From Acidobacteriota bacterium (GTDB taxonomy: Bacteria > Acidobacteriota > Holophagae > Holophagales > Holophagaceae), in NCBI GenBank assembly GCA_016192145.1, contig JACPUT010000011.1, positions 62,001 through 126,000 of the forward strand: a DNA stretch of 64,000 nt, read 5' to 3'. How positions within the stretch are numbered: the stretch's first letter is position 1; every line of letters begins with the position of its first letter. A model generated the notes under the pieces. It was not told the origin of the DNA. It ran no database searches and saw only the letters and a list, made by a program, of their open reading frames with translations. The position numbers were made by a program, and so were the translations under genes. Positions 1-64,000 of this stretch are shown here, piece after piece.

Positions 1-2043
1 GGGGGCGGGCTCTGCCACTTCGACAGGCTTGGCCGCGCCCAGCTTCTTGGGGCGGGCGGCGGGAGTCAGGAGGCTGGCCAGCACATCGCCCGTGAGCTTG
101 GGGGGCTCGGGGGCGGGCGTGGGCTCGGCCTTGGGCCGAGGCGCGGGCTTCGCAGCGGCGATCTGGGGTTCAGCAGGTGCGGCGGCGTGTTCCGTGGCCG
201 CGCCTTCGGTGCCTTCACCTCGATCCCGCTCACCACCCCGACGACGGCGGCGCCGGCGCTTGCGCTTAGTGCCATCGCCCTTGGTCTCCTCTTCGGAGCC
301 CTCGGCGCCTTCGTCGCCTTCCTCTTCCGACTCATCGTCCTCGGGCTTGGCGCTCTCGAAGAGGGCGCGGAGGCGCTCGCGTTCGTCGAGGGCGGCCTTC
401 TGGGCATCCCGGCGGTCGTACTTGAAGTCCTTGGGCTTTTCCGCCGGGCGATCCTCGTTCAGCGCCTTGTCGAAGGAGATGGGGCTGTCGCCACCCAGGA
501 CGACGGTTTCCTCATCCTTGTGCCGCTCGCGGGGCGCGGGCTTGGCGGGCTTGTCGGCGGGCTTCTCCCGGTCCTCCTCGTGGCGTTCGATCTCCGCGGC
601 CATTTCGCCGTAGGGCGTGGACCAGTCGGCGATGACGAGCACGTGGATGTCGTTGCGCTCTTCGAGCTCGGCGATGTCGCGGCGCTTGCCGTTCAGCACG
701 GAGCTGGCGATGTCGGGGTGCAGCTTGATGCGCAGCTCCTTCACGTCACCCCGGGCGGCGATGCCCTTGATGCGCCGGAGGACGGAGAGGACGAGGGCCT
801 CGATGGTCTTCACCTTTCCCGTGCCCTGGCAGGTGGGGCAGCCCTCGTGGTTCACGTGCTGCAGGCTGGGCCGGATGCGCTGGCGCGTCATCACCAGCAC
901 GCCGAAGCGGTTGATCTTCCCCACTTCCATGCGGGCCTTGTCCTGCTTGAGGTGCTCCACGAGGCGATCTTGAACCGCCTTGATGTGGCTCTCCTTGCGC
1001 ATGTCGATGAAGTCGATGGCCACGAGGCCGGCGAGATCGCGCAGGCGGAGCTGGCGGGCCACTTCCTCCGCGGCCTCCAGGTTCGTCTTGTAAGCGGTGT
1101 CCTCCTGGTTGTCACCGGAGGTTTTCCCACTGTTCACGTCGATGGCCACGAGGGCCTCGGTCTGGTCCAGCACCAGGGCGCCGCCGGAGGGCAGGTTCAC
1201 CTTGCGGGCGTAGACCCGGTCGATCTGCTCTTCCGTCTGATGGCGGGAGAAGATGGGCTTCTTGCCGATGTAGTGCTTCAGCACGGGCAGGTACTGGGGC
1301 ATCGTGCGTTTCACGAAGCTCTGGGCCGTGTGGAAGGTGTCGAGGTCGTCGATGCTCACTTCCTCCACGTCGGGGGTGAAAGCGTCGCGGAGGGTGCGGA
1401 CGACCACGTCGTCCTCCTGCCAAACGAGGCCGGCGCCCATCCGGTGCTTGTACCGGTGCTGGACCTCCTTGTAGCTGTCCAGGAGGTACTCGAGGTCGCG
1501 CTGGAAATCCTCCTTGGTGACGCCCAGGGAGGCGGTGCGGACGATCACCCCGATGTTGTCGGGGATCTCCAGGGAGTCGATGAGCTGCTTGAAGTGGCGG
1601 CGCTCCTCGGTGCCCTCGATCTTGCGGCTGATGCCGTTCACGGGATTGCCGGGGGTGACCACCAGGTAGCGGCCGGCCAGGCTGATCTGGGCCGTCATCA
1701 TGGCGCCCTTGGAGCCCAGTTCCTCGCGAACGGCCTGGACCATGATCTCCTGATCGCGGTGGAGCAGATCCTGGATGCGGCCTCGGCGGCCATCGCCGCT
1801 GACCATGTCCCGGGGCAGTTCGCCCAGGGGCAGGAAGCCGTTCTTCTGGCCCCCGTAGTGGATGAAAGCAGCCTGGAGGCTCTGATCCACGCGGATCACC
1901 TTGGCCTTGTAGATATTGCCCTTGATCTTCTCGTTGTGGACGAACTCCACGTCGTAATCAAAGAGGGTTCCGTCGATCAGCGTGGCGATCCGGATTTCCT
2001 CCGGGTCGGTGGCGTTGATCATCATGACTTTCTTGCTGCTCAA
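1..2043 (-). CDS. rne: Ribonuclease E/G family endoribonuclease, C-terminus beyond window
   Basis: Single-strand-specific endoribonuclease for rRNA/mRNA processing. The reading frame stays open to base 1, giving 681 codons without a stop. Seen in order: an N-terminal S1-type RNA-binding region (about residues 20-130), the catalytic metal-binding aspartates in AIDVNSGK (near 300) and AIDFIDM (near 345), and a zinc-link CPTC motif (near 402). After about residue 480 comes a charged low-complexity tail with an acidic stretch and an Arg/Lys block, like the scaffold tail of RNase E. I chose the TTG at 2043-2041 because AAGGAG lies five bases upstream; in-frame ATGs follow at 2025 and 2022. The tail favours RNase E over the shorter RNase G, but the family call is firmer than the E/G choice. 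Confidence 0.9.
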   Translation of the reverse strand, partial: MSSKKVMMINATDPEEIRIATLIDGTLFDYDVEFVHNEKIKGNIYKAKVIRVDQSLQAAFIHYGGQKNGFLPLGELPRDMVSGDGRRGRIQDLLHRDQEIMVQAVREELGSKGAMMTAQISLAGRYLVVTPGNPVNGISRKIEGTEERRHFKQLIDSLEIPDNIGVIVRTASLGVTKEDFQRDLEYLLDSYKEVQHRYKHRMGAGLVWQEDDVVVRTLRDAFTPDVEEVSIDDLDTFHTAQSFVKRTMPQYLPVLKHYIGKKPIFSRHQTEEQIDRVYARKVNLPSGGALVLDQTEALVAIDVNSGKTSGDNQEDTAYKTNLEAAEEVARQLRLRDLAGLVAIDFIDMRKESHIKAVQDRLVEHLKQDKARMEVGKINRFGVLVMTRQRIRPSLQHVNHEGCPTCQGTGKVKTIEALVLSVLRRIKGIAARGDVKELRIKLHPDIASSVLNGKRRDIAELEERNDIHVLVIADWSTPYGEMAAEIERHEEDREKPADKPAKPAPRERHKDEETVVLGGDSPISFDKALNEDRPAEKPKDFKYDRRDAQKAALDERERLRALFESAKPEDDESEEEGDEGAEGSEEETKGDGTKRKRRRRRRRGGERDRGEGTEGAATEHAAAPAEPQIAAAKPAPRPKAEPTPAPEPPKLTGDVLASLLTPAARPKKLGAAKPVEVAEPAP

Positions 2044-2420
2044 GGTTGCTCCTTGGGCTGAGACCTGCCCCTCGAGGCTCGGCCGTAGCGATGGAATGGA
2101 TGCTGGGGAAGGTGGCCTGCGCCGCGGAACCTTAGGTTGGCGGGCGACCGGGAGATGGTCAGGTCTTTGGAAGGGCCCGGGTCACGCAGGGAATCCCAGG
2201 TGAACGGCGGGTCTTCGTGCAGTTTTCCAGCCTTCGGGGCTTCGCGCAAGTCTTACATGGAATTTCCACGCATCATCTTCCATATTATCTACATTTAGAT
2301 AATTAAATATCAAATTTTATTTCAGCGACCGCAAGTGGAATTAACACCGATGTCACAGCCTGAGTGCATCCTTGTTTCGTTGCCCCCGGACGCTTAGGTA
2401 TCCCATTAAAGGAGGCTCCC
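2044..2420. other. Divergent intergenic region between RNase E/G and pstS
   Basis: A gap of 377 bases with no convincing gene. The part near the RNase gene is GC-rich. Bases about 2268-2330 are strikingly AT-rich (runs such as TTTAGATAATTAAAT) against a very GC-rich background, so promoters for one or both divergent genes probably lie here. I looked for a Pho box (two 7-base CTGTCAT-like repeats) because pstS follows; only a lone TGTCACAG at about 2351 is visible, which is not enough. The region ends with AAAGGAGG at 2408-2415, the pstS ribosome-binding site. Confidence 0.5.
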
Positions 2421-3398
2421 ATGCGGACCCACGCCACCCTCGCCCTTACCTTCGCCCTCGCCACCACCGGCTTCGCCCAGGCCATCAAGGTGGACCCCAA
2501 GCTCGCCCCCTATAAGAAGGTGGCCGGAATCAACGGCAACCTGAACAGCATCGGCTCCGACACCCTGAACAACCTCATGGCCTTCTGGGTGGAATCCTTC
2601 AACAAGCAATATCCGAACGTGAAGATCCAAGTGGAAGGCAAGGGTTCCGCCACCGCGCCTCCGGCCCTCATCGAAGGCACCGCCCAGCTCGGCCCCATGA
2701 GCCGGGAGATGAAGGGCGAGGAGATGGATAAATTCGAGAAGAAGTACGGCTACAAGCCCACCAAGGTGGCCGTGGCCATTGATTGCCTCGCCGTTTACGT
2801 GAACAAGAACAACCCCATCAAGGAAATGAGCATGGAGGAGGTGGATGGCATCTTCTCCTCCACTCGGAAGTGGGGTGGTAAGGATGCCTCCACCTGGGGC
2901 CAGGTCGGCCTCAAGGGCGAGTGGGCCGCGAAGCCCTTCAGCCTCTACGGTCGCAACAGTGCCAGCGGCACTTACGGCTACTTCAAGGAGCACGCCCTGA
3001 ACAAGGGGGACTTCCGGAACACCGTGAAGGAACAGCCCGGCTCCTCCGCCGTGGTGCAGGGCATCACCAACGACCGCTTCGCCATCGGCTACTCCGGGAT
3101 CGGCTACATCACCAGCGGCGTGCGCGCCGTGCCCCTGTCCATGAAGGGCCGATACAACGACCAGGCCTTCGCTCCCACCTATGAGAACGCCCTCAACGGC
3201 AAGTACCCCATGGCGCGCTTCCTTTACGTCTATGTGAACAAGCACCCCAAGAAGGGCCTGGATCCGCTGACCCTGGAGTTCATCAAGTTCGTCCTCTCCA
3301 AGGAAGGCCAGGAAATCGTCATCAAGGACGGCTACTTCCCCTTGACCGCGGGCAGCGGTTCCGCCAACGCCCAGACCGAGCTGAAGAAGCTCAACTAG
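2421..3398 (+). CDS. pstS: PstS phosphate ABC transporter substrate-binding protein
   Basis: Periplasmic phosphate receptor of the high-affinity Pst system, 325 residues. A signal peptide (about residues 1-20, ending in GFAQA) is followed by a mature PBP-like fold with phosphate-loop motifs SIGSDTL (near residue 40) and [12 protein letters not shown] (near 177), typical of PstS. The ATG at 2421 has AAAGGAGG about six bases upstream; the in-frame ATG at 2364 is rejected because it would put 19 residues before the signal peptide. First gene of the pst locus; pstC starts 45 bases after the stop. Phosphate control is expected from the family, but no clear Pho box is visible. Confidence 0.96.
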
Positions 3399-3443
3399 GC
3401 TCCGGGAAAACCCGAATCGATAGGTCAAGCACTCAGGAGTCCG

Positions 3444-5603
3444 ATGTCCAGCACCGCGACCAGAAACCTGGCCAAGCGCGTGGATCGCTTCATGGCCGCC
3501 CTCATCACCGGGGGCGGCCTTCTGATCATCCTCGCCGTGCTGGGCATCCTCTTCTTCATCGCCAAGGAAGCCCTGCCCCTCTTCTTCCCGGCGCGCACCC
3601 AGACCCTAGCCATCGTCAACTTGGAGCCCGGAAAAGGGCTTTGGGCCGATGACTCCGCCAAGACGGTCATGATCCCGGATCCAGCCAAGGGCGTTCGGGT
3701 GCATCTCGCGCAGGACGGCCGTCTCCTGGACACCCTGACCTCGGGCCCCACCCTGCCCTGGAAGCTCAGCACGTCCCCCGACTCCCGGGGCCACCTGGCG
3801 GTTGTGGGTGCGGATGGCCGTCTCCACGCAGGCGAGTTGAAATGGGCCAAGCCGCCCGGGGCCCAGGATCCCAGCCAGTGGACCCCGGAAGTCGAGTGGA
3901 CATCCGGGGTATCCCTGCCCGTGGCCCCCTCGGAACTGCTGGACGTCCGCAGCTTGGAAGCCGGCGGTCTCATGGGCGGGAAGGTGCTCCGGGTCCTGGC
4001 CCGCAATCCCACGGGCCTGATCTGGGGCGAGGCCCCCGCCGAAGGCACCGAGCCCCTCCAATGGAAGGCCCTGCCCGCGCCTGCGGACGCACTCGCCCTG
4101 CTCAGCCCGGATGGTCAGCACGCCTACATCGGCACCCGGGATGCCCGCGTGCAGGACTGGGCCCTCGCCGGGGAGGCCTCGCTCTCCACCGAACAGACCT
4201 TCACCGAGCCCGTGACGGCCCTCGGGTTCGCCCTGGGGGGTTCGTCCTTGCTCGTGGGCGGCGAGAAGGGGTCCATCTGGGCCTACCAGCAGGTTCGCGA
4301 CGAGCAGGACACCAAGGCCCTCCAGCCCTTCCATCGGTTCCTATCCCTGGATGGCCCCGTGCGGGGGTTCCAGCACGGCCTCCGGGACAAGCGCTTTCTG
4401 GCCTGGGGCCCCACGGGGGCCGGCATCCTGCACCTCACCTCCGAACGCCAGTTGATGCGCATCACCGGAGATCGGATCGAGGGCGCCGCCCTATCCGCCC
4501 GCGGCGACCACATCCTCCTCCAGGACGGCAATCGCGTCCGCCCCTTCATCCTGGATGCCCCCCATCCCGAAATCAGCTGGAAGACCCTCTGGGGGCGCGT
4601 CCACTACGAAGGCTACAAGGAAGCTGATCACACCTGGCAGTCCACGGGTGGCGGGGACGATTTCGAACCCAAGCTCAGCCTCCTCCCGCTGCTCTTCGGC
4701 ACCCTGAAAGGCACTTTCTACGCCCTGCTCTTCGCGGTTCCCATCGCGATCCTCGGCGCCCTCTACACCAGCCAGTTCGCCACGCCGGGCCTCAAATCCC
4801 GCATCAAGCCCACCATCGAGATCATGGCCGCCCTGCCCTCCGTGGTGCTGGGATTCCTGGCGGGCCTCGTGATGGCACCGCTCTTCGAACAGGCCGCGGT
4901 CCATGTGCTCGTGTTTCCCCTCGCGGCCGTGTTGCTGGGTTTGGCCATCCTTCCCATCTGGAGCAAGTTCCCGGCCTCCTGGCGTCGCATCTGGGGCGAA
5001 GGCCGCGAGGCGCTATGGATGATCCCGCTGCTGCTGGGCGCGCTGGCCCTGACCTACCTCCTCGCGCCTTCGATCGAGAAGGCCTTCATGGGAGGGAACT
5101 ACCGCACCTGGCTGCAGGAGGCCTGGGGTGTGCGATATGACCAGCGCAATAGCCTCGTGGTGGGTTTCGCCATGGGGTTCGCCGTGATCCCCATCATCTT
5201 CACCATTAGCGAGGACGCCCTCTCCAGCGTGCCGAGGTCCCTCACCTCCGCGAGCCTGGCCTGTGGCGCAAGCCCCTGGCAGACCGCCTGGCGCGTGGTG
5301 CTTCCCACCGGGTCCCCGGGGATCTTCAGCGCCGTGATGGTGGGCGTGGGCCGCGCCATCGGCGAGACCATGATCGTGCTCATGGCCACGGGCAACACAC
5401 CCATCCTTGATTGGGGCCCCTTCAACGGCATGCGCACCCTCAGCGCCAACATCGCCGTGGAGATCCCCGAAGCGCCCCATCACGGGACCCTCTACCGCAT
5501 CCTCTTCCTGGCTGCCCTGCTGCTCTTCATCTTGACCTTCTCCCTCAACACCATCGCGGAGCTCGTGCGCCAGCACCTCCGCAAGAAGTACGAGAGCTAC
5601 TGA
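3444..5603 (+). CDS. pstC: PstC phosphate ABC permease with large propeller-like insertion
   Basis: Inner-membrane permease subunit of the Pst transporter. At 719 residues it is over twice the length of E. coli PstC. One membrane helix (about residues 18-45) is followed by a soluble stretch (about 50-395) of WD40/beta-propeller-like repeats, then the MetI-like permease core from about residue 410 with several helices and an EAA-type loop (ASLACGASPWQ, then GVGRAIGETM). Extended PstC proteins of this kind occur in pseudomonads and other bacteria. The insertion should face the periplasm if helix 1 runs inside to outside; that topology is inferred. It ends in TGATG, shared with the pstA start. 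Confidence 0.93.
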   Translation: MSSTATRNLAKRVDRFMAALITGGGLLIILAVLGILFFIAKEALPLFFPARTQTLAIVNLEPGKGLWADDSAKTVMIPDPAKGVRVHLAQDGRLLDTLTSGPTLPWKLSTSPDSRGHLAVVGADGRLHAGELKWAKPPGAQDPSQWTPEVEWTSGVSLPVAPSELLDVRSLEAGGLMGGKVLRVLARNPTGLIWGEAPAEGTEPLQWKALPAPADALALLSPDGQHAYIGTRDARVQDWALAGEASLSTEQTFTEPVTALGFALGGSSLLVGGEKGSIWAYQQVRDEQDTKALQPFHRFLSLDGPVRGFQHGLRDKRFLAWGPTGAGILHLTSERQLMRITGDRIEGAALSARGDHILLQDGNRVRPFILDAPHPEISWKTLWGRVHYEGYKEADHTWQSTGGGDDFEPKLSLLPLLFGTLKGTFYALLFAVPIAILGALYTSQFATPGLKSRIKPTIEIMAALPSVVLGFLAGLVMAPLFEQAAVHVLVFPLAAVLLGLAILPIWSKFPASWRRIWGEGREALWMIPLLLGALALTYLLAPSIEKAFMGGNYRTWLQEAWGVRYDQRNSLVVGFAMGFAVIPIIFTISEDALSSVPRSLTSASLACGASPWQTAWRVVLPTGSPGIFSAVMVGVGRAIGETMIVLMATGNTPILDWGPFNGMRTLSANIAVEIPEAPHHGTLYRILFLAALLLFILTFSLNTIAELVRQHLRKKYESY

Positions 5604-7192
5604 TGAAAGCCACCGCCTGGCTCCGTCGCGGCAGTCCCTTCGTCTGGGTGAGTGGAGGCCTGCTCGCCTTCGCCCTGCTCATGATCACCACGCTCGTGGG
5701 CTATATCGCCATCAAGGGCCTCGGCTTCTACTGGCCCAAGCCCTTGGTCGAACTCACGACCACCACCGGTCCGGTGCTCGGTGAAGTCACCGGGCACGAG
5801 GCCGCCACCGCCGAGGACCCCGAACGAATCCAGATCCGCACCGCGAACCGCGACATCCTGGGCCAGGACTTCCGCTGGGTGCCCGTCTCTGAGATCCAGG
5901 CCCGGACCACGCCCCCCGAGGCCCTGGTCATCGAACGTCTGGAAAATGGCACATTCTTCGGTTCCCTATGGCGAATCACGCAGGATGGCAAAGTGCTGGC
6001 GGAAGGGCCCGGCGCTCCCGAGGAAGCCCGCCGCCGGCTCGCGGAGGCCAAGGCGCTGCAGCGCCGGATCCAATCCATGGAGAAGGACGAGGTGGGCAGC
6101 CTCAACCAGAAGCTTGAAGATCTCCGCCTTCGCCGTCGCAAGCTGGAGGCCAAGGGAGAACCGACCGCCCAGGCCGAGGCCGCGGAAGCCGATCTGCACA
6201 ATCGCTTCCAACATCTCCAAGAGGAGTTGGAGGCCTTCCGGGCCCAATCCAACGGCCTCCAGGTGACCCTTCGCACCGTCGATGGCCAGGAAAAGGAACT
6301 GAGCCTCGCCGGCGTGATCCGCATCATCCCCGTGAACACCATCGGGCTCCCCCGGAAAGTCAGCGTCTACCTGGCCCGGCTCTGGGAGTTTGTCTGGGAT
6401 GATCCCCGGGAATCCAACACCGAGGGGGGCGTGTTTCCCGCGATCTTCGGCACCGTGATGATGGTGATGCTCATGTCCATCATGGTCGTCCCCCTGGGGG
6501 TGATGGCGGCCCTCTACCTGCGGGAATACGCCAAGGACGGCCTCGCCGTGCGACTCGTGCGGGTGGCCGTGAACAACCTGGCAGGCGTGCCCTCCATCGT
6601 GTTCGGCGTTTTCGGGCTGGGATTCTTCGTATACACGCTGGGCGGCTCCATCGATGCGCTCTTCTTCCCCGAGAAGCTCCCCACCCCCACCTTCGGCACC
6701 GGCGGCATCCTGTGGGCCAGCCTCACCCTGGCCCTGCTCACGGTACCCGTGGTGATCGTGGCGACGGAGGAGGCCATCGCCTCCGTGCCCCGCAGCCTGC
6801 GGGAGGCCAGCTTGGCCCTGGGGGCCACCAAATGGCAGACCATCCGGCAGGTCGTGTTGCCCGGCGCCATGCCCGGCATCCTCACGGGGCTGATCCTGGC
6901 CATGGCCCGCGGGGCGGGGGAAGTGGCGCCGCTCATGCTCACCGGCGTCGTCAAGCTGGCCCCGAGCCTGCCCTTGGACGCCCAGGCGCCCTTCCTCCAC
7001 CTGGATCGGAAGTTCATGCACCTGGGATTCCACATCTATGACGTGGGCTTCCAGAGCCCCAACAGCGAAGCCGCCAAACCCATGGTCTTCATGACCACCC
7101 TCCTCCTCCTGGGTATCGTGGTGGCCCTGAACATATTCGCCCTGAGGCTCCGCCGGAAATTGCGCGCCCGCATGGGTGGGAGCACCTTCTGA
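5603..7192 (+). CDS. pstA: PstA phosphate ABC permease with coiled-coil insertion
   Basis: Second permease subunit of the Pst transporter, 529 residues against roughly 280-300 for the usual family member. Helix 1 (about residues 16-40) is followed by a soluble segment to about residue 265 with a charged, Leu/Ala/Glu/Arg-rich probable coiled coil (about 130-220). The permease core follows, with the EAA-type loop [12 protein letters not shown] and the [10 protein letters not shown] segment. The start overlaps the pstC stop (TGATG), as expected for translational coupling; longer in-frame starts lie inside pstC. Both permease subunits here carry extra soluble domains in the same place, after helix 1. 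Confidence 0.93.
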
Positions 7193-8115
7193 TGCCTCAC
7201 ACTGGATTACTGGAGCCCTTCAACATGGACCCCGAAACCCACCTACCCCTACCGGAACCCGTCGTCCTCGGCGGGGGGCGAGATGAGGCCCTGCCGGCCG
7301 TCCAACCCCTGGAGGGAAAGCCGGCGAGCCTTCCCCTCACGGATACCGCGGCCCTCGTCGCACCGCCCGCCCTGGAGGTCGAGCGGCTCAACCTCTGGTA
7401 CGGCGCCAAGCAGGCCCTCTTCGACATCGACCTCCAAGTCCGCAAGAACACCGTCATGAGCCTCATCGGCCCCTCCGGCTGCGGCAAGAGCACCCTCCTC
7501 CGCTCCCTCAACCGCATGAACGACCTCGTGGACAGCGTCCGCATCGAGGGGTCCGTGCGCCTGGGCTCCGAGGATCTCTACGCCCCCGGGGTGGACGTCA
7601 TCGAACTCCGCAAGCGGATGGGCATGGTGTTCCAGAAATCCAACCCCTTCCCCAAGTCCATCTTCGAAAACGTGGCCTACGGGCTCCGGGTCCAGGGGGA
7701 GAAGGACCGCCTCACCCTCGAGGAGGCTGTGGAGACGAGCCTCAAGGGCGCCGGCCTCTGGGAGGAGGTCAAGGATCGCCTCAAGGAATCCGCCCTGGGC
7801 CTCTCTGGTGGCCAGCAGCAGCGGCTCTGCATCGCCCGGGCCCTGGCGGTGCGTCCCGAGGTGCTCCTCATGGACGAGCCCTGCTCGGCCCTGGATCCCA
7901 TCGCCACCGCCCGTGTCGAGGAGCTGATCTTCGAGCTGAAGAAGGAATTCACCATCGTCATCGTCACCCACTCCATGCAGCAGGCGGCGCGGGTGAGTGA
8001 TTTCACGGCCTTCTTCTGGCTCGGCAAGGTGGTGGAGACGGATCTCACCGAGAAGATCTTCACCAATCCCACCAACCGCATGACCGAAGACTACATCACG
8101 GGGAGGTTCGGCTGA
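7192..8115 (+). CDS. pstB: PstB phosphate ABC transporter ATPase
   Basis: ATP-binding subunit that powers Pst phosphate import at the cytoplasmic membrane face; 307 residues. Motifs: Walker [10 protein letters not shown] (near residue 93), Q-loop [13 protein letters not shown] signature LSGGQQQR (near 203), Walker [13 protein letters not shown] (near 225) and the switch histidine in VTHSM. The PNPFP-like Q-loop and the DLVDS segment are characteristic of PstB. The first 60 residues form a proline-rich extension not usual in the family; an internal ATG at 7225 would shorten it. The ATG at 7192 overlaps the pstA stop, and its own stop precedes phoU directly. Confidence 0.95.
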
Positions 8116-8783
8116 TGGCCCGACATTTCGATTCCGAGCTCAAGGGACTCAAGGATGGCCTCCTCTCCATGGCGGGGATGGCGGAGCGCATGATCGACCT
8201 CACGCGCCGCGCCCTGCTGGAGCGGAATTCCGCCCTGGTGGACGAGGTGAACGTCCTCGACGAGAAACTGGACGAGATGGAGCTGCGCCTGGATCAGCTC
8301 TGCATCGATCTGCTCGCCCTTCGGGCGCCCATCGCCGCGGATCTGCGCCTCATCGCATCGGCCATCAAGATCATCCCCGAGGTGGAGCGCATCGGCGACC
8401 ACTGCGGGAACATCTGCCGCCGCGCGAAGATGCTCAACGATCAGCCGCCCATCCTGAACGGGGATTATCTGGAGCGCCTCGCCTCGGAGACCCAGGGCAT
8501 GGTGCGACGGGCCGTGGACGCCTTCGTGACCAGCGATGCCAGCCTCGCCCGGGCCGTCATCAGCGATGACGACAAGGTGGACAACCTCTACCAGGCCATC
8601 TACCGGGAGCTGCTCAAGCTCATGCTCTCCGATCCCCTCTGCATCGAGCGGGCCTCGCACCTCATCCTCGTGATCAAAAACTGGGAACGCATTGCCGACC
8701 AGGCCACGAACATCGCCGAAGAGGTGCTGTTCATCCTGGAGGGCCGCAGCGCCAAGCACACTTACCTCCAGGAACGGAACTGA
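8115..8783 (+). CDS. phoU: PhoU phosphate signalling protein
   Basis: Cytoplasmic regulator linking Pst transporter state to the Pho two-component system. The 222 residues match the usual PhoU length and show two PhoU repeats: LALRAPIAADLRLIASAIKI with EVERIGDHCGNI in the first half, and LILVIKNWERIADQATNIAEEV in the second. These helical repeats carry the acidic metal-binding E..D motifs. The start overlaps the end of pstB by one base, so all five pst genes are probably translated together. A PhoB-type regulator starts three bases after the stop, but no phoR kinase is adjacent. Confidence 0.95.
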   Translation: MARHFDSELKGLKDGLLSMAGMAERMIDLTRRALLERNSALVDEVNVLDEKLDEMELRLDQLCIDLLALRAPIAADLRLIASAIKIIPEVERIGDHCGNICRRAKMLNDQPPILNGDYLERLASETQGMVRRAVDAFVTSDASLARAVISDDDKVDNLYQAIYRELLKLMLSDPLCIERASHLILVIKNWERIADQATNIAEEVLFILEGRSAKHTYLQERN

Positions 8784-8785
8784 CC

Positions 8786-9481
8786 ATGGCCAATCTGCTG
8801 ATCCTCGAGGACGATGCCGACATCCGGCAGGCCCTGGAGCAGCATCTCCGCCGGGAAGGGTTCACCCCCCTCGCCGTCGGCGCGGGCCGGGATGCCTTGC
8901 GCATCCTGGAATCGGGCACTCGCATCGATGGCGCCTTGCTCGATCTCAGCCTCCCGGACATGGATGGGCTGGATGTCCTCCGGGCCATCCGCTCCGCTCC
9001 GAAGCTGAAAATGCTGCCGGTGCTGCTCGTGACGGCTCGCGTCGATGAGATCGATCGGATCCTGGGGCTCGAACTCGGAGCGGATGACTACGTCCCCAAG
9101 CCCTTCAGCACCCGTGAGTTGATCGCGCGGATCCGGGCCGTCCTGCGCCGGGCAACCTTCCTGGACACCCAGCCCGAAGGGCAGGCCCTGGGTTTCGGGC
9201 CGATCACGGTGGACCTGGATATGCACGTGGCCCGGGTCGATGGCAAACCCATCGAGCTCACTCGCCGGGAGTTCGAACTGCTGGCTTACTTCATCAAGAA
9301 CCCGCGCCGGGTGCTGGGTCGGGAGAAGATCCTCCAGCAGGTCTGGGGGCTCGAATACCTGGGGGAGAGCCGCACCATCGATGCCCATGTCCGGCGCGTC
9401 CGGGCCAAGCTTGGAGAAGCGGCCAACCTCATCGAGACCATCGTCGGCGTGGGCTACCGCATGGGGTCCGTGGAGGGGTGA
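8786..9481 (+). CDS. phoB: PhoB-type response regulator (OmpR/PhoB family)
   Basis: Transcription factor probably controlling the phosphate regulon. The 231 residues contain an N-terminal receiver domain with acidic pocket D9/D10, phospho-acceptor Asp53 (LLDLSLPDMDG), and conserved T and K (LLVTAR, YVPKPF), then a C-terminal winged-helix DNA-binding domain (LTRREFELL, SRTIDAHVRRVRAKLG). The start lies three bases after phoU. PhoB is the natural name from context, but a cognate PhoR is absent from the window, so the partner kinase is unknown. The gene ends about 100 bases before the DUF47 gene. Confidence 0.87.
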   Translation: MANLLILEDDADIRQALEQHLRREGFTPLAVGAGRDALRILESGTRIDGALLDLSLPDMDGLDVLRAIRSAPKLKMLPVLLVTARVDEIDRILGLELGADDYVPKPFSTRELIARIRAVLRRATFLDTQPEGQALGFGPITVDLDMHVARVDGKPIELTRREFELLAYFIKNPRRVLGREKILQQVWGLEYLGESRTIDAHVRRVRAKLGEAANLIETIVGVGYRMGSVEG

Positions 9482-9583
9482 ATCCGGATTCGGGGCACCG
9501 GCCGCTCCCTTCCCGGGGAATCAGTGCTTCGCGGCATCCGTTCCACCGGGCACAATGGAGAGGTTTGAACCTCGGAGATGCCC

Positions 9584-10231
9584 ATGTCCTTGAACGCCCT
9601 GATGCGCTGGCTGAAGCCTCGCGAAACCGTGTTCTTCGAATTGCTGGAAGCCGCGGCGGACAACGCCCATGATTCGGCGGTGCTGTTCGATACCGCGGTG
9701 CGGACCAACGACCCTTCCCGTTGGGCGGAATACCGTCGGGAGATGAAGGCCTTGGAGCACAAGGGCGACCGCATCACCCACGACCTCATCGACCGCCTCA
9801 ACCTGACTTTCGTCACGCCCATCGAGCGGGAGGACATCCTCGCCCTCACCCATGCCATCGACGACGTGGCGGATCTGCTGGATGCCACCACGGAACGCCT
9901 CGTGCTTTACCGTATCGGGAAGGTGATGCCGGCTGTGACGGAGCTCAGCTCCATCATCGTGGAGGGCTCGAAGGAACTCACGGTCCTCATCCGCCACCTG
10001 CGAACCATGAGCGACGTGAAGGACATCCGCGCCCGCATCAAGCACTGCCATACCCTGGAAAACCAGGCCGACAGCATTTACCACACGGCCCTGGCCCAGA
10101 TCTTCGAGAACCCCACCGATCCCATCGAACTCATCAAGTGGAAGGAACTCCTCGCCCAGATCGAGGAGGCCACCGACCAGATCGAGTTCGTGGCCCAGGT
10201 CGTGGGCTCCACCGTGATGCGCAACGCCTAG
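9584..10231 (+). CDS. DUF47 family (PhoU-like) phosphate transport regulator
   Basis: An all-helical protein of 215 residues in the COG1392/DUF47 family, distant PhoU relatives often encoded beside Pit transporters and thought to modulate them. Visible family features are the opening FELLEAAADNAHDSAV, the charged core ALEHKGDRITHDLIDRLN followed by TPIEREDILAL and ADLLDATTERL. I favour the ATG at 9584 over 9578 because GGAG at 9574-9577 is six bases from the former and touches the latter. A short dyad (GAGGTT..AACCTC, 9559-9572) lies just upstream. The pit gene starts nine bases after the stop, so the two are surely co-transcribed. Confidence 0.88.
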   Translation: MSLNALMRWLKPRETVFFELLEAAADNAHDSAVLFDTAVRTNDPSRWAEYRREMKALEHKGDRITHDLIDRLNLTFVTPIEREDILALTHAIDDVADLLDATTERLVLYRIGKVMPAVTELSSIIVEGSKELTVLIRHLRTMSDVKDIRARIKHCHTLENQADSIYHTALAQIFENPTDPIELIKWKELLAQIEEATDQIEFVAQVVGSTVMRNA

Positions 10232-10240
10232 GGAGCCCTC

Positions 10241-11248
10241 ATGATCGAAGGGATCATCTGGCCCCTGGTAATGCTGGTCCTACTCGCCTGGGCCATCGAC
10301 TACATCAACGGGTTCCACGATACGGCGAATTCCATCGCCACGGTCGTGAGCACGGGCGTCCTTCCCGCCAAGTACGCCATCGGCATGTCCGCGGTCCTCA
10401 ATTTCGCGGGCGCTTTGGCGGGAACCCAGGTCGCCACGGCCATCGCCAAGGGGATCGCGGATAGCTCCAACATCGTCCCTGCCGTCATCGCCGCGGCCCT
10501 GCTGGCCGCCATCACTTGGGACCTGCTGACCTGGTGGTTCGGGATTCCCTCCTCCACGAGCCACACCTTGATGGGTGGCTTGGCGGGAGCCGTCGTCGCC
10601 CACGCCGGGTGGCATGCGCTCAAATGGGCCAAGCTTCGCCAGATCGGCGCCTTCATCGTTCTTTCGCCTCTGTTCGGTTTCCTGGTGGGCGCCGTCCTCA
10701 TCCTGATCGTCCTGTGGCTCGTGAGAAGGTACTCAAGCCACAAGGTGAATTGGGTGTTCCGGAAACTCCAGCTGGTTTCGGCCGCAGCGATGTCCTTCAC
10801 CCATGGCTCGAACGACGCCCAGAAGGCCATGGGCATCATCTGTCTCGCTCTGATCACCTACGGGAAACTCCATGGGCATGGCGACAAGGTGGATGTCCCC
10901 TTGTGGGTCAAGATCGGCAGCGCCGCCTTCATGGGCCTGGGCACCATGAGCGGCGGGTGGAAGATCATCCGCACCATGGGCTCCAAGATCGTCAAGCTCC
11001 GCCCCATCCATGGCTTCGCGGCGGAAACGGCGGCGGCCATCGTCCTGTTCACGACCGCGCATCTCGGGATTCCCGTGAGCACCACCCACAGCATCACGGG
11101 CGCCATCATGGGCGTAGGCACGAGCATGAATGTCCGCGCCGTCCGGTGGGGGCTGACGGGCAACATCATCGTCGCCTGGGTCCTTACCATCCCCGTGAGC
11201 GGATTGCTCGCAGCGGGGTTCTACAAGTTGTTGCACTCAATGTTCTGA
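10241..11248 (+). CDS. pit: PiT family inorganic phosphate transporter
   Basis: Low-affinity, cation- or metal-phosphate-coupled uptake protein in the inner membrane, 335 residues with many hydrophobic helices. It shows the duplicated PiT signature: NGFHDTANSIATVVSTG in the N-terminal half and HGSNDAQKAMGII in the C-terminal half, plus the PSSTSHTLMGGLAG and PVSTTHSITGAIMG repeats. The DUF47 partner lies directly upstream. Having Pit at the end of the pst-phoU-phoB cluster places high- and low-affinity uptake in one locus. A strong hairpin follows at 11283. Confidence 0.94.
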   Translation: MIEGIIWPLVMLVLLAWAIDYINGFHDTANSIATVVSTGVLPAKYAIGMSAVLNFAGALAGTQVATAIAKGIADSSNIVPAVIAAALLAAITWDLLTWWFGIPSSTSHTLMGGLAGAVVAHAGWHALKWAKLRQIGAFIVLSPLFGFLVGAVLILIVLWLVRRYSSHKVNWVFRKLQLVSAAAMSFTHGSNDAQKAMGIICLALITYGKLHGHGDKVDVPLWVKIGSAAFMGLGTMSGGWKIIRTMGSKIVKLRPIHGFAAETAAAIVLFTTAHLGIPVSTTHSITGAIMGVGTSMNVRAVRWGLTGNIIVAWVLTIPVSGLLAAGFYKLLHSMF

Positions 11249-11282
11249 ATTCAGGAATTCGCACAACATCACCCGGTTGGAC

Positions 11283-11309
11283 ATCGGCCCCGCTGAACGC
11301 GGGGCCGAT
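11283..11309 (+). terminator. Hairpin after pit
   Basis: A perfect 11-base-pair stem (ATCGGCCCCGC with GCGGGGCCGAT) around a TGAAC loop, 35 bases after the pit stop. There is no T-run on either side, so it is a terminator-like hairpin rather than a textbook intrinsic terminator. It sits between convergent genes and could serve both strands. Confidence 0.6.
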
Positions 11310-11369
11310 TCAGTGGGCACGGTTCCCGTCCCTGAAGGGATCTTGCGGTACGCCCGTCACTTGAATGGA

Positions 11370-11678
11370 TCAGCGACTGTAGCGCCTCAACATCCGCATG
11401 TTCTTGCGATAGGCCTGCCCACGGGTGAAGTTGATGGCCACTCCGCGGGGGAACTTGGTGATGTTGCTGGCGAGGGTGATGAAGGTGCGCACGGTCTGCG
11501 CCGCCTGGCGCCCCTGCCGGGTGGCGTTGTCGTAATAGACCATCAGGGCGGAACGCATGAGGCTCTTGGGCAGGTTGAAGAGGCCGTAAGCCTCCAGCAC
11601 ATCGTGATTGATGCGGCGGGTCCCATCCTGCTCAGTGACGATCAGGTCCTCGGGGCGGATGTCCTGGGGATTGCTCAT
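11370..11678 (-). CDS. Small basic protein of unknown function
   Basis: 102 residues, not recognised. The N-terminal third is polar (PQDIRPEDLIVTEQDG); the remainder is helical and basic with a strongly cationic end (RGQAYRKNMRMLRRYSR). No signal peptide, membrane helix or metal motif is visible. I chose the ATG at 11678, preceded by GAGG six bases upstream; a longer in-frame start at 11735 adds residues with no support. The gene lies alone between pit (convergent) and a divergent lipoprotein gene. The basic tail could bind nucleic acid, but nothing else supports that. Confidence 0.6.
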   Translation of the reverse strand: MSNPQDIRPEDLIVTEQDGTRRINHDVLEAYGLFNLPKSLMRSALMVYYDNATRQGRQAAQTVRTFITLASNITKFPRGVAINFTRGQAYRKNMRMLRRYSR

Positions 11679-11796
11679 TAAGGGCCTCGGTCGGAAATCT
11701 ATCGGACAAATCCTGGAAAGCCTAAACCATGCCACTCCTCTTGATTCCCACCAAGGGATTGAGCACGATGGGGGTACCCCAATCGACAGGAATCAT

Positions 11797-12846
11797 TTGC
11801 TCCACTTACGCCATTTATCCCTCTTCTTTCTCTTGCTTGGGTTGGGCCTAGCTTGCCGGCGACCCTCACCCAAGCCCGCGCGGCAGAACTTGGAGGCCTT
11901 CTACGCGAAGGCCTTGGAAGGCGATCTTCGATCCGGTTTTTCGTTCCTTGACCGAATTGATGGCGACAGGCTTGAGGAAGAGGATCGCTCTAGGCGGGAC
12001 TGCCTCATCCAACGGTTTCGCACCCCCCATCCCCCTCGCCCGGAACTCCCACCAGGGCTTGCCCGGGAAGCCATGGATGCCTTTCTGACCTATTGGACCA
12101 GCGCCTTGCTCCACCCAGATCAGCGCGATTTGGCCTCTGGCCGACTGGAAACCGAGCTCCGCTCGGTGCTCCATCGTCGAGGCATTGAGGACAAGCGCTA
12201 CGGGAACTTAGCCGCGCTTACCAACGCCCTTCCAGACCTGCTTAGGGCGGAGGGATTCCACGCCCTCACGGGCGTTACCACCCCCCTATACGAGTTCATG
12301 CTCTGGAGGTCTGAACGCAAAGAGACCTTTGAAATCCCTCTTCCCTCAGGTGTTGAATCGGTTGAGGTGATCTTCCTATCCGACTTCGTCCTCCGGGGTT
12401 GGCAAGCCTATGCAACCTGCGGGCATTATTTCTCCAGCGGGTGGACGACCCCCGACAAGATCTTCTGCATGTCGGACGCTTACGAATTGAATGCTGAGCC
12501 ATTTCGAATCAGCCTTCTGGCCCATGAAGGCCAACACCACCTCGATCTCCGGCGCTCTCCGAGCATGGATCAAACAGAGCTGGAATACCGCGCCAAGCTC
12601 GTTGAGCTCTGTCTGGCCGACACGACCCTTGTGAACCTACTCCGGGCATTCTCGAGTCAGGCCAACGCCGACTCGACCTCACCCCATGCCCGCGCCAATC
12701 ATCGGGTCATTCGCGATTTAACTTTCCAACTCCAGCGGGCAACCAAGGGAATGCCCGCCTTGGAATCCCTGCCTTCAGCAGACATTCAAAAGGCCGCGCG
12801 CTCCCTCCTGGAGGAGAGTTCACGCACCTTGTTGCCGCGTCCCTAA
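11797..12846 (+). CDS. Putative lipoprotein with HExxH zinc-protease motif
   Basis: Probably an exported, lipid-anchored metallopeptidase-like protein of 349 residues. Starting at TTG 11797, the product begins with a short basic region, a hydrophobic core and the lipobox GLAC (Cys20), an excellent lipoprotein signal; AGGA lies six bases upstream. Longer in-frame starts at 11608 and after would bury this signal. Near residue 245, LLAHEGQHHLDLRR contains HEGQH, matching the HExxH zinc motif, and ELEYRAKL about 22 residues later could supply a third glutamate ligand. The rest resembles no family I recognise, and base composition is a little less GC-rich than its neighbours. Activity is inferred from the motif only. 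Confidence 0.7.
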   Translation: MLHLRHLSLFFLLLGLGLACRRPSPKPARQNLEAFYAKALEGDLRSGFSFLDRIDGDRLEEEDRSRRDCLIQRFRTPHPPRPELPPGLAREAMDAFLTYWTSALLHPDQRDLASGRLETELRSVLHRRGIEDKRYGNLAALTNALPDLLRAEGFHALTGVTTPLYEFMLWRSERKETFEIPLPSGVESVEVIFLSDFVLRGWQAYATCGHYFSSGWTTPDKIFCMSDAYELNAEPFRISLLAHEGQHHLDLRRSPSMDQTELEYRAKLVELCLADTTLVNLLRAFSSQANADSTSPHARANHRVIRDLTFQLQRATKGMPALESLPSADIQKAARSLLEESSRTLLPRP

Positions 12847-12877
12847 GGGGCGCATCAAGCCCGATGGGCTGACCTTG

Positions 12878-14449
12878 TCACCGGGCCGGATGGACCAGGA
12901 AATGGAGCTCCGGGTTCTTTTCGGCCGTGGTACGGCGCTGCCAGTCGTTTTCGAACAGGATGGCCGGGTTCCCATCAGCGTCCTCTACAAGCTCGCCCCA
13001 GAACTTGTTGGGCTCGGGCCAGCCTCCCTCCAGCCAGCGGGCCATCTGGAAGCTGCGGGGTTCCAGGACCACCTGGCAGGCATATTCGTCCTTGAGGCGA
13101 TGCTGGAGCACCTCGAACTGGAGGCGGCCCACGGCGCCCAGAATGGGCAGCGGGGCGCCGCCCTTGGGCCAGAACACCTGGACCACGCCCTCCTCGGCGA
13201 TCTGCTGGAGGCCCTTCAGGAAGCCCTTGCGGGCCCCGGGATCCGCCAGGCGCACGGAGACGAACTGCTCAGGGCTGAAGCGGGGCACCGCGTGGAAGGT
13301 GACGGGGCCTGCGCTGCTGAGCACGTCGCCGATCCGGAACTGGCCGGGGTTGATGAGGCCCAGGATATCGCCGGGCCAGGCCTCATCGACGATGGTCCGC
13401 TCGCGGCCGAAGAACATGTGGGGGTAGTTCAGTTTGAGGCTCTTCTTTTCGCGCACATGGAGGGCATCCATCCCGCGCTCGAACTTGCCGCTGACGATGC
13501 GCGCAAAGGCCACGCGATCGCGGTGGGCCTTGTTCATGTTGGCCTGCACCTTGAACACGAAAGCCGTGAAGCCCTTCTGGTCCGGCTGGATGGCGCCACC
13601 ATCCAGGGTGGGACGGGGGCCCGGGGCCGGGGCCATGTCCACGAACACGTCCAGGAAGTCACCCACGCCGAAGTTGTTCACGGCGGAACCGAAGAACAGG
13701 GGGCTCTGCTCGCCCCGGAGGAAGGCCTCCTTATCGAAGGCGGGCAGCACCGTATCCATGAGGTCGATGTCATCCCTGAGCTGCTTCAGTTCCCTGGCGG
13801 TGAGGAGCTCGGCCACCTCGGGATCCTCCAGGGTCCCCTTGCCCACCAACTGGGCCTTCTGCCCCTTCTTAGCGCGCTCGAACAGCGCGATCTGCCCCGT
13901 GGCACGCACATACACGCCCTTGAAATCGGGGCCGGATCCGATGGGCCAAGTCATGGGCACCGCGTGGAGGCCGAAGAGCTCCTCCACCTCGTCGATGAGG
14001 TCGATGGGCTCGCGGCCCGGGCGATCCAGCTTGTTCACGAAGGTGAAGATGGGAAGCTTGCGCTCCGAGGCCACGCGGAACAGCTTCTTGGTCTGTTCTT
14101 CCACGCCCTTGGCGCAGTCCAGGAGCATCACCACGGAGTCAGCCGCCGTGAGGGCGCGGTAGGTGTCCTCGCTGAAGTCCTGGTGGCCCGGGGTGTCCAG
14201 CAAGTTGATGGCGAAGCCTTTGAAGTCGAACTGCATGGCGGCGCTGGTGACGCTGATGCCGCGTTCCTGCTCGATGCTCATCCAGTCGCTCTGGGCATGG
14301 CCCGCCCCTTCCCGGCCCTTCACGGATCCGGCCCGATCGATGGCGCCTCCGTACAGGAGGAGCTTCTCCGTCAGGGTCGTCTTGCCCGCGTCGGGGTGGC
14401 TGATGATGGCGAAGGTGCGGCGCCGCTGGATTTCTGCTTGCAGGGTCAT
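12878..14449 (-). CDS. prfC: Peptide chain release factor 3 (RF3)
   Basis: Translational GTPase that recycles RF1/RF2 after termination; cytoplasmic, 523 residues, the usual length for PrfC. G-domain motifs: SHPDAGKTTLTEKLL (G1, near residue 17), QERGISVTSA (G2), DTPGHQDF (G3) and NKLDRPGR (G4). The early FAIISHPDAGKTT and the GREGAGHAQSDWMSIEQERGISV segment distinguish RF3 from EF-G. The C-terminal half has the RF3-specific region with FFGSAVNNFGV. It is a single gene between a convergent lipoprotein gene and a minus-strand gene 70 bases upstream. Confidence 0.96.
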   Translation of the reverse strand: MTLQAEIQRRRTFAIISHPDAGKTTLTEKLLLYGGAIDRAGSVKGREGAGHAQSDWMSIEQERGISVTSAAMQFDFKGFAINLLDTPGHQDFSEDTYRALTAADSVVMLLDCAKGVEEQTKKLFRVASERKLPIFTFVNKLDRPGREPIDLIDEVEELFGLHAVPMTWPIGSGPDFKGVYVRATGQIALFERAKKGQKAQLVGKGTLEDPEVAELLTARELKQLRDDIDLMDTVLPAFDKEAFLRGEQSPLFFGSAVNNFGVGDFLDVFVDMAPAPGPRPTLDGGAIQPDQKGFTAFVFKVQANMNKAHRDRVAFARIVSGKFERGMDALHVREKKSLKLNYPHMFFGRERTIVDEAWPGDILGLINPGQFRIGDVLSSAGPVTFHAVPRFSPEQFVSVRLADPGARKGFLKGLQQIAEEGVVQVFWPKGGAPLPILGAVGRLQFEVLQHRLKDEYACQVVLEPRSFQMARWLEGGWPEPNKFWGELVEDADGNPAILFENDWQRRTTAEKNPELHFLVHPAR

Positions 14450-14519
14450 GAATGCCTCAACCCTTCAGTCTACCGCGAGCCACCGCCGGGCCCAGCTGGG
14501 GTCTTCCAGGGCACCCCAG

Positions 14520-15302
14520 CTACTTCAAAGAAAGCAGGGTCTTGAAGCGGGCCAGGGCCTCGGGTTTGGGAGTGGGCTTCGGGAGGTGCAACACCACGTA
14601 AACCGCGCCGTTGCTGCCGAAGACCCAGGTGCCCGCCTCACCAGGCGCAGCGGAAGGCCCCGTGGCGAACCACCAGTCGCCGATGGGGTCCTGGATCAGG
14701 TTGCCGAAATACCTGCGCGCCTGCTGGGCCAGGCCCTCCTGGGCCGGTTCCAGCATCCACTCCAGGATCTCGGACACGGACCCTTGCAGCAGTGCGCCCT
14801 CGCCAACCCAATCCAGGCCCAGCTTCGGAGGGGCCTCACCCGGAGGCATCCGTCGGCCCAGAAAGGTCCGGAATCCCTCTTCAAGCCGCAGGCGAGCCGA
14901 GCCCTCGCCACTCTCCTGGCTCCAACCGTCAACGCCCATGCGGGCCCAGGCGATGAAAGCCAGATCGCAGCCCTCCCTCAGTGCCTTGCCCAGATCAACC
15001 CTGCCGTGCCCTTTCGAAGTCGTGCATGAGATGCCTTCCAACTTACCGGAGCAGCGGAATCGCAGATCCCGAGCCTCCCAATCCGTGCCCTGCAACCGGA
15101 GCCAGACGAACTTCGAGAGCATGCCCATCGGGTGGGGGCGGAGGGATTCCCCGAACACCTTCACGCCATCCCGGAACGTGCCGGTGCCCATTTCCTCCCC
15201 TGCCACCAGCGCCGGCTTCCAGCCTTTGGGAATCTGGGCCGCAACTGGAAGTGCCCCGATCAGGAGGGGCAGCAGGCCCACCACCCTCAAATCCCTCAGC
15301 AT
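14520..15302 (-). CDS. Secreted protein resembling a degenerate penicillin-binding transpeptidase
   Basis: 260 residues from the ATG at 15302 with a signal peptide (about 1-23, ending PVAAQ). The middle reads FRCSGKLEG..CTTSKGHGRVDLGKALREGCDLAFIAWA, closely patterned on the PBP2/FtsI segment where a Cys-containing hairpin leads into HG.VDL..AL..SC(D/N)..F. Here the motif serine is glycine (GCD), the region where the catalytic SxxK should sit reads MGMLSKF, and the KTG position seems to be ATGPS. It therefore looks like a transpeptidase or class D lactamase fold that has lost catalytic residues. This rests on motif reading alone. An in-frame start at 15353 would precede the signal peptide and is rejected. 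Confidence 0.6.
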   Translation of the reverse strand: MLRDLRVVGLLPLLIGALPVAAQIPKGWKPALVAGEEMGTGTFRDGVKVFGESLRPHPMGMLSKFVWLRLQGTDWEARDLRFRCSGKLEGISCTTSKGHGRVDLGKALREGCDLAFIAWARMGVDGWSQESGEGSARLRLEEGFRTFLGRRMPPGEAPPKLGLDWVGEGALLQGSVSEILEWMLEPAQEGLAQQARRYFGNLIQDPIGDWWFATGPSAAPGEAGTWVFGSNGAVYVVLHLPKPTPKPEALARFKTLLSLK

Positions 15303-15348
15303 CGTGAAACTCCGGAATGACCACCTGAGCCTAGCACGGCGCTGACAA

Positions 15349-15390
15349 CCCATAAGCGAGCGGGATCCTGGGATCCCGCTCGCTTATGGG
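15349..15390. terminator. 42-base near-perfect palindrome downstream of the EF-G paralogue
   Basis: Arms of 20 bases (CCCATAAGCGAGCGGGATCC and its exact complement) separated by TG, lying 15 bases after the stop of the minus-strand EF-G-like gene and upstream of the next minus-strand gene. No T-run follows on the minus strand. It is probably a transcription terminator or mRNA-end stabilising hairpin. Confidence 0.6.
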
Positions 15391-15404
15391 TGGTTGGAGA
15401 GTTG

Positions 15405-17450
15405 CTACCCGCGGGCCTCCGCGAGGCTCCGTTTCCGGGTCTCCACCACGCGGTCGGCCTCGCGGCCTTCCACTTCCTGGAGGTGGCTGAAGCTCCAGTC
15501 GAAGGTTCCGATGCCCTGGGTGAGGCTCCGGAGCTCGGTGATGAGGTCCTTGAGCTCGGACTGCGGTAGTTTGGCGGAAACGGTATCCCATCCGAGCCAA
15601 CCCTCCCGCTGGTCAAAGCCCAGGATCTGCCCGTTCCGACGGCCCGTGACCATGCGCTGGACCTTCGCCGTGAACTCGGAAGGCGCATGGAGGTGGAGCG
15701 CCAGGATGGGCTCCAGGAGGACCGGGCTGCACTTGGGCATCCCCTCGGCCATGGCGATGCGGGCCGCCTGCTGGAAGGCGGCGTCGGAGCTGTCCACGGA
15801 GTGGTAGCTGCCGTGGAAGAGCGCCGCATGGAAGTCCACCACGGGGAAACCCAGCGGGCCCTGCTTGGCCCATTCCCGGATGCCCTTCTCCACCGAGCTG
15901 AAGAACTGGCGTGGGATCACGCCGCCGACGATGCGCTCCTCGAAGAGGATGCCTTCCCCGCGGGGCCGCGGGCTGACCTCCAGGTGCACGTCGCCGAAGG
16001 CGCCGTGCCCGCCGGATTGGTGCTTGAACCGGCCGTGTTGCTGGACGCTCTTCCGGATGGTCTCGCGGTAGGGCACGGTGGGGGCGTCCGTCTTCACCTC
16101 GAGTCCGAACCGGCTCTTGAGGCGATCCAATGCGTTGCGGAGGTGGATGTCACCCTGCCCCCAGAGGATCTGCTCGTGCGTCTCGGGATTCTGTTCCAAC
16201 TGGAGGCTTGGATCCTCTTCATTCAGCTTGCCCAGGGCGGCGCCGAGCTTCACCTCGTCGCCGCTCTTCGTCGTGTGGAGGCTGATGGCGGCCAAGGGCT
16301 GGAGGCCCTCCACCCAGGGGAGATCGATGACGGCGGTACCCGTGATGCCCTGCCCCGTCTTCAGCGAGTCTAGATGGCCGAGGGCCACGATCTCGCCGAC
16401 GCCCGCCCTGGGCTGCTTCTGCTGCTGATTTCCGAAAAGGCGATACACGCCCGAGACTCGCTGTCCATCCAGGGGAGCTCCATCCGCCACCTCGCCTCGC
16501 CAGATGCGGGCGAAGCTCAGCTTGCCCACATGGGGTGCGTGGAGGGTCTTGAAGGCCTGGGCCAGGAAGGCGCCTTCCGTCGGGAGCCCCAGGCGTTCGG
16601 CGGTCTCGTGGACCTCCGGAGCCTCCTGGGCAAGGGCGTTCAACAGCCGCTTGATCCCGTGATCCTGTTCCCCGCTTCCGAAGAACACCTCCACGAGGAG
16701 GTCGTCCTTCAGATCCTTCCGGAGGTTCTCCTGGATCTCCTCCGTGGTGGGCTGGATCTCCTCCAGGAGTTCCTCCAGGAGGTGGTCGTCCAGATCGGCC
16801 AAGCGCTCGAGCAGTTCACGGCGGGCTTCCGATTCCTCGGGCAACGCGGAATCCGGGAGCTGCGAAAGCTCGGCATCCTCGTGGCCTTTGTAACCATAGG
16901 CGTGTTCGCTCACGAGGTCCACGAAGCCGACGATGTTCTCCCCTTCCTTCAAGGGGATTTCCCGCATCACCAGAGGCCGGGCGCTCTGCGCCTGAAGGGC
17001 CGTGAGGCAATCCCGCAGGCGGCTGGCGGAACCCGGAAGATCCACCTTGTTGATGAAGATGACATGCGGGATCTTCCGCGCGTCCAGAAACTGGAGGACG
17101 GGCCCGGCCGCCATGGCGCGCGCGGGATCCGCATCCACCACCACCACGGCCACGTCCGCCACCAGGAGCGCCTGCAAGGCCTCCTGCTGGAATTCCACGG
17201 AACCGGGGCAATCGAGGAAGGTCCAGGATTCGCCTTCCACCTGGGCCGTGGCCACGGTGGTCTCGGTGGACATGCCCCGGGCCTTGGCCTCCAGGGATGA
17301 GTCACCGACCGTGGCGTGGTCTTTCACCGCGCCCTTCTTCGGGAGCGCGCCGACGGCCAGGAGCAGCGCCTCCAACAGGGAGGTCTTGCCACTCAACGAA
17401 GGGCCTACGAGAGCCGCGACGCGGGGTTGGGACAGGGACTTGCCATTCAC
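15405..17450 (-). CDS. EF-G-like translational GTPase (paralogue of elongation factor G)
   Basis: 681 residues with the EF-G domain order. G motifs: GPSLSGKTSL (G1), RGMSTETTVAT (G2), DCPGSVEF (G3) and FINKVDLPG (G4); later EF-G domain IV/V segments include KHQSGGHGAFGDVHLEV and PVVDFHAALFHGSYHSVDSSD. The catalytic-histidine motif DTPGH of canonical EF-G is DCPGS here, as in other EF-G-like/EF-G2 paralogues that hydrolyse GTP poorly or act elsewhere. The start is GTG at 17450 with AAGGGG five bases upstream. It is not the main fusA, which would normally sit with rpsL/rpsG/tuf. Its role is unknown. Confidence 0.85.
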   Translation of the reverse strand: MNGKSLSQPRVAALVGPSLSGKTSLLEALLLAVGALPKKGAVKDHATVGDSSLEAKARGMSTETTVATAQVEGESWTFLDCPGSVEFQQEALQALLVADVAVVVVDADPARAMAAGPVLQFLDARKIPHVIFINKVDLPGSASRLRDCLTALQAQSARPLVMREIPLKEGENIVGFVDLVSEHAYGYKGHEDAELSQLPDSALPEESEARRELLERLADLDDHLLEELLEEIQPTTEEIQENLRKDLKDDLLVEVFFGSGEQDHGIKRLLNALAQEAPEVHETAERLGLPTEGAFLAQAFKTLHAPHVGKLSFARIWRGEVADGAPLDGQRVSGVYRLFGNQQQKQPRAGVGEIVALGHLDSLKTGQGITGTAVIDLPWVEGLQPLAAISLHTTKSGDEVKLGAALGKLNEEDPSLQLEQNPETHEQILWGQGDIHLRNALDRLKSRFGLEVKTDAPTVPYRETIRKSVQQHGRFKHQSGGHGAFGDVHLEVSPRPRGEGILFEERIVGGVIPRQFFSSVEKGIREWAKQGPLGFPVVDFHAALFHGSYHSVDSSDAAFQQAARIAMAEGMPKCSPVLLEPILALHLHAPSEFTAKVQRMVTGRRNGQILGFDQREGWLGWDTVSAKLPQSELKDLITELRSLTQGIGTFDWSFSHLQEVEGREADRVVETRKRSLAEARG

Positions 17451-17559
17451 GGGGCACCCCTTTCTGTCTAAGGTGCCCCAAGCTTGCGCGTCTCCTCCGG
17501 CACCGGCAAGGGGCGATTCGGGTGATCGTTGTCAAACCCAAGTCCCTCCATGATTTTGC

Positions 17560-17565
17560 TACAAT
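17560..17565 (+). promoter_or_regulatory. Probable -10 element of the CAU tRNA
   Basis: TACAAT lies seven bases before the first base of the tRNA, the right distance for transcription to start at or near the mature 5' end. No good -35 sits 17 bases upstream; a TTGTCA at 17529 is too far away. Confidence 0.4.
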
Positions 17566-17571
17566 GGCCGT

Positions 17572-17647
17572 GGCCCTATAGCTCAGCGGTCAGAGCTGGC
17601 GGCTCATAACCGCTTGGTCCTGGGTTCGAATCCCAGTGGGGCCACCA
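17572..17647 (+). tRNA. tRNA with CAT anticodon (elongator tRNA-Met or lysidine tRNA-Ile2)
   Basis: A 76-base cloverleaf with encoded CCA. The acceptor stem GGCCCTA pairs with TGGGGCC (one G-T pair), the anticodon stem GCGG/CCGC carries the loop CTCATAA, and the T-arm is CTGGG TTCGAAT CCCAG. The G1-C72 pair rules out the initiator tRNA. The variable region TTGGTC and the overall sequence resemble E. coli tRNA-Ile(CAU), whose C34 is modified to lysidine, at least as much as elongator tRNA-Met. Annotation pipelines would probably say Met. The T-arm is repeated in inverted orientation immediately downstream. Confidence 0.93.
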
Positions 17648-17666
17648 CTGGGATTCGAACCCAGGA
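17618..17666. repeat. Inverted copy of the tRNA T-arm
   Basis: Bases 17618-17639 (the T-arm and start of the acceptor strand of the tRNA) are repeated as an exact 22-base reverse complement at 17645-17666, with only GGCCA between. In a read-through transcript, the tRNA T-arm could pair with this copy instead of folding normally. Confidence 0.85.
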
Positions 17667-17770
17667 TTCTGCCCCATCGGGCAGGTAGGGATAGGCGGGG
17701 GACGCGAAGCGTTCCACGCCGGTCCGGCGCAGCCGGAAGCCCGTGCCCAAATGGGGCGCGGCGGTACGGC

Positions 17771-17800
17771 GGTTCGAATCCGGGTGGGGCCATCACTGGG
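17771..17800 (+). repeat. Degenerate direct repeat of the tRNA 3' end
   Basis: The 30 bases 17771-17800 match 17623-17652 (T-loop to past the CCA end) at 27 of 30 positions: CA to GG in the T-stem and C to T in the CCA, so the T-stem no longer pairs fully. The 118 bases between hold the inverted T-arm, a CTGCCC/GGGCAG hairpin (17669-17684) and CCGG-rich repeats. This is the geometry of an integration-site duplication or a partial tRNA duplication. There is no integrase gene in the window. Confidence 0.75.
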
Positions 17801-17819
17801 GCTATTGGCTATGGACTTT

Positions 17820-17879
17820 GGGCTCTGGCTGACCTCGACCCATCCGAACAACCGAATGGGTCGAGGTCGGCCAGAGCCC
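17820..17879. terminator. Long hairpin between the tRNA locus and gcdH
   Basis: Arms of 24 bases (17820-17843 and 17856-17879, one G-T wobble) around a 12-base loop. It lies 20 bases beyond the stop of the minus-strand acyl-CoA dehydrogenase and downstream of the plus-strand tRNA, so it could end transcription from both sides. No clear T-run. Confidence 0.6.
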
Positions 17880-17898
17880 AGAGCCGAAAGCCCAGAGC

Positions 17899-19089
17899 CT
17901 ACCGGTAAGCCGGCAACCCCGTGACTTCCTGACCGATAATCAGGGTATGCATGTCGTGCGTCCCCTCATACGTGTACACGCTCTCGAGGTTGGCCATGTG
18001 CCGCATGACCGGGTACTCGTCCAGGATGCCGTTGGCGCCCAGGATTGTACGGGCCTTCCGGCAGATTTCCAGGGCCACATTCACGTTGTTCATCTTGGCC
18101 ATGGAGACCTGCGCGGGGGTGAACTTCTTGGCATCTTTGAGGCGACCCAGCTGGAGCACCAGGAGCTGGCCCTTGGTGAGCTCCGTGACCATCCAGGCCA
18201 GCTTCTCCTGCTGAAGCTGGTAGGCGGCGATGGGCTTGTCGAACTGGATGCGGTTCAGGGCGTAATCCAGGGCGCACTGGTAGGAGGCATCGGCGGCACC
18301 GAGGGCACCCCAGGCGATGCCGTAGCGGGCCTGGGTGAGGCAGCCGAGGGGGCCCTTGAGTCCCTTGACGTTGGGCAACAGGCTCTTGGCCTCGTCCACG
18401 ATCACATCCTCAAGCACGAGCTCGGAGGTGACGGAGGCGCGCAGGCTCCACTTGCCGTGGGTCTCGGGGGCGGAGAAGCCAGGAGTGCCCTTCTCCACGA
18501 GGAAGCCGCGGATGCCGTCCTCGGTCTGGGCCCACACGATGGCGACATCCGCGACGGTGCCGTTGGTGATCCACATCTTGGTGCCGTTGATGCGCCACTT
18601 GCCGCCGGGCTCCTTCACCGCCTTGGTGAGCATGCCGCCGGGGTTGGATCCGAAATCGGGCTCCGTGAGGCCGAAGCAACCGACGACCTCGCCTGCCGCG
18701 AGCTTGGGCAGCCAGTAGCGCTTCTGCTCTTCACTTCCGTAGGCGTAGATGGGCCACATGACCAGGGAGCCCTGCACGCTGCAGAAGGACCGGAGGCCCG
18801 AGTCACCGCGCTCCAGCTCGTACATGAGCAGGCCGTAGGCGACGTTTGAGAGGCCCGCGCAGCCGTATTCCTCGGGGAGGCTGGGGCCGTAGAAGCTCAG
18901 CTCACCCATCTTCTTGATGAGGTGGGCGGGGAAGGTCTGGTCCTGGGCGTGCTTTTCGATGATGGGAAGGACTTCCTTGTTCACGAAGTCCCGGGCCGCT
19001 TCGCGGACCATTTTCTCTTCATCCGACAACAGGCCTTCAAAGCCCATGTAGTCGGTGATGTGGTTGAAGGTGGCGTAGGCACCGGCCAT
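17899..19089 (-). CDS. gcdH: Acyl-CoA dehydrogenase, probably glutaryl-CoA dehydrogenase
   Basis: FAD-dependent dehydrogenase of 396 residues. The C-terminal YEGTHDMHTLIIGQEVTG carries the catalytic glutamate in the arrangement of glutaryl-CoA dehydrogenase, and ICRKARTILGANGILDEYPVMRH is the FAD/oligomer contact region. N-terminal segments LLSDEEKMVREAARDFV and GCFGLTEPDFGSNPGGM are family signatures. That enzyme oxidises and decarboxylates glutaryl-CoA to crotonyl-CoA in lysine/aromatic degradation. No other degradation genes or electron-transfer flavoprotein genes lie nearby, so the substrate rests on sequence pattern only. It is monocistronic. Confidence 0.82.
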   Translation of the reverse strand: MAGAYATFNHITDYMGFEGLLSDEEKMVREAARDFVNKEVLPIIEKHAQDQTFPAHLIKKMGELSFYGPSLPEEYGCAGLSNVAYGLLMYELERGDSGLRSFCSVQGSLVMWPIYAYGSEEQKRYWLPKLAAGEVVGCFGLTEPDFGSNPGGMLTKAVKEPGGKWRINGTKMWITNGTVADVAIVWAQTEDGIRGFLVEKGTPGFSAPETHGKWSLRASVTSELVLEDVIVDEAKSLLPNVKGLKGPLGCLTQARYGIAWGALGAADASYQCALDYALNRIQFDKPIAAYQLQQEKLAWMVTELTKGQLLVLQLGRLKDAKKFTPAQVSMAKMNNVNVALEICRKARTILGANGILDEYPVMRHMANLESVYTYEGTHDMHTLIIGQEVTGLPAYR

Positions 19090-19244
19090 GTGGATCTCCT
19101 GGTTTTGCCCTGCAGCCGCGGGCGGGAGGTTGGGACATACGGTTACTGCAGCAGCGCATCCGTGCCGCTCAGTTTAGGTCCGCACCTACCGAATACCTAG
19201 GGCCCAGATCACGGATTGCACCGACGATTCATCGGCAGGACAGG

Positions 19245-19850
19245 CTATTCATGCCCTCCCGTGGCGCCATCCAAGGTCACCTGGGATGCATCGACCTCGC
19301 GGTGGCAGTGCCGGCAACGCGCTTCATAGAGATCCGCGGCACCCACCAGCACCTGGCCCCCGGTGCGGACCTTCCGGTAGGTGCGGCTGGCGCCTGCTCC
19401 GCACTCGGTGCAGATGGCCTGCAACTTGAGGACGTGCTCCGCCCGGGCGAGCACCTGGGGCATGATTCCGAAGGGCCGTCCCTCGCTGTCCAGATCCAGT
19501 CCCGCGAGGATCACGCGGATACCCCTATCGGCCATGGTCTCGACCAGGGACAACAACCCTTCGTCGAAAAACTGCACTTCATCGATGGCCACGACTTCCA
19601 CGTCCGGCTCCAGCAACCGGGCCAGCTCCAGGCTGTCGGCCACGGGCAGGGCTTCAAAACGGGATTCCGCATGGCTCGCGATGGCCACCGCGTCATAGCG
19701 ATCATCCAGGGCAGGCTTGAATGCCTGGATCCGTTGGCGGGCGATCCTGGCGCGCCGGAGGCGCCGGATCAATTCCTCGGATTTGCCACTGAACATCGGC
19801 CCACAAATCACCTCCAGGGTGCCTGGGCGCTGGCGTTCAACCACCATCAT
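19245..19850 (-). CDS. tdk: Thymidine kinase (type II)
   Basis: Salvage enzyme converting thymidine to dTMP with ATP; cytoplasmic, 201 residues, normal length. Walker A GPMFSGKSEELIRR (near residue 17), the catalytic/Walker B segment AIDEVQFFDEG, the substrate lasso region, and a structural zinc site of two Cys pairs (CTEC and CRHC). Two adjacent ATGs open the gene. It lies six bases downstream of the DUF4388 gene on the same strand, so it may end that operon. Confidence 0.95.
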   Translation of the reverse strand: MMVVERQRPGTLEVICGPMFSGKSEELIRRLRRARIARQRIQAFKPALDDRYDAVAIASHAESRFEALPVADSLELARLLEPDVEVVAIDEVQFFDEGLLSLVETMADRGIRVILAGLDLDSEGRPFGIMPQVLARAEHVLKLQAICTECGAGASRTYRKVRTGGQVLVGAADLYEARCRHCHREVDASQVTLDGATGGHE

Positions 19851-19856
19851 GATTCT

Positions 19857-21038
19857 CTATTTCTTCTTGGGCGCCTTGACCGGGGTGGGCACAGGAGCTG
19901 GGGGTTCAGTGGAAACCTTCATCGGATCCGGGAGCTGCGTGAAGTCCTTGACGGGGTTGGCCTGGCCAAGGGGGCGGCCGAGCGCCTTCGCCAGGGCCTC
20001 CCCCCCGTCCACGGGGGAAGCCATCCGGAATGCCCAGTTCTGCCGGGTGCGCGTGGTGCCATCCGAAACCACCCACATATCCACGGGCTGAAGGCTGGCG
20101 AGCCCCGCGTTGATGGAGCCGCGGGCCCGCGGGACATAGGTGAGCAGCGGAACGACGAGCAGGAGGAGGGTCAACGGCATCAGAAGATTGCTGGGCCCTT
20201 CCCATTCGGGTAGCAGATCCTGCATGGGGGTATCACCCACCCAGGGCCTGATGACCTTCGGGGCATCGATCCCCATGGCCTGCAAGAGTCCCCGCTCGAT
20301 GAGTTCCGCGATGGATTTGCAGGTGTCAAGCTCTTCGTAGCGGCTGATCTGGATCGCTTCCTGGATGCTCTGAGGCTGTTCGAAATAGCTGAGCACCACT
20401 TCCTGTTCATGGGTGAGACCGGAGGATCCGGTCGCAGCCTCGTGTCCATCCAGGACATGGCTGAGGTCCCGGTGGATATCCAGATGGAGCGCGGCTGCCG
20501 AGGAAGTGTGCCCAAGCGCGACCGTCATGCCCGGAAGGCGTTTCTCGACTTCGGGCCACTCATCCTGGATGCGGGCGGCCTCCATGAGGATGGTGTCGAC
20601 GGGGATCGGCTGGAAATGATCGCGATCCAGATCGGGGGGCAGCATGGAGTCGAAGCGGTAGTCGCCCGCCACCCAGCGGAAGGACCTGTGGAGGATCGCG
20701 GTGGCCTGCTGGAACAGCGCATCCTGGAGGTCCTGGGGACTGACCTTTCCGCTCTCGAGGAGCAGCGTCCCCATGCGCTTGAGGGTCTGCCGCTGCATCT
20801 GGATCATCTCCAGCAGCTCTTCGCCCGTGAGGCGCCCCAACCGCACCAGCATGGTGCCGACGCGATCCTCCATCCGGATCTGGTTGCTGTCGCAGCCCAC
20901 GATCTCGCCATTCTCGAAGAAGACCTTCACGAACTCCTGGCCCTGGCTCAGCACCAGCGTGCCGTTCTTTCCCTGGATCTTGATCATGTTGAAGAGGGAG
21001 AAGAGATCGAAATCCCTCAGGGAGCCTTCAAGCGCCAT
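19857..21038 (-). CDS. DUF4388 domain protein with C-terminal membrane helix
   Basis: 393 residues. The first 100 match the DUF4388 pattern (ALEGSLRDFDLFSLFNMIKIQGKNGTLVLSQG, with ENGEIVGCDS), found in delta-proteobacterial and acidobacterial signalling or gliding-related proteins. A helical middle region follows (about 60-250), then one hydrophobic segment (about residues 285-303, LLMPLTLLLLVVPLLTYV), a further soluble part and a proline/lysine-rich tail. It starts inside the end of the upstream TPR/zinc-ribbon gene (11-base overlap), so the two proteins are probably produced together. Role unknown. Confidence 0.75.
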   Translation of the reverse strand: MALEGSLRDFDLFSLFNMIKIQGKNGTLVLSQGQEFVKVFFENGEIVGCDSNQIRMEDRVGTMLVRLGRLTGEELLEMIQMQRQTLKRMGTLLLESGKVSPQDLQDALFQQATAILHRSFRWVAGDYRFDSMLPPDLDRDHFQPIPVDTILMEAARIQDEWPEVEKRLPGMTVALGHTSSAAALHLDIHRDLSHVLDGHEAATGSSGLTHEQEVVLSYFEQPQSIQEAIQISRYEELDTCKSIAELIERGLLQAMGIDAPKVIRPWVGDTPMQDLLPEWEGPSNLLMPLTLLLLVVPLLTYVPRARGSINAGLASLQPVDMWVVSDGTTRTRQNWAFRMASPVDGGEALAKALGRPLGQANPVKDFTQLPDPMKVSTEPPAPVPTPVKAPKKK

Positions 21039-22902
21039 GGCCCCTCCTCGGGGTGAGCTTCAACCAGGACCGCAGGTAGAGCAGGAGCAGGAAGATCACC
21101 CCAATGGGAAGCCAGGTTGAAAGCGGATCGGCGAGTACTTCTCCGGGATACCGCACACTGCGCCCCGTGGCCATCACCATGCCCGCTGCCAAGCAGATGA
21201 GCACCCATTCCATGAACCCTTCCCGGGCATCGCCTACGAACACCAGATCCAGCCCGGGAAAGAGCGCGATCAGGCCTTTGTGGACCCTGCGGGTGGCGGC
21301 CTGATGCTCGCCGACCTCGTCGATCTTCCGTTTCCGGCTCTCCTGGTGCAGGCCATCCTTCAGCACGAAGAGGTGGTGGCACTTGGAACATACTTCCGGG
21401 TTGTTGCTGTCCGTGGTGCGGAAGGGTTCGCCGCACCGGACGCACTGGGTGGCATGGGCCTGCCGCATGGAGGCCCTTACCCTGAGCACGAACAGGGCCA
21501 GCATCAGCGGCGGGATGATGAGGCTGAGCAGGAATCCGGGCTCACGCAGGACGGAACGCATGCCCTTTTCGGCTTCAATCCCTCCCCCCAGGGCGGAAAT
21601 GCGATCGGGGGTGTCCGGCAGGGGAATGGGGTAGGTACGGGATTCCTTCTGCTCACCGGCAACCGTGATGAGCTTCTTGTACAGATCCGGATCGGCCTCC
21701 CGGGCATCATTCTGCTTCTGGGCTCCCAGTTCCGTATCGAGCTTGATATAGGCGAGCACACTCTGGTTCAGGAGGATCTCCGGGCGTTTCCCGTCGATCA
21801 GGCTTGCGGCGTCGAAATCCTGCTGGGCCTGGGTCAGATCCCCCTTGTGGAAGCGAGCCACCCCGATGTTGTTCAGCACCCTGCCCTTTTCCGGGTGGGT
21901 CGCCAGGATCCCGTTGAAGGTGGCCTCGGCCGCGTCCCATTTGCCTTGCTGCAGCTCGGCCCACCCCCTCAGGAAGGTTTGGTCCTCCGCAGGAAGGGCG
22001 GAAAAGGCACTGGGGGAAATCAGCTCGGCCTGTGGCTGCACCTGGGTCGTGAGCACACTTGGGGAAGCGGGGACCTTGGCCAAAGGCTCCATGAGTTCCA
22101 ATGCGGGGTGCACGAGTTGCATCACGATGATGAGGGCCGTCGCCCGGACCTCGGGCGCCGTCAAGAACGGCGCGAGCAACCAGAGCCAGAGGAGCGCCGC
22201 GAAGCCCGGGTCCAGCCCCAGCAGCACCGGGAAGCTGAGGATCAGGGCACCGATGATCGCCGCGGCGATCGGCCGGAGTCCCTTTTCCCGCAGGGGTTCT
22301 TCCCACAGGTAACGGAGGACGTTCCGATACCGGAGGGCCAAGGCGATCGCCCAGCCCCATAGGAGCAGAGTGGCCGCCAGGCGCAGGGCGCCCAGGTGCT
22401 GCAGAAGCCAGAGCCACCGCTGCGAATCGTGTTCCATCCGGAGTTTGGTGAGGCGAAGGAGGTCCGGAAGGGAGAGAAACCACCCCTTCGCCCCTTCCTG
22501 ACGAGTCAGCACCACCCGAGTCCCCAGGAGGGTGGAATGTCCAGGTGCCCACCGCTCGATGGCCTCCACGGTCTTGATCCCGATGTCGGGCCGCCCGGCC
22601 AAGCCCTGCTGGCGGGCCCAGAGGGCCATGCCTTCCACGAGGGGCAGGACATCCAGCACGGAGTATTTCAGGCGGACAGCCTCGATTTCCTGCACGGCCG
22701 CCTCGATGGCATCGGGGTTCCCCGATCGGAGGGCGGTCTTGAGACCTTCGGCCCGGTGGCTCAGGGCCACGGCCGGGCTCAGGGGCGTTTCAGTGGCGAT
22801 GGGCTGGGAAGTCGGAGTCGGAACTGGCGCTTGAGCTTGGAGCAGGGCGCTCAGCGCGATGGCCAGCACCCCGGGGAGAAGCGCGCGAAACGGCTTCCTC
22901 AC
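21028..22902 (-). CDS. Membrane protein with TPR-like repeats and a zinc ribbon
   Basis: 624 residues, no recognised overall family. Signal peptide or first helix (about 1-23), a helical N-terminal domain, a group of membrane helices (about 170-270), a TPR-like segment (about 310-400, WAELQQGKWDAAEATFNGIL and VARFHKGDLTQAQQDF), another helix, then CVRCGEPF with CSKCHHLF, a four-Cys zinc ribbon, and two final helices. It overlaps the next gene by 11 bases and the DUF1844 gene upstream by 4. The mixed architecture suggests a membrane scaffold rather than an enzyme. Confidence 0.7.
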   Translation of the reverse strand: MRKPFRALLPGVLAIALSALLQAQAPVPTPTSQPIATETPLSPAVALSHRAEGLKTALRSGNPDAIEAAVQEIEAVRLKYSVLDVLPLVEGMALWARQQGLAGRPDIGIKTVEAIERWAPGHSTLLGTRVVLTRQEGAKGWFLSLPDLLRLTKLRMEHDSQRWLWLLQHLGALRLAATLLLWGWAIALALRYRNVLRYLWEEPLREKGLRPIAAAIIGALILSFPVLLGLDPGFAALLWLWLLAPFLTAPEVRATALIIVMQLVHPALELMEPLAKVPASPSVLTTQVQPQAELISPSAFSALPAEDQTFLRGWAELQQGKWDAAEATFNGILATHPEKGRVLNNIGVARFHKGDLTQAQQDFDAASLIDGKRPEILLNQSVLAYIKLDTELGAQKQNDAREADPDLYKKLITVAGEQKESRTYPIPLPDTPDRISALGGGIEAEKGMRSVLREPGFLLSLIIPPLMLALFVLRVRASMRQAHATQCVRCGEPFRTTDSNNPEVCSKCHHLFVLKDGLHQESRKRKIDEVGEHQAATRRVHKGLIALFPGLDLVFVGDAREGFMEWVLICLAAGMVMATGRSVRYPGEVLADPLSTWLPIGVIFLLLLYLRSWLKLTPRRGHGA

Positions 22903-23183
22903 GGATTCACCTTCAAGTTCCCGGGTGCAGGTTCAAGATCCAGGATGCGCATCCGGAGCTGGTGCAGGATGTCTTCCAGAGCCCGGGTCTCGCCTTCCGT
23001 CCGCCGGCCTTCCGTCTTTTCCTTGAGCACGGCGAGCAGGTCGATGTAGAAGCGGGCCACGCCGGGATTGGCAGGTGGGACTTCCTTCAGCATGGGATGG
23101 GGAACTCCCAGAGCCAGCAGGGCTTGCTCCGCCAATAGGTGCGTGAGGGAAGTGAGGGAAGGCTCAGGAGGGGCTGGATTCAT
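22899..23183 (-). CDS. DUF1844 family protein
   Basis: 94 residues. The pattern LLAEQALLALGVPHP, then ARFYIDLLAVLKEKTEGRRTEGETRALEDILHQLRMRILD, matches DUF1844, small helical proteins of unknown function common in Acidobacteriota, Planctomycetota and Deltaproteobacteria. It overlaps the next gene by four bases (ATGA) and is the first gene of the run 23183-19245. The divergent TPR-protein gene starts 130 bases away; promoters for both are expected there. Confidence 0.78.
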   Translation of the reverse strand: MNPAPPEPSLTSLTHLLAEQALLALGVPHPMLKEVPPANPGVARFYIDLLAVLKEKTEGRRTEGETRALEDILHQLRMRILDLEPAPGNLKVNP

Positions 23184-23312
23184 GCACTCCCCATAGGGCT
23201 GACGTGGAAGTTTCAGGCAAGGCTAACACATCCCCGGTCTTTGTTGTGACCTACGGCAGCTTGCCGACATCACCTTAGGTGTGGACCATTAGGGAATCGG
23301 AGGTTCCGCACC

Positions 23313-24317
23313 ATGACCCGGACCATCACCCTTCTCGTGCCAGCCCTGGTGCTGAGCACATTCCTTCCCCTGAATGCCGAAAGCACCGGCCGAATCGCGG
23401 GCAAGGTCACGAACAAAGCGGGCCAGCCCATCGTCGGCGCCAAAATCACCCTGAAACGCCTGGATATCAACTGGACCAAGACCTTTGAAACGGATTCCAA
23501 GGGGAACTACTTCTATGCCGGCCTGGCCCCCAAGGAATACGACATGACCTGCGTCGCTGAGGGCTATGTGAACCACCTCGAGAAGCCCAAGGTGCCCCTC
23601 GCGGATACCCTTACCCTGAACATCGAGATGACCCGCCCCGGCGAATTCAAGAACGCCGCAGGACAGGTGGCCCAGCCCGTGGACGAAGGGGCGAAGCTCG
23701 AAAACGAGGGGCTGAACCTCTTCAACGAAAACTTGGAGCTCTATCAGCAGGGACGCTTTGCCGAAGCGATGGGCCCCTTCGAGGCCGCCTACACCTCCCT
23801 GAAGAACTCCCTCGAAAAGACCACCGATGAAATGGCCAAGGCCGACTTGAAGCCCAAGGTGGAACTCGTCGAGCGCATCCTCGGCCTCACTTACTACCAG
23901 GTCGGAAAGAAGGATGAAGCCGAGCCCCTCCTCCTGAAGGCCATTGAGCGCAAGGCGGATGACCAGAACGTGATCATCGGCCTTGTTGAGATCTACGCCG
24001 CGCGCAAGGACGCCGCCAACGAGGCCAAATACCGGGCGATGCTGGAAAAGCTGACTGGGCCCAACCCCGATATCACCTACAATCGCGCCGTCGAAGCCTT
24101 CAATGGGGGGAAGAACAAGGAGGCGCGCAATCAGGTCGATGCGACCCTTCGCATCAACCCGAAGCATGCGGAAGCCCACTATCTACTTGCGTTGCTCGAC
24201 TTGGGAGACGGCCACATGGCCTCCGCCCGCACGGCCCTCCTGAAGTACCTGGAGCTTGCCCCCAACGGAAAGAAAGCGGGTGAGGTGAAGGAGATCCTCA
24301 AGGGCATCCCCAAATAA
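23313..24317 (+). CDS. Secreted protein with carboxypeptidase-regulatory-like and TPR domains
   Basis: 334 residues. A signal peptide (about 1-22, ending LNA) leads into a carboxypeptidase regulatory-like Ig fold (about 26-110: GRIAGKVTNKAGQPIVGAKITL, DSKGNYFYAGLAPKEYDM), then TPR-type repeats (about 130-330, LELYQQGRFAEAMGPFEAAY, HAEAHYLLALLDLGDGHMASA). This combination is typical of exported scaffolding proteins in Acidobacteriota. Enzymatic motifs are absent. It is a single-gene unit ended by a strong hairpin at 24333. Confidence 0.8.
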   Translation: MTRTITLLVPALVLSTFLPLNAESTGRIAGKVTNKAGQPIVGAKITLKRLDINWTKTFETDSKGNYFYAGLAPKEYDMTCVAEGYVNHLEKPKVPLADTLTLNIEMTRPGEFKNAAGQVAQPVDEGAKLENEGLNLFNENLELYQQGRFAEAMGPFEAAYTSLKNSLEKTTDEMAKADLKPKVELVERILGLTYYQVGKKDEAEPLLLKAIERKADDQNVIIGLVEIYAARKDAANEAKYRAMLEKLTGPNPDITYNRAVEAFNGGKNKEARNQVDATLRINPKHAEAHYLLALLDLGDGHMASARTALLKYLELAPNGKKAGEVKEILKGIPK

Positions 24318-24332
24318 GGAGCTCTGAGGTCG

Positions 24333-24362
24333 GCGAAAGGGCCCCGAACGGGGCCCTTTCGC
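24333..24362. terminator. Bidirectional hairpin terminator
   Basis: A perfect 13-base-pair stem (GCGAAAGGGCCCC with GGGGCCCTTTCGC) around GAAC, 16 bases after the TPR-protein stop and 3 bases beyond the dtd stop on the opposite strand. Convergent genes, so it can serve both. Confidence 0.75.
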
Positions 24363-24364
24363 GT

Positions 24365-24805
24365 TCAGCCCCTCCGTTCGAGCACCAGGGTCACCGGTCC
24401 CTCGTTCACCAGGCTCACGGCCATGTGCTCCTGGAAGAAGCCCGTGCGGACGGTGGCCCCCTGCCCTTCCAGCAGCGCCACGAAGCGCTGGAACAGGGCC
24501 CGGGCGGGTTCGGGAGGCATGGCCTGGTCGAAGCTGGGGCGCCGGCCCCGTTCCACGGAACCCGCCAGGGTGAACTGGGACACGGCCAGGATCTCGCCGC
24601 CGATTTCAGCCAGCCCCAGATTCAGCTTGCCATCCCCATCCTCGAAGACCCGCAGCCCCGCGATCTTCGCGGCCATCCAGGCGCAGGCCTGCTCGGTATC
24701 GCCCAGCTCCAACCCCACCAACAAGAGGAAGCCCCGGCCGATGGCCGAGGCGCGTTTCCCGGCCGTGACCCGGGCCTCGGATACCCGCTGGAGGACGACC
24801 TTCAT
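24365..24805 (-). CDS. dtd: D-aminoacyl-tRNA deacylase
   Basis: Removes D-amino acids wrongly attached to tRNA; cytoplasmic dimer. The 146 residues begin MKVVLQRVSEARV, the family opening, and carry the two active-site signatures SQFTLAG and EGPVTLVLE (cross-subunit GP-cisPro motif). The ATG at 24805 overlaps the stop of the upstream exonuclease gene (ATGA), so the pair is translationally coupled; a longer in-frame start at 24919 is inside that gene. Confidence 0.95.
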   Translation of the reverse strand: MKVVLQRVSEARVTAGKRASAIGRGFLLLVGLELGDTEQACAWMAAKIAGLRVFEDGDGKLNLGLAEIGGEILAVSQFTLAGSVERGRRPSFDQAMPPEPARALFQRFVALLEGQGATVRTGFFQEHMAVSLVNEGPVTLVLERRG

Positions 24806-25578
24806 GCCAGCGTGAGGCTGATGGGGCAGTGGTCGGACCCCAGCACGTCGGCGTGGATGGCGGTGTCCTTCACTTGGGCCTGGAGCCCCTCGCTGATGAG
24901 GAAGAGGTCGATCCTCCACCCCACGTTCTTCTCACGGGCGCCCCCCCGGGCGGTCCACCATGTGTAGAGGCCGGGCTTGCCGGGATTCCGCTCCCGCAGG
25001 ATGTCGTGGAGCCCAGCCCCGAGGTAGAGCTTGAAGTCCTCCCGCTCCTCGGGCGTGAACCCAGGGTTCTTCGTATTGTCCTTGGGGCGTGCCAGATCGA
25101 TCTCCTCGGGCGCCACGTTCATGTCCCCCACGAGGATCACCTGCTCCCCGGCCCTGTGGCGGTCCGAGACGATCTTCGCAAGGTCCCTGGCGAACTGCCG
25201 CTTGAAGGACAGGCGGACGAGGCCCGCCGAGGCGTTGGGGAAGTACCCCGCGATGAAGGTTAGTTTTCCCTTGGTGGAGACGATGATGCGGCCTTCGGCG
25301 TCCACCTCGGGCAGGCCGATCCCGGGGGTGTGTTTCCAACCGAGGTCCTTCTTGGTGAGCGTGGCCGCGCCCGCGTAGCCCTTCTTGCTCTTCGCGGGGA
25401 ACCAGCAGATGTCATAGGCGCTCTCCAGCTGCTTGCGAACGGCGAGATCCACCTCCTCCCACTCGCAGCGGATCTCCTGAAGGTTGAGCACGTCCGGATC
25501 GGCGGTCTCCAACCACTCCATGAACCCCTTCTTGAGCACGGCGCGAAAGCCATTGACGTTCCAGCTGATGAACTTCAT
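24802..25578 (-). CDS. xth: Exodeoxyribonuclease III (AP endonuclease)
   Basis: Base-excision repair enzyme: 3'-5' exonuclease and apurinic-site endonuclease, 258 residues. EEP-fold motifs: WNVNGFRA (N7 region), LQEIRCEW (metal glutamate), GDMNVAPEEIDL (catalytic Asp/Asn) and GSDHCPI (C-terminal His). The start at 25578 gives the family's usual MKFISWNVNG beginning and has AAAGG upstream. It lies directly between an ArsC-like gene (stop one base before) and dtd, forming a three-gene operon. Confidence 0.94.
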   Translation of the reverse strand: MKFISWNVNGFRAVLKKGFMEWLETADPDVLNLQEIRCEWEEVDLAVRKQLESAYDICWFPAKSKKGYAGAATLTKKDLGWKHTPGIGLPEVDAEGRIIVSTKGKLTFIAGYFPNASAGLVRLSFKRQFARDLAKIVSDRHRAGEQVILVGDMNVAPEEIDLARPKDNTKNPGFTPEEREDFKLYLGAGLHDILRERNPGKPGLYTWWTARGGAREKNVGWRIDLFLISEGLQAQVKDTAIHADVLGSDHCPISLTLA

Positions 25579-25579
25579 C

Positions 25580-25927
25580 TCAGGCCTTTCCGGCGAGGGC
25601 GGCGTAAGCCGCGGCATCGAACCCGATCACGGTGCCCTTGGCGTGCACGAGGATGGGGCGTTTGAGCAGGTTGTTGTCCTCGACCATCAGGGCGATGGCC
25701 TCGGCCTTGGTGAGCTGGCGGTCCTTCAGGCCCAGTTCCTTGTACTTGGGGCTCTTGGTACCGAGCATGGGGGCGGGATCGGACGGCAGCAGCCGCTCCA
25801 ATTCGGACGCTTCGAGGGGTTTCTTGAAGTAATCGCGCACTTCCACTTCGATCGCCAGGTCCGCCAAGGCGGCCTTGGCGTTGCGACAGGTGGTGCAGGA
25901 GGATTTCATCCAGAGTGTGGCCTTCAT
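25580..25927 (-). CDS. ArsC/Spx-family protein
   Basis: A thioredoxin-like small protein of 115 residues in the ArsC/Spx/YffB family. It has CTTC near residue 10 (the reactive Cys position in this family), then VRDYFKKPLEASELERLL, and the cis-proline region NLLKRPILVHAKGTVIGFD. Family members include glutathione- or thioredoxin-linked arsenate reductases and Spx stress regulators. No ars genes are nearby, and its position before xth and dtd hints at stress or repair; that is inference. Start ATG at 25927 with GAGG upstream. Confidence 0.85.
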   Translation of the reverse strand: MKATLWMKSSCTTCRNAKAALADLAIEVEVRDYFKKPLEASELERLLPSDPAPMLGTKSPKYKELGLKDRQLTKAEAIALMVEDNNLLKRPILVHAKGTVIGFDAAAYAALAGKA

Positions 25928-25934
25928 GGGTACC

Positions 25935-26531
25935 TCAACGGGACCAAGCCGCTTCGAGCTCGGGAGCATCGAACATGGCCTGAGGGCTGATGACGGGCAT
26001 GCCGGTGGGCAGACCCTTGGGATAGCGTTCGGCCATCTTACGCTTGACGGAGTTCGCCGAGAGGTCGAAGTCGCCGAGGGTCTGGAGCCGCCCCAGTTTC
26101 AGCCCCAGGGCCCGCTCGTAGGTTTTCCAGACCAGTTCGGAACAGTAGATGCGGCGGTCGTCCCACTCGAAGGTGAGGTCATAGGGGCGCCCCAGGAAGC
26201 GCTCCCCCTCATGGCGTACTTTTGCCAGGTCACCCGCGCTGAGACGGCGGACGCCAGCCTTCACCCGCTTCGCCTCCACGTGCCCCCCTTCCCCCCGCCG
26301 GATCCAGGGCTCGAGCGGGGTGTATTTCACGGGCTGCACCGCCTCCAGCACCATCCAGCGGCCGCGAATGCGAAAGAGCACGCCCATGTGGGACCACTTC
26401 GAGTGTGTCGCCGCCTGCACGGCCGCGCTTTGGGAAGACCTGGATGTCTGGAAGAGGAGGTCCCCCTCCCGCCATGGTTCTCCGCCCCAGGCGGTTGCAA
26501 CCAGGCCGAGCAGCAGCGCCAGCCGCTTCAC
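25935..26531 (-). CDS. Secreted YiiX/YebB-like (permuted NlpC/P60) cysteine hydrolase
   Basis: 198 residues from a GTG start, with a signal peptide (about 1-16, AWGGE). It has WREGDLLFQTS, HSKWSHMGVLF (conserved His) and later IYCSELVWKTY (conserved Cys), the arrangement of YiiX/DUF830-like permuted papain-fold proteins thought to cleave or modify cell-wall peptides or lipids. The start overlaps the upstream small gene's stop (GTGA), and the ArsC-like gene follows within eight bases, so it probably belongs to the same operon. Confidence 0.82.
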   Translation of the reverse strand: MKRLALLLGLVATAWGGEPWREGDLLFQTSRSSQSAAVQAATHSKWSHMGVLFRIRGRWMVLEAVQPVKYTPLEPWIRRGEGGHVEAKRVKAGVRRLSAGDLAKVRHEGERFLGRPYDLTFEWDDRRIYCSELVWKTYERALGLKLGRLQTLGDFDLSANSVKRKMAERYPKGLPTGMPVISPQAMFDAPELEAAWSR

Positions 26532-26860
26532 AATTCCTCCACAAGCCGTTCCAGCAGCTGATCAGCCTTCCACCTCAGGATGCCGAAGGAGGCGAAGGAG
26601 GCCCAGCCGCGATGACGGGCTTCCAGGAGGAGGTGGGCACCACGCTCATGGGGCGAAATCGAGATCACGCCGGATTCCTCCGAGCCAAGGCGTCGCCGCT
26701 GCCAGGCCAGCTGAAGCCCTCCGCCCTGCCCGGAGGTGGACCAGGGGCCGAAGGGCTGCAGACAGGCCATGGTGGTGGGGTCCGCCAAGCGGGCCAGCAC
26801 GACGTCCAGAGGCGCATCGGTCAGGATTTCCGAATTGAAGCTGAAGACGGGAGTGGCCAT
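26528..26860 (-). CDS. Small protein of unknown function
   Basis: 110 residues, not recognised. It reads as a compact soluble protein with alternating hydrophobic strands: FSFNSEILTDAPLDVVLARLADPTTM, then LQLAWQRRRLGSEESGVISIS and a helical end. The beginning resembles a START/SRPBCC-like strand-helix opening, but the protein is shorter than that family and the match is weak. No signal peptide. It overlaps the YiiX-like gene by four bases and is preceded by the repeat hairpin 26883-26954 that follows metG. Confidence 0.6.
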   Translation of the reverse strand: MATPVFSFNSEILTDAPLDVVLARLADPTTMACLQPFGPWSTSGQGGGLQLAWQRRRLGSEESGVISISPHERGAHLLLEARHRGWASFASFGILRWKADQLLERLVEEL

Positions 26861-26882
26861 GGACCTTCAATAAAAAAGAAAA

Positions 26883-26954
26883 CCGGTGATGAACAGTGAT
26901 GAACAGTGATGGCGATTCGAGCTTTTATCACTGTTCATCACTGTTCATCACTGG
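26883..26954. repeat. Inverted repeat of tandem GTGATGAACA units, after metG
   Basis: Arms of 28 bases (26883-26910 and 26927-26954, one mismatch), each nearly three copies of the decamer GTGATGAACA, around a 16-base loop. A-rich sequence on the left (26869-26882) reads as a T-rich tail after the hairpin on the minus strand, so it probably also terminates metG, which stops at 26965. The same unit forms the repeat at 44103-44231. Confidence 0.85.
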
Positions 26955-26964
26955 CTTGTATTTT

Positions 26965-28869
<1,905 letters not shown>

Positions 28870-28913
28870 ACTGAACTCCGACCTTCCAGTCTATCAGTCG
28901 GAGCGGCCCGGAA

Positions 28914-29477
28914 TCAGGCCTTCTGCCGCTTCCAGCAGGTCGCCACGTGGTCATCGACCATGCCCGTGGCCTGCATGTAGGCGTACATGATGGTGGGCCC
29001 CACGAAACGGAAGCCCCGCTTCTTCAGGTCCCGGCTCAGAGCTTCGGCTTCCGGGGTCACGGCGGGCACTTCGGCCATGGATGTGGGACGGTTGACCCTC
29101 GGCGCCCCTCCGATGAAGGGCCACAGGTAGGCATCGAAACTTCCGAATTCCGCCTGCACCCTCAAGAAGGCTCGGGCGTTGTCCCGGGCGGACGCGACCT
29201 TCAGGCGATTCCGGACGATGCCCTCATCCTGGAGGAGCCGGGCCAGGTCCTCATCGGTGAAGGCCGCGACGGCGACGGGATCGAAGCCCGCGAAGGCCCG
29301 GCGGTACGCCTCCCGCTTCCGCAGGATGGTGATCCAGCTGAGGCCCGCCTGGGCCCCCTCCAGCATGAGGAACTCGAAGTGCGTGCGGTCATCGTGCACG
29401 GGTACGCCCCACTCGGCGTCGTGGTAGGCCTGGTAGAGCGGATCCTGAGTGCACCACCCACAGCGGGGCCGATCCAT
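28914..29477 (-). CDS. tag: DNA-3-methyladenine glycosylase I
   Basis: Base-excision repair enzyme releasing 3-methyladenine from alkylated DNA; 187 residues, typical. The opening CGWCTQDPLYQAYHDAEWGVP contains the first Cys and His zinc ligands, GLSWITILRKREAYR is the base-binding region with the catalytic environment, and the end VDDHVATCW supplies the last His and Cys. It lies 45 bases upstream of metG, perhaps co-transcribed. Confidence 0.95.
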   Translation of the reverse strand: MDRPRCGWCTQDPLYQAYHDAEWGVPVHDDRTHFEFLMLEGAQAGLSWITILRKREAYRRAFAGFDPVAVAAFTDEDLARLLQDEGIVRNRLKVASARDNARAFLRVQAEFGSFDAYLWPFIGGAPRVNRPTSMAEVPAVTPEAEALSRDLKKRGFRFVGPTIMYAYMQATGMVDDHVATCWKRQKA

Positions 29478-29545
29478 GGGTCCTCCAGAAAAGGAAGGAG
29501 GCCGGAAGTTCCCCTCCAGCCTCCGGTCTCCAGCCTGCGGCCTGC

Positions 29546-30013
29546 TCAGGCTTCGACGATCTCGGCCTTGCGGATCTGGTCGTTGGCGCGGATGGACTGC
29601 ACCACCTTGATGTCCTCATCGGACACGCACTGGCCGAAGACCGTGTGGACGCCATCCAGGTGCTGCACGTTGCGGCGGTCGCCGTTCACCACGAAGAACT
29701 GGCTGCCGCCCGTGTTCTTGCCGGCGTGGGCCATGCTCATGGCGCCCAGCTTGTGCTGGTGGGGGTTGCCGGCCGTTTCGCACTCGATCTTCCAGCCGGG
29801 GCCGCCGGTTCCGGGGATGCCCTTGGCGCCCTCGCGGGTGTTGGGGCAGCCGCCTTGAATCACGAAATCGGGGATCACGCGATGGAAGGCCAGGCCGTCA
29901 TAGAAGCCTTCAGAGATCAGCTTGACGAAATTCGCGACCGTCTTCGGCGCTTCCTTGGGGAACAGCTCCAGGTTGATATCGCCCTTATCGGTCACCAAAC
30001 GCACTCGGGTCAT
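29546..30013 (-). CDS. Cyclophilin-type peptidyl-prolyl isomerase
   Basis: 155 residues without a signal peptide, so cytoplasmic. Catalyses cis-trans isomerisation of prolyl bonds. Family motifs: [27 protein letters not shown] (catalytic Arg in FHRV) and [19 protein letters not shown]. The ATG at 30013 is preceded by AAGGAG five bases upstream; longer in-frame starts run into the divergent gene. The PpiB name would fit, but the paralogue is not certain. Confidence 0.93.
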
Positions 30014-30050
30014 GACATCTCCTTGCAGGCCCATCAGAATACGAAGTTGC

Positions 30051-30542
30051 ATGCGAATCGTCACCCAACATTTCCTCCCCTTATGCCTCCCCATCCTCCT
30101 GGGCATACCCCTGCGGTCCCAGCAGGCAACCCCGCAAATCAAGGGCGGCGGCGGCTTGAGGGTGGCCGGGCGGCTCCTCGAGTTCAGCCCCTCGGAGGGC
30201 GTGGCCGGCCCACCCCAGGGGGGCGTGCATCAAAATGTGCTGCGTTTAAAGGGCACCCTCCGGGGGGCCAAGGGCGAACTGCTCGAACTGGAATTGCAAT
30301 TCACCGAAGGGGGGAAGGTCTATCGGATGAACCTGTTCCGGAAAACGGGGGACCAGGAGGTGGAGCGCTGGGCCGCCACCCTCAAGACGCAGGTCAAGGT
30401 CCTCGCGCTGGATGGCCGGATCGGGGGAACCGTCCGCCTCCGGCTCACCGGCCCGCTCTCCGGGATCGTCGATGGCCTCGGTCGCCAGGACGCCTGGGAT
30501 GGCGAGCTCTGGTTCACCCTCCAGAGCTGGCCCAAACGCTGA
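30051..30542 (+). CDS. Secreted protein of unknown function
   Basis: 163 residues. The ATG at 30051 begins a probable signal peptide (about 1-24, hydrophobic [13 protein letters not shown], cleavage near RSQQA). The mature part looks all-beta: [40 protein letters not shown], then [15 protein letters not shown] and [11 protein letters not shown]. No family recognised. It is divergent from the cyclophilin gene, with only 37 bases between the starts. The ribosome-binding site is weak. Confidence 0.6.
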
Positions 30543-30639
30543 TGCCTCGGAACCTATCCAGACCTTGGGGTAGCCTCGTGTTGCCTGCGCGAACCCCTTG
30601 GATCCTCCAAGGTGCTCGTGGGCAACACGTGGCGGGGGT

Positions 30640-30663
30640 TTGGGGGCATGCCAGTGCCCCCAA
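30640..30663 (+). terminator. Hairpin in the 30.6 kb gap
   Basis: A 9-base-pair stem (TTGGGGGCA/TGCCCCCAA) with a six-base loop, about 100 bases after the secreted-protein stop. No T-run follows. It may end that transcript or lie in the leader of the lipoprotein gene. The rest of the 252-base gap (30543-30794) holds nothing I can identify. Confidence 0.4.
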
Positions 30664-30794
30664 TGGGGTTACAGCGAAATCAAGCGCAGCTTGACTTCGC
30701 GCCAGAGGGGCCATGCCCCGATGGAAGTGGACCTCGCCTGCCTTCACCGAGATCCAGGCAATTCAGGCGAGGTACACTTGTGGGTGGAGGCTCC

Positions 30795-31214
30795 ATGTTC
30801 CGTCGTTCCGCCCTGCTCGCCCTGGCCCTGTTTTCCTTCACCGCCTGCAAGGGAATCCCGCTCAAGCCCGCCAAGCCCCTGCCTCCCGGGATGGTGATGC
30901 TCCGCTTCAGCAAGTCCGTCGCCGGCCCCCTGGATCTCTCCATCGATGGCACGCGAGTGCCCGTCGCGCAGACATCCAAAGGAGGGAGCGTGCTTCGCAT
31001 CGAGGGCCTGCAAGCCGGTAAGCACAAGATCTTCATCTCCAGCCCCCGGGATGCCTTCAGCCCCGATCAGTCCGACATCCTCCTTCCCGACGATGGCGGG
31101 TTCTACGACATCGTGTTCGCCCAGAAATTCAACGCGGTCCTCTACGGCAAGCCCCCGGAGACGCCGGCCGCCGAAGGAATTCCTGGCGTCAAGGCCAGCC
31201 TCCAGAAGAAGTAG
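30795..31214 (+). CDS. Small lipoprotein of unknown function
   Basis: 139 residues. The ATG at 30795 (GGAGG five bases upstream) gives a short signal with the lipobox FTAC (Cys19). The mature part is beta-rich: GMVMLRFSKSVAGPLDLSIDGTRVPV, LRIEGLQAGKHKIFISSP, with a PEGA-like spacing of strands (GPLDLSIDG, GLQAGKHKI). A PEGA-type surface domain is a reasonable guess but not proven. The ferredoxin gene starts four bases after the stop. Confidence 0.7.
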   Translation: MFRRSALLALALFSFTACKGIPLKPAKPLPPGMVMLRFSKSVAGPLDLSIDGTRVPVAQTSKGGSVLRIEGLQAGKHKIFISSPRDAFSPDQSDILLPDDGGFYDIVFAQKFNAVLYGKPPETPAAEGIPGVKASLQKK

Positions 31215-31218
31215 ATCC

Positions 31219-31512
31219 ATGGGGCTCCGGGCCCGCACGCGCGCTGGCGATATCGAACTATCCGGGGCAGGCACCCTCATGGCGCAAGCTCTGGCCGCGG
31301 GCCTGCCCGTGGCTTCCAGCTGCTCCGGGAGGGGGGCCTGCGGCCGATGCCTCGTCTCCATCCTCGAGGGCGCGGATCACCTTTCAGGGATGGATCTCCA
31401 CGAGGGGGAGGTGCTGATCCGCAATGGTGCCGCGCCCGGTGTGCGGCTGGCTTGCCAGACCCGGCTCCTGGATCGACAGGCCAGCGCCTCCATCACCACG
31501 GGCTACTGGTGA
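31219..31512 (+). CDS. 2Fe-2S ferredoxin
   Basis: 97-residue plant-type/adrenodoxin-like ferredoxin. Iron-sulfur ligands are visible as SSCSGRGACGRC (Cys at the first, sixth and ninth positions) and the distal RLACQT; the fold is filled by AGTLMAQALAAGLPV before and NGAAPGV before the last Cys. The Gly/Ala-rich loop matches electron-transfer ferredoxins that serve oxygenases or reductases; no partner is encoded nearby. The stop overlaps the hydrolase's GTG start. Confidence 0.9.
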   Translation: MGLRARTRAGDIELSGAGTLMAQALAAGLPVASSCSGRGACGRCLVSILEGADHLSGMDLHEGEVLIRNGAAPGVRLACQTRLLDRQASASITTGYW

Positions 31513-32480
31513 AGCCCCGCGCTTGGGTCCTAATTCTGGTTCCGGCGCTCGGCCTCGGCGCCTTTTCCATCTGGAAGGCCCGAGCCGTAGCCCATGAGCT
31601 GACGGATCCGCCCTTCTACCAGCCCCAGCCCCTGCCCCGGGTGGAAGCCACCTACGCGGATCTGGCCAAGGGCGCCGACGGCGATCCAGGCGGAACCTGG
31701 GCGGTCCGGGACGTCGAGGGTCTCCGCCTTTGGACCCTTACCCGGCCGACCCGATCCCCCGGGATCGTCCTGATGCTCCACGGCTTCGGAGATGATCGCT
31801 GGGGCACCAGCCCAGCCCTGAAGTGGTTCCCCCGCCTGGATGCGGCGATCTTCACCTACCTGCGGCGGGACGACGCCCTGCGCCAAGGGGGACGGAAGCC
31901 CTTCATCACCTTCGGGGCCCTTGAATCCCAGGAGGTGGTGCGGGCGGTGCATGCGCTCGAAGCCCAGGGCTGGCCTCGAAACCGAATCCACCTGATGGGC
32001 CGCAGCCTTGGAGCCTCCGTGGGACTGCTGGCGCTGGCCAAGCTCGAAGCCGAAGGCCGGGGCCCCTTGGCCGGGTTCATCTGGGAAGGAGCTCCCCTCG
32101 GTTCCAGGGACTTCGCCGAACAATTGATCCGGGGGCCGGAGGACCGGGCCTGGCACCTACTCGCCCCCCCCATCGGCGCCCTGGCCGCACGTTGGGCTGC
32201 CTCACGCGGGGGCTACCGGATCGAGGAGACCGATCCGAGGCATGCGCTCCGGAACCTCCAGCTGACCACCCCGACCCTCTGCTTCCTGGCCACCCAGGAT
32301 CGGCTGGCCCCGACCTCGGGCCAACGCCTATTGCTGGGTTCCTTCCAGACGAAGCGCGTCGTGGAAGTTCCCACCTGGCACCTCAACTGCTCCCAGGTCC
32401 TGGGACCCGGCTATGCCCAGGCCATCCGGGAGTTCACGGACGCCGGCCCAAAAAAATCAGGGGACCCGAAGGCCCCCTGA
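31509..32480 (+). CDS. Membrane-anchored alpha/beta hydrolase
   Basis: 323 residues starting at GTG 31509, overlapping the ferredoxin stop by four bases (GTGA). A single N-terminal hydrophobic segment (about 5-20) anchors or exports it. The hydrolase fold shows VLMLHGFGDD (oxyanion region), the nucleophile elbow GRSLGAS, an acidic residue in FLATQDRLAP, and a late His in PTWHLNCS. Substrate unknown; esterase or acyl-peptidase are options. The last 24 coding bases form the stem of a minus-strand terminator. Confidence 0.82.
   Translation: MKPRAWVLILVPALGLGAFSIWKARAVAHELTDPPFYQPQPLPRVEATYADLAKGADGDPGGTWAVRDVEGLRLWTLTRPTRSPGIVLMLHGFGDDRWGTSPALKWFPRLDAAIFTYLRRDDALRQGGRKPFITFGALESQEVVRAVHALEAQGWPRNRIHLMGRSLGASVGLLALAKLEAEGRGPLAGFIWEGAPLGSRDFAEQLIRGPEDRAWHLLAPPIGALAARWAASRGGYRIEETDPRHALRNLQLTTPTLCFLATQDRLAPTSGQRLLLGSFQTKRVVEVPTWHLNCSQVLGPGYAQAIREFTDAGPKKSGDPKAP
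32450..32480 (-). terminator. Intrinsic terminator of the CsgG-like gene, inside the hydrolase 3' end
   Basis: On the minus strand, TCAGGGGG and CCCCTGA form a stem around CCTTCGGGT, followed directly by seven T (seven A at 32450-32456 on the plus strand). It is a textbook intrinsic terminator 20 bases past the CsgG-like stop, and it overlaps the last codons of the convergent hydrolase gene. Confidence 0.85.
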
Positions 32481-32500
32481 GAATCGGGGATGGGCCCCCG

Positions 32501-33244
32501 CTACTCTTCAGATTCCGCTGCGGCCTGTCCCGTGGCCCGAAGCAGCTTGGGCGTGATGCGTTGCACGATGGGCTCGAAGACCTTGTTCACCAGTTCTTCG
32601 TCATAGGAGATCTCGGCCCCGGTTCCGGCCACCTTCACGGAGGTATCCGAGGTCTTGTCCTCTTCCTTCCAAGCGCCCAGGATCTCGCCCGTTTCGACTT
32701 CGATGAGGCGGATGTCCAGGCGGCCCGTGAAGGAGGCCTTCTTCACGTTGACGCTGCCGGCCACCGCGCCAGCCATGCCATCGCCCGTGACCCTTCCCAC
32801 GAGGGCGCCCACGCCCCAGCCCGTGCCGAAGCCCGATTCCTTGTAGGCGAAGCGGGTGACCTTGCCGGTCATGACGTACTTCACCCCCAGGAGCTTGCCG
32901 ATCTTCTGAACGGTGTTGGTGTCGACCTCACCGCTCTGCTGGAAATTGAGTTCGCCGCGGATCTCCTCGAGGCGCTCCCGCTCGACGAGCCGGATCTTCC
33001 CCCTCCCCTTCTCCATGATCTCGGTGGTGAAGAGATCCCGGAGCTGGTTGGAGATGGTGCCCATCTGGTTGCCCCAGCCGCCGTGGCGCCAGCCATGCCA
33101 GGCATCGGGGGCGGCCTTGAACTCGAGGATGGCCATACGGGGGAGCTTCAGCTTCTCCTCCTTGGTCATCTTCTTCTGGGCGAAGGCGGGCGCAACCAAC
33201 AGCATCAGGGCCGCACAGGTGGATAGGATCTTCCGCAGTCGCAT
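32501..33244 (-). CDS. CsgG/HfaB family secreted protein
   Basis: 247 residues with a signal peptide (about 1-22, PAFAQ). The body follows the CsgG family (curli-production/holdfast transporters and related lipoproteins): PRMAILEFKAAP, ISNQLRDLFTTEIMEKGRGKIRLVERERLEEIRGEL, GKLLGVKYVMTGKVTRFAYK, and a late LDIRLIEVETGEILGAWK. There is no lipobox Cys and no other curli genes, so it is probably one of the many stand-alone CsgG-domain proteins, not a curli pore. Confidence 0.8.
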   Translation of the reverse strand: MRLRKILSTCAALMLLVAPAFAQKKMTKEEKLKLPRMAILEFKAAPDAWHGWRHGGWGNQMGTISNQLRDLFTTEIMEKGRGKIRLVERERLEEIRGELNFQQSGEVDTNTVQKIGKLLGVKYVMTGKVTRFAYKESGFGTGWGVGALVGRVTGDGMAGAVAGSVNVKKASFTGRLDIRLIEVETGEILGAWKEEDKTSDTSVKVAGTGAEISYDEELVNKVFEPIVQRITPKLLRATGQAAAESEE

Positions 33245-33284
33245 GGAGGCTCCGTAGGTGGGATAGGGATCCCGTTAGGAAAAT

Positions 33285-33581
33285 CTACTCTTCAATGAGC
33301 TTGCTGCGAAGCTCTTTTCCAAGTTTGAAGTAGACCACCCGCTTGGGGGGCACCTGGATGTTCTCCCCGCTCCGGGGGTTGCGCCCCTGCCGAGCCTTTC
33401 GATCCCGGAGACGGAAGCTCCCGAATCCGCGCAGCTCCACGCCCTCGCCCACGCGGAGGCTCTGGACCACGGACTCCAGGAAGGTGTTCACCAGGAGATC
33501 CGCATCCTTCTTCCCCAGCTGGAGTCGATCCATGAGGTGCTGGGCGAGATCGGCCTTGGTGAGGGTCTCCATCGCGGTCAT
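33285..33581 (-). CDS. HU/IHF family DNA-binding protein
   Basis: 98-residue histone-like protein that bends DNA as a dimer. Family signatures: TLTKADLAQHLMDRL at the start, FLESVVQSLRVGEGVELRGFGSF, and GRNPRSGENIQVPPKRVVYFKLGKEL (the beta-arm with its intercalating proline). The pattern is closest to IHF alpha/beta subunits. I use the ATG at 33581 (GGAG six bases upstream); an internal ATG at 33572 is possible. Confidence 0.93.
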   Translation of the reverse strand: MTAMETLTKADLAQHLMDRLQLGKKDADLLVNTFLESVVQSLRVGEGVELRGFGSFRLRDRKARQGRNPRSGENIQVPPKRVVYFKLGKELRSKLIEE

Positions 33582-33659
33582 GGGCGCTCCGGGGGAATCG
33601 GTTGGGGGGTGACCTCCCATCATCCACTTCCCCTGGAGCGGGTCAAGGGGCCTTGTATC

Positions 33660-33690
33660 AAAAATTGCGGAGGGCCGAAGCCCTCCGCAA
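33660..33690 (-). terminator. Intrinsic terminator after pepA
   Basis: On the minus strand, an 11-base-pair stem (TTGCGGAGGGC/GCCCTCCGCAA) with a TTCG tetraloop is followed by five T. It lies 28 bases past the pepA stop. Confidence 0.85.
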
Positions 33691-33717
33691 CCATTCACGG
33701 ATTCTTCCCGAATCGGG

Positions 33718-35190
33718 TCAGTCGGCCAACCACTCCAGAAGGAAGCGCGGGCCTTCGCCGCTGGGACCGAAGGGGCGGTAGTCCCGTTCCTTGCCGCTCC
33801 AGGCACCCGCGAGGTCCACATGGGCCCAGCTCTGGCCCGAGCCCACGAACTCCTGGAGGAACATGCCGGCGGTGATGGTGCCACCCCAGCGGATGCCCGT
33901 GATGTTCTTCAGGTCGGCCAGGGGGCTCTTCAGCAGCTCCCGGTACTCCTCGACGATGGGCAGCTGCCAGAGGTGCTCCCCCGAGGCGCCGCCGGCATCC
34001 CGAAGGCTCTCCACCAGCTTCTGGTCGGTGCCCATGATGACGTTCACGCCGTCGCCGACGGCGATGAGGGCCGCGCCCGTGAGCGTGGCCAAATCCACGA
34101 TGTGGTCCGCGCCCATCTCGGAGGCATAGTGCAGGAGATCGGCCAGCACCAGGCGCCCTTCGGCGTCGGTGTTCAGGACCTCGATGGTCTTGCCGGATCG
34201 CGAACGGAGCACGTCGCCGGGTTTGTAGGCCCCGCCGTCGTTCATGTTCTCCACCAGGCCGCAGAGCCCCGTGATGTGCACGGGCAGTTCCAGTTGGGCG
34301 GCCGCCATGACGGTGGCCAGCACGATCGCAGCACCCGTCATGTCGTCCTTCATGGTCTCCATGCTGGCGGCGTCTTTGAGGCTGAGACCGCCACTGTCGA
34401 AGGTGACGCCCTTGCCCACGAGCACGACATGGCGCTTGGCCTTCTCCTTGGGCTTGTACTCCAGCTTCACCACCCGCGGGGGGCGGGTGCTGCCCTGGCC
34501 CACGGCCAGCACGCAGTTGAAGTTACCTTTCTTCAGGGCCTCCACGTCCATGACCTCGCAGCCCACCTTGTGCTGCTTGGCGAGCTTCTGCGCCTGTTCA
34601 GCGAACGATTCCGGATAGAGGTCCATGGCGGGTGTGGCCGCCAGATCCCGCACCTTGTGGCAGGCCGCGACCCCCGCCTGGATGAGGGGGAGGCGCCGGC
34701 GCGATTTGCGGGTGTCATCCCCATTGCTGAAGATCTCGACCTTGGAGAACTGCTTTCCTTCTCCTTTGGATTTGAAAGAAACCATGTCGTAGTTCGCGAG
34801 AAGCGCACCTTCGATCACCGCGCTCTGAACAGCGTCATGGTCCAGGGTGGAGGTGCTGGGGCTCACGACCCCCACGCTCTTCCAGTTCCGCTTGAGCGCG
34901 TAGCGGGCGGCCGAGCCCAGCCCTTTGCGGATGCGGTTCAAGCTGACCGTTTCCTCCTCGCCGAGGCCCACGAGCAGCATCCAGCGCGTGCCCTTCACCC
35001 CGTTGGGGTGATGAAGCGGGACCATTTCGCCGTAATCCGCCTTGAAATCATTTTCATCCATGACTTGCCGGGCAACTTTGCTGATCGCCAAAGGAAGCCG
35101 ATGCCGCTCCCGCCCGCTGAATACGGGGACGATGAGCACATCGCCTTCAAAATCCTTCCCGGTCTGACTGCTGATTTCCACGTTCAACAT
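33718..35190 (-). CDS. pepA: Leucyl aminopeptidase (M17)
   Basis: Cytosolic two-metal aminopeptidase of 490 residues. Signatures: VLVGKGVTFDSGGLSLK (metal-binding Lys/Asp), the M17 motif NTDAEGRLVLAD, and the catalytic surroundings ATLTGAALIAVG. The N-terminal regulatory domain covers about residues 1-170. The ATG at 35190 has AGGAGG six bases upstream; an upstream in-frame start at 35205 is not needed. A terminator follows at 33690. Confidence 0.95.
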   Translation of the reverse strand: MLNVEISSQTGKDFEGDVLIVPVFSGRERHRLPLAISKVARQVMDENDFKADYGEMVPLHHPNGVKGTRWMLLVGLGEEETVSLNRIRKGLGSAARYALKRNWKSVGVVSPSTSTLDHDAVQSAVIEGALLANYDMVSFKSKGEGKQFSKVEIFSNGDDTRKSRRRLPLIQAGVAACHKVRDLAATPAMDLYPESFAEQAQKLAKQHKVGCEVMDVEALKKGNFNCVLAVGQGSTRPPRVVKLEYKPKEKAKRHVVLVGKGVTFDSGGLSLKDAASMETMKDDMTGAAIVLATVMAAAQLELPVHITGLCGLVENMNDGGAYKPGDVLRSRSGKTIEVLNTDAEGRLVLADLLHYASEMGADHIVDLATLTGAALIAVGDGVNVIMGTDQKLVESLRDAGGASGEHLWQLPIVEEYRELLKSPLADLKNITGIRWGGTITAGMFLQEFVGSGQSWAHVDLAGAWSGKERDYRPFGPSGEGPRFLLEWLAD

Positions 35191-35205
35191 GGATTCCTCC
35201 TGCAT

Positions 35206-35300
35206 TTTCGAGGCTAGTCAGCATACGTAAAAAGGCAAATGCTTTTTTTTTGATCTTATCGATTTTTATTTTTTCAACGTGTAGCATTGATTTTCTTCAA
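35206..35300. promoter_or_regulatory. AT-rich divergent region between pepA and pabB
   Basis: The stretch from about 35218 to 35300 is unusually AT-rich for this genome, with a run of nine T and blocks such as ATTTTTATTTTTTC. It lies just upstream of pepA and about 80 bases before pabB, so it probably carries the promoter of pepA and perhaps pabB. No clear -35/-10 pair could be fixed. Confidence 0.35.
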
Positions 35301-35381
35301 AGAACCGCTAGGGGCTTGTCCAAGCAACCCAGGGGGTACTTGCACGCGCTCCCAGGCCCATGGGCGATGGCATCATGACCC

Positions 35382-36665
35382 ATGGACTGGAATCCGCCCT
35401 TCCGGAGGCCCCTCGCCCTCCCGCAGCCCTGGCCGGCCGCAGCCCAGGCCTGGCTCCGGAGCGGCGCCAGCTGGCTGCACACCGGCCTGGACCGGGGCGG
35501 GGACCAGGGAGGCGACCTTCTGGCTTTCCCGGCGCCGGAAATCTTGGAGACAAAGTGGGATGGGCAAGGCTGGATCTCGACCTGGCAGGGGTCTCCCCTG
35601 GCCCTCTCCCCCTGGGATAGTCTCCAGTGGGCCTCCCAGCAGGGCCTTCCGCTCATCGGCGCCGCTACCTATGAGCTGGCCTGTTCCGAAGCCGGCCATG
35701 CCTTCCAGCCCCCCGAGGCGGGGAGCCTCGGCCAACGCTGGCAAGGCGTCCGGAATGCGATCCGCATCCAGGGGAGCCAGGCGGAGCTCTGGTCCTGGGA
35801 GCCGGATCCGGACGTGGAGGCCCTGGTGGCACCGTTCCGAACCGCTTGCACCCTGGCCCCCCCCCGCTTCGGGCTGGATCCCCGCTGGGATCAGCACCGC
35901 CACGGCCGCGCCGTATCGGAAGCCCAGCACCTCATCCACGAAGGCGGCTTCTACGTGGCCAACCTCTGCGTCCCCTTCGAGGGGTCCTTCTCCGGCGATG
36001 AAGTCACGCTCGCCCTGGCCGGGCTCAGGCGGGCCCGACCTCCCTTCGGTGCCTTCCTGCCCTGGGGGAAGCCCTCGCTGCTTTGCCTTTCCATGGAACG
36101 CCTGCTGGCGCGACGGGGCGCCCGGCTGTGGACCGAACCCATCAAAGGCAGCATCGGCCTCGAGGCTCCACCGGGCAGCCTCGCCGCTGACCCCAAGGAG
36201 CGGGCCGAACACACGATGATCGTGGATCTCCAGCGGAACGACCTGGGCAGGGTGTCGAAGGCTGGAACGGTGGCCGTGACCCAGCTCATGGCGGAGGAGG
36301 AGTTCCCCACCGTCCGGCACCTCGTCTCCCGGGTGGAGAGTGTCGCCCGGCCTGGGCTCCGCCTGCCGGAGCTGCTGCGCGCCCTGCTCCCCGGAGGCAG
36401 CGTCACGGGCGCTCCCAAGCACGCCGTCTGCGCCTGGCTCGCACGCACCGAAGCCGGGCCGCGGGGCTTCTACTGCGGCGCCCTGGGGTGGATCCACCCC
36501 GAGGGGGACCTCGACCTCGCCATGCCCATCCGGACCGCTCAGCTCCAGGCAGGCCGCATCACCTACTGGGCCGGGGGGGGCATCACGCGCCGGAGCGATC
36601 CCGGCCGGGAGTGGGACGAACTCCACTTGAAGACCAAGGCCCTGCGACAGATCCTTCCTTCCTGA
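35382..36665 (+). CDS. pabB: Aminodeoxychorismate synthase component I
   Basis: Chorismate-utilising enzyme of 427 residues for p-aminobenzoate (folate) synthesis. The C-terminal catalytic domain has EPIKGS, HTMIVDLQRNDLGRV, LPGGSVTGAPK and GFYCGALGWI. Lysine in PIKGS is the PabB hallmark; anthranilate synthase (TrpE) has alanine there. The glutamine amidotransferase (PabA) and lyase (PabC) are not adjacent. The ribosome-binding site is weak. A DUF6265-like gene follows after seven bases. Confidence 0.88.
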   Translation: MDWNPPFRRPLALPQPWPAAAQAWLRSGASWLHTGLDRGGDQGGDLLAFPAPEILETKWDGQGWISTWQGSPLALSPWDSLQWASQQGLPLIGAATYELACSEAGHAFQPPEAGSLGQRWQGVRNAIRIQGSQAELWSWEPDPDVEALVAPFRTACTLAPPRFGLDPRWDQHRHGRAVSEAQHLIHEGGFYVANLCVPFEGSFSGDEVTLALAGLRRARPPFGAFLPWGKPSLLCLSMERLLARRGARLWTEPIKGSIGLEAPPGSLAADPKERAEHTMIVDLQRNDLGRVSKAGTVAVTQLMAEEEFPTVRHLVSRVESVARPGLRLPELLRALLPGGSVTGAPKHAVCAWLARTEAGPRGFYCGALGWIHPEGDLDLAMPIRTAQLQAGRITYWAGGGITRRSDPGREWDELHLKTKALRQILPS

Positions 36666-36672
36666 GGCTTCC

Positions 36673-37155
36673 ATGCGAACAGTCCAGGTGTGTGTCGTGG
36701 CATCGGCCCTGGTCGCCCAGGCTCCGGCTCCGGAATTGAAGTCCCTCGCCTGGCTTCAGGGGCGCTGGACCGGTGCCGAGGGTCCGGAGCGATTCGAGGA
36801 GCACTGGTCCTTGCAGGGCCAGTCCCTGATGGGGAGTGCCCGCACGCTCGTGGGTGACACCACCTCGTTCATCGAGCTGTTCATCCTCGAACGCGAGGGC
36901 GCCGACTTCGTCCTGCGCATCCGGATGTTCGGGCCCGCCCTCGATTCGGCCCTGAAGGGCAAGGATGCCCCCCTCCGTCTCAAGCTCACGGAGGCCGACT
37001 CGACCCACTTCAAATGTGAAGGGTTGGGACCGGAAACCGGGACGACGCTCATCTACCGATTGGAGGCACCGGATCGCATCCACGCCAGCCTCTCCAAGGC
37101 GAAGGATGGCCGGGTCTCCACCCGGAGCTACGCCTTCACCCGTGGGACGCACTAA
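36673..37155 (+). CDS. DUF6265-like secreted protein
   Basis: 160 residues with an N-terminal hydrophobic stretch (about 1-16, VVASALVAQA), so probably exported. The mature part opens LKSLAWLQGRWTG and continues with EEHWSLQGQSLMGSARTL and FILEREGADFVLRIRMFGP, a lipocalin-like beta-barrel pattern of the DUF6265 family. Function unknown. It is probably co-transcribed with pabB, though the pairing may be incidental. It converges on the HNH gene five bases away. Confidence 0.72.
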   Translation: MRTVQVCVVASALVAQAPAPELKSLAWLQGRWTGAEGPERFEEHWSLQGQSLMGSARTLVGDTTSFIELFILEREGADFVLRIRMFGPALDSALKGKDAPLRLKLTEADSTHFKCEGLGPETGTTLIYRLEAPDRIHASLSKAKDGRVSTRSYAFTRGTH

Positions 37156-37159
37156 ACCC

Positions 37160-37666
37160 CTAGGCGGCTGAGGCTTCCTTCAGCAGCGCCTCGAAGCGCT
37201 CGAAGAGGTGGGCCCGCGGCCCCTTGGGCTGGGCCTTCAGGCGCATGCCCGCTTGCTCCGGGGTGCGGCCACCCTTGTTCTGATTGCAGGCGAGGCAGCA
37301 GGCCACGAGGTTCTGCCAGGTGTTGGGGCCGCCCTGGCAAACGGGGATGACATGGTCCACGGTGGTGGCCTTGTGGGTGCACCCCTCGTACTGGCAGTGG
37401 AAGTGATCCCGCTTCATGACGCGCCGCTCAAGGCGGCCCAGGAGGAGCTTGGCGTCGGGGCAGGCCGCGGAATGGGGAAAAATCACCAACTGGATGCGGC
37501 CCACCAGGGTGCGGTGGCGGGCGAAGTCGGAGGGGTTCAGGATTTCGGCCCGGCCCGCGGCGACGGCACGGATGGCTTTCCGGCGACTCATCTCCTGCAT
37601 CGGGACATAGTTCCGGTCCACGGCGATCACCTCGCCGGGCCCGTTTCGATCCCGTCCCCTATGCAT
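37160..37666 (-). CDS. HNH endonuclease domain protein
   Basis: 168 residues. The C-terminal half carries an HNH nuclease with two zinc-binding Cys pairs: HCQYEGC, then TVDHVIPVCQGGPNTWQNLVACCLACNQNKGG, the McrA-like type with catalytic His. The N-terminal half (about 1-75) includes RNYVPMQEMSRRKAIRAVAAGRAEIL, a segment common in bacterial HNH proteins of this kind, which are usually chromosomal and not linked to restriction systems. The ATG at 37666 has GAGAGGG upstream; TTG at 37672 is the alternative. Confidence 0.85.
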   Translation of the reverse strand: MHRGRDRNGPGEVIAVDRNYVPMQEMSRRKAIRAVAAGRAEILNPSDFARHRTLVGRIQLVIFPHSAACPDAKLLLGRLERRVMKRDHFHCQYEGCTHKATTVDHVIPVCQGGPNTWQNLVACCLACNQNKGGRTPEQAGMRLKAQPKGPRAHLFERFEALLKEASAA

Positions 37667-37736
37667 GGGCAACCCTCTCGAGTTGCCCGAATCCTAGTGC
37701 ACTTCCAAGAATTGAAAAGGGAAAAACAGCACCGCC

Positions 37737-39077
37737 TCAATCTTCGGAGACCTCAAGGCTAGGCAGGATCGCCCCATCGACCGCCTCGTGCGCGGCCTCC
37801 ACCTTGCCCAGGGCCTTCTCCATGAGCTCTTTCCGCTTGGCCACGTCCGACAGCTTGTTGCTGGCGGCCTCCAGCTGCTTCTGGACGGACTCCAACACGG
37901 TTCCGAACTTGCCGAACTCGTATTTCACGTTTCCGAGCACCTTCCAGACCTCGGAGCTCTGCTTGCTGATGGCCAAGGTCTTGAAGCCGACCTGCAGGCT
38001 GTTGAGGAAGGCCGTGAGCGTGGTGGGGCCCACGAGGGTGACCTTGCACTCCCGCTGCAGTTTTTCGAAAAGCCCCGGACGGCGCAGGGCCTCCGCATAG
38101 AGCCCCTCGAAGGGCAGGAAGAGCAGGGCGAAGTCCGTGGAATGGGGTACGGCGATGTACTTGTCGCGGATGTCCCGGGCCTGGCTCCAGAGGCGGTCCT
38201 CCAGGGCCTTGCCGTGGGTGGCGATGCCCTCCACGTCCACCAACTCATAGGCATCCAGCAGGCGCTGGTAGTCCTCGATGGGGAACTTGGCGTCGATGGG
38301 CAGCCACACCGTCTGCCCCTCCTCGGCACCGGGCAGCTTCACGGCGAACTCCACCACCTCGGAACTGCGGGGCCGGATCTTCACGTTGGCCTGGTACTGA
38401 CGGGAATCGAGGAACTGCTCCAGGATCATGGCCAGCTGGGCCTCGCCCATGACCCCCCGGGACTTCACATTGGTCAGGGCGCGCTTCAGGCCGCCCACGT
38501 CGTTGGCGAGGTTCTGCATCTCGCCGAGGCCCTTCTGCACCGCTTCGAGGCGTTCCGCGACCAGCGAGAAACTCTCCCCAAGGCGCTTATCCAGCGTGGA
38601 CTGCAACTTCTCATCCACAGTCTGGCGCATCTGCTCCAGCCGCTCCTCGTTGGATTTCTGAATCTGGACGAGGCGTTCCTGAACCTGCACCTGCATGCCC
38701 TCCAGCCGTTCGCCCAGCTCGCGCCGGGATTGGGCCAGCGCGGCTTCCATGGCCTTCCTCAGCTCCTCGAGGCGATCCCCCTGCTCCTTGCGTCCGCCCT
38801 GCAGGCCTTCGCCCAGCTGCTTGAGCACGTCCTGGAACTGACGCAGCAGCGCCGCCTCCTGCTCGGATTTCTGAGCGGCCAGGTCGCGGTTCATGCGGGA
38901 GAGTTCGGCCTGCAGGGGCTGCAGGGCCGTGCTCTGGTCGCTGCGGGCCCGCTGCTGCTGTTCCTCCAACAGGCGGCGGAAGTCGTCCAACGGCAGCGGC
39001 GCCTTGCGCCAGGCGCCCAAGGCCGCCACCAAGGCCAGGAGCCCCACGAGGATGAGCAAGATCGTTTCGAACGTCAT
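37737..39077 (-). CDS. rmuC: RmuC family DNA recombination protein
   Basis: 446 residues. A single N-terminal membrane helix (about 3-22, ILLILVGLLALVAALG), a long coiled coil rich in Gln/Glu/Arg (about 30-190), and the RmuC nuclease-like domain (about 200-420) with VWLPIDAKFPIEDYQRLL and a PD-(D/E)xK-like core. RmuC limits certain inversion/recombination events in E. coli and is tied to anti-phage or repair roles. It follows tsaE by 20 bases on the same strand. Confidence 0.93.
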   Translation of the reverse strand: MTFETILLILVGLLALVAALGAWRKAPLPLDDFRRLLEEQQQRARSDQSTALQPLQAELSRMNRDLAAQKSEQEAALLRQFQDVLKQLGEGLQGGRKEQGDRLEELRKAMEAALAQSRRELGERLEGMQVQVQERLVQIQKSNEERLEQMRQTVDEKLQSTLDKRLGESFSLVAERLEAVQKGLGEMQNLANDVGGLKRALTNVKSRGVMGEAQLAMILEQFLDSRQYQANVKIRPRSSEVVEFAVKLPGAEEGQTVWLPIDAKFPIEDYQRLLDAYELVDVEGIATHGKALEDRLWSQARDIRDKYIAVPHSTDFALLFLPFEGLYAEALRRPGLFEKLQRECKVTLVGPTTLTAFLNSLQVGFKTLAISKQSSEVWKVLGNVKYEFGKFGTVLESVQKQLEAASNKLSDVAKRKELMEKALGKVEAAHEAVDGAILPSLEVSED

Positions 39078-39096
39078 GGGACTAGTGTGCGGTCAA

Positions 39097-39525
39097 TCAG
39101 GCGACAGGGAATGTCCATTCCGCCCGTCGGCCCTCTCCTTCGGGAGTAAGCGTCAGGCGCCCCACCCATGGCGTGGGCCAGGGGCCCTCGGAGCCCGCCC
39201 ATTCCACCACCATGCGGTCCTCGGGGCCCAGCTGTTCCTCCAGGCCCAAGCTCCATGCTCCCGCCTCCCCCAGGCGGTAGAGATCCAAATGGAAGATCCG
39301 GCCCGCGGGGCTTTCATATCGATGCAATACCGCGTAGGTGGGCGAAGCCACCTGCTCGGGATCGCCACCCAGCCCTTGCACGAAGCCCCGGGCCCAGGTG
39401 GTCTTGCCCGCGCCCAGGTCCCCCCGCAACAGCCAAGTGCCCCCGGGCGGAGTCACCTTCGCCAGTTCCGCACCCAGGGCCTCCGTGGCCAGGTCATCGT
39501 CCAGAAAGCGGTCGCCAGTCCCCAT
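39097..39525 (-). CDS. tsaE: tRNA threonylcarbamoyladenosine biosynthesis ATPase TsaE
   Basis: 142-residue P-loop ATPase of the t6A37 tRNA modification complex (with TsaB and TsaD). Motifs: Walker A GDLGAGKTTWARG, SPTYAVLHRYE and HLDLYRL. The ATG at 39525 (AAGGA five bases upstream) starts inside the 3' end of the upstream NAD(P)HX repair gene, a 32-base overlap in another frame. tsaE next to the YjeF/Nnr gene is a common bacterial arrangement. Confidence 0.94.
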   Translation of the reverse strand: MGTGDRFLDDDLATEALGAELAKVTPPGGTWLLRGDLGAGKTTWARGFVQGLGGDPEQVASPTYAVLHRYESPAGRIFHLDLYRLGEAGAWSLGLEEQLGPEDRMVVEWAGSEGPWPTPWVGRLTLTPEGEGRRAEWTFPVA

Positions 39526-40960
39526 CCCATTCCTTGAAGTGATCCCGCAGTTCATCGGCCACGGCGGCGCCCAGCTCCCGCACGAGGATGGGCCCCGGGC
39601 CCATCCGGTCCGCGGCGGCGCCGTGGAACCAGGTGGCGCCGGCAACCTGGTGGCGCACGAAACCCGCATCGTGGTTCGACCAGTCCTTGAAGCGCCCCAG
39701 CCACCCCGCCACCATCCCGGCCAGCAGATCGCCCGTGCCACCCGTGCTGAGGCCGCTGTGCCCGGAAGGATTGACGATTACATCGGGCTCGTCCCCCCCG
39801 GCGATGAAGGAGGGATGCCCCTTCAGCAGGAGCACGCCAGGGCCCGTGGCCACCGCGCGCACCTGGGCGAGCCGTGCGTCCGTATCTTCCGGCTCGGGTT
39901 TGGGCAGCTCGAAGAGCCGCGCGAATTCTCCGGCATGGGGCGTGATGACGGTACGCGGTCGGGCCATCCAACGATGGCCTTCGCCAGCGCGAAGCGCCGA
40001 GGCATCCAGCACGAGCAGGCCACCCCAGGCCGGGATCTCGGAAGCGCCTCCGGGCCCCACCAGCAGCACGTCGGTATCCTCGGGCAAGGTTCCTTCCCAG
40101 GTCTTCACCATGGCTTCGGGCACCTGGGCCGCGATCTCCGCGCGAACTTCGGCATCCGCGAGCACCGTGACCAATCCCGCTCCCATCCGCAGGGCGCCCA
40201 GGGCCGACAACACCGCAGCCCCGCTCATCCCCAGGGTTCCCGCCCGGATCACCACGTGGCCGTGCTGGCGCTTGTGGCTGGCCCACTCACCCTGCCACCA
40301 GAAGCCCGGGGCCTGATTGAGCCATAGGGTGGGTGCGGGCTCCGGCAAGGGCAGCTCGATCATCCAGAGATCGCCGCAGAAATCCCGGGCTGGGCGCAGG
40401 CCGTGGCAGATCTTGCGGAACCCGAAACAGGCCGTGAGGTCCGCCGGGAGGGGATCCCCGACTTCGGCCCGGCTGGGATCCAGCCCCGTGGGCAGATCCA
40501 GGGCCAACACCCGAAAGCGCCCCTCCCGATGGGCCAGGGCCGCGGTCCAGGCCTGCGCCGCTTCCGGAAGGGGCAGGCGCGAGCCCAACCCGAAGAGCCC
40601 ATCCACCACCCATCCACCGAATTCGAGCTGGGCACTCTCGGGATCCTCCGTGAACCGGTAGGTCCCCCCGCCTTCCTCCCAGCGCTTCGCCTGGAGGGCT
40701 GCGTCCCCCTTCCAGGTGGGTTCGGAAGCCAGCGCCCAAACCTCGACGCTGCGCCCCTCGGCCCTGGCCAGGCGCGCCAGCGCCAAGGCGTCGCCACCGT
40801 TGTTTCCGGGCCCGGCCAAAACGTGGAGCGGAGTCCCTTGGGGGATCAGCTCCAACGCGCCGGCGGCGGCGGCCTCCTGCAGGTCGAGGCTGGATACACC
40901 CCCATCGATGGCCCGGCGCTCCAGCGCCCGCATTTCATCGGCGGTGAGAAGGGGAATCAT
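39494..40960 (-). CDS. nnr: Bifunctional NAD(P)HX epimerase/dehydratase
   Basis: Repairs hydrated NADH/NADPH. 488 residues in two domains: N-terminal epimerase (YjeF_N, about 1-205; AGPGNNGGDALALAR and LALDLPTGLDPS) and C-terminal ADP/ATP-dependent dehydratase of the ribokinase-like fold (about 215-480; VTPHAGEFARLF and the catalytic GLSTGGTGDLLAGMVAGWL). The stop lies inside tsaE. Gene name varies (nnr, yjeF). Confidence 0.94.
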   Translation of the reverse strand: MIPLLTADEMRALERRAIDGGVSSLDLQEAAAAGALELIPQGTPLHVLAGPGNNGGDALALARLARAEGRSVEVWALASEPTWKGDAALQAKRWEEGGGTYRFTEDPESAQLEFGGWVVDGLFGLGSRLPLPEAAQAWTAALAHREGRFRVLALDLPTGLDPSRAEVGDPLPADLTACFGFRKICHGLRPARDFCGDLWMIELPLPEPAPTLWLNQAPGFWWQGEWASHKRQHGHVVIRAGTLGMSGAAVLSALGALRMGAGLVTVLADAEVRAEIAAQVPEAMVKTWEGTLPEDTDVLLVGPGGASEIPAWGGLLVLDASALRAGEGHRWMARPRTVITPHAGEFARLFELPKPEPEDTDARLAQVRAVATGPGVLLLKGHPSFIAGGDEPDVIVNPSGHSGLSTGGTGDLLAGMVAGWLGRFKDWSNHDAGFVRHQVAGATWFHGAAADRMGPGPILVRELGAAVADELRDHFKEWDGDWRPLSGR

Positions 40961-41008
40961 CGAAGAGAGTCTAGCTGGCCCAGGTGCCCGACTGGAAATC
41001 CCGGGACC

Positions 41009-41437
41009 TCAATCCATCAGCGGGCAATCCATGAAGAGCCGCCACTGCCCGTCTTTGCCCTTCTTCAGCACCTGGACATAACGGGCCTTCTCGGTGGTCA
41101 CCTTGCCCTCGGCCTCCGTGGTCATTTCGTAGTGGCCCATGTCCAGGATGGCGCCACCCAGGGGATGGCACTCCTCGGAGACGATCTTCATGTCCGTCAC
41201 CTTCATGCCCTTGAACATTCCAACCATCAGTTCCCGGATGGCCGCCCGGCCCTTCACCGTCTGGCCCTTGAAGAAGAGTAGCCGGGCGTCCTCGGTGTAG
41301 TGGCCGGCCACGGCCACGGCATCGCCCTTCATCATGGCCGCGGCGAAGGCGGTGTTGACCGCATCGGCCTTGGCCTTGAGACCAGGGCCCGCCGACAGGG
41401 GGGCGGCGATGAGGGCGGCGAGGATCAGGGATCGCAT
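41009..41437 (-). CDS. Secreted SnoaL/DUF4440-like protein
   Basis: 142 residues with a signal peptide (about 1-16, IAAPLSAG). The remaining cone-shaped alpha+beta fold reads AVNTAFAAAMMKGDAVAVAGHYTEDARLLFF, GRAAIRELMVGMFKG and a strand-rich end GQWRLFMDCP, as in DUF4440/SnoaL ketosteroid-isomerase-like proteins. The catalytic function cannot be read from sequence. Monocistronic or first gene before nnr (48 bases). Confidence 0.8.
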   Translation of the reverse strand: MRSLILAALIAAPLSAGPGLKAKADAVNTAFAAAMMKGDAVAVAGHYTEDARLLFFKGQTVKGRAAIRELMVGMFKGMKVTDMKIVSEECHPLGGAILDMGHYEMTTEAEGKVTTEKARYVQVLKKGKDGQWRLFMDCPLMD

Positions 41438-41560
41438 GGTGCCTCCTTGGAATGGGGCGCCAGGATAATCCCGTTTGCCCTCGCTGGTCCGGAGTTCCCG
41501 TAAACCTGGTAATCGCCAGCTACCGTAGCGCTTTTAAACTAAGGCAGCCGGGACCGTCCA

Positions 41561-42835
41561 TCAGCCCAGCAGGGCCCTCAACCTGGGGAACATCCCCTCG
41601 ATATCGGCCATGGAGGCGGCGCCTACGGAAATGCGGAACCAGCCGCTCTCCTCCTTCAGCCCGAAAGCCTGGAAGGGCACGATGGCGAGGCCTGCCTCCT
41701 GAAGCAGCAACTGGCGGATGTCCTCGTTGCGGGCGAAGGTGCGGCCCTTGATCGTGCGGCCGAAGAGGTTGAAGCGCACGCTGAGGTAGATGGCCCCCTG
41801 CGGCGCCACGGCCTCCACGGGCAGGCCTTCAGCGGCGAGCTTCACCAAGCCCGCGTGCAGGGCGTCCAGCCGCTTCTGCAGCTCCACCTTGAGGTGGCCC
41901 TGATAGCGCTGGATCGTGTCGGGATCCCGCAGCAGCGCCGCCGTGGCCATCTGCTCGGCCTTGGGGGCCCAGGCGCCCACGTGACCCAGGATGTCGCTCA
42001 TGCGGTTGCGAACGGCCGGGGGCATCACGCCCCAGCCCACGCGCATGCCCGTGGCGCAGAAGGCCTTGGAGAGGGCGTCGATGAAGATCACGTAGGGCGC
42101 GCTCTCGGGCACCAGCTGCACGGGAGTCACGTGCTCCGTGCCGCCGAATGTGAGGGTCCAGTACACCTGGTCGTAGACGAAGAAGAGGAGGCGGCGGCCC
42201 TCGGCGCGGCGTTTCACGTTCTCCGCCACCACGGCTTCGGTGATGGCCTTCAGGGATTCGCGGCTGATGGCCGTGCCCGTGGGGTTCAGGGGGCTGTTCA
42301 GCACCAGCATCCGGGCCGTGCCCAGGTGGGGCTGGATCTGCGCCAGGGTCGGGAAGAAGTTGGACTCCGCGCTGACGGGTAGCTCCACCGCCTTCGCACC
42401 GCTGAGGTAGGCATAGTGGTTGTTGTTCCAGCTGGGCACGGGGTAGACCACCGTCTCCCCAGGATCCACGAGGGTGCGGTAGGCGCCGTAGAGCAACGGC
42501 CGCGCGCCCCCCGTCACGAGCACCGACTCCACGGGATAACTGAGCCCCAGCTCCCGTTCATAGAAGGCCGCCACGGCCTCCCGCAGGGGCAGCACCCCGT
42601 CCGAGGGCGGGTAGTTGGTGTGGCCCTCGGCGAGCGCCTTGCGGGTACCCTCCAGCAGCTCCGCCGGGATGGGGAAGTAGGCGGGATCGAAGTCGCCCAC
42701 CGTGAGGTTGCACACCTCGGCGCCCCGGGCCTTCAGCGCCCGCACCTCGCCGGCGATCTTGAGGATCTCGCTCCCCACCACGCCCCGGGCGAGGCCCGAC
42801 AGGTCATCGATTGAAACAGAGTGAAGGTCCAGCAT
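41561..42835 (-). CDS. PLP-dependent class I/II aminotransferase
   Basis: 424 residues, fold-type I. The PLP lysine sits in FIDALSKAFCATGMRVGW; other landmarks are VTGGARPLLYGAYRTL, LNSPLNPTGTAIS and the closing FRISVGAA. The family includes aspartate and aromatic transaminases; substrate undetermined. It follows argC on the same strand across an inverted repeat (42914-43002), so it could be transcribed with the arginine genes, but its role there is unproven. Confidence 0.88.
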   Translation of the reverse strand: MLDLHSVSIDDLSGLARGVVGSEILKIAGEVRALKARGAEVCNLTVGDFDPAYFPIPAELLEGTRKALAEGHTNYPPSDGVLPLREAVAAFYERELGLSYPVESVLVTGGARPLLYGAYRTLVDPGETVVYPVPSWNNNHYAYLSGAKAVELPVSAESNFFPTLAQIQPHLGTARMLVLNSPLNPTGTAISRESLKAITEAVVAENVKRRAEGRRLLFFVYDQVYWTLTFGGTEHVTPVQLVPESAPYVIFIDALSKAFCATGMRVGWGVMPPAVRNRMSDILGHVGAWAPKAEQMATAALLRDPDTIQRYQGHLKVELQKRLDALHAGLVKLAAEGLPVEAVAPQGAIYLSVRFNLFGRTIKGRTFARNEDIRQLLLQEAGLAIVPFQAFGLKEESGWFRISVGAASMADIEGMFPRLRALLG

Positions 42836-42913
42836 GGATCCCGCCTCCCAAATGTGAGTTCAGCCTATCGGGCTCCCGTGGCCTCGGGTCATCGGGAGGT
42901 AAAGCCTGGTTTG

Positions 42914-43002
42914 AACCGCGAATGGCGCGAATGAACGCGAATAAAGACCCAAGCTGGAATTGGCATGCCTTTCATTCGCGTGCATTCGCGTCATTCGCGG
43001 TT
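42914..43002. repeat. Inverted repeat of tandem CGCGAATGA units, after argC
   Basis: Arms at 42914-42945 and 42971-43002, about 29 of 32 bases complementary. Each contains three copies of a nonamer-like unit (CGCGAATG plus one or two bases), ending in AACCGCG at the outside. The loop contains GGAATTGGCATGCC. It lies 17 bases beyond the argC stop. Same family as 45348-45435. Confidence 0.85.
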
Positions 43003-43018
43003 AATACCAATTTGCGGC

Positions 43019-44071
43019 TTATCCGGGGTATCCCCCCGCGAACCACAACCCGGCCTTCTCGCTGAGGCCCAGGGCCAAGTTCATGTTCTGCACGGCTTGC
43101 CCGGCCATACCCTTGAGCAGGTTGTCCAAGGCCACGAAGATGGCGGCCTCCCGGCCTTCGACGGCGAAGCCGATGTCCACGAAGTTGGAGCCGGTGGCGG
43201 CGGCCACCTTGGGGGAGCCCTCCACGAGGCGCACGAAGGGACGGCCGGCGTAGGCTTCCTGGATGCGCTGTTGGAGCCCCACGCCATCGACACCCTCGGG
43301 CAGCTGGAATTGCAGGGTGGCGAAGATCCCCCGCACAATCGGAGCGCTATGGGGGATGAAGGCGACGGTGGTGTCCATCCCCAGCTGGCTGCAGAGTTGC
43401 TCCACCTCGCCCTGGTGCTGGTGGACCAGGGCCTTGTAGGCCCGGAAGTCCGTGGCCCGGGTGGGGTGGTGGGTGGTTTCGCTGGGGGCCATGCCCGAGC
43501 CCGAGGAACCCGTGATGGCGAAGGCGGAGACATGGGGGATGGCGAGGCCCGCCAGGGGCCGCAGTCCCAGCTGCAGGGCCGTGGCGAAGCAGCCGGGGTT
43601 GGCGATGCGTCGCTGCCCCTGCACGGCCTCGGGGAAGGCATCTGCGAGGCCATAGGTGAAGGTGCCCAGACCCGCGGGATTCGGGTGGCTCTGGCCGTAG
43701 TGCTTGGCGAAGGCTTCGGCGTCGGCCAACCGGAAATCGCCGCTGAGGTCGATGAGCGTGAGGCGATCCGTGAGGCCCGCCTCGGCCCAAGCCGATTCCA
43801 AGGTGGGCAGCTGCTTGGCCAACTCGCCGTGGGGCATGGCGGCGAAGCAGACGGGATGCTCCGACTGAGCCAGCCAGGCCCAATCGGGCGTGGCGTCGAA
43901 AGTGCCCTCCAGCAGACCCCGCAGGTTGGGATGGACCAAATGGAAGGGCTTGCTCGCGTGGTTGCGGGAGACGCCCCGCAGGCTCGAAACCTCGGGGTGG
44001 CCCGCCAGGAGCCGCAGCAGCTCGCCGCCCCCATAGCCGGAGGCGCCTAGGATCAAGGCTCGAATGGACAC
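43019..44071 (-). CDS. argC: N-acetyl-gamma-glutamyl-phosphate reductase
   Basis: Third step of arginine synthesis: NADPH-dependent reduction of N-acylglutamyl phosphate to the semialdehyde. 350 residues from GTG 44071 (GGAG five bases upstream). ALILGASGYGGGELLRLL is the Rossmann motif, NPGCFATALQL holds the catalytic Cys, and HPTRATDFRAYK plus HSAPIVRGIF complete the pattern. An in-frame start at 44110 adds residues before the Rossmann strand and is rejected. If the cluster uses succinylated intermediates, the acyl group would be succinyl. Confidence 0.94.
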   Translation of the reverse strand: MSIRALILGASGYGGGELLRLLAGHPEVSSLRGVSRNHASKPFHLVHPNLRGLLEGTFDATPDWAWLAQSEHPVCFAAMPHGELAKQLPTLESAWAEAGLTDRLTLIDLSGDFRLADAEAFAKHYGQSHPNPAGLGTFTYGLADAFPEAVQGQRRIANPGCFATALQLGLRPLAGLAIPHVSAFAITGSSGSGMAPSETTHHPTRATDFRAYKALVHQHQGEVEQLCSQLGMDTTVAFIPHSAPIVRGIFATLQFQLPEGVDGVGLQQRIQEAYAGRPFVRLVEGSPKVAAATGSNFVDIGFAVEGREAAIFVALDNLLKGMAGQAVQNMNLALGLSEKAGLWFAGGYPG

Positions 44072-44102
44072 GCGAACTCCGAGATACAGGATTGAAAGAT
44101 CA

Positions 44103-44231
44103 AAAGACAACCAGTGATGAACAGTGATGAACGGTGATAAAAGCCCGAATGCGGAGATGCGGATTCGGATGGGCGTAGTTTTTCATCACCGTTCATCCCT
44201 TCTTCATCACTGTTCATCACTGGTTGTCTTT
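44103..44231. repeat. Inverted repeat of GTGATGAACA units between the P-loop NTPase gene and argC
   Basis: Left arm 44103-44143 (AAAGACAACC, then GTGATGAACA units) and right arm 44177-44231, which matches except for an extra block of about 10 bases near 44195. The arms end in AAAGACAACC/GGTTGTCTTT. It shares its decamer and the GTGATAAAAGC edge with the repeat after metG. Confidence 0.8.
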
Positions 44232-44267
44232 GTCTTTTGTCTTTTGTCTCTGGCTTTTGTCTTTGGC
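44225..44267. repeat. Short tandem repeat of TTTGTCT/TTTTGTC units
   Basis: About 43 bases of heptad-octad repeats (TGTCTTTGTCTTTTGTCTTTTG and further slightly diverged units) directly before the stop codon of the P-loop NTPase gene, abutting the inverted repeat. Low complexity, of possible slippage origin. Confidence 0.75.
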
Positions 44268-44268
44268 C

Positions 44269-45324
44269 TTACGACGCCAAAACACCGGCGGCTCGGACCA
44301 GCCCCAACACCCGCTCCCCCAGCGCCGGACCGTTCGTCCGCGCATTCACGGCAGGCAGGCCGAGGTTGGCTTCCACAAAGCGCACGCCCACGGCGTTGTC
44401 CGTGGCGGGGCCCGTGAGCACGTCCACGGTGAGGCCATAGACCTCCAGGAGGGCCTGCACACCGCCGGCGGCGCCCACGGGGTCGTTGGCGCAGAAGAGG
44501 AAGGCCGCCGCCTGGCCCATGAGCTCCGCGTCGCCCAGGATGGCCTGCACGCCGTAGTCCCCCATGATGCCGTCGCCCGTCTCGGCCACGATGACATCCG
44601 CGCCCGTGGCCGCCAGCTCTGCGAAGATCGTCCGGGCCGAGGCCTGGGCCGTTTCCGGGGAAGAGGTGGTGACGCCGGTGTCCGTGAAGTCCAGGGCCCA
44701 TTCGGCCCCATAGTCCTTCATGCCCAGGATGTCCTTCTGCAGGCTCACGCCCGTGAGCTTGGCGCCGGCGACCTTGAGGCCCGCCTGGGCCAGCGCCCGG
44801 ATGACGGCGCAGGCGGCGGCGGTCTTGCCCGCGTTCATGCAGGTGCCCGCCACGTAGACCACGGGCACCTTGGGCGCGGATTCCCGGGTTTGCAGCGCCC
44901 TCATGCCGATGTGGGCCCGCTGGCCCTGTCGGCTCTGAAATTCGGGATAGACGAGCACCTGCCCCAGCACTTCCACTTCGAAGGGGGCGCCCACGTCGGG
45001 GTTGTGGGAGACGCAGCGTCCCAGGACGCCACCCAGGTTCAGGATGTTGATCCGATCCCCCAGCTGCACCCGCTCGGGCATGACGCCCTCGTACCCGTGG
45101 AGCGCGTTCCGGTGCCCCAGCGCGCCCACCACGATGTCCCCGGCGTGCACCACGGACATGCGGCCATGCACGTCCTCCAGGGTGTTGTAGCGGTTCTTGT
45201 CATTGAGCACCCGGGCGGCCAGCACGGTGCCCGGGCGCACCTCGATGTCCGCCGTGAGCGTGAGGGTCTTGGAAAGCTGGAGCCGCCGGGTGACGGAGGC
45301 GATCTTGTCGACGGTGATTCGCAT
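44269..45324 (-). CDS. P-loop NTPase of DUF1611/dethiobiotin-synthetase-like type
   Basis: 351 residues, not matched to a named enzyme. The N-terminal half (about 1-145) is beta-rich and includes RYNTLEDVHGRMSVVHAGDIVVGALGHRNAL. The C-terminal half opens with a P-loop VAGTCMNAGKTAAAC (near residue 158), then GLKVAGAKLTGVSLQKD, MKDYGAEWALDFTDTG and DVIVAETGDG, the order seen in BioD/DUF1611-like ATPases that carboxylate or activate small molecules. It sits between argG and argC, bounded by repeats on both sides. A link to arginine metabolism is guilt by association only. Confidence 0.65.
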   Translation of the reverse strand: MRITVDKIASVTRRLQLSKTLTLTADIEVRPGTVLAARVLNDKNRYNTLEDVHGRMSVVHAGDIVVGALGHRNALHGYEGVMPERVQLGDRINILNLGGVLGRCVSHNPDVGAPFEVEVLGQVLVYPEFQSRQGQRAHIGMRALQTRESAPKVPVVYVAGTCMNAGKTAAACAVIRALAQAGLKVAGAKLTGVSLQKDILGMKDYGAEWALDFTDTGVTTSSPETAQASARTIFAELAATGADVIVAETGDGIMGDYGVQAILGDAELMGQAAAFLFCANDPVGAAGGVQALLEVYGLTVDVLTGPATDNAVGVRFVEANLGLPAVNARTNGPALGERVLGLVRAAGVLAS

Positions 45325-45347
45325 GGGGGATCCGGAAGGAAGGGGTT

Positions 45348-45435
45348 AACCGCGAATGACGCGAATGTTCGCGAATGAAAACAAGCGGAATGAGTGGGCG
45401 TTTCTAATTCGCGCCCATTCGCGTCATTCGCGGTT
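45348..45435. repeat. Inverted repeat of CGCGAATGA units touching the argG stop
   Basis: Arms 45348-45378 and 45406-45435; outer ends AACCGCGAATGACGCGAATG match perfectly and the inner unit diverges. The right arm reaches the first base of the argG stop codon (45435-45437). Same nonamer family as the repeat after argC. Confidence 0.85.
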
Positions 45436-46625
45436 CAAAAAGCATTTGCCTGAGTCAGGGAACTGATCCGCTGGGCCACGCCGAAGACCTTGGCGAAGCC
45501 CGCGGCTTCTTCGCCGGTCCAGAGCTTGGTGCCTTCGCCATAGGCGGCGAGGTCGCTCATGAGGGCGAAGGGGGAGCGGGCGCCCACGGTGTGGAAGGCG
45601 TGGGGGCGCAGCACGAGGCGAACGTCGCCGGTGACCACGGTCTGGCTGCGCTCCAGGAAGGCCTCCAGATCCCTCGCCAGGGGATCGAAGAAGTGGCCCT
45701 CGTGAAGGAGGCCGCCGTAGAGGTTGCCGAGGCTCTCCTTCCAGAAGAGCTGCTTGCCGCTGAGCACCAGCTTCTCCAGTTCCCGGTGGGCCTGGATGAG
45801 CAGCAGGGCCGCGGGGGCTTCGAAGGCGATGCGGCCCTTGATGCCGAGGATCGTGTCGCCCAGGTGGTAGGCCCGACCGATCCCGTAGGCGTGCCCGAGC
45901 TCGTTCAGCCGAGCGATGAGCGGCACGGGATCCAGCCCTTCACCATCCAAGGCCGAGGGCACGCCTTCGGTGAAGGAGACGACGAGCTCCTTCACGGGCA
46001 GCGCGGCGTCCACGGGGCCGCCAGGCCAGGCGCCTTCCGGCAGGGCGTCCCAGGGGTTCAGGGTCTCCCGGCCGCCGATGCTGGTGCCCCACATGCCTTC
46101 ATTGACGGAATAGACGGCGGTCTTCGCGGGGAAGGTGAAGCCCTTTTCCTCCAGCCAGTCGATCTCCTGGGCCCGGCTCAGGGCCAGCTCCCGGATGGGC
46201 GTTCGCACGGTCAGCTGCGGCGCGAGGGCGGCGAAGGCCACGTCGAAGCGAACTTGGTCGTTGCCGGCGCCCGTGCTGCCGTGGGCCAGGGCCGTGGCGC
46301 CCAGCTCCGTGGCCACCTGCACGGCGAGCTCCGCCTGGCAGACCCGCTCCGCGCTCACGGAGAGCGGATAGGCCTGGCCCCGGAGCACGTTGCCGTAGAC
46401 GAGGAAGCGCAGGTAGCGGTCCCACAGCCGCTGCCGGCCATCCACCGTGCGGTGGGAGGCCACGCCCAGCTTCGCGGCCTGGGCCTCGATGCGGGCGAGC
46501 TCGGCGGTGCTGAAGCCGCCGGTGTCGATGGTGGCGGTGTGCACTTCGTAGCCCTGCTCCCGCAGCCAGAGGGCGCAAAAGGAGGTGTCGAGCCCGCCAC
46601 TGAAGGCCAGCAACAACTTAGTCAT
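45435..46625 (-). CDS. argG: Argininosuccinate synthase
   Basis: Joins citrulline and aspartate with ATP to form argininosuccinate; 396 residues. The PP-loop LAFSGGLDTSF opens the protein, followed by the citrulline/aspartate-binding segments AHGSTGAGNDQVRF and SVNEGMWGTSIGG, and the FNEFH-like late region GLLHEGHFFDPLARDLEAFL. The ATG at 46625 has GGGAG upstream; a longer in-frame start lies inside argH. The gene overlaps the argH stop by eight bases. Confidence 0.96.
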   Translation of the reverse strand: MTKLLLAFSGGLDTSFCALWLREQGYEVHTATIDTGGFSTAELARIEAQAAKLGVASHRTVDGRQRLWDRYLRFLVYGNVLRGQAYPLSVSAERVCQAELAVQVATELGATALAHGSTGAGNDQVRFDVAFAALAPQLTVRTPIRELALSRAQEIDWLEEKGFTFPAKTAVYSVNEGMWGTSIGGRETLNPWDALPEGAWPGGPVDAALPVKELVVSFTEGVPSALDGEGLDPVPLIARLNELGHAYGIGRAYHLGDTILGIKGRIAFEAPAALLLIQAHRELEKLVLSGKQLFWKESLGNLYGGLLHEGHFFDPLARDLEAFLERSQTVVTGDVRLVLRPHAFHTVGARSPFALMSDLAAYGEGTKLWTGEEAAGFAKVFGVAQRISSLTQANAF

Positions 46626-47991
46626 GGGCGTCTCCCATCGTGTCGAGATTCCAGGTTTCGAGTTCGGCGGATTCCAGATGGATGCGGCGGGACCGGATCC
46701 ACACCGCGCGAGCCTGGAGGTCCCGGCGAAGGCCCTCCAGGTCCAAGGCGCCGGGAGACCCGGGGGACTGGGCCGCGGGGCCGGCGAGGGGCTTGGCGAA
46801 GGTGCCCTCCGCGATCTCCTTCGCCACGGCCCCATAGGCCTCCCGGAAGGGTTGTCCCGCCAGGGCCCGGTCGCAGGCCGATTGGGTCGCGTGGAGTTCA
46901 GGCACGGCGCTCACCGCCTCCGCCAGGGAGAGCGGCTCCAGGCCGGGGACGACGTGCGTGAGCACCCGCAGCAGCTCCAGCGCGCCGGCACAGCCCTCCA
47001 TGAGCGGGGCCTTGAGGAGCTGGAAATCCCGGTGGTACCCGCCGCTGAGGCCCGAGGCGAGGGCGTCCAACCGGGCCGCCTGGCCCCGGAGTTCCCGGGC
47101 CTTGGCCCGCGCCAGCTCCAGCACGTCGGGATTCCGCTTTTGGGGCATGAGACTGCTGCCGGTGGTGAAGCCGACGGGCAGCCGGAGGAAGCCGAACTCC
47201 TCGGTGCTGAAGAGCAGCGCGTCTTGGCAGAAACGCTCCAAAGCGAGGCCCAGGCTGCCCAGCGCGTGAAGGAACGCGGCCTCCGTGCGGCCCCGGCTCA
47301 GCTGGACCTCCGCGGCATTGCGGTGGAGCCGCGTGAACCCGAGCAACCGGGCGGTGAACTCCCGGTCCAACGGGAGGGGCACGCCATAGCCCGCGCCACT
47401 GCCGAGGGGGCACCGGTCCAGCCGATGCCACAGGGATTCCACGGCCTCCACTTCCTCCAGCAACGCCTCGGCGTGGGCGGAGGCCCACTGGGCCCAGGAG
47501 CTGGGCATGGCCCGTCGCAGGTGGGTGTAGCCGGGAAGCGCCCCGGGGTGGGCCTCGGCGAACGCGAACAGGGCGTTCGCCAGGGCCAGGCTTTCCGCCT
47601 CCACGGCGAGCAGCTGCTCCCGCATCCACAGGCGCAGGGCCGTGGCCACCTGATCGTTGCGGGACCGGCCCGCGTGGATCCGCTGACCGGGCGCTCCGAG
47701 CCGTGTCGTGAGTTCCGCTTCCAAGAGCGTGTGACCGTCCTCCTGTTCGAGCTGGATCACGAGGCCCCCGGCTCGGGCCTGGGCCTGGAGCTGCTTCAAT
47801 TCGGCCACGAGGGCCCGGGCATCTTCCAATTCCAGCAATCCGGCGCGGTGCAGGGTTCGCGCATGGGCCGCGCTGCCCCAGGCGTCGAAGGGCAGGAGCT
47901 GAAGGTCCAGCTCCGGATCGCGGCCCACGGTGAAGGCGTGGACGACCTGGTCCAGGGGAAGGTCCTTCGCCCACAGTTGCGGCTTAGCCAT
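46618..47991 (-). CDS. argH: Argininosuccinate lyase
   Basis: Last step of arginine synthesis: splits argininosuccinate to arginine and fumarate. 457 residues with the fumarase/aspartase superfamily signature GSSLMPQKRNPD (catalytic Ser loop), HAGRSRNDQVATALRLWMRE and the PLGSGAGYGVPL segment. It overlaps the upstream deacylase gene and downstream argG by eight bases each, so it is embedded in one operon. Confidence 0.96.
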   Translation of the reverse strand: MAKPQLWAKDLPLDQVVHAFTVGRDPELDLQLLPFDAWGSAAHARTLHRAGLLELEDARALVAELKQLQAQARAGGLVIQLEQEDGHTLLEAELTTRLGAPGQRIHAGRSRNDQVATALRLWMREQLLAVEAESLALANALFAFAEAHPGALPGYTHLRRAMPSSWAQWASAHAEALLEEVEAVESLWHRLDRCPLGSGAGYGVPLPLDREFTARLLGFTRLHRNAAEVQLSRGRTEAAFLHALGSLGLALERFCQDALLFSTEEFGFLRLPVGFTTGSSLMPQKRNPDVLELARAKARELRGQAARLDALASGLSGGYHRDFQLLKAPLMEGCAGALELLRVLTHVVPGLEPLSLAEAVSAVPELHATQSACDRALAGQPFREAYGAVAKEIAEGTFAKPLAGPAAQSPGSPGALDLEGLRRDLQARAVWIRSRRIHLESAELETWNLDTMGDAHD

Positions 47992-49051
47992 GGACCACCT
48001 CCCGGGCGGCCAAGGCCAAATAGGTGGGGATCACGGCCTGGTAGAAGGCCACACCGGCCTCCAGCTCCGCCTTGGAAATCCACTCGTCGGGCCGGTGGCT
48101 CCGATGGGTGTCGCCAGGTCCCACCTTCACGGCGGGAATGTCGCCGAGGAAGGCCCAATCGCTGGTGGTGGCGCTGCCCACGGGGGAGGCCTTGCCCGCA
48201 GCCTTCAGCGCCGCCTTCACGATGGGATGCGTGGGATCCGTGGCCTTGGGGTGATACCGGGCGCTGTGCACCTTCACTTCCCCCTCCAGCTCCGCGGCGA
48301 AGGACTGGGCCAGCTCGGCGTGATCGAGGTTGGGCGTGGTGCGCAGGTCCACGAAGAGGGTGCAGGCGTCGGGCACCTGGTTGCGGGCCAGCCCCCCCTC
48401 CACCTGCGTCACCTGGGCCCGGGTCTCGCCGAGCAGCGGGTGGGGCTCGAAGCGGAGTTGCGCGAGCTTCGTGATGTCCTTGGCGGCCTTGTGGATGGCG
48501 TTGTCGCCCAGGTGGGCGTGGGCCACGTGAGCTCCCTCCCCATGGGCGATCACCCTCAGCAGCAGCATGCCCCGCTGGGCGGCGCAGACCTGCAGGCCCG
48601 TGGGCTCGCCCACGATGGCGGCATCCAGGGGGCCCAGCTGATCAAGGATGGTGGCGAGGCCCTGCCCGCCCGTCTCCTCTTCGGCCGTGAGGGCGAGGAC
48701 GACAGTGCCTTCGGCGGGAGGCGTCTGCAGCAGCTGCCGGAAAGCCAGCAGCATGGCCGTGACGCAGCCCTTGGCATCGTTGGCGCCGAGGCCCACGAGG
48801 CGCTCGCCCTGCCACACGGGGACCTGGGGATCGCTGGACCACCCGGCGCAGGGTGGCACCGTATCGAGGTGGGAATTCAACAGGAGGCGCGGCGCCCCCT
48901 GCCCCACTTCGGCCCAGAGGTTGTGGCCCTGCCGCCGAACGGGGGCGCCCCAGGATTCCAGGAGGGCCTGCACGGTATTGGCGATGGCCGCCTCGTGGCC
49001 GGAGACGCTGGGCAGGGCCACGAGTTCGTGGAGGAGTTCCGCGGGCGTCAT
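47984..49051 (-). CDS. argE: ArgE-like M20 deacylase (N-acylcitrulline/acylornithine deacetylase)
   Basis: Zinc M20 amidohydrolase of 355 residues. Ligands and catalytic residues: LNSHLDTVPP (His and Asp), GANDAKGCV (bridging Asp), LTAEEETGG (catalytic Glu/Glu), and VGPGDTHRSHRPDE (last His). An ArgE-type enzyme in this cluster removes the acyl group; because the adjacent transcarbamylase looks specific for N-acylornithine, the likely substrate is N-acylcitrulline, as in Xanthomonas. Substrate is inference. It overlaps argB by four bases (ATGA). Confidence 0.88.
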   Translation of the reverse strand: MTPAELLHELVALPSVSGHEAAIANTVQALLESWGAPVRRQGHNLWAEVGQGAPRLLLNSHLDTVPPCAGWSSDPQVPVWQGERLVGLGANDAKGCVTAMLLAFRQLLQTPPAEGTVVLALTAEEETGGQGLATILDQLGPLDAAIVGEPTGLQVCAAQRGMLLLRVIAHGEGAHVAHAHLGDNAIHKAAKDITKLAQLRFEPHPLLGETRAQVTQVEGGLARNQVPDACTLFVDLRTTPNLDHAELAQSFAAELEGEVKVHSARYHPKATDPTHPIVKAALKAAGKASPVGSATTSDWAFLGDIPAVKVGPGDTHRSHRPDEWISKAELEAGVAFYQAVIPTYLALAAREVVHG

Positions 49052-49941
49052 GGCGCCACCCCCGCCGCGGCGGCGGGCGCCGCCTGGATCATGGTGCCGC
49101 TGCCTTCGTTGGTGAAGACCTCCACGAGCAGCGCTTCCGGGGTAAACCCCGATACGAGGTGTACGCTGTGCACGCCCGCGGCGAGGGCGGCCTTCACGGC
49201 GGCCAGCTTGGGCTTCATGCCGCCGCCGATGGCGCCCTCCTGTTCCAGCTCCGTGAGTTCCTGGGGCGTGGCGAAGGGCACGATGGACGTGGGCTGATCC
49301 ACCTTCCGCAGGAGGCCGGGGACGCCGAGGAGGAAGACCAACTTCTCGGCGCCGAGGGCGCCCGCCAGGGCGGCGGCCACGGTATCGGCGTTGGTGTTGT
49401 AGATCTGCCCCGCGTCGTCGGCGCTGAGGGGCGCCACCACGGGCAGGAAGCCGCCCTCCAGCAGGTGCTGGATCACCTTGGGATCCACGGCCTCCAGATC
49501 GCCCACGAAGCCGAAGTCCACGGCCTCGCCTTCGATAGTCTGGGGCGCCCGCTTGTGGGCCTTGAGCAGGCCCGCGTCCACGCCGCTGAGGCCCACGGGG
49601 GAAAGCCCGGCTTTGCCGAGCGCCGCCAGGAAGGTGGTGTGGGCTTCGCCGGCGAAGGCCATGATGGCGGCCCGCAGCGTCGCGGCATCCGTCACCCGCC
49701 GCCCGGCAACCTTCGTCACGGGCAGGCCCAGCTGGACGCTGAGCCGGTCCAGCCCCGCGCCGCCCCCATGCACGAGCACGAGCCGGATGCCGAGGTTCCA
49801 CAACAGGGCCACTTGCTCGCACACCGATGCGCAGGCGGTGGCATCCTCCAGCACTTCGCCACCCACCTTCACGACGAAGGTCTGGTCGCGGAACTGGCGG
49901 AGGTAGGGGGCGGCGGCGCGAAGGGACATGAGGGCGTTCAT
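49048..49941 (-). CDS. argB: Acetylglutamate kinase
   Basis: Second step of the pathway, phosphorylating N-acylglutamate; 297 residues of the amino-acid kinase fold. Motifs: VVKVGGEVL (phosphate loop), VLVHGGGAG, and YNTNADTVAAALAGALGAEKLVFL. The N-terminal helix before the first strand (AAPYLRQFRDQTF) resembles the one in arginine-inhibited kinases, so feedback inhibition is plausible. HGGGAGLD replaces the usual HGGGPQI. ATG at 49941, GGAG six bases upstream. It has no fused GNAT domain, unlike the bifunctional Xanthomonas enzyme. Confidence 0.92.
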   Translation of the reverse strand: MNALMSLRAAAPYLRQFRDQTFVVKVGGEVLEDATACASVCEQVALLWNLGIRLVLVHGGGAGLDRLSVQLGLPVTKVAGRRVTDAATLRAAIMAFAGEAHTTFLAALGKAGLSPVGLSGVDAGLLKAHKRAPQTIEGEAVDFGFVGDLEAVDPKVIQHLLEGGFLPVVAPLSADDAGQIYNTNADTVAAALAGALGAEKLVFLLGVPGLLRKVDQPTSIVPFATPQELTELEQEGAIGGGMKPKLAAVKAALAAGVHSVHLVSGFTPEALLVEVFTNEGSGTMIQAAPAAAAGVAP

Positions 49942-49965
49942 TGGGTACTCCAGGGTGAAAAGGAA

Positions 49966-50104
49966 GAACGCGGAGGGCGCGGAGATTCGCGGAGGGACGC
50001 GGAGGAAAAGACGAGGAAAAGGAAGAGGTTGCAAAGAGGGGGAGCGGTGCGGCCCTTTCAGCTTTTCTCCGCGTTCTCCGCGCCCCTCCGCGAACTCCGC
50101 GTTC
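49966..50104. repeat. Inverted repeat of CGCGGAG units touching the argF' stop
   Basis: Arms 49966-50010 and 50062-50104 are built of four units of CGCGGAGNN (for example CGCGGAGTT, CGCGGAGGG) and end in GAACGCG outside and GAAAAG inside. The right arm overlaps the first base pair of the argF' stop (50103-50105). The loop is about 50 bases, purine-rich on its left side. A third unit family, distinct from CGCGAATGA and GTGATGAACA. Confidence 0.85.
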
Positions 50105-51092
50105 AGCCCTTGGTTCCGATGAGCTGATGCAGCAAAGCCCGCTGCACGTGGAAGCGGTTCTCGGCCTCATCCACCACGCGGCTGCGGGGGCCGTCGAGGA
50201 TGGCGTCGGCCACTTCGAGGTTCCGGCGCGTGGGCAGGCAGTGGAGGAAGATGCCGTCCTTGTCGAGGAGGTCCATCTGGGCCGCGCCGGGCATCCAGCT
50301 CTCCTGCCTCACTTCGCCGCCGGGACCGTCCGTGGCGGGCCCCCAGGCCTTGGCGTAGAGGACGGCGGAGCCCTCCAGCGCGGCGTTCTGATCGTTCGTG
50401 TACTCCACACTGCCGCCGGTGGCCGCGGCGAAGGCTTCCGCCTCCGCCCGCACCTCGGGCCGCAGCTCGAAGCCCTTGGGGTGGGCAACCCGCACGTGGC
50501 AGCCGGCGGCGGCGGCGGTGAGGAGGAAGGAGTTGGGCACGGCCTTGGGGAGGGGCTTCACGTGGGGCGCCCAGGTGAGCGTGACGGGCAGGCCCTTCGT
50601 CTTCTGGAAGGTCTCCTGCACCGTGAGCAGGTCCGCGAGGCCCTGACAGGGGTGCTCCCGGGCGCTCTCCATGGAGATGACGGGCACCGTGGCGTAGGTG
50701 CGGAAGGCGCTCATGACGGGATCCAGGTGGTCGGCCGCATCATCCTTGCCCTCGGCGAAGGTCCGCACGGCCAGTGCATCCACGTAGCGGCTGAGCACGG
50801 GCACGGCTTCCTTCACGTGCTCGGCCCGATCGCCATCCATGACGACGCCGTCCCGGTCCTCCAGCTTCCACACGCCGTTGCCCACCTCGAGCACCACGGC
50901 GCTGCCGCCGCCCCGGGCCATGACGGCCTCGAAGCTGGCCCGGGTCCGCAGGGAGGGGTTGAAGAAGACCATGCCCAGGAGCTTGTCCGCGAGGTGCTTA
51001 CCGGGGCTGGAGCGCTTCCAGGCCTCGGCCAGGTTGAGGATCCGGGCGACGCCTTCGGGGCCGAGGTCCTGGATGGAGGTGAAGTGCTGCAT
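50103..51092 (-). CDS. argF': N-acetyl/N-succinylornithine carbamoyltransferase
   Basis: 329 residues of the carbamoyltransferase fold. FFNPSLRTRASFE binds carbamoyl phosphate; HCLPTRRN is the HCLP loop. Features of the acylornithine subfamily are clear: W75 in GVWKLE, the VMDGD..EH block, and TWAPHVKPLPKAVPNSF, almost identical in layout to Bacteroides succinylornithine transcarbamylase. Ordinary ornithine transcarbamylases lack these. At the position that selects the substrate (Glu92 in the Xanthomonas acetylornithine enzyme, Pro90 in Bacteroides), this protein has Ala90. Product would be N-acylcitrulline. Two bases separate it from argD. Confidence 0.9.
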   Translation of the reverse strand: MQHFTSIQDLGPEGVARILNLAEAWKRSSPGKHLADKLLGMVFFNPSLRTRASFEAVMARGGGSAVVLEVGNGVWKLEDRDGVVMDGDRAEHVKEAVPVLSRYVDALAVRTFAEGKDDAADHLDPVMSAFRTYATVPVISMESAREHPCQGLADLLTVQETFQKTKGLPVTLTWAPHVKPLPKAVPNSFLLTAAAAGCHVRVAHPKGFELRPEVRAEAEAFAAATGGSVEYTNDQNAALEGSAVLYAKAWGPATDGPGGEVRQESWMPGAAQMDLLDKDGIFLHCLPTRRNLEVADAILDGPRSRVVDEAENRFHVQRALLHQLIGTKG

Positions 51093-51094
51093 GG

Positions 51095-52243
51095 TCAAAC
51101 TCCGACGGCGAGGGGAGAGAAGGCGTGGACGGCTTCGAGGAAGGTTTCCACCGAGGCGTCGCTCAAGGTGAGGGGCGGCATCAGGCGCAGCACGGCGGGA
51201 TCGTGGGAACCCCCCACCAGGATTCGCCGCGCGAAGAGGTGCTCCTTGAGGGCCTTGGCGGCGGAGCCCACGTGCAGGCCCAGCAGGAGACCCCGTCCGT
51301 TGACCACTTGCACGGCGCTGCCCTGCAGGCCGGTGCGGAGCTTCACTTCCAAGGCCCCGGCGCGAAGGCAGAGCTGCTCCCCCTCGATGACCTTCAGCGT
51401 GGCGAGCATCGCGGCGCAGGCCAGGGGCCCGCCGCCAAAGGTGCTGCCCAACATGCCGGGTCGCACCCGGGTGGCTACGGCCTCGGACATCAGCACAGCC
51501 CCCATCGGCACGCCGCTGGCGATGCCCTTGGCGCAGGTGACGAGGTCGGGCTTCACTTCGAAGGCATGGAATGCGAAGGCGTGGCCCAAGCGCCCGAAGC
51601 CCGTTTGCACCTCGTCGAAGATGAGCAGGGTGCCGTGCTGGTCGCATAGGGTCTTGAGCTTTCGCAGCCAGCCCAGGGGATGCACCCGGCAGCCCGCCAT
51701 GCTTTGCACGGGCTCCAGGATCACCGCGGCCAACTCGGAGAAATCCACGTTCTCCAGGGCGGCCTGATCGCCGAAGGGCAGCATCCGGGCGTGGTGGAGC
51801 ACCGACTCCAGGCCCTGGTGCAACGGGGCGTCATCGGTCATCGAAAGGGCCAGGAGGCTCCGGCCATGCCACCCCCCCCGCACCGCCGCCAATCGCTTCC
51901 GCCCGGTGAGTTGCAGGGCCAGCTTCAGGGCGCTTTCGTTGGCCTCCGCCCCGGTATTGCAGAAAAAGACGGAGGCCATGCCCGCCGCGAAGGCCACGAG
52001 CGCCTTGGCGGCCTGCTCCCGGATGCCGAGCTTGCCGGCGGTGGAGTAGAAGAGCAGCCTGCCCGCCTGCGCCTGGATGGCCGCCACCACTTCCGGGTGG
52101 CAATGCCCCGTGGAGGCCACGCAGTGTCCGCCGTAGAAGTCGAGCCAGGCGTTGCCCTCCGTGTCGTGGATGGCATCGCCCGAGGCGGAGGCCATCTCGA
52201 AGGCGAAGGGCGCGTAGGTGGGCTGGAGGGCGGGAAGGCTCAT
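51095..52243 (-). CDS. argD: Acetylornithine aminotransferase
   Basis: Class III PLP transaminase making N-acylornithine from the semialdehyde; 382 residues. The PLP lysine lies in DLVTCAKGIASGVPMGAV, FFCNTGAEANESALKLAL is the cofactor-phosphate region, and LIFDEVQTGFGRLG holds the conserved Asp/Gln. ATG at 52243 with AAGGAA upstream; an in-frame start at 52288 would overlap the presumed operator. First gene of the minus-strand arginine operon, divergent from argR. Confidence 0.94.
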   Translation of the reverse strand: MSLPALQPTYAPFAFEMASASGDAIHDTEGNAWLDFYGGHCVASTGHCHPEVVAAIQAQAGRLLFYSTAGKLGIREQAAKALVAFAAGMASVFFCNTGAEANESALKLALQLTGRKRLAAVRGGWHGRSLLALSMTDDAPLHQGLESVLHHARMLPFGDQAALENVDFSELAAVILEPVQSMAGCRVHPLGWLRKLKTLCDQHGTLLIFDEVQTGFGRLGHAFAFHAFEVKPDLVTCAKGIASGVPMGAVLMSEAVATRVRPGMLGSTFGGGPLACAAMLATLKVIEGEQLCLRAGALEVKLRTGLQGSAVQVVNGRGLLLGLHVGSAAKALKEHLFARRILVGGSHDPAVLRLMPPLTLSDASVETFLEAVHAFSPLAVGV

Positions 52244-52283
52244 GGGGTTCCTTGCATGTCCGTGCATGCCGTTCGTACATTTC

Positions 52284-52380
52284 TGCATTAATTAGCATAT
52301 TATGCAACCATGAATTTGATTTTTTCAAGGAAAGCCAACTCTGATCCTCATGCACTTGCATGCATATTCACGAGAATGCA
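52284..52380. promoter_or_regulatory. Candidate ArgR operators between argD and argR
   Basis: The interval is AT-rich and holds several dyads: TGCATTAATTAGCA (52284-52297), a perfect GCATA-T-TATGC (52295-52305), and TGCATATTCACGAGAATGCA (52361-52380). ARG boxes are 18-base AT-rich dyads with TGxAT half-sites, usually paired, so these are plausible sites for autoregulation and argD control. Exact boundaries and the promoters are not certain. Confidence 0.5.
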
Positions 52381-52390
52381 TGCTGAGCCC

Positions 52391-52807
52391 ATGACCTTGG
52401 ACGCCGATATCCTCCGCCTGCTCGCCCAGTACGAAGTGGTGGATCAGGCCCACCTCCTGGAACTCCTCCAACGGGATGGCCACGAACTGACCCAGCCCAC
52501 CCTGAGCCGCCACCTCAAGAAGCTCTCGGTACAGAAGCGGGATGGCCGCTATCAGCGGGTCGAGGCCGGCCCCACGGGGATGCCATCCTTCCAGGTGGTG
52601 GCCGCGCCGCCCAACCTCCTCGTGCTGCGAACCCTGCCCGGCTTCGCCCAAGCCCTGGCCTATACGCTGGATCAACGCCAGCTCGAAGGCCTCGCGGGCA
52701 CCGTGGCGGGGGATGACACGATCTTCATGGCCGTCTCAGACCCCGCCCTGCTCGAGGATCTCCGGCGGACCTTGGAGAGGCTGGCGCGCCCCGCCCCATC
52801 CGCCTGA
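52391..52807 (+). CDS. argR: Arginine repressor
   Basis: Arginine-dependent repressor of 138 residues. N-terminal winged helix: ILRLLAQYEVVDQAHLLELLQRDGHELTQPTLSRHLKKL, the classic ArgR order in which the second helix pair contacts DNA. The C-terminal arginine-binding/oligomerisation domain has VLRTLPGFAQALAYTLDQRQLEGLAGTVAGDDTIFM, including the GD motif that contacts arginine. I prefer ATG 52391; ATGs at 52376 and 52310 are in frame but lie in the dyad region. Divergent from argD. Confidence 0.9.
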   Translation: MTLDADILRLLAQYEVVDQAHLLELLQRDGHELTQPTLSRHLKKLSVQKRDGRYQRVEAGPTGMPSFQVVAAPPNLLVLRTLPGFAQALAYTLDQRQLEGLAGTVAGDDTIFMAVSDPALLEDLRRTLERLARPAPSA

Positions 52808-52813
52808 CCCGCC

Positions 52814-55800
52814 TCAGCGACGGCACTCCGCCAGGGCCCGGAGCGCCTGCGGCATCGTGGCGCCGAATTTCACGAGCGTGAGCTCCACCCCTTCCGGGCT
52901 TCCGGATTCCAGGGCCGCTTCCACGGCCGCGGCGCAGTGGGAAAGCTCCCTCAGCCCCAGGGCCGCCGCGTTGGATTTGAGGTTGTGGGCCAGGCGGATG
53001 GCCTGCTCCATGGCTCGAATCGACGCGGCCTTTTCGAGCTGCGCCAGCTGCATCGGAGCCTCCTCCACGAAGGCCTGCACCAGCTCATCGACGAGATCGT
53101 CCCCAACGCGCTGGGCAAGCCGATCCAGGCCCCCCTTCAAATTCGCGGGCTCCTCGGATTCCGCCATCACGATCACGCCGCGTTCCAGCTGCGCGAGGAG
53201 CGGCTCAAGGCGGAGTGGCTTCGAGAGGTAGCCATCCATGCCGGCCTCACGGCACTTCTCCTTCACATCCGCCCCGTAGTGGGCGGTGAGGGCGATGATG
53301 CCCTTCACGCGGCCCGGGGCCTCCTGCTTCAACCGGCGCGTGGTCTCGAACCCATCCATCTCGGGCATGTCGCAATCCATCAGGACCCAGTCGAAAGATT
53401 CCGTCCGCACCAGATCCAGGCATTGGGGGCCGCTGTCCACGGCCGCCACGGCGCAGCCCAGCTGCTGGAGCATGCCCACCGCCACCTGCCGGTTCATGGG
53501 GTCGTCATCCACCACCAGCACCCGGGCGCGGGGCGCTTCCAGCGGCGTGTTTTCTTTGGGCCGCTCATCGTTGGCGACGCCCTGGAGGGCGGCTCGCAGT
53601 CGCTCCCGCCGCAGGGGTGTGGTGAGGTATTGGGCGAGGCCCTGGGTTCTCGCCGACTCCGCGATGGGGAGTTGATCCAGCTGGGCCACCAGGAGGATAG
53701 GCAGGTGCTGGGAGGCCGCGCACGCGCGGACCCGTTCCATCAATCGGAAGGTGGCCTCGGGACGCGAATGGATATCGATGAGCAGGGCGCCGAAGGGGCG
53801 CTGGGGCGATTGCAGCAACGCCATCATCTGGCTTTCATCCCCGGCCAGGACCAACTCGGCGCCCAGGGCATCCAGGTGGAGTCCGAGAGCCTCGGCTGAG
53901 AGCGGGTGATCCTCCAAGGCCAGCACCAGGAACCCCGCGGGAAGGCTGGGAATGGTGGAGGGTTTCTCGTGGGCGGGACGGCGCAGGGTGATCTGGAAGC
54001 TGAAGCAGCTCCCCTCCCCTGGCGTGCTCTCCACCTGGATCACCCCTCCCATGAGTTCCGTCAGTTGGCGGACGATGGCGAGGCCCAGGCCCGTGCCCCC
54101 ATATTGCCTCGTGGTGCTGGCGGTCGCCTGGCTGTAGGGCTTGAAGAGCTGGGCCCGGGCTTCCGGGGAGATCCCGATCCCCGAGTCCCGCACCTCAAAA
54201 CGGAGGGTGACATGGTGGCGGTCCGAAGCCACGAGCTTCGCCCTGAGGGAAACATGGCCCTGGCTCGTGAATTTGACCGCGTTCCCCACGAGGTTGGTAA
54301 GCACTTGGCGGAGGCGGGTGGGATCCCCCACGAGGAGCTCGGGGATCCGGGGATCCACCAAGCCCGCCAGTTCCAGCCCTTTCCGCTGGCTCTGTTCCGC
54401 CAGCATGCCGAGCACCTCCTCGATTTCCTCCAGGGGGCTGAAGGGGACTTCCTCCAGCACCATCCGGTGGGCTTCGGCCTTCGAGTAGTCGAGCACCTCG
54501 TTGATCACCCCGAGGAGCCGATCGGCCGCGCCCTGGATGACTTGGGCGTACTCCCGCTGAAGCTGGCTCAACCCCGTGCCGAGGAGAAGGCTCGCCATGC
54601 CCAGTACCCCGTTCATGGGCGTGCGGATCTCATGGCTCATGGTGGCCAGGAAGGCGCTCTTGGCTTGCGTGGCCTGCATGGCCTCGTCCCGGGCCTCGGC
54701 CAGTTCGGCCACGGCCTGCGCCAGGGCGGCCGTGCGTTCCTGGACCTTGGCTTCCAGTTCGACATTCATGGCGCGCAGACGCGAGAGCCGCCACCGGATC
54801 CCCAGGGCGAGTCCGCCCGCGACCAGGAGCCCATAGCCCAGCATCGCCCACCAGCGGAGCCAGGGCGGGGCCTCCACTCGGATCGGGAGGTCGAAGGGGC
54901 CGCTGATGTTGCCCTGGTAATCCCGGCCCCAGACCCGGAAGACGTAACGGCCCGGGGGAAGGGTCGGGAATTCCCGTTCGGTACCGATCATCCAGGGGGT
55001 GGGCGCGTTCTCGAGGCCCATCAATTGGGTGCGGAAAAGGGTATCCGTCCCCCGGTGGTAGTTCAGAAGGCTGTAGTGCAGGCGGAGGTGCGTGTTCCGC
55101 CAGCCCAGGGAAATCGGAGTTCCCAAAGCCAGCAGGCGCTCCCCGTTCCAGGCCTGATCCACGTATAGGGGCTTCACCTGCTCATCCAGCTTCAGGTCCA
55201 TGGGATCCAGCACGGCGGCGCCCGCGACGGTGCCCACCCAGATCCGGCCCAGGGAATCGATGCGCGAGGCGCCCTGCACGCAGCCATTGCTGGGGAGGCC
55301 GTCGCCGGTGGTGAAGAGCCGCCCCTGGTAGCGATCGCCCAAGGGGGTGAGATAGGCCACGCCCCGGTGGGTGAAGGCATAGAGCCCGCCCTTGACGTCT
55401 TCGCGGATGGTGTAGATGAGATCGCTGGGCAGTGCCGCGCAGTGTTCCATGTCCAGGCGTTCCACCACCCGGCGCGAACCGCAATCCACCCGGAGGATGC
55501 CCCCGCCCATGGTGGCCACCCAGAAACTCGGCGACCCTGACCGGCGCGATGGCTCCAGGTGCATGAGCCTCAAATCGGACAACCCTTCGTTCATCCCCAT
55601 CCAGCCGAACTGGCCCGAGGCCACGTCGAGGATTCCCAGACCTTCTCCCCGGGTGGCGACCCAGACCTCCTGCCGGCCATCCGGGCGGCGGTGTTCGGCG
55701 AGGGAGAGCACGACCCCGCCCTTGTAGCCATGGTCATGGGTGTAGTGGGTCCAGCGGCCCTCCTGCCATCGTGAAACCCCGAGGCGATGCCCCGCCCAGA

Positions 55801-57151
55801 CCGTGGTGGCCCCGCCGGGGCCCTTCGTCAACAAAATCGAATAGACCCATGAATCGGGAAGGCCCGGCACGGCCTGGAAGCGGCCCCCCGTGTACCGGTA
55901 GAGCCCGAATCCCCGGGTGCCGATCCACAGATCGTCCTGGGATTTGCCCGGATCGGGAACGACGGCGAAGATCGGCGTTTCGGGCAGACCTTCCCCGCGG
56001 GAGAAGGAACGCCAGCGCCCATCCCGGAAGCAGCCCAGGCCATTCCAGGTGCCGAACCACCAGGTCTTGGTGGCGGGGGTTTCCGCCAGGCTCCACACGA
56101 GGTTGTCCGGCAGTCCCATTTGGCGGTCGAAGCTGGTCCAGGTGCCTGGCGAGATTCGGGTGAGGCCGCCGAAGGTGCCGATCCACAGGGTTTCCTGCCC
56201 CCCCGGCCCCTCTTGTACGAGCAGGCTCCGGATCATGGCGGTGGGCAGGCCGTTGTTGCGGGTCCAGAATCGCCGGGTGGGGCCCTCCCAGCGGGCCAGG
56301 CCTCCTTCCGTGCCGATCCAGAGCACCGCCCGCCCTTCCGTAGTTCGGGTGAGGTTGAGCCGGTACACGCAGGGGTTGGGCAGATCGGCGAAGCTCCGGT
56401 AGGTCTTCCAACGCCCGCCCTCCAAGCAGGCCAATCCTTCCTGGGTGCCCGCCCAGAGGCGCGCGCCGCCGCCGTCCAGGACCTCGTGCTGAAGGGCGTA
56501 GATTTTCGGGCTCGGCAGTCCCTCCCGGGTACCGAGCCACTGCCAACGCCCCTGGGTGTAATGTCCCAATCCGCCTTCGGCAGCGGCCCAGACATCCGGA
56601 TCACTCGGGGAACCCGAGACGACGAGGGACCTCACGGGGCCGTGAGCCCACCCCCCCGGCTCCTGCAGGGGGACCCAGCGATTCCCCTGCAATCGGGCGG
56701 GCCCGTTGGAGGTGCCCACCCAGATGGCCCCGGCTTGTTCCGAGATGTGGAATACCCGGTGGCTCGGGAGCCCATCCTGGGTGTCCCAACTGGTCCAGCC
56801 ATCCTTCCAGCGGGAAACGCCCGCGCCCTCCCGGGCGAACCACACGGAGCCATCGGCGCTTGGATGCATGTCCAGGAGCCAGTTGCTCCGGCGTGAGTCG
56901 GGCATATCCAAGGGGGTCCAGTTGCGCCCATCGAACCGGGCCGCCCCATCCTGGGTGGCGATCCACAGGTAGCCCTTCGCATCGAAGGCCACCGACTCGA
57001 TGCTGTTCTGGGGAAGGCCATCCCGGTCGGTGTACACCTGGAAACTGGGGCGCCCCGCCCGCAGCACCGCGTCCCGTCGGAGGTCCTCCGAGCCTGAGCC
57101 CATCAGGGAAGCCAGGGCTCCCAGGGCGATCAAGCCGGTGCGAATCCCCAA
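52814..57151 (-). CDS. Hybrid sensor histidine kinase with two-component propeller
   Basis: 1445 residues from TTG 57151 (GGAGG six bases upstream). Order: signal peptide (about 1-21), periplasmic two-component regulator propeller repeats (about 35-690, with [26 protein letters not shown] and [13 protein letters not shown] units), a Y_Y_Y Ig-like domain (about 700-770), one membrane helix (about 775-797), coiled coil, HisKA with [11 protein letters not shown] (His near 838), HATPase with [10 protein letters not shown], a degenerate receiver (about 1085-1195, LLIDIHSRP), an intact receiver ([11 protein letters not shown]), and an HPt domain with [12 protein letters not shown]. This is the HTCS-like/hybrid class that senses extracellular ligands. 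Ligand and regulator unknown. Confidence 0.9.
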
Positions 57152-57173
57152 ACAGCCCCTCCGGGAAAATGGG

Positions 57174-57776
57174 TCACGTAGGTGGATCGGCGTTCGGAGC
57201 CCCGGAGGTGAGGTAGGTGGCGAGAGCCTCTGGATAGAGACGCATTTCTTCCGAATACACCCGTTTCTGGATGTCTTCCGGGAGATCTCCGGGGCGAACA
57301 GGAACCTTTCCTACCGCCAAAGTGGTGCCATGGTCGTAGTCGTTGTCCACGAGGTGGATGGTGCAGCCGCTCTCGGCCACTCCTGCTTCGATCACGGCGC
57401 GGTGCACGTTCATGCCATACATGCCCGCCCCACCGAACCGGGGCAGCAACCCCGGGTGGATGTTGAGGATGCGGCCTTCCCACTTCCGAGGGACGACCAG
57501 CTTCTTCAACCACCCGGCCAGGCAGATGACCTCCACGCCTGCCTGTTCGCAAGCGTCGTAGCAGGCGGTGGAAAAGGCCTCGTCGGATTCGAAGCGGGAG
57601 CGCACGATCACCACCACCGGGATGCCGAGCGCCTCCAACCGGGCGATGCCACCCGCCTTGGGCGTGCTCGCCACGGCCAAGGTCGGGCGGGCCGGAACGC
57701 GCCCATCCCTGCAGGCCTGGACCAGGTTCACCGCATTGCCGCCGGTACCGGAGATGAAGAGTGCGAGGGCTTTCAT
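57174..57776 (-). CDS. purN: Phosphoribosylglycinamide formyltransferase
   Basis: Purine step three: transfers formyl from 10-formyl-THF to GAR. 200 residues. [12 protein letters not shown] is the GAR-binding start, [24 protein letters not shown] carries the catalytic Asn/His, and DNDYDHG (Asp) completes the triad. It overlaps the phosphotransacetylase gene by four bases and precedes the histidine kinase by 22 bases, an unusual neighbourhood for a purine gene. Confidence 0.93.
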
Positions 57777-58774
57777 GGTGCTCCCATCAATGCGGCGAGG
57801 GCGACGTGATCGGCGAGGTGTTGGGCGGTGCAGCCCTCGGGCAGGTGCAGGAAGGGGCGAGCCAGGCCGGCGAGGAGGGGACCGAAGGCCACCGCGCCTC
57901 CGAAGGCCACGGCGGCGCGACAGGCCACATCCGCCGCATCGAGCCCCGCGAATAGGAGGACGTTGGCGCCGGCGGCGGACGGAGCCCAGGCCGTGGATCC
58001 ATCCCCCGCATGGCGCCGCAGGGCGGCATCCAGATGCAGCTCCCCATCGGCTTTCAGCTCCGGTGCCCGCGCCTTCAACATCGCCAAGGCCTGGCGGACC
58101 TTGTCGGCGCCTGGATGATCGAGGCTCCCGCGGTGGGATGCGCTCACCAGCGCCACCCGGGGCTCCGCCTGCAGCAACTTCCGGCAGGCGCGGGCTGCCT
58201 CCAGCGCGATGTCCACAAGCTGGAATGGATCGGGATCCACGATCGCGCCGGTATCGGCCAGGAGCATGGCCCCTTCCTGCCCCAAGCTCGGGTCGGGATG
58301 GATCACCAGGCTGACGGCCACCATGGCCCGGGCCTGCGGGGCCAACCCCAGAGCCTGGCCACCGGCGCGAAGCGACTCGGCCAAGGGATGGGTGAGCCCG
58401 GACAGCAGACCGTCGGCCATGCCCTGTTCCACCATCAGCGCGCCGAACCAGAGGGGATGCCCCAGGGCCTCCTGGGCGCGCTCGGGGGTGATGCCCCGAT
58501 TGCTTCGCTTCTCAAAGTAGGCACCGGCGAGTTCGAATCGATCCTCATCGCTGGCGGGATCCCTCAAGGTCACACCCTTCAGGCCATGGGCCGAGGCCCG
58601 GATTTCCAACTCCGGGAGCGGCCCCAGCAAGGTGAGCTTCGCCATCCCCTGGCGCTGAAGCAGGAGCGCGCCCTCGAGCATCCGATCCTCGAGACCTTCC
58701 GCCAGGACCAAGTGGCAAGGATGGGCCGCGGCCTGCCAGCGCAGGCGCTCCATCCAGGCCTCGATGGCCTTCAC
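57773..58774 (-). CDS. pta: Phosphate acetyltransferase family protein
   Basis: 333 residues from GTG 58774. It follows the phosphotransacetylase/phosphotransbutyrylase family: LVLAEGLEDRML at the start, MVEQGMADGLLSGLTHPLAESLR, LADTGAIVDPDPFQLVDIA, and the conserved end ANVLLFAGLDAADV then AFGGAVAFGPLLAGLARPF. The usual SF(S/T)..GS motif is SASHRGS here. Acetyl-CoA/acetyl phosphate interconversion is likely, but substrate length was not determined, and there is no ackA nearby. Confidence 0.82.
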   Translation of the reverse strand: MKAIEAWMERLRWQAAAHPCHLVLAEGLEDRMLEGALLLQRQGMAKLTLLGPLPELEIRASAHGLKGVTLRDPASDEDRFELAGAYFEKRSNRGITPERAQEALGHPLWFGALMVEQGMADGLLSGLTHPLAESLRAGGQALGLAPQARAMVAVSLVIHPDPSLGQEGAMLLADTGAIVDPDPFQLVDIALEAARACRKLLQAEPRVALVSASHRGSLDHPGADKVRQALAMLKARAPELKADGELHLDAALRRHAGDGSTAWAPSAAGANVLLFAGLDAADVACRAAVAFGGAVAFGPLLAGLARPFLHLPEGCTAQHLADHVALAALMGAP

Positions 58775-59118
58775 CGCTTGCCCCGTTTGGCGGGTAGGGG
58801 ATCCGCCAAGAAGGCCTGGGGATCTAGGCCGGTGCGATCCTGGAACTCCTGCGCCAGGCTGCGAGCGCCACTGCTGGGCTCATCCAGGTACAAGGTCTCC
58901 AGCCGGTGGAGCGGCACGAACCGCGTGCCCAGGGAGACATGCTCCGCATCCCCCGTGCGCACCATGTTCAGCACCTCTTCCCAGGGCGTGAGCTCGAGGC
59001 CCCGCAAGGCGAGACCGCTATCTTCCAGCCCCAGAAGACGCCCCCAGAGGCGCTCCCTGGGCGAGTGGAGGACAGCCACCACCAACTGGCCGCGCTGGAA
59101 GGGGATGGTGATTGGCAT
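58771..59118 (-). CDS. Small protein of unknown function
   Basis: 115 residues, no family recognised. Starts ITIPFQRGQLVVAVLHSPRERLWGRLLGLEDSGLALRGLEL, a beta-rich opening of roughly 40 residues like a small-barrel fold, then charged helices, SLGTRFVPLHRLETLYLDEPSSGARSLAQEFQDRTGLDPQAFLA. No signal peptide. It overlaps pta by four bases (GTGA) and lies 20 bases after the membrane protein above, so it is part of the operon. ATG at 59118, GGAG six bases upstream. Confidence 0.62.
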   Translation of the reverse strand: MPITIPFQRGQLVVAVLHSPRERLWGRLLGLEDSGLALRGLELTPWEEVLNMVRTGDAEHVSLGTRFVPLHRLETLYLDEPSSGARSLAQEFQDRTGLDPQAFLADPLPAKRGKR

Positions 59119-59137
59119 GGGGGCTCCGGATTCGGGA

Positions 59138-59824
59138 CTAGAGGAAGAAGGCCAGCCAGGTCCGCCCGCGGGAAGGCCGGCCTGGAATGGCGCTCTGAAG
59201 GGATTCGAGCTTCCACACGCGCCACCCCAGGCCGGATCGCTCGAGGGTGAGCTGCTGATCGGCTTCGCCATCGGGCCGCTCCACCGAGAGCCCCTCGGGC
59301 CCGCGGAGCCCCACCATCGGGCCCACCCGGATGAGTTCCCGGACTTCGTCGTCCACCTTCCAGGTCACCCAGTAGTCCACCTGGCAGAGCTCGAACCCGT
59401 TGTAATCGCGGCTGGGGCTGGCCTCGCCCACGCGGGCGACCAGAAGCTGGCCCATGCGTGGCCGGAGCCCCCGGCCCTCGGCTTCTCCCAGCCCCAGCGC
59501 CTTCCCCGTCCATCCGTTGCCACTCCAAAGCCCCATGCCCATGAGCTGCATGTGCGCCACGGAACCCGGCTCCGGAGCGGGCAGGTAGCCCTCCAACCGG
59601 CGGGGAAAGCCCAGCTCGGCTTTGATCAACAGGCCCGCGTGCCAGGGATAGAGGGCCGGCGGCGGCTTGGGAGGCGCCGCCTTCAGCCCCAAGGAGTCCT
59701 TGGCGGAGTTCCACGCCTCGGGAAGGCCCGGCCCGAATCGCAGGGCGAGGTTCGCCACGGTCAGCAGGCCCAGGGGCCACAGGACCAGCAGGATCCTTCG
59801 TTTCCAAGCACGGGTGAGCGGCAT
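59138..59824 (-). CDS. Membrane-anchored protein of unknown function
   Basis: 228 residues. One N-terminal hydrophobic helix (about 10-28, LLVLWPLGLLTVANLAL) followed by a soluble, proline/glycine-rich domain; no motif identified. The rest holds LIKAELGFPRRLEGYLPAPEPGSVAHMQLMGMGLWSGNGWTG, and YWVTWKVDDEVRELIRVG. Probably periplasmic and anchored. Lies between the aldehyde dehydrogenase (10 bases) and the small protein (20 bases), so co-transcribed. Confidence 0.6.
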   Translation of the reverse strand: MPLTRAWKRRILLVLWPLGLLTVANLALRFGPGLPEAWNSAKDSLGLKAAPPKPPPALYPWHAGLLIKAELGFPRRLEGYLPAPEPGSVAHMQLMGMGLWSGNGWTGKALGLGEAEGRGLRPRMGQLLVARVGEASPSRDYNGFELCQVDYWVTWKVDDEVRELIRVGPMVGLRGPEGLSVERPDGEADQQLTLERSGLGWRVWKLESLQSAIPGRPSRGRTWLAFFL

Positions 59825-59833
59825 CCGCCCATT

Positions 59834-61159
59834 CTACAAGGCTGGCCCTTCAACGATGAGTCTCGCTTCCGAAAAGGCTTCCAGGGCGTAGCGCGGCCCT
59901 TCGAATCCCTGGCCCGAAGCAGCGACGCCTCCGAAAGGCGCGGCATCCAGCCGGAAGGTGGGTGGCAGGTTCAAGAGCACGCCACCGGCCCGCAGGATCT
60001 CCTCGGCCCGACGGAGGTGGCGCTGGTCGCGGGAGTAGGCGCTGGCCCGCAGACCGAAGCGGGTGGCCGCCGCGCGTCGGAGTCCCGTGTCGAAATCCGC
60101 CACTCTTTCCAGCACCGTGACGGGCCCGAAGGCCTCCTCGCAGGCCAGGAACTCTTCCTCCGGAACCCCGGTGAGGATGGCGGGCGGCAGCAGGGCCCCT
60201 TCCCGCTTTCCTTCCAGGAGGGACACGGCCCCGCGCTGACGGGCCGATTGGACCCAACCCTCCACCCGCTCCGCGCTCCGCACATCGATCATGGGCCCCA
60301 CCATCGTCGCGGGATCCATGGGATCGCCCACGGGCAGCGACTCCACGGCGGCCACGAAGGCCGGTGCGAAGGCCTCCCAGAGCGCCTCGTGCACGTAAAT
60401 GCGCTGGGCCTTCGAGCAGCTCTGACCCGCGCCAGCCACCGCGGCCGGCGCCAGCTGGCGGGCGACCGCCTCGGCATCGATGCCTGCATCCAGCACCACG
60501 GCTGCGTTTCCACCCAGCTCCAGGAGCACGGGCTTTTGGGGAAGCAGGGCTCGGAGGTGGTGCCCCACCCGCTCGGAGCCCGTGAAGCTCACCACGGCGA
60601 CCCCCGGATCCAGGGCCAGGGCCTCGGCCTGTTCGGGGGAAACGTCGGCGAGCTGCACCAAGTGCTCCGGCGCGCCCAATTCCCGCCGCGCGGCCTCGAA
60701 GGATTCCCAAAGGCGCCTCGACGTTCGCGGAGCTTGGGGGCAGGGCTTCCAGATCACGCTGCATCCAGCACCCAATGCGGGAGCCAGCTTGTGCAAGGCC
60801 AGGTTCACGGGAAAGTTGAAGGGGGTGATGGCGAGCACGGGTCCCCGCGGGAACTGGCGGATCCTGGCGCGGCACCCATCCGCGCCGGCCATCAGATCAT
60901 AGGCCAGCGCTTCCTCGCCAAAGGTCCCCAGCGCTTCCACCGTGGCCTCCAGCGTGGCGATGCCGCGCCCCACTTCGCCCCGGGCGAGGGTGATGGGCTT
61001 GCCCGTTTCCTCCGTGATGAGGCGGGCCAACGGCTCGGCGCCGCCCTGGTAGTGGCGGATCCAGGCCTGCAGGAGGGATCGCCGGGCGTGCCGGCTGGAG
61101 GTCTTCCAGCTGGCGAAACTTCCAGCAGCTTGGGCGAGGAGTTCAGAGAAGCTGGTCAT
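59834..61159 (-). CDS. Aldehyde dehydrogenase family protein
   Basis: NAD(P)-dependent oxidation of an aldehyde to the acid; 441 residues, slightly short for the roughly 480-500 family norm. Motifs: LAITPFNFPVNLALHKLAPALGAGC (cofactor binding), VLLELGGNAAVVLD (catalytic Glu), and GAGQSCSKAQRIYVHE (catalytic Cys). Usual ELGGKNP is ELGGNAA. The ATG at 61159 is preceded by GGGGAT. Substrate unknown. First gene of the run that ends with the histidine kinase. Confidence 0.88.
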   Translation of the reverse strand: MTSFSELLAQAAGSFASWKTSSRHARRSLLQAWIRHYQGGAEPLARLITEETGKPITLARGEVGRGIATLEATVEALGTFGEEALAYDLMAGADGCRARIRQFPRGPVLAITPFNFPVNLALHKLAPALGAGCSVIWKPCPQAPRTSRRLWESFEAARRELGAPEHLVQLADVSPEQAEALALDPGVAVVSFTGSERVGHHLRALLPQKPVLLELGGNAAVVLDAGIDAEAVARQLAPAAVAGAGQSCSKAQRIYVHEALWEAFAPAFVAAVESLPVGDPMDPATMVGPMIDVRSAERVEGWVQSARQRGAVSLLEGKREGALLPPAILTGVPEEEFLACEEAFGPVTVLERVADFDTGLRRAAATRFGLRASAYSRDQRHLRRAEEILRAGGVLLNLPPTFRLDAAPFGGVAASGQGFEGPRYALEAFSEARLIVEGPAL

Positions 61160-61186
61160 GGATCGATCCCCGTTCGAAGATAGCGC

Positions 61187-61612
61187 ATGGCCCACACCGT
61201 CCCCGTCACCGATGCCGTCCGGATTCCCGCTTGGGCCTGGAGTTGGGAAGCCGTGCGCGCCGGAGGCCCGGGCGGCCAGAACGTGAACAAGGTCGCCAGC
61301 AAGGTGCAGCTGCGGATCACACCCCAGGCCATCGAGGGGCTGCATCCGGCTGCCCTGGAGCGACTCCTTGCCCGCATCCGGACCCGCTTGGATGCCGATG
61401 GCCGCTGGCTCATCAGCTGCGACGCCACCCGGGATCAATCCCGGAACCTCGAGGAGGCGCTTGGCCGGGCCGTGGTCATCATCCAGGAGATCCTCGTGCC
61501 CCCGAAGGTGCGCACCGCCACACGGCCCACCCGCGCGAGCCAGCGGCGGCGGGTCGATGCCAAGAAACATACCGGAGACAAGAAGCGGGGCCGCGGAGGC
61601 GACTGGGACTGA
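61187..61612 (+). CDS. arfB: Alternative ribosome-rescue factor ArfB
   Basis: Codon-independent peptidyl-tRNA hydrolase that frees ribosomes stalled on non-stop mRNA. 141 residues: GGPGGQNVNK (GGQ motif, residues 26-35) and a basic C-terminal tail RPTRASQRRRVDAKKHTGDKKRG that enters the empty mRNA channel. It lacks the codon-reading domain of RF1/RF2. Divergent from the aldehyde dehydrogenase, with 27 bases between starts. Confidence 0.95.
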   Translation: MAHTVPVTDAVRIPAWAWSWEAVRAGGPGGQNVNKVASKVQLRITPQAIEGLHPAALERLLARIRTRLDADGRWLISCDATRDQSRNLEEALGRAVVIIQEILVPPKVRTATRPTRASQRRRVDAKKHTGDKKRGRGGDWD

Positions 61613-61613
61613 C

Positions 61614-61829
61614 TCAGCTGCCGACCGGGGTCGATTCCTGGGGCTGCTTGAGGGCCTTGCGCTTCACTTCCCAGTGCTCCAGGTGCGCCTCGATTCCCCG
61701 AATCAGGTCGAGGTAGATGGGGTTGGCCGGCCAGCGACGGTTCAGGCTCGCGAATCGGGCCAGGAGCCTGAGCGAGATGTTGATCTTCAGTTCCAATTCC
61801 TGGAGCGCGGCCTCGGGGCTGGAATTCAA
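61614..61829 (-). CDS. Small helical protein of unknown function
   Basis: 71 residues from TTG 61829, supported by AGAGG five bases upstream; a longer TTG start at 61898 exists. It reads as helices: EAALQELELKINISLRLLARF, LDLIRGIEAHLEHWEVKRKAL. No family recognised. Its stop is one base past arfB's stop on the opposite strand. Codon usage is plausible for the genome, but evidence for a real gene is moderate. Confidence 0.45.
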   Translation of the reverse strand: MNSSPEAALQELELKINISLRLLARFASLNRRWPANPIYLDLIRGIEAHLEHWEVKRKALKQPQESTPVGS

Positions 61830-62130
61830 AGGAACCTCTGAACCGAACGATCCCCGCCGGGGTGGCTGGGGACGCGTAGCTTTTCGGCGTCCCGTCAAAC
61901 TGACTTTAGCATTTCGTATTCATGAGATGTCGACTCTCAATCTCATAGGCAACCCGCTGAACTCGCTGGCGAACGCTTCCGGAATGGCCCGATACGGGAC
62001 ACGGCCGGGCTCGAACCGCGCGTGGCTGGCCGCGGGGTCTGATCCAACCACTCGGTCCACTGGACCAAGAGATTGGGGCCCACCATTCGCCAGGATCGGC
62101 GAAGGAGACCGGCGGCGCAGCCGACGGCCC

Positions 62131-62165
62131 GCAGGGCGAGGGCCCAGGAAGGGCCCTCGCCCTGC
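62131..62165. terminator. Strong GC-rich hairpin downstream of tRNA-Thr
   Basis: Perfect 15-base-pair stem (GCAGGGCGAGGGCCC and its complement) with loop AGGAA. No T-run on either side. Possibly a second stop for tRNA or small-gene transcripts. Confidence 0.55.
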
Positions 62166-62210
62166 CGCCCCTGCTTCTCGCGGGTCCGAGTCCGGGTTGA
62201 CCACGGAAAT

Positions 62211-62228
62211 GGCCCCCTTTCGGGGGCC
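62211..62228 (-). terminator. Terminator of tRNA-Thr
   Basis: On the minus strand GGCCCCC-GAAA-GGGGGCC, a 7-base-pair stem with a GAAA tetraloop, followed by ATTTCC, four bases after the encoded CCA of the tRNA. Confidence 0.75.
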
Positions 62229-62232
62229 TCTT

Positions 62233-62308
62233 TGGAGCCAACTACAGGATTCGAACCTGCGACCTGCTGATTACGAATCAGCTGCTCTACCAGCTGAGCT
62301 AAGTTGGC
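62233..62308 (-). tRNA. tRNA-Thr (CGT)
   Basis: A 76-base cloverleaf with encoded CCA on the minus strand. Acceptor GCCAACT pairs with AGTTGGC, anticodon loop TTCGTAA gives CGT (threonine ACG codons), and the T-arm is GCAGG TTCGAAT CCTGT. A TTGAAA element about 40 bases upstream could be its -35. It lies 64 bases after the oligopeptidase stop. Confidence 0.95.
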
Positions 62309-62372
62309 GCTGGATTCACCAGTGTGCCTGGGCCAGGGCTGGATTTCAAGGATCCGTCCTCGAGCCCAGGGG

Positions 62373-64000
62373 TCACTTGGCGAATTCGGCCGGTACCTTC
62401 ACACCGAGGTTCCTGACCAGGAAGGCCAGGACGTCGGCCCGTTCCTCGATGACCTTGGCGGTGGGCTTGCCGGCGCCGTGGCCGCCGCTCACTTCGATCC
62501 GGGTGAGCACGGGGGCTGGGCCTCCCTGCATGGCCTGGAGGGTGGCGGTGAATTTGTGGCTATGGGCGGGCACCACCCGATCATCGTGATCCCCCGTGGT
62601 GACAAGGGTCGGCGGGTAGTGGCCACCTGCCTTGAGGGTGTGGATCGGGGAATATTTCAAGAGAACCTCGAAGCCCTCCTTGGTTTCGCTACTCCCGTAA
62701 TCACTCTTCCAGCCCCAGCCCAGGGTGAACTTGTGGAAGCGGAGCATGTCCAGGACGCCCACCTCCGGCACGGCAGCCCCGAAGAGATCGGGGCGCTGGG
62801 TCATGCAGGCGCCCACCAGCAGGCCGCCGTTGCTTCCCCCGTTGATGGCCAGCTTCGGGGTGCTGGTGACTTTCTGATCGATGAGCCACTGGGCCGCCGC
62901 GATGAAATCGTCAAAGACGTTCTGCTTCTTCTCCTTGCGCCCGCCCTCGTACCACGCCAGCCCGTACTCGCCCCCACCTCGCAGGTTGGGCATGGCGATG
63001 ACCCCTCCCAACTCCATCCAAACCAACCGGGAAACCGAGAAAGCCGGTGTCAGGGAGATGTTGAAACCCCCATACCCATAGAGCAACGTGGGATTCTGGC
63101 CGTCCCGCACCAGCCCCTTGCGGTGGACGAGGAACATGGGCACGCGGGTGCCATCCTTGCTGTCGTAGAAGACCTGTTCCACCTCGAAATCGGCGGGGTT
63201 GAAATCCACCTTCGGCTCGCGGAAGGCCTCGCTCCGGCCCGCCTTGAGATCCAGCCGGAATAGGGTTCCTGGATAAGCGAAGCTGCCGAAGGTGTAGAAG
63301 GTCTCGAAGTCATCCCTTCGGCCAGCGAAGCCAGTGACGGTGCCCAGCGCCGGCAAGTCCAACTCCCCCAGAACCTGCCCCGTCAAATCATGGAAGGTCA
63401 CCACGGAATGGGCATCTCGCATCCAGGTGGCCACGAAGCGCTCGCCCACCAGGGAAACGCTCTCCAGCACATCCCTTCCCTTCCCCTCGGGAATGAGTTC
63501 CTGCCACTGCGAGGGCTCCAGCTGCCCCTTGCGGATGGCCACGAGCCGGTTTCGCGGGGCGCCCTGGTTGGTGAGGACGAAGAAGAGATCCCCTTCGCAA
63601 TCCACCACCGTGTAGGCGGCATCCATCCGGTCGAGGAAGGGTTCCACCGGGGCATCCGGTATGGAGAGGTCCTGAAGGAACAGGCTGGATTCCGGGTTGG
63701 TGCCTTGGCTCCCGGTGATGACCAGCCAGCGCCCATCGTCGGTGACGCTGCCGCCCAGGTACCACTCGGGCTGGTCCGGGCGGTGATACACGAGCAGGTC
63801 CTCGGATTGGGGCGTACCGAGCTTGTGGAAGCACAGCTGATGGTCGTTGTTCACGCCTTTGAGGGCGTCGCCCTCGATGGGGGCCTCATAGCGGCTGTAG
63901 TAAAAGCCGCTGCCATCCTTGCGCCAGGAGGCGCCGCTGGCCTTGGACCACTGGATTTCATCCGTGAGATCCAGCCCCGTCTCCACGTCCTTCACGTGCC
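62373..64000 (-). CDS. Prolyl oligopeptidase (S9A), N-terminus beyond window
   Basis: Cleaves after proline in short peptides. The reading frame is open to base 64000, so about 542 C-terminal residues are present, and the usual N-terminal beta-propeller blades of the roughly 700-residue family are partly missing. Catalytic triad: Ser in NGGSNGGLLVGA, Asp in GDHDDRVVP and His in SGGHGAGKP. Propeller sequence (VEPFLDRMDAAYTVVD) and the hydrolase-domain entry DGTRVPMFLVHRKG are visible. The GTG at 63995 is not the true start: the frame continues upstream within the family's KDVETG context. Confidence 0.93.
   Translation of the reverse strand, partial: HVKDVETGLDLTDEIQWSKASGASWRKDGSGFYYSRYEAPIEGDALKGVNNDHQLCFHKLGTPQSEDLLVYHRPDQPEWYLGGSVTDDGRWLVITGSQGTNPESSLFLQDLSIPDAPVEPFLDRMDAAYTVVDCEGDLFFVLTNQGAPRNRLVAIRKGQLEPSQWQELIPEGKGRDVLESVSLVGERFVATWMRDAHSVVTFHDLTGQVLGELDLPALGTVTGFAGRRDDFETFYTFGSFAYPGTLFRLDLKAGRSEAFREPKVDFNPADFEVEQVFYDSKDGTRVPMFLVHRKGLVRDGQNPTLLYGYGGFNISLTPAFSVSRLVWMELGGVIAMPNLRGGGEYGLAWYEGGRKEKKQNVFDDFIAAAQWLIDQKVTSTPKLAINGGSNGGLLVGACMTQRPDLFGAAVPEVGVLDMLRFHKFTLGWGWKSDYGSSETKEGFEVLLKYSPIHTLKAGGHYPPTLVTTGDHDDRVVPAHSHKFTATLQAMQGGPAPVLTRIEVSGGHGAGKPTAKVIEERADVLAFLVRNLGVKVPAEFAK

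Follow-up and report, generated by a model that had tools for sequence, protein, structure and literature searches.

Inverted tandem-word repeats of an arginine operon as probable gene-less copies of small mobile hairpin elements with a predicted nuclease gene

The four long inverted repeats of the arginine operon described here are probably gene-less, MITE-like copies of small mobile hairpin elements, the full form of which codes for a predicted nuclease. Hairpins of this kind are widespread and apparently undescribed. The evidence consists of the anatomy of the elements, their dispersal, their presence and absence at orthologous sites, the association of genes with the arms, one internal-deletion intermediate and a split in word length between two classes. 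The repeat families, which an earlier note on this DNA had regarded as unrelated, have in common that they are the end-arrays of units that in their full form encode a gene of their own.

The window, i.e. the whole stretch of 64,000 nucleotides that was analysed, has on its minus strand the order argD, argF', repeat, argB, argE-like gene, argH, argG, repeat, P-loop NTPase gene, repeat, argC, repeat and aminotransferase gene. The four inverted repeats were located where the earlier note had placed them, at the junctions after argC, the P-loop NTPase gene, argG and argF', on the transcribed (minus) strand. Two of them extend to the stop codon of the gene before them, as had been claimed (argG stop at 45435, argF' stop at 50103), and the other two lie approximately 9 and 37 nt past it. 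The elements and the main genes are listed below.

42914..43002 (inverted repeat 42907-43009): gene-less element of family A (CGCGAATG three times, inverted to three times) after argC; arms 42907-42945 and 42971-43009; RNA fold z -8.1
44109..44225 (inverted repeat 44103-44231): gene-less element of family B (GTGATGAACA) at the NTPase/argC junction; perfect 29-nt arms 44103-44131 and 44203-44231; z -11.3
45348-45435: gene-less element of family A (CGCGAATG) at the argG/NTPase junction, reaching the argG stop codon; z -9.0
49966..50104 (inverted repeat 49959-50111): gene-less element of family C (CGCGGAGNN) at the argF'/argB junction, overlapping the argF' stop codon; z -7.9
26886..26951: family B element in the window, not in the arg operon (hairpin scan)
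17800..17899: element of 7-bp words (GGGCTCT/GGGCTTT), S23-type class, core GGCTGACCTCGACCCATCC (hairpin scan)
43019..44071, minus strand: argC (ORF and codon usage, name from translation)
44269..45324, minus strand: P-loop NTPase gene, anchor of the site comparison (ORF call)
45435..46625, minus strand: argG (ORF and codon usage, name from translation)
50103..51092, minus strand: argF' (ORF and codon usage, name from translation)

The folding energies of the four arg repeats as RNA lay between -52 and -75 kcal/mol, with z scores of -7.9 to -11.3, and no shuffled sequence equalled them. The layout of family A is AACCGCGAATGACGCGAATGNNCGCGAAT, loop and ATTCGCGNNNATTCGCGTCATTCGCGGTT, and that of family B AACCRGTGATGAACAGTGATGAACRGTGATGR, loop and its inverse, often with A-rich and T-rich flanks. 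The only known RNA families detected in the window were two tRNAs.

The genome-wide search for the units, which the earlier note had proposed, found the half-arm CGCGAATGNCGCGAATG 49 times and GTGATGAACNGTGATGAA 61 times in the 3.8 Mb host genome, while reversed control patterns for the A and B half-arms gave no matches. A strict triple CGCGGAG pattern had no matches in the genome and was replaced by an unbiased scan for any hairpin, which detected two further CGCGGAG elements. CGCGGAG-like arms were also present around one gene of the GxxExxY family. The genome statistics of the elements are based on 854 kb sampled as stretches of the genome. The tandem units of 9-10 bp reported for the operon were confirmed, but instead of three families the sample included at least 13 word families of one architecture: CGCGAATGA, GTGATGAACA, CGCGGAG, CGCGAAG, CGCAGAG, CACCAAG, GAGATGAACA, CACAGAG, CACGAAG, ACAGGATGA and the 7-bp words GGGCTCT, GGTCCTT and GGAGACT. 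Literature searches for the word strings themselves returned no match. The tandem-arm filter retained 55 elements, about 64 per Mb. They are not particular to this operon and occupy many intergenic spaces.

As many as 50 of the 55 elements were intergenic, against an expectation of 7%; the neighbouring genes of these were co-oriented in 31 cases, convergent in 15 and divergent in four. In the co-oriented cases the element lay at a median of 9 nt past the upstream stop and 40 nt ahead of the next start. The genes behind these placements were called with a simple codon-usage caller written for the analysis, which recovers the arg genes. Four copies of family B, each at a different locus, were nearly identical also in the loop, which together with the shared arms fits recent copying. 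The ends of family B were oppositely marked, with one A end and one G end, in all eight strict copies; the marking was present in 12 of the 16 copies of the lenient set (p 0.08) and is not relied on. Some elements of families J and K had a snap-back core, in which the left half recurs inverted.

A gene for a GxxExxY protein (PF13366, TIGR04256) came to light when the sequence was read outward from A arms that have a long loop. The protein scores above the curated cut-off and belongs to the same family as the TIGR04256/PF13366 proteins (E 8e-41). Inverted arms flanked four of the five GxxExxY genes of the host genome; their words were A, an A variant, ACAGGATGA and one resembling CGCGGAG. The remaining gene adjoined a complete family B hairpin. 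Arms of families A and M, as well as C-like ones, border GxxExxY genes in this genome. The family B gene pair adjoins whole hairpins or is bracketed by them, and is not clearly inside one.

The exact A 20-mer AACCGCGAATGACGCGAATG was present in 93 stretches in a scan of GTDB contigs, from Acidobacteriota, Planctomycetota, Verrucomicrobiota, Armatimonadota, Bacteroidota, Lentisphaerae, Calditrichota, Nitrospirae, Desulfobacterales and Clostridiales. PF13366 was found in all 17 tested genomes with the 20-mer and in three of 14 control genomes. When flanking arrays of inverted words that exceeded the 99th percentile of shuffled sequences were taken as arms, 21 of the 27 GxxExxY genes of other lineages had them, nearly each with a word of its own, a fraction that may be inflated as the genomes were picked by the A 20-mer. 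With the strict criterion, only one of 740 genes in the host-genome sample passed, itself a GxxExxY gene. An independent set of eight plasmid records included two with significant GxxExxY arms. Similarity of the GxxExxY proteins was weakly correlated with similarity of their words (Mantel rho approximately 0.14, p approximately 0.01), and 19 of the 21 nearest-neighbour comparisons were above the mean.

The GxxExxY alignment conserves the motifs G-x-x-E-x-x-Y, D, E-x-K and Q-x-x-x-Y, with D67, K79, Q91 and Y95 invariant and E77 nearly so. The structure was predicted with a pLDDT of 91, and the closest folds were LHK-Exo, lambda exonuclease and the Cas4-like SSO0001. The fold matches and the catalytic residues together identify the protein as a predicted minimal RecB/Cas4-like nuclease domain, i.e. 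a putative member of the PD-(D/E)XK superfamily in which the fold, D...ExK and QxxxY are all present. A sequence search against solved structures revealed no convincing relative, phage records included no relative and a defence-system library gave no match. Neither a function nor a mobile context for TIGR04256/PF13366 was found in the searchable literature. GxxExxY could also be mere cargo.

Also the S23 (PF05635) genes were associated with inverted arms. Both S23 genes of the host genome lie within arms of 7-bp words, and 19 of 25 S23 genes had arms by the same threshold as GxxExxY, with a period of 7 in 16 of the 19 and of 8 in three. The period of the GxxExxY arms was 8 to 12, mostly 9-10, and 7 in none of 25 (period 7 by gene, Fisher p 2e-9). 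Of eight S23 cases in plasmids, mostly cyanobacterial, seven had significant arms. Judging from these sequences, 7-bp words with an S23 four-helix-bundle gene form a putative parallel class of elements. The dependence of the period on the gene and the correlation between words and proteins point to a gene product recognising its own words, although the correlation is also expected from common descent of gene and arms.

The comparison of occupied and empty sites, likewise proposed in the earlier note, covered 27 (arg, host genome included) and 30 (purH-alaS) of the 77 genomes of the family, and showed that the arg junctions vary and that the position of the repeats is not conserved among relatives. 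In the 27 Holophagaceae the argG-NTPase and NTPase-argC junctions were either compact, often with an ATGA overlap, or held hairpins of different words: CGCAGAG in G005, CACAGATT in G034, G036, G020 and G011, CGCAGATG in G009 and G030, and CGCCAAG or CACCAAG in several. The Geothrix genomes G005 and G014, which are 94.4% identical over 186 kb, each had one element in the arg operon that the other lacked. In comparison to G014, G009 had an inserted CACCAAG hairpin, the boundaries of which were the outer arm ends (ACCACC..GGTGGT). No clear target-site duplication was detected in the comparisons of these three genomes, the spacers of which have diverged. Where the compact state is an ATGA overlap, its difference from the occupied state could reflect either insertion or exact loss. 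Family B is amplified in the host genome, and the other 76 genomes of the family had from 0 to 6 half-arm matches each.

At the purH-alaS site a GxxExxY gene was present within A arms in G000, G010 and G032 and within other arms in G056, and other genomes had a CACCAAG hairpin or an unrelated one. In G055 the A arms were kept, while an internal deletion had fused the beginning of the gene directly to its final codons. The state in G055 appears from its sequence to be a gene-less derivative in the making. Two features of MITEs were observed, namely inverted ends that are found also on a gene-bearing element within the genome and an internally deleted gene-bearing form.

A full unit of approximately 450 bp consists of about three tandem words of 8-10 bp, the GxxExxY gene and the same array inverted. 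According to the mechanism that we propose, deletion of the gene would leave a hairpin of 80-150 bp; such hairpins far outnumber the full units. The units would arrive at or depart from intergenic sites whole, and be tolerated at their usual site directly past a stop codon between co-oriented genes. Each word family would mark the ends of the elements of one particular nuclease lineage. We infer that the nuclease is the driver of mobility; it would recognise its own words and drive copying in cis and in trans, perhaps via a single-stranded hairpin intermediate. In the operon mRNA, the hairpin would presumably be cut by RNase III like the intervening sequence of 23S rRNA.

The hairpins could alternatively be selected operon punctuation (attenuators, terminators or 3'-end protectors), the structure having been copied between genes. 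The very strong folding, the placement directly after stop codons, the A- and T-rich flanks of family B and the greater number of elements in convergent than in divergent spaces (15 and 4; p 0.03 when compared with all gene pairs) are as this explanation would have them. However, the same junctions are empty in many relatives of equal gene order, and the mirrored variable positions in the spacers of 31 A elements pair as by chance, at the rate expected from composition, so that selection for RNA pairing was rejected. A pattern scan revealed no terminator-like site at the repeats, and the nuclease gene between the arms is left unexplained. We therefore consider punctuation improbable. Of the mobile or recombination-generated mRNA punctuation suggested earlier, mobility is supported by the dispersed families, the occupied and empty orthologous sites, the whole-unit insertions and deletions in close relatives and the gene-carrying full copies, while a selected role as punctuation that sets gene output is unsupported, in view of the empty junctions of many relatives, the arms lacking co-variation and the pattern scan without terminator-like sites. 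An effect of the hairpins on mRNA processing is possible. Mobile hairpins with a small gene of their own are the better reading and selected regulation the less likely one, which advises caution against interpreting such hairpins as conserved operon regulation.

Arrays generated by a host process of slippage and inverted duplication, with GxxExxY and S23 as passengers inserted by chance, would account for words varying from copy to copy and for the snap-back cores of some J and K elements. This is also rather unlikely, if marginally less so, as the arms sit at both gene edges, the period of the words varies with the gene, words are related where the proteins are, the arms were left behind by the internal gene deletion in one relative and one 20-mer is present in many phyla. 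REPIN/RAYT and MITE/IS pairs likewise combine short inverted repeats, scattered over intergenic sites, with larger partners that are rare (PMC3116915). An identity with either is very improbable: the Y1 (PF01797) transposase had no matches in the host genome while five of 14 control genomes were positive, and the words of the arms, which are not palindromic, follow one another as direct tandem repeats, unlike REP units, which are imperfect palindromes in inverted pairs. MITEs of the resident insertion sequence were rejected on the grounds that the insertion sequence at the contig ends has other ends (CCGGACACTAG) and adjoins family B words without bearing them as its ends.

The preferred reading, mobile hairpins with a gene of their own, accounts for the single GxxExxY and "four helix bundle" genes amid operon genes, and points to a possible very small nuclease-based mobile system. 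More tentatively, and with somewhat less than even confidence in the whole, the elements may belong to a new superfamily of mobile elements without DDE, tyrosine or serine transposase, present across at least nine phyla. Its enzymes would be a minimal lambda-exonuclease/Cas4-like nuclease (class I) and an S23-type four-helix bundle (class II), its substrate hairpin-forming arrays of short words, and it would explain the cyanobacterial and Xanthomonas heptamers of the STRR type. Intergenic repeats of this type, the STRR-type heptamers and the Xanthomonas GGGAATC pairs, have long been without a known maker, and each class now has a candidate gene, GxxExxY for words of 8-10 bp and S23 for those of 7 bp.

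REPIN-RAYT systems have many short, inverted, non-autonomous units and a few gene-bearing partners per genome, and the present elements resemble them in this respect. They differ in having arms built of tandem words in place of REP palindromes and in the absence of the Y1 transposase from the host genome. The cyanobacterial STRR are tandem repeats of 7-bp words. Tandem heptamers have been described from Xanthomonas (GGGAATC) and Nostoc (PMC4692102) and from Beggiatoaceae (TAACTGA; PMC4679880), and all these share the tandem 7-bp words with the S23 class. The GGGAATC repeats often form inverted pairs between co-oriented genes less than 50 bp from stop codons (PMC4692102), the same siting as observed here. 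The two heptamer papers do not mention an S23 gene, whereas here heptamers flank S23 in seven of the eight plasmid cases. In the openly accessible literature searched, no link of the 23S intervening sequence or the Xanthomonas heptamers to GxxExxY was found, and the name GxxExxY itself appeared in two papers on other matters.

The nearest known system is the intervening sequence in the 23S rRNA of Coxiella burnetii, a unit of approximately 430 bp with an S23p gene in a hairpin and GACAGAT three times before the gene; it is patchy, horizontally acquired, termed selfish and removed from the RNA by RNase III (PMC4990558). The likeness lies in the size of the unit, the single small gene in a hairpin and the tandem words. 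The intervening sequence resides in 23S rRNA and carries S23, while the arg elements are situated between protein genes, have words of 9-10 bp and no S23 gene inside, and their gene-bearing relatives encode the predicted PD-(D/E)XK nuclease; the S23 gene in a heptamer hairpin is the trait of the parallel class.

The elements built of 7-bp words, found in the window at 17800-17899 and in the source genome (G000) as the J and K families, e.g. at 15067-15153 of the stretch L100, have in common the core GGCTGAGTTCGACCCAT and an inverted copy of that core, even though their arms are made of different words. In L238, a related core runs into an S23 gene. Snap-back copying is suggested by these features.

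The purH-alaS junction of several Geothrix genomes (relatives G016, G046, G035, G020, G005, G014 and G051) holds a different, GC-rich hairpin (CCGGGGGTTCCGCGCT..CCCCCGG). Desulfobacterales HSG2 has an amplified family of nearly identical copies of about 200 bp (L113, L114, L117, L128, L187 and L199), which share extra flanks (gatttaggggaggctccg) besides the A-type arms, and in an uncultured Bacteroidales (L133) AACCGCGAATRACGCGAATG units form a dense array with a period of about 38 bp, spanning a few hundred bases.

Inside-out family B arrays, with words pointing outward and a T-rich/A-rich spacer, occur at four G000 positions:

C18:112334-112445 (L094), array enclosed by a hairpin of GAGATGAAC words
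C18:264818-264932 (L102), array
C5:85679-85749 (L040), array
C13:37834-37937, array

An insertion sequence with the ends CCGGACACTAG (loci L035, L052, L056 and L377-L390) lies at nine G000 contig ends:

C3 and C5, end
C7, start
C8, both ends
C10, C11, C13 and C19, start

At eight of the nine, family B words (GTGATGAA) immediately adjoin it; the placement looks as though the insertion sequence had targeted the word array. IS1272, in which inverted repeats are replaced by the insertion sequence (PMC5678879), offers a comparison for this adjacency.
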